A stretch of DNA of 11,783 nucleotides from Salibacteraceae bacterium (GTDB taxonomy: Bacteria > Bacteroidota > Bacteroidia > Flavobacteriales_G > Salibacteraceae), in the NCBI GenBank assembly GCA_023262195.1, contig JALRDM010000069.1, forward strand, positions 1 through 11,783, given 5' to 3'. The translations under genes and the position numbers were made by a program. Under the pieces are notes generated by a model. The model was not told the origin of the DNA. It worked only from the letters and a program-made list of their open reading frames with translations, and made no database searches. Numbering within the stretch: position 1 is the first letter of the stretch; every line of letters starts with the position of its first letter. Shown here piece by piece: positions 1-11,783 of this stretch.

Positions 1-996
1 GGTAAGCTGGTCTTTGCCCTGTGGATGGTAATTGCAGACATAAAAAGACTGGTTGAGTTTGTATGGATGAAGGTAAATCCACCAGTAAATGCTACGATGC
101 AAGAGGGTATAACCAGAAGCCAGTTTCTATCACAAACCGGCGCCATCACCGCTACCTTGCCTCTTATTGGTATGGGTTGGGGGGTTCTAAGTGGAGCACA
201 CGACTATCGAGTAGTGAAAAGAACCATTAAAATAACGGGGCTTCCAAAAGAGCTGGAAGGATTTACCATCACTCAGCTATCCGATATACATGCAGGTTCG
301 TTTTGGAATAAACGGGCGGTGCAAAGGGGCATTGATATGGTTAATGACTTGAATTCTGATGTTATCTTTTTCACTGGCGATTTAGTAAACAATAAAGCCA
401 TCGAACTTGGAGGATGGACGGAAATGTTTTCCAAATTATCAGCAAAGCATGGAGTATATAGCGTATTGGGCAATCATGACTATGGTGATTATGTGCCTTG
501 GAATTCTGAGCAGGATAAGGTAGATAATTTGCAGCAGCTTATTTCAACCCAAAAGCAAATGGGCTGGAGAGTACTCCTTGATGAGCATGTTGTTTTAAAC
601 CATAATGGTTCAGAACTAGCGGTAATCGGTATTCAAAACTGGGGTGCACGAGGTCGTTTTCCAAAATACGGAGACTTACCTAAGGCAGCGAGTGGCCTAG
701 ACCCGAAGATGCCTCAATTACTGCTTTCGCACGACCCTAGTCATTGGCGAGCGCAAGTATTGGCGGAGTTTCCAAACATTAACGCAACGTTTTCTGGACA
801 TACCCATGGCTTTCAGTTTGGCATTGAGGTGGGCAGTGTCAAGTGGAGCCCAGTGAAATACTTTTATCCCGAATGGGCAGACCTCTACAATGATGGGGAT
901 CAATTCCTATACGTGAATCGAGGGTTTGGTTATATCGGATATCCAGGAAGACTGGGCATCAGGCCTGAGATAACGCAGATTAGTCTTGTTGGTTAG
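1..996 (+). CDS. Membrane-anchored calcineurin-like metallophosphoesterase (5' partial)
   Basis: Likely a two-metal phosphoesterase of the YkuE-like, membrane-associated group, acting outside the inner membrane; the substrate cannot be told. The frame is open to base 1, so the true start lies outside; the ATG at 25 is probably internal, because the codons before it (GKLVFALW) continue a hydrophobic helix. Counting from that ATG, metal-site motifs are in family order: SDIH (86-89), GDL (118-120), GNHD (149-152), SHDP (235-238) and GHTHG (258-262). Before the catalytic domain, TRSQFL at 30-35 followed by a hydrophobic run resembles a degenerate twin-arginine signal or a last membrane helix; only one arginine is present. 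Related Bacteroidota proteins carry several N-terminal membrane helices before this point. Family assignment is secure; exact role is not. No clear terminator follows the TAG. Confidence 0.9.
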   Translation, partial: GKLVFALWMVIADIKRLVEFVWMKVNPPVNATMQEGITRSQFLSQTGAITATLPLIGMGWGVLSGAHDYRVVKRTIKITGLPKELEGFTITQLSDIHAGSFWNKRAVQRGIDMVNDLNSDVIFFTGDLVNNKAIELGGWTEMFSKLSAKHGVYSVLGNHDYGDYVPWNSEQDKVDNLQQLISTQKQMGWRVLLDEHVVLNHNGSELAVIGIQNWGARGRFPKYGDLPKAASGLDPKMPQLLLSHDPSHWRAQVLAEFPNINATFSGHTHGFQFGIEVGSVKWSPVKYFYPEWADLYNDGDQFLYVNRGFGYIGYPGRLGIRPEITQISLVG

Positions 997-1186
997 GAAC
1001 GATCGCCAACTCTATGCTAAGTTGATAATTGATGCCGCTTCTGCCTGATTCATAAGCGGTGATATTCCCTCCCATGAAGTGAAATATTAAGAGTGCTGAG
1101 ATCAAGTCAAAATTGCTATCAATCTTAAAGGTCATATTTAATCCGAGTGATAAGATCACCGTACCTTTACGGGTTTTGTGAAAGAA
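980..1186 (-). pseudogene. Possible remnant of an outer-membrane barrel gene (C-terminal end), or a small ORF
   Basis: The reverse strand of this otherwise empty gap is open for 68 codons after an upstream TAG at 1187-1189 and ends in a TAA at 980-982, inside the end of the phosphoesterase gene. From the only ATG near the front (1135) it would encode 51 residues. The peptide alternates polar and hydrophobic residues like the last strands of a beta-barrel (SLGLNMTFKID, then LISALLIFHF, then INYQLSIELAI). By eye it parallels the C-terminus of the barrel at 2351-3625, including LSAFGLI versus ISALLIF and a shared AYES turn. It lacks a signal peptide and the front of a barrel. I infer a decayed paralogue tail; a chance open frame is a real alternative. 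Confidence 0.35.
1137..1169 (+). promoter_or_regulatory. Candidate promoter with palindromic operator for the DUF6089 gene
   Basis: TACCTTTA at 1162-1169 is one base off the fixed positions of the Bacteroidota -7 element TAnnTTTG. TTTA at 1137-1140, 21 bases upstream, could serve as a weak -33 element (TTTG). Between them lies a perfect inverted repeat GTGAT-AAG-ATCAC (1147-1159), where a repressor would sit. The start codon follows at 1191. No transcript evidence; the -33 match and spacing are imperfect. Confidence 0.3.
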
Positions 1187-1190
1187 CTAA

Positions 1191-2354
1191 ATGAAAGGTA
1201 TAGCCGTTATATTGTTGATTCTTGCCTCGAGCTCCCTGTGCGCTCAGCGTAAGGCCAATTTCGGTAAACAACCGAAGGATAACAAAAAGGGACGTGCCAT
1301 AAAACTCTATGGTGAGCCCAAATTGGACAGGTCTCCAACCGACTGGACCAAGCTGAGACTGGAATATGTTTTGGGGTTAGGGGCCTCATCTTTTCTAGGA
1401 GATTTAGGTGGACAAGATGGTCCGGGCCTGCCCTTCGTTTATGATTTTGAACCAACGCAAACAAGGTACGCCATTTCTGGAGGGGTACGATACTTTCTTC
1501 GCGAGTATCATGCGCTGAGAGGATCTTTGAGTTACGCCAGATTAAGGGGAAGCGATGCTACCACCAATTATCCGAACAGAAAATACCGAAACTTAAATTT
1601 TAAGTCACCGGTGATTGAGCTAGCGGGTATGTATGAGTTACACCTGCTTAAACCTCAAACTCTACATCTAGCTGGAGCTCGAAACTCCAGGGTTTTTAAT
1701 GGCAATCGTTTTGGAGCTTATGCATCAGCGGGTACGGGATTATTTTTCTTTAATCCGAAAGCACAATTTAATGGAGATTGGTATGCCTTAAAGCCGCTCG
1801 GCACCGAAGGTCAAGGCTTACCAGAAGGCCCCGAGCCATATCGTAGGTTGAGCTTTGCTTTCCCTTTAGGCGGTGGGGTTACCTATCTATTGAATTGGAA
1901 TTATACCATTGGCTTGGACTTTGAATATCGTTGGACTGCCACAGATTATATCGATGATGCCAGTGGTTATTATTATGATAATGCGGCCATTGTAGCTGCG
2001 AATGGAAAACTGGCGGGCACCCTTGCAAACCCAAGTGTATTACTGGATGATGTTCCAGAGCCTGATTGGTATACCGTTAATCAGCCAAGGGGCGGCAGCG
2101 AAAACAATGACACATATCTTTTTCTACAATTGACATTGAGCCATGCTTTGGGTCCAGCCATAACTAATAAGCCGATCAAGCAAAAGAAAAAGAAACCGAA
2201 ACAACTCTATAAAGACAAAAAGAAGGCTCTAAAAGAAGGACGAAAAGCAAGGTCGTACAATAACAGGAAAATCAAAAACAAGAAGAAGCGGTTCAAGAAT
2301 CCCAAGTTGAATTTTGGAAAGAGAAGGAAAAGAAGTAAGATCCGAACCTTTTAG
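1191..2354 (+). CDS. DUF6089/PorG-like outer-membrane beta-barrel protein with polybasic C-terminal tail
   Basis: An outer-membrane protein of the DUF6089 family, which includes the T9SS component PorG; whether this copy serves T9SS is unproven. Residues 1-19 form a signal peptide ending SLCAQ. The family's opening strand is seen at 58-74 (YVLGLGASSFLGDLGG), then SGGVRYFLREYHALRGSLSYARLRG (split over 96-120), the NFKSP turn (136-140), GAYASAGTGLFFF (175-187), and the late strand TIGLDFEYRWTATDYIDD (239-256). The recognisable barrel ends near residue 322. The last 65 residues (323-387) hold about 31 Lys/Arg and only 2 acidic residues, with no predicted barrel strand. KxNFGK occurs both just after the signal peptide (21-26) and in the tail (372-377). 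The gene ends tail-to-tail with the barrel gene on the other strand, sharing TTAG at 2351-2354. Family call is fairly sure; PorG identity is only possible. Confidence 0.8.
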   Translation: MKGIAVILLILASSSLCAQRKANFGKQPKDNKKGRAIKLYGEPKLDRSPTDWTKLRLEYVLGLGASSFLGDLGGQDGPGLPFVYDFEPTQTRYAISGGVRYFLREYHALRGSLSYARLRGSDATTNYPNRKYRNLNFKSPVIELAGMYELHLLKPQTLHLAGARNSRVFNGNRFGAYASAGTGLFFFNPKAQFNGDWYALKPLGTEGQGLPEGPEPYRRLSFAFPLGGGVTYLLNWNYTIGLDFEYRWTATDYIDDASGYYYDNAAIVAANGKLAGTLANPSVLLDDVPEPDWYTVNQPRGGSENNDTYLFLQLTLSHALGPAITNKPIKQKKKKPKQLYKDKKKALKEGRKARSYNNRKIKNKKKRFKNPKLNFGKRRKRSKIRTF

Positions 2355-3625
2355 AATTGATAGGTCAATCCAATGTTGGCATCAATCAGACGTTTGGCAG
2401 TACCGAATGACTCATAGGCTCCCTTTTGATCCACAGCGCTGTTCAATGGGGTCATTATGAGACCAAAGGCTGAAAGGTTTTGGAATAGTTGTCTTTCGAT
2501 TCCCACCATCGCCCCGTACCTTAACGCATTAAGTCCGTCAAGTGATATCACCTCTTCATTGGTGGTGGATGCGTTCACATATTCACTGGTATTATAAACA
2601 GTGATGGATTGGTTTTGGGCGGCAAACAAATAGTCGATAAATACACCTGCAGATGCGATCCATCGATGATTTAGCATGTAATTATACATGATTGGAGTAT
2701 GTATATAATCCATTTGATGTGCAATCATGCCTCTATGCATCACAAGGTCTGATTCGTTGCTCATTGTATTTGCAAATGATTGAACAATAGGACTTACCTC
2801 TGTCTGCTTGACTCGCTCAATAGCATTACCTGTGCGTCTGAGCACACCAATTTCAATGGACATGTATGAACGATCGGTGAGCGACACTCCGTATCCAAAG
2901 GAGAATGTTGGGCTTGCGTTCCATGAAGACTCTCTTATAGAAGAATTAGCCTCACCCGTACCAGTTCTTGCGCCTCCCCTAAAGTACCATACATGATTCG
3001 CCATCCATTTAGAGATAATAGGATTTTCAGGAGTGAATTTTGGGTCTTCAATACTTGGCGTTTCATAAACGTATCCTTTGTTTTCAAGGAGCTCAATGCT
3101 CTGACTGCGTGAAAAGTTGGTGTCAAAAGCATTGAAATTATCATTTGAAACTAAGTGTGGCTCTGCAGATTCAGATTCATTGACGGCTTCTAAGACGGTA
3201 TTCGACCAGTCAGCTTGCTTGTAATTCACGACCTCGGTAGACTCTTCAAAAAATAATTCCTCTGACTCTGATATGGCTCTAGCACCTTTGAGGTCCACTT
3301 CAGGTGTGTTGGTTCGAGATTCTTCAACAACTGTGTTTGCTACGAGCGCTTCAATTCCGATGGGCTCAGCTGTAAGTATGGATTCCGACCTATTGCTTGT
3401 TGATTCATTTACACCTATGGTGGATAGCACAGCGACAAAGAGGGTAGCGGCAATCTTTTGGAAGACTACGGCAGAGCTTGATGAAACTGGGGTTTGAGAG
3501 GCGAATGAGCCATACAAAGACTTCTCAACCGCTTGCCACTCTAAACTAGGATCGAACTTGGTGTTTTTTAGCCCGTCAAACCTCCCTCTGAATATATCGT
3601 CTATTTCATCGTTGTAATCAGCCAT
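2351..3625 (-). CDS. Anti-sigma-like, single-TM protein with C-terminal outer-membrane beta-barrel
   Basis: I chose ATG 3625, giving 424 residues, because its ATGGCTGA overlaps the sigma factor's stop by 8 bases, an arrangement that favours translational coupling. An in-frame ATG at 3640 would add MFISH. Residues 1-50 are hydrophilic and probably cytoplasmic (MADYNDEIDD..., with a conserved-looking FDPSLEW at 24-30). Residues 53-71 form one hydrophobic helix. Residues 72 to about 208 are a Ser/Glu/Asn-rich linker. From about 209 on there are amphipathic strands typical of Bacteroidota porin-like barrels (WYFRGGAR, FSFGYGVSL, YIHTPIMYNYML, LRYGAMVGIE) ending in ANIGLTYQF, with the terminal Phe expected of barrels folded by BAM. 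By position it should be the regulator of the sigma factor. No canonical anti-sigma zinc motif is visible, so that role is inferred. Confidence 0.75.
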   Translation of the reverse strand: MADYNDEIDDIFRGRFDGLKNTKFDPSLEWQAVEKSLYGSFASQTPVSSSSAVVFQKIAATLFVAVLSTIGVNESTSNRSESILTAEPIGIEALVANTVVEESRTNTPEVDLKGARAISESEELFFEESTEVVNYKQADWSNTVLEAVNESESAEPHLVSNDNFNAFDTNFSRSQSIELLENKGYVYETPSIEDPKFTPENPIISKWMANHVWYFRGGARTGTGEANSSIRESSWNASPTFSFGYGVSLTDRSYMSIEIGVLRRTGNAIERVKQTEVSPIVQSFANTMSNESDLVMHRGMIAHQMDYIHTPIMYNYMLNHRWIASAGVFIDYLFAAQNQSITVYNTSEYVNASTTNEEVISLDGLNALRYGAMVGIERQLFQNLSAFGLIMTPLNSAVDQKGAYESFGTAKRLIDANIGLTYQF

Positions 3626-4172
3626 ATGCGAGATAAACATCTGGGTATGCCAATTGAAGCTTAGCTCGAATTTGTCTGCGTGCCGAGCTCAAGTGCCATT
3701 TTGAAGTGCCTACGGAGATTCCTAGTTTTCCGGCAATTTCTTTATGGCTGTAGCCATCAATAGCGAACATGTTAAACACCACTTTGCTTACTGGTGAGAT
3801 GGTATCGATGATGGCCAAGAGCTCATCAATCGACATTTTATTTAAGCCATCGTTATATACCTGATACGTAGGCATGATGGCATCAAAAGAGAAAATATCT
3901 CGATAACGCTTATGCGCTCTGAGGTGATCTAGTGCAGTGTTGATAATAATCCGCTTGCACCATCCTTCAAATGAGTTGCCGAAGTGGTATTGATCAATCT
4001 TTTTAAAGACTTTAATAAATCCTTGATTTAATACATCGAGCGCCTCTTCATCGCCCTTAATGTATCTGCGCACGATGGACATCATCACAGGAAAGTAGGT
4101 TTCGTAAACCTTCTTCTGTGACTTTTGGCTCTGAGCCATACACCCTTCTATATCGGAATCGTTAATGATCAT
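3618..4172 (-). CDS. ECF-type RNA polymerase sigma-70 factor
   Basis: An alternative sigma factor that redirects RNA polymerase. Region 2 spans about residues 24-92 (YFPVMMSIVRRYIKG, then ALDVLNQGFIKVFKKIDQY, FEGWCKRIIINTALDHLR). Region 4 spans about 118-172, with the helix-turn-helix YSHKEIAGKLGISVGTSKWH (141-160) that reads the -35-type element. Length 184 is normal for the group. I place the start at the ATG at 4172 because AAAGG sits 5 bases before it; an in-frame GTG at 4178 overlaps that site and is less likely. The stop overlaps the next gene's ATG by 8 bases, so sigma factor and barrel partner are almost certainly co-expressed. The gap to the upstream gene is 54 bases with no consensus promoter. 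It holds TTGT-G-ACAA (4204-4212 on the other strand), a small inverted repeat that could be an operator or part of an autoregulated promoter. Confidence 0.92.
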   Translation of the reverse strand: MIINDSDIEGCMAQSQKSQKKVYETYFPVMMSIVRRYIKGDEEALDVLNQGFIKVFKKIDQYHFGNSFEGWCKRIIINTALDHLRAHKRYRDIFSFDAIMPTYQVYNDGLNKMSIDELLAIIDTISPVSKVVFNMFAIDGYSHKEIAGKLGISVGTSKWHLSSARRQIRAKLQLAYPDVYLAYG

Positions 4173-4226
4173 CTGCACCTTTAGCTTTAATAATGACGCA
4201 GATTTGTCACAATCGTTTGGTTGTGG

Positions 4227-4823
4227 TTAAATTTTTATAACCGTGGCTTTTGTCAAACCAGAGCCTGGAACAAATACAATCCCATTCATATTGGGGTAGT
4301 AATTCTTGCATGTTTTGATCATTTCAGAAAGAATTTTCTGATACTCTATGCTAGTGAAATTTTGAGGCAGTTCAATTTTACCTAAAACAGTATGCTCGCA
4401 TGTTGGTGCGTTTTCAATGAAGAGATTAATACCGTTTCGGGCAATCGTTTCGGATTTGAGAAAGTCTGGGTTTATCAACACTTCCTTATCCAACTTTGGG
4501 GCATCTTCAGGAGTATAGAATTTCACTACATCGGCCTTGCGAAACCCGGTATTCGGACGGAAAATTATGGCATCAAATTCCACTTCAGGATATTCGTCAG
4601 GAACACGCTTGGTAATCATGTGCTTCATCATGAGGTCAAACTTGTCAGGCGCAACGATTGCGCACTCGATACTCCCTATGTGCCGATAAGGCGTAGAAGG
4701 GTTTGCCTCAATGAATACAGCTTTTTCATAAAAAGTATTTACCTCGCCAGGTGCTTTTTGACCGTATGAGATGAAGAGTGTGCATACAATTAACGCAGTG
4801 GTAGTAAAAGTGGCTTTAATCAT
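4227..4823 (-). CDS. Secreted protein with two tandem copies of one domain, function unknown
   Basis: I do not recognise a named family. Residues 1-21 are a signal peptide (MIKATFTTTALIVCTLFISYG, cleaved near Gln22), so the mature protein is probably periplasmic or secreted. The mature chain is an internal duplication. Copy 1 (about 37-102) runs VFIEANPSTPYRHIGSIE, a helix rich in Met/Lys (KFDLMMKHMITK), then FDAIIFRPNTGFRKADVVKF. Copy 2 (about 134-198) runs LFIENAPTCEHTVLGKIE, a helix (YQKILSEMIKTCKN), then MNGIVFVPGSGLTKATVIKI. The strand-helix-strand plan with G-x-I-E and a D/N-[AG]-I core recalls small ligand-binding alpha/beta domains such as the YbjQ or DUF4156 type, but this is only a resemblance. 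It precedes the sigma factor by 54 bases on the same strand and may be the first gene of that operon. Confidence 0.8.
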   Translation of the reverse strand: MIKATFTTTALIVCTLFISYGQKAPGEVNTFYEKAVFIEANPSTPYRHIGSIECAIVAPDKFDLMMKHMITKRVPDEYPEVEFDAIIFRPNTGFRKADVVKFYTPEDAPKLDKEVLINPDFLKSETIARNGINLFIENAPTCEHTVLGKIELPQNFTSIEYQKILSEMIKTCKNYYPNMNGIVFVPGSGLTKATVIKI

Positions 4824-4839
4824 TGGATTTCAATTAGTG

Positions 4840-4881
4840 ATATCAGCGTTAGACATGAGTTGCCATTACCTATACTGATAT
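4840..4881. repeat. Inverted repeat in the 5' leader of the duplicated-domain gene
   Basis: ATATCAG (4840-4846) and CTGATAT (4875-4881) are perfect 7-base inverted arms separated by 28 bases. They lie between the candidate -7 element and the start codon of the leftward gene at 4823, so they could act as an operator pair or a leader hairpin. Short arms; may be chance. Confidence 0.3.
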
Positions 4882-4884
4882 TTC

Positions 4885-4914
4885 AAAAGGTAAAGAAATG
4901 GTTTTTTCCCGAAA
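4885..4914 (-). promoter_or_regulatory. Candidate promoter for the duplicated-domain gene / sigma operon
   Basis: Read leftward, TACCTTTT (4892 to 4885) fits the Bacteroidota -7 element TAnnTTTG except for the last base. TTTC (4914 to 4911) lies 18 bases upstream where TTTG is expected at -33. The start codon at 4823 would follow a leader of roughly 55 bases. If real, it may drive all three genes to 2351. Confidence 0.3.
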
Positions 4915-4942
4915 GTTTGATGAATTGTAATTCGACCAACTT
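4913..4942 (-). repeat. Nested 30-base imperfect palindrome just after the protease stop codon
   Basis: The arms are symmetric: AAGTT (4913-4917), 4 bases, GAATT (4922-4926), GT, AATTC (4929-4933), 4 bases, AACTT (4938-4942). Both arm pairs are perfect complements. It starts 7 bases beyond the TAG of the leftward protease gene, so it may form a 3'-end hairpin in that mRNA. No T-run follows in that direction, so it is not a classical intrinsic terminator. Confidence 0.35.
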
Positions 4943-4949
4943 GAATTTA

Positions 4950-7900
4950 CTACTTCACTATCGAGAGTTCTACAACATCCCCGTCTTCGAAAACCAATAA
5001 ATAGAGCCCAGATGGATAATCTTCCAATCGGATTTCGGCATTTGATCTAGCCGACAAATCAAAAGATTGCAACAACGAACCATCGATGCTTAGGAGGTCT
5101 ATGAGCCCAATTACACCATCATTTGATGCAATATTCAAAGTGTGCCTGGCCGGATTTGGAAAAATGAAACGTTGCGTTTCATATTCCTTTACAGACAGGT
5201 TGGATATAACTTGTATGGCAGTATCAATACCATAGTCGTTCCCCACAATTTGCCGCACTTGATAGGTCTCTAAGTCTGGATAGAAATATGTGTTTGGCAC
5301 ACTGTCTAACGAAGTGCCATCACCTAAGTCAAAAATCATGGTATCTCCATATAGGCTTAAATCAGTGAACATCACCGTTTGTGCATCATTTTGCAGAGTA
5401 TAGGTGAAATTGGCTACTGGCGGTGTAGTTATTTCAATATCATCAATGGCGATATCACTACTCCAATCAAATCCGGACACACCTCTGAATCTGAGATTGA
5501 TGATTTTACCATAAAATGCCGAAAGTGATAACATTTCCCTATTCCAAGTAGAACCTTGGTCTCCGCTCTCTTCAAAAACATCAAGTGTCCACGAAGTGCC
5601 GTCAAAAATATCGAGGTGTAAAGAACCCATATCTGACCCATTCATGTGATACCAAAAGGTAAGTGTGGCATCATCAAAGTTGATCAGGTCGATGCATGGT
5701 GAGGTGAGCGATGCAGTAGCATTAGTACAGCCACCACTAGCCTCCACGTAGAGGTACTTACCCGATGGATTTCCTGTGGTATGATCGTTTGCTGGACCAG
5801 TGAATTGTGAAGGCGTCTGTCCACGGTTAGTGCGCCAGTCGTGATCATCGCTTTCAAGACTTACTTCATTTACCCAGCCATTGCTTAAGTCACAAACCGT
5901 GGCTTCACAATCAGAATCAGTACTGCATAGGTCAAAGGTTTCGAAGTCTTCACTCCAAATTGCTCCCAAAGTGGGGGTGTTGTAAGGGTAATAGGTCGAA
6001 ATAATCGTATCATTGTATGAGTTGCCATCATTGAAAATATCAATAACCAATCGTGCCGTTTGCATCGAAGATCCAATTTCCAATGGCTCGGTTAGGGTAA
6101 TTTCATCTACGTCATTTGGGGCGATATTTACCTGAATAGTTTCGCTTATGGTTTGTCCAGTGCTTGAGGTTACCACCGCGTCTATGGAGGTGATTGGATT
6201 GGTTCCATTATTCACCACTTCGAATGAAATAGCAAGACTGTCACCATGACAAGAGAAAATGCTTCCGGCAGCAGGGGTCACAGAAACAAGTCCAGCATCA
6301 TCATTAATCACACAATTGAATACACCGCCAATATGGTGAATGGCCACGGCTCTTTTTCCTTCAGCGCCATTGTTGCCATTGGATGATACACTGTACCAAA
6401 GCATCTCATTGTATAGATTGGAATTATAGTCAACATACTCAGTGGTTGAAGAGGTACCCCATTCTTTCATGTATTTCTGACCCAGTCTATGTACGGTGTA
6501 GCCAGTCGCCCCAGACGTATTGTCCCATGAGAGACCAATGGAGTCAGGACATGCATAGTCAATGGTTAGACCCGATGGAATGCGGATCACTGATAGATCG
6601 TCAGACTCAACAGTTTCACCATTATAAGTTACGCGCACCCTCACGTTTCCTGTGGCAATGCTTGGCACGTTCCAATTCACATAACCTTGACTAATTGGGG
6701 TGTTTGATGAAATAGGAAACCAATTATTACCACCGTCATTTGAATATTCAATGGTGGCATTTCCGCTTTCGTAAGGGGAGTCCCAACGAATTTTTTCCGT
6801 GTTAAACGGCACAAAAGATTCTCCACCTACTGGGTAGGTCAACACCAGCTCGGTTGGTTCAAACCAATAAACTACATAAAACTTCTGTGGCCCTTGGGGA
6901 ACATTGAAGCCCTTAACTTTTACTGTATAGTTCCCAGAGGTGGGATTAAAAAATTCAACTTGCTCAACATTATTCAAGTGATCTGTTCCTGGCGTTGCTG
7001 GGTCATCAAGTGTAAATGCGTTTGCGGCATGATTTAGCACATAGGGCAGCGCAACGTTCGATGATGGATCAACTACGGTGAGATCAAGATCGTTTACAAG
7101 GGCAGTTGAAGCATTTACAGAAGCTTCAGGGTCTGCCCAATAGAGCATGAATCTCGCGCTGCTTGAATTGTTAGGCACAGCTATTGTGAACTCTGCCGAG
7201 TCTCCATTGGAAATGGTTCCTTCGGTAAATGAGGTAGATTCAATTACCTCGTATGCCTTGCGCGCATTGATTCTTCCCCACCCATGCTTAAAATCAGGAC
7301 CGACATTACCTAGATCATCACAAGTGTTTAGTGCAATTGCCTTAATTAATCCCGAAGCAGGCAAAGCACCTTGCTGATCTTCAAATGCTTCATAAAGTAC
7401 GGCCATCGTACCTGATATAGCCGGACAAGACATGCTTGTGCCTGTTTTTACTCCATATTCATTGTTCTCAATGGTAGAGGTAACCTGAGTTCCTTTTGCG
7501 CTGATATCTGGCTTTATTCTTCCATCATGAGCCGGACCTCTACTACTTGATGTGGCTAGGCCATCGATGTCAGTAAGGTTGGCTACCGTCATAACGTTTT
7601 TCCCAACTTTATGTCCACCAGTAATGTTACCCCAAGTATTTCCTGCACCATAGCCGCAATTGGAGGTTCCACTATTGCCTGCAGAAAACACATGTAAAAG
7701 GCTTTCCATATCGTAAATCTGGGCATCCATCAAACGTGCTAATGCTGTATAACCCGCGTTACAACCGTTGCTGTATGAGGTTGACGTAATCACCACGTCC
7801 TTGCTGAAATAATGGATATCAATGCTGTCATAGGCTTGATACTCTGGAGCGGCCTTATATACATAAAGGTCTGAACCTTTAGCGAGGCCTTCATGATAAG

Positions 7901-8741
7901 GGTTTAGGTTGCCCGCACCATTGATGGTACCTCCAACATGGTCTCCATGATCTCCGAGACTTGCATTCCAGAATTGCTCAATTATTCGACCATGATGATC
8001 AAGGTGATTATCTATGGAGCCATCATCTTGAAGTGCAACGGCAATGCCCGAACCATCATAACCAATACCGTTGGTGTTTTCTGGTGAAATGTAATTAGCA
8101 CGAGCGAGGGTGCGGCTGGTATAGTTTTCAGGTTGACCGGCATCATAGTTCCAATCAAAATACTGGATGAATGGCTTATTGGATATTGAAGCCAGCTCTT
8201 CAGCGTTAGCCTTGATTAGCGCATAACCCATTTTTTCTTCCAATTCAATGACCTCAGCTCCAGCAGCACGCAGTGAAGCCAAAGCCATGTTCGTATTTAT
8301 TGACGCGAAAAAATGCGTATTAAAAAGATATTCATTGTCTTGTTTGGCTCTTTCGGGAGCAAAATCAACATCTAAAACCCCTTTAAAATCCGACTCGTAT
8401 CCAGAAGAAGCCAATACTTCATATTGGTTTAATGCATTGAGGTCAGATCCATTGGCAATAGAAACCATGAATGATCGATTAGGCACATAGCCTAAGTTCT
8501 TTATCCCCATTTCAGACAAGGTGCTCCACTCTTCATTGGTGGGATATGTGCCCAGCCTCACCACTCCAAACCGCTGATCATTAAATGCTGGCCACTCAGC
8601 GACTTTTGCATTCGTCAACCCCTCGGCATTATTGGAAAGTGTAAACTCACCTGACTGAAGTTTAAGAGTGTAGCTTTCAGTCTGAGCGAAAGCGATTAAA
8701 AGGGTGGTTGAGAATAAAAGAGTGGTAATAATTCTAATCAT
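4950..8741 (-). CDS. T9SS-secreted, multidomain subtilisin-family (S8) serine protease
   Basis: A large secreted endopeptidase, likely surface-attached or released through T9SS. Signal peptide 1-20 (ends IAFAQ); propeptide to about 205, resembling those of KP-43-type subtilases. The catalytic domain spans about 215-500, with Asp239 (LQDDGS), His265 (GDHGDHVGGT), oxyanion Asn356 (SAGNSG) and Ser436 (GTSMSCPAISG). All four are present, though the usual HGTH is HGDH. A beta-sandwich with NDLDLTV (550-556) follows to about 628, as in KP-43-like enzymes. Then come an Ig-like module (TYPVGGE, 635-641, to about 718), an Fn3-like module (722-803), a CARDB-like module (815-918), a MAM-like, Cys-bearing module (929-1105), a PKD-like module (1108-1180) and a T9SS type A sorting domain (FIFPNPARHTLNI at 1192, YPSGLYLLVF at 1242). 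Divergent from the Prc gene across 113 bases. Non-catalytic module boundaries are by eye. Confidence 0.95.
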   Translation of the reverse strand: MIRIITTLLFSTTLLIAFAQTESYTLKLQSGEFTLSNNAEGLTNAKVAEWPAFNDQRFGVVRLGTYPTNEEWSTLSEMGIKNLGYVPNRSFMVSIANGSDLNALNQYEVLASSGYESDFKGVLDVDFAPERAKQDNEYLFNTHFFASINTNMALASLRAAGAEVIELEEKMGYALIKANAEELASISNKPFIQYFDWNYDAGQPENYTSRTLARANYISPENTNGIGYDGSGIAVALQDDGSIDNHLDHHGRIIEQFWNASLGDHGDHVGGTINGAGNLNPYHEGLAKGSDLYVYKAAPEYQAYDSIDIHYFSKDVVITSTSYSNGCNAGYTALARLMDAQIYDMESLLHVFSAGNSGTSNCGYGAGNTWGNITGGHKVGKNVMTVANLTDIDGLATSSSRGPAHDGRIKPDISAKGTQVTSTIENNEYGVKTGTSMSCPAISGTMAVLYEAFEDQQGALPASGLIKAIALNTCDDLGNVGPDFKHGWGRINARKAYEVIESTSFTEGTISNGDSAEFTIAVPNNSSSARFMLYWADPEASVNASTALVNDLDLTVVDPSSNVALPYVLNHAANAFTLDDPATPGTDHLNNVEQVEFFNPTSGNYTVKVKGFNVPQGPQKFYVVYWFEPTELVLTYPVGGESFVPFNTEKIRWDSPYESGNATIEYSNDGGNNWFPISSNTPISQGYVNWNVPSIATGNVRVRVTYNGETVESDDLSVIRIPSGLTIDYACPDSIGLSWDNTSGATGYTVHRLGQKYMKEWGTSSTTEYVDYNSNLYNEMLWYSVSSNGNNGAEGKRAVAIHHIGGVFNCVINDDAGLVSVTPAAGSIFSCHGDSLAISFEVVNNGTNPITSIDAVVTSSTGQTISETIQVNIAPNDVDEITLTEPLEIGSSMQTARLVIDIFNDGNSYNDTIISTYYPYNTPTLGAIWSEDFETFDLCSTDSDCEATVCDLSNGWVNEVSLESDDHDWRTNRGQTPSQFTGPANDHTTGNPSGKYLYVEASGGCTNATASLTSPCIDLINFDDATLTFWYHMNGSDMGSLHLDIFDGTSWTLDVFEESGDQGSTWNREMLSLSAFYGKIINLRFRGVSGFDWSSDIAIDDIEITTPPVANFTYTLQNDAQTVMFTDLSLYGDTMIFDLGDGTSLDSVPNTYFYPDLETYQVRQIVGNDYGIDTAIQVISNLSVKEYETQRFIFPNPARHTLNIASNDGVIGLIDLLSIDGSLLQSFDLSARSNAEIRLEDYPSGLYLLVFEDGDVVELSIVK

Positions 8742-8763
8742 GTGTTATGTTCTTTTTAGAAAC

Positions 8764-8799
8764 GTGGCCCTGAAGGTATGTGGCCTGATGTTACATTTG
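8764..8799 (+). promoter_or_regulatory. Candidate promoter of the Prc gene overlapped by a direct repeat
   Basis: TACATTTG (8792-8799) matches the Bacteroidota -7 element TAnnTTTG at every fixed base. CCTG (8769-8772), exactly 19 bases upstream, is a half match to the -33 TTTG. Two near-identical direct repeats, GTGGCCCTGA (8764-8773) and GTGGCCTGA (8780-8788), 16 bases apart start to start, cover the -33 and the spacer. A regulator bound there could block or assist polymerase, and might also influence the divergent protease gene. The leader to the ATG at 8855 would be about 50 bases. Confidence 0.45.
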
Positions 8800-8854
8800 A
8801 AACCAATCCTGAGCGAATCTGTTCATTGTATTGAATAGCTAGATTAAAACAAAC

Positions 8855-10981
8855 ATGAAATTTAGAGGCCTTCAATTTATCATCGCAACTGGCGCTGCAA
8901 TTCTCCTTTGTTCCTATGTCATTCACACTTCAAGTATAAGTGTCAAGGCTGACTCAGCGCTTGGGCATGAGAAAGATAAGCTCTTGGTCAATATATTGAT
9001 GAAGAGTCTCGACAATGGACATTATCAACCCAAAGACGTAAATGACGAGTTCAGTAAAGGGGCGTTTAATCTTTATCTCGAACGACTTGATTTTTCAAAG
9101 AGATTTTTGCTTGCTCAGGATGTCGAAGCGCTTCGTGCCTATGAGTTTATGATTGATGATCAGTTGAAAGCACAAGACTTTACGCTATTTAATAAAAGTT
9201 GGGAAGTACTTCAGGCTCGTATGAAGGAATCTCAAGCATATTACAAAGAGGCTCTTGCCGAACCCTTTGATTTTAGTTTGAATGAAGAGATTGAACTCGA
9301 TGAAGAAAAGCGTGACTTTGCTGCTACCAGAGACGAACTCAAAGACCAATGGCGCAAGATTTTAAAGTATCAGGTGCTCACTCGTATCCATCAAATGGAG
9401 GAAGAGCAAGCCGAAGCGCGCGAGGAATCAGATACTGCTACGGTAGACTCTTTTGAGGTGTTGGAAGAGAAAGCCCGAAAAAAGGTTCTTAAGAGCCAAG
9501 ATCGATTCTTCGACCGCATGATGAAATGGGATCAGAACGATCAAATGGAAGTATATGTGAATTCGATCACCAATGTATTTGGTCCTCATACAGGGTATTT
9601 CGCACCAAAGAAAAAAGAGAATTTCGACATTAGTATGAGCGGTCAATTAGAAGGAATTGGCGCTCAGCTTCAAGAAAAAGACGGGTATATTACCGTAACT
9701 CGAATTGTACCTGGAAGCGCTTCATATAGGCAAGGCGAGCTGGAGGAAAAAGACAAAATCCTAAAGGTGGCACAGGAGAAAGGCGATCCAGTTGATGTTA
9801 CCGACATGCGATTGGATGATGCGGTGAAGTTGATTCGTGGTAAAAAAGGAACCATAGTAAGGTTAACCATCAAGAAAATTTCTGGCGTGATCAAGGAAAT
9901 TGAAATTACACGCGATATCGTAGTCCTGACCGAAACCTACGCTAAGTCAGCTATCATTGAAAAGAAGGACGGTGCAAGAGTAGGCTACATCAACTTGCCA
10001 AAATTCTATGCAGACTTTTCGAAAAAGGGCGGCCGGGCTGCTGCCGAAGATGTTGGAAAGGAGATAGAAAAGCTTAAGGCCGAAAATATTGACGGCATCG
10101 TATTAGACTTAAGAGGTAATGGAGGAGGCTCGTTGAAAGATGCCGTTGATATGACTGGGCATTTCATTGACAATGGTCCTGTCGTGCAAGTAAAAAGTCG
10201 CTACTCAAAACCTCAAATAATGGGTGACCGTAAAGCAGGAACGCTCTATGATGGTCCTTTGGTGGTGATGCTTAATCATTTTAGCGCATCTGCCTCAGAA
10301 ATTTTAGCGGCCGCCATACAAGACTATGATCGAGGCATTATTATGGGTACCACTGGAAGCTTCGGTAAAGGAACGGTTCAGCGATTTATGGATTTGGATC
10401 GGATGGTCACATCTGCAGATCAAGATTATAAGCCGTTGGGCTCACTCAAGGTGACCACCCAGAAGTTTTATCGTATCAACGGGGGCGCTACACAACTCAG
10501 GGGAGTAGCGTCTGATATCACCATGACGGATAAGTTTAATGAGATTGAGCTCGGAGAGCGCGAGCAAGACTTTGTGATGGAATGGGATGAAATAAAGCCA
10601 GCAGCCTATGTAAAATGGCAGCCTCCCTATAATGAGAAAAAAGTTGTTGAGGCGAGTGAGAAGCGAATGAAAGACAATGAAGTAATGCAACTCGTAGCTG
10701 AGAATGCGGTTCGTCTAAAAGATCAACGCGAAAAGACCAAGGTTTCATTGAACTACGAGGAGTTTACTAAAGAGCAAAACATGCTTGATGAGGAGAATGA
10801 GACCTATAAAAATCTTATGAAACCCATCGAAGGTCTTGAAGTGCTTAATTTACGAGCAGATCTAGAAACCATAGAAGCAGACACAGTAACGGCCGACCTC
10901 AATGAAAAATGGCTGAAAAAGTTGAAGAAGGATGTTTACCTAGACGAGGCCTTAAATGTTATTAAAGACATGAAGTCTTAG
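8855..10981 (+). CDS. prc: Carboxy-terminal processing protease, Prc/Tsp type (peptidase S41)
   Basis: A periplasmic serine protease that degrades or trims proteins from their C-termini. Residues 1-26 form a signal peptide or anchor; the Cys at 19 is not in a lipobox. The N-terminal Tsp domain covers about 38-245 (ending in TNVFGPHTGYFAPKKKE). A PDZ domain at about 262-345 (GIGAQLQEKDGYITVTRIVPGS) binds substrate tails. The S41 core at about 360-550 contains LDLRGNGGGSL (417-427), the nucleophile Ser479 in SASASEI, Asp490 eleven residues on, and the general base Lys505 in GSFGKGTVQ, the same Ser/Lys layout as E. coli Prc apart from one inserted residue before GK. A helical, highly charged C-terminal domain (DUF3340-like) completes 708 residues, against about 680 in E. 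coli. It ends tail-to-tail with hflX, sharing TTAG. Family call is very sure; substrates are unknown. Confidence 0.95.
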   Translation: MKFRGLQFIIATGAAILLCSYVIHTSSISVKADSALGHEKDKLLVNILMKSLDNGHYQPKDVNDEFSKGAFNLYLERLDFSKRFLLAQDVEALRAYEFMIDDQLKAQDFTLFNKSWEVLQARMKESQAYYKEALAEPFDFSLNEEIELDEEKRDFAATRDELKDQWRKILKYQVLTRIHQMEEEQAEAREESDTATVDSFEVLEEKARKKVLKSQDRFFDRMMKWDQNDQMEVYVNSITNVFGPHTGYFAPKKKENFDISMSGQLEGIGAQLQEKDGYITVTRIVPGSASYRQGELEEKDKILKVAQEKGDPVDVTDMRLDDAVKLIRGKKGTIVRLTIKKISGVIKEIEITRDIVVLTETYAKSAIIEKKDGARVGYINLPKFYADFSKKGGRAAAEDVGKEIEKLKAENIDGIVLDLRGNGGGSLKDAVDMTGHFIDNGPVVQVKSRYSKPQIMGDRKAGTLYDGPLVVMLNHFSASASEILAAAIQDYDRGIIMGTTGSFGKGTVQRFMDLDRMVTSADQDYKPLGSLKVTTQKFYRINGGATQLRGVASDITMTDKFNEIELGEREQDFVMEWDEIKPAAYVKWQPPYNEKKVVEASEKRMKDNEVMQLVAENAVRLKDQREKTKVSLNYEEFTKEQNMLDEENETYKNLMKPIEGLEVLNLRADLETIEADTVTADLNEKWLKKLKKDVYLDEALNVIKDMKS

Positions 10982-11783
10982 TTGGTCTGGACATCCGGGA
11001 TATCGTAAAGAAAGTTATTGTAAGGGTAGCGTTTTACATGCAACTCCTTTACCTTTTCATAAAGCATATCCCTTAACTCATGTAGATTAATCTTCTCCTT
11101 AGCCGAGATAAAAATGCACTGATGGTCTTGCCTTGCCATCCAGGTTTTTTCCAAGTCTCCGAGCTTCATAGCAGGATCTATTTCACCATCCCATTTCCAT
11201 TCTTCATTTGGGGGTTCTGGGTATTGATCAATCTTGTTAAAGACAAGTATCGTGGGTTTGTCAATAGCGCCAATTTCAGCTAGTGTAGCTTCAACTGTGC
11301 GTATGTGATCTTCAAACTGGAGGTGTGATATATCCACCACGTGAATTAATAAATCGCTCTCGCGAGTTTCATCCAATGTTGACTTGAATGACTCCACCAA
11401 CTGGTGAGGAAGTTTTCGAATAAACCCAACGGTGTCTGCCATTAGAAAAGGTAAGTTTTTGACCACTACTTTTCTCACCGTTGTATCAAGCGTGGCAAAG
11501 AGCTTATTTTCGGCAAACACCTCACTTTTCGAAACCATGTTCATGATGGTGGATTTGCCCACGTTTGTGTACCCCACGAGCGCCACGCGAATCAGGCTGA
11601 CCCGATTTTTACGCTGTACACGCATCTGCTTGTCAATCTTCTCAAGCTTCTTTTTGAGTAGAGCGATTTTATCGCGTACAATTCGCCTATCCGTTTCAAT
11701 TTCCTTTTCACCAGCTCCACCTCTTGTTCCCGTTCCACCACGCTGCCGCTCGAGGTGGGTCCAGAGTCCTGTAAGTCGTGGAA
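10978..11783 (-). CDS. hflX: GTPase HflX, ribosome-splitting factor (5' partial)
   Basis: HflX binds the 50S ribosome and splits stalled ribosomes in a nucleotide-dependent way. The frame runs open to the right edge; the ATG at 11625 is internal, since the codons upstream encode the HflX hallmark LWTHLERQRGGTGTRGGAGE followed by ETDRR and a Lys-rich coiled coil (KIALLKKKLEKIDK-like). In the 267 visible residues, the G motifs follow in order: G1 GYTNVGKST (70-78), G2 around LFATLDTTVRKV, G3 DTVGFI, G4 NKID, G5 SAKEK. The N-terminal domain (roughly 150 or more residues judging from the usual 400-430) lies beyond the window. The C-terminus ends DIPDVQTN with the usual short tail. An insertion before G5 (DLEKTWMARQDHQC) is ordinary for Bacteroidota copies as I know them. 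Confidence 0.95.
   Translation of the reverse strand, partial: PRLTGLWTHLERQRGGTGTRGGAGEKEIETDRRIVRDKIALLKKKLEKIDKQMRVQRKNRVSLIRVALVGYTNVGKSTIMNMVSKSEVFAENKLFATLDTTVRKVVVKNLPFLMADTVGFIRKLPHQLVESFKSTLDETRESDLLIHVVDISHLQFEDHIRTVEATLAEIGAIDKPTILVFNKIDQYPEPPNEEWKWDGEIDPAMKLGDLEKTWMARQDHQCIFISAKEKINLHELRDMLYEKVKELHVKRYPYNNFLYDIPDVQTN

Follow-up and report, generated by a model that had tools for sequence, protein, structure and literature searches.

FecI/FecR/FecA systems combine an ECF sigma factor, an inner-membrane regulator and an outer-membrane barrel, the latter being a separate TonB-dependent receptor. The window analysed here, a stretch of 11,783 nucleotides from a Salibacteraceae bacterium, appears to encode the same three elements, but its barrel is found on the polypeptide of the putative regulator and is of the size of OmpA or Ail. 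A FecIR-type reading was ruled out, as no FecR domain was matched in the partner of the sigma factor (PF13568 was its only Pfam match at E up to 1) and no TonB-receptor family was matched among the window proteins scanned (six against Pfam, eight against NCBIfam).

A second system has recently been described for the gut organism Bacteroides thetaiotaomicron, where the 'dual membrane-spanning anti-sigma' (Dma) consists of a sigma-interacting N-terminal domain, one transmembrane helix, a long disordered tether and a C-terminal beta-barrel. Dma genes adjoin an ECF sigma gene and have been reported only from Bacteroidota (PMC13088901). Vesicle production is reported to go up when dma1 is deleted, through relief of Das1 repression; the increase caused by deleting dma2 requires Das2 (PMC13088901). 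The gene pair in the window likewise adjoins sigma and partner, and the partner has an N-terminal module, one helix, a long tether and a barrel in this order; on this layout we assign the pair to a putative Dma type. It is thus a well supported further example of the recently described envelope sensor, new in a Flavobacteriales lineage, and it extends the Dma layout from gut Bacteroides to a lineage of Flavobacteriales/Salibacteraceae MAGs. The neighbours differ from those of Dma: the window carries a PorG-like gene of the type IX secretion system (T9SS) and a subtilase with a T9SS tail, and the scans of window proteins (six against Pfam, eight against NCBIfam) gave no match to a SusC/SusD or NigD family. 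The source organism is a marine bacterium, and its genome is incomplete (79% complete).

The coordinates of the gene pair, of the segments of the partner and of one neighbouring gene are given in Table 1. The sigma factor is recognised by Sigma70_r2 (E 2.9e-13) and Sigma70_r4_2 (E 2.7e-11) in Pfam. Of the two general NCBIfam matches, TIGR02937 scores above its cut-off and TIGR02985 below. A sequence search of the PDB with the sigma profile returned ECF sigma factors, and the same search with the partner profile returned no match; no relative was found in the viral contigs searched. The sigma frame covers 3618-4178 with a GTG start and 3618-4172 with an ATG start. In the alignment of 19 sigmas of the family, most relatives start at the position of the ATG in the window or one residue later. 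The overlap between the sigma stop codon and the partner ATG, which the initial annotation had reported, is confirmed from the sequence (ATGGCTGA), and among the orthologous loci an equal offset of -8 was listed for 11 of 14. The exceptions are the window itself (L001) and L011, for which an upstream ATG is listed first, and L029, where the frame is broken.

Table 1. Features of the sigma/partner locus, with positions in the window.
Feature	Position	Strand	Basis and remarks
ECF sigma factor (regions 2 and 4)	3618..4172	-	184 aa from ATG 4172; Pfam and alignment of 19 family sigmas
Stop/start overlap of sigma and partner genes	3618..3625	-	8 nt, ATGGCTGA; read from sequence
Trans-envelope partner, Dma-type putative anti-sigma factor	2351..3625	-	424 aa, ATG at 3625; Pfam, relatives, AlphaFold, Foldseek
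N-terminal module, residues 5-39, proposed sigma-binding domain	3509..3613	-	two predicted helices, low confidence; conservation
Single transmembrane helix, residues 51-71	3413..3475	-	hydrophobicity; AlphaFold confidence low
Periplasmic linker, residues 73-207	3005..3409	-	conserved in length but not in sequence; column of the Met/Leu patch at residue 180
Outer-membrane beta-barrel, residues 208-424	2354..3004	-	PF13568, AlphaFold, Foldseek to OmpA/Ail/OmpX
198-aa probable exported protein, nearly genus-restricted	4227..4823	-	54 nt upstream of sigma ATG (48 nt from GTG)

The anatomy proposed in the initial annotation holds up with minor shifts. About 50 residues precede a single helix, and residues 1-51 include 5 Lys/Arg and 9 Asp/Glu. 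The most hydrophobic 19-mer of the protein covers residues 52-70 (Kyte-Doolittle average 1.93, with 1.28 for the next best elsewhere), one position from the 53-71 originally given. It is followed by a linker of 135 residues (137 had been claimed) which is indeed rich in Ser, Glu and Asn (E 16%, S 13%, N 10%). The C-terminus, described as barrel-like and ending in YQF, does end in this way, and its barrel nature is confirmed by Pfam, AlphaFold and Foldseek. PF13568 matches residues 227-396 with E 7.4e-7 (score 29.9 bits, cut-off 27).

The AlphaFold model of the partner was built on an alignment of 11 sequences and has a mean pLDDT of 58.8. Blocks of residues 1-40 have values of 49-55 and those of residues 41-70 of 32-35. 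A pLDDT below 50 was obtained across residues 36-207, a range that includes the helix, so that the low value is an indirect sign of disorder. For residues 211-424, 17 of 22 ten-residue blocks reach a pLDDT of at least 74, and nine strand elements are formed. This part of the model matches small barrels from the PDB in Foldseek, namely the transmembrane domain of OmpA (E 1.4e-6), Ail, NspA, OmpX and OmpW, with a probability of 1.00, target TM-scores of 0.48-0.56 and an rmsd of 6-13 Å; larger barrels rank after these, several of them at lower probability. Given the well-predicted blocks and the small-barrel matches, a C-terminus that does not close into a barrel is unlikely.

The common N-terminal module, the single helix, the linker of conserved length and the barrel together make it well supported that the partner is one chain reaching from the cytoplasm to the outer membrane. 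The periplasm is 20-30 nm wide. At 0.36 nm per residue, a fully extended chain of 135 residues would measure about 48 nm, which would be long enough to span it. The initial annotation had suggested that anti-sigma factor and outer-membrane sensor are united in one polypeptide. The single-chain layout of this suggestion is supported and the anti-sigma role is probable by analogy to Dma; the arrangement as such is not new, since it has been published as Dma.

A match to the partner was found in 19 of the 60 genomes searched, the source genome included. These comprise all 13 members of the genus and 6 of 22 other members of the family; none of the 25 other genomes had a match. Each of the 12 other genomes of the same genus has its partner relative behind a sigma gene, and among all 18 relatives examined the sigma gene is directly upstream (18/18). 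The partner of G009 is broken up into two frames. In G026, the match is confined to the N-terminal part, and the C-terminal end is a CHU_C domain. The 11 named relatives are Flavobacteriales and Salibacteraceae MAGs.

The comparison of 13 aligned partners marks the N-terminal module, the length of the tether and the barrel as the constrained parts, the sequence of the tether being unconstrained. In pairwise comparison, residues 5-39 are on average the most similar (identity 0.46), ahead of the barrel (0.40), the helix (0.32) and the linker (0.14). Linkers are 121-147 residues long in 12 genus members and 185 residues in a member of another genus, these lengths varying with the aligner used. 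Five residues of the module are invariant in the 13 sequences (D9, F12, R15, F16, W30). In the linker, only two columns reach an agreement of at least 60%. One is Asp76, just behind the helix, which is present in 12 of 13 partners. The other belongs to a patch close to the barrel, 245-256 residues from the C-terminal end, which has Met in 12 of 13 partners and Leu in the window; the residue after it is Leu in 8 of 13. A paralogous barrel family has a Met-Pro patch at a similar place, with 14 of 27 sequences agreeing in its best Met column, which was chosen as the column richest in Met.

The sigma factor belongs to a much wider family. With a profile of the 19 family sigmas, 159 of the 198 Bacteroidota genomes have a match at 1e-22, and all 41 genomes of the order have one at 1e-25. 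We surveyed the gene behind the sigma at 80 loci, consisting of the 60 best places outside the source genome in the Bacteroidota search, the 15 next and 5 from outside the class, which is not a census. A partner frame was found at 79 of them; L158, where the next frame resembles a permease, was removed before partners were counted. There are 41 barrels according to an iterated HMM, 2 CHU_C proteins according to Pfam, 31 short partners and 5 that are long and unassigned. The count of 41 in 80 was obtained with an HMM iterated on the same set, and no reversed control passed; Pfam alone assigns PF13568 to 19 and PF13505 to 10 of the 79 partners, with overlap. A hydrophobic 19-mer with a Kyte-Doolittle average of at least 1.4 is found in 75 of the 79 survey partners (L105, L122, L123 and L140 are below).

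The short partners have 125-301 residues and lack a named domain, and the N-terminal module is present in them. An HMM of the module, trained exclusively on 76 barrel partners, gave every one of the 53 non-barrel partners a higher score than the best of 265 shuffled sequences. These 53 come from the survey and from 40 extra loci, which were chosen from the upper part of the order-level list after removal of the window's orthologs, of loci that were already included and of a few others. The weakest of them, L111, scored 8.0 bits, near the best shuffle at 6.5. In a five-fold held-out test, 38 of the 41 barrel partners from the survey were above the best of 205 shuffles, with L124, L128 and L137 falling below the shuffles. 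One Trp column is conserved in at least 90% of the 79 survey partners, and several partners with a longer N-terminus (L095, L102, L110, L129) have two copies of the module, as judged by eye and by a Pro-x-Trp pattern.

The occurrence of the module of about 45 residues in both barrel and non-barrel partners is the strongest evidence that this module, rather than the barrel, would be the part that pairs with the sigma factor. As 31 of the 80 loci have a short partner with the module and without a named domain, the barrel would not be required for the role of the module. We infer from its conservation, its co-inheritance with the sigma and the work on Bacteroides that the module binds the sigma factor. 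It is improbable that it would activate or stabilise the sigma in a FecR-like manner instead of inhibiting it. FecR-type proteins can be required for sigma activity, and about 45 residues is below the usual size of a class I anti-sigma domain, and both would favour such a role. In B. thetaiotaomicron, however, repression of Das1 is lifted when Dma1 is lost, and the vesicle effect of deleting dma2 depends on Das2 (PMC13088901). A frame of 673 aa with a sigma match in G038 was inspected in a search for a Dma3-like fusion; this frame is not complete in the fetched stretch, the longest frame of which, of 485 aa, has no support as a partner from the sigma, module or barrel HMMs.

The partner classes were then placed on a tree of 137 sigmas (82 with barrel, 31 with short, 18 with CHU_C and 6 with other partners), which was computed by a quick method with no mixture model and includes long branches. 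Without the 6 unassigned rows, 5 label changes suffice for the three named classes, and none of 50 shuffles needed fewer than 40. Treated as a fourth group, the unassigned rows raise the number to 11, against a shuffled mean of 50.1. Taken singly, barrels require 8 changes and short partners 6, so neither class is a single clade. All 18 CHU_C rows are on one side of a branch with a support of 82, and the sigma from the window is placed among the barrel-type sigmas. As far as sequences can tell, this shows that the partner type is inherited together with the sigma; it is evidence of co-inheritance rather than of binding, because related genomes inflate the clustering.

The tree also bears on a rival view of the partner, namely that it is an ordinary outer-membrane barrel with a long, cleaved signal anchor which is merely co-transcribed with the sigma gene. 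Most PF13568 proteins are simple outer-membrane proteins, and cleavage after the helix is compatible with the data. We nevertheless regard this view as highly improbable: the conserved module before the helix also occurs in partners without a barrel, the sigma gene adjoins in 18 of 18 relatives, and the partner class tracks the sigma tree. Residues 1-71 are likewise unlikely to be a mere signal peptide, with about 50 residues preceding the helix and the module being shared by other partner classes.

We thus consider it quite likely that sigma and partner form a Dma-type envelope-sensing switch. Gene order, anatomy, conservation and predicted fold are results of the present analysis, and the deletion effects in Bacteroides are from the publication. 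In such a switch, the N-terminal module of about 45 residues would sit in the cytoplasm and hold the ECF sigma, the single helix would cross the inner membrane, the disordered tether of about 135 residues would cross the periplasm, and the usual route of barrel assembly would bring the small C-terminal barrel into the outer membrane. If the barrel end changes (through a ligand, failed assembly, vesiculation or wall spacing), the tether might be altered so that the sigma is freed. The likeliest arrangement has the partner retaining the sigma at the inner membrane and the barrel acting as the sensor end; inhibition of the sigma, membrane topology, signal and manner of release are all inferred. 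As to how a barrel might signal to a sigma factor, the comparison directs attention to the length of the tether, the pre-barrel patch and the CHU_C class.

Release might also be proteolytic, with a periplasmic cut and then a membrane cut as in RseA, the intact chain being the off state only. RseA/DegS/RseP is a precedent, proteases would readily attack a long exposed linker, and a gene for a tail-specific S41 protease belongs to the same conserved block. This gene is divergent, however, and all eight genes of the block are conserved, so that its nearness carries little weight. Conservation in the linker is limited to an Asp just after the helix and a Met/Leu patch next to the barrel. We consider a proteolytic signal possible, although rather unlikely; the present data fit release through the tether as well as release by proteolysis.

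The order of the block (phosphoesterase, PorG-like, partner, sigma, 198-aa protein, S8 subtilase with T9SS tail, S41 protease, hflX) is kept in all 12 regions compared, 11 from the same genus and one from another. As the entire block is conserved, the proximity of the S41 protease and T9SS genes is uninformative, and they were dropped as candidate functional partners. Tight spacing on the same strand suggests that the gene for the 198-aa protein, the sigma and the partner are on one transcript; conservation of the block is itself uninformative on this point. Among 35 genomes of the family, strong matches to the 198-aa protein were restricted to the 13 genus members and G015, with one weak full-length match in G028, and it is therefore not a general part of the switch. 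Its AlphaFold model is confident (84.9) and has no match in the PDB at E 0.001 or better. Upstream of this gene and of the S8 gene, some stretches appear conserved by eye (promoter footprinting).

The source genome has two further sigma/partner pairs at 1e-25, on contigs C244 and C186. The partner on C244 (L163) is a barrel according to the iterated HMM. It lacks a Pfam match of its own, and PF13568 is named in 23 of 27 sequences of the alignment (A7) that includes it. On C186, the partner of 336 residues joins the module and a helix, through an acidic linker, to a CHU_C signal for type IX secretion; the CHU_C match has E 4.9e-11 and exceeds the cut-off. In total, the genome encodes 20 CHU_C domains that score above the cut-off, so it probably has a type IX secretion system. 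For type-B signals, binding to PorP-like outer-membrane barrels on the cell surface has been reported (PMC9143113).

Across Bacteroidota, we tentatively propose one sigma family with one modular partner scaffold, made up of the cytoplasmic module of about 45 residues, an inner-membrane helix and a tether. The outer end would be one of a few old sensor types: a barrel (Dma), a type IX type-B signal (CHU_C) or a bare tail. In this rather doubtful scheme, the CHU_C type would report on T9SS export, and in the barrel type the Met/Leu patch before the barrel would serve for docking or as a plug. If real, the CHU_C class would provide a direct line from the type IX secretion system to transcription, and it is a more novel lead than the pair in the window. 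A literature search for anti-sigma factors bearing CHU_C found none, which is weak evidence of absence. In Porphyromonas gingivalis, PorA, a protein with a T9SS C-terminal domain, feeds into SigP signalling via PorXY (PMC7712824). This is a precedent for a T9SS C-terminal-domain protein acting on an ECF sigma pathway; PorA is described as separate and surface-translocated, working through a two-component system. Unlike PorA, the CHU_C partners are predicted to have a helix in the inner membrane, and their genes directly follow the sigma gene.

With a limit of E 0.01, CHU_C was found in every one of the 16 partners of this class that were aligned. In the stretches fetched, they come from 12 of the 13 same-genus genomes (all but G002), from G015 of another genus, and three from a further genus; these three carry an added PKD domain. 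In G013, a genome of the further genus, the neighbours differ and the sigma/CHU_C pair is kept.

In the genome that carries the window, contig C186 codes for a sigma/partner pair in which a type IX secretion type-B signal (CHU_C), and not an outer-membrane barrel, forms the C-terminal end of the partner. This partner has a predicted inner-membrane helix ahead of the terminal CHU_C. The signal was detected in all 16 aligned members of this partner class.

Short partners, of 125-301 aa, carry the N-terminal module without a named periplasmic domain and account for 31 of the 80 survey loci of the window's sigma family. In some partners, two tandem copies of this module are apparent by eye and by pattern.

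When linkers of aligned members of the window's family and of the paralogous barrel partners were compared, a Met/Leu hydrophobic patch was seen about 30 residues ahead of the barrel in the former; in the latter, a Met-Pro patch occupies a comparable position. In G009, a genome of the same genus, the partner gene (L021/L029/L048) consists of two frames of 83 and 401 aa, which reflects either a frameshift or an assembly error.

Convergent with the window's partner gene, and overlapping it across the partner stop codon, is the frame of a PorG-like protein with a Lys/Arg-rich C-terminal tail of about 60 residues. It matches NF052316 with an E-value of 3.5e-22, yet stays under the family cut-off, while its PF19573 score barely exceeds the cut-off. 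The 198-aa protein is nearly genus-restricted; its AlphaFold model is confident (84.9) and has no match in the PDB at E 0.001 or better.

Features and loci
Feature	Position or loci	Strand	Remarks
Sigma + CHU_C partner pair, C186	L162:621-1628	-	also L224
Relatives of CHU_C-type pair	L209-L220, L193, L203, L026
Apparent tandem-module partners	L095, L102, L110, L129, L027		and others
Short partners	L083, L085, L089, L101, L126		26 more in survey
198-aa exported-looking protein	window 4227-4823	-	
PorG-like/DUF6089 protein	window 1191-2354	+	NF052316, PF19573
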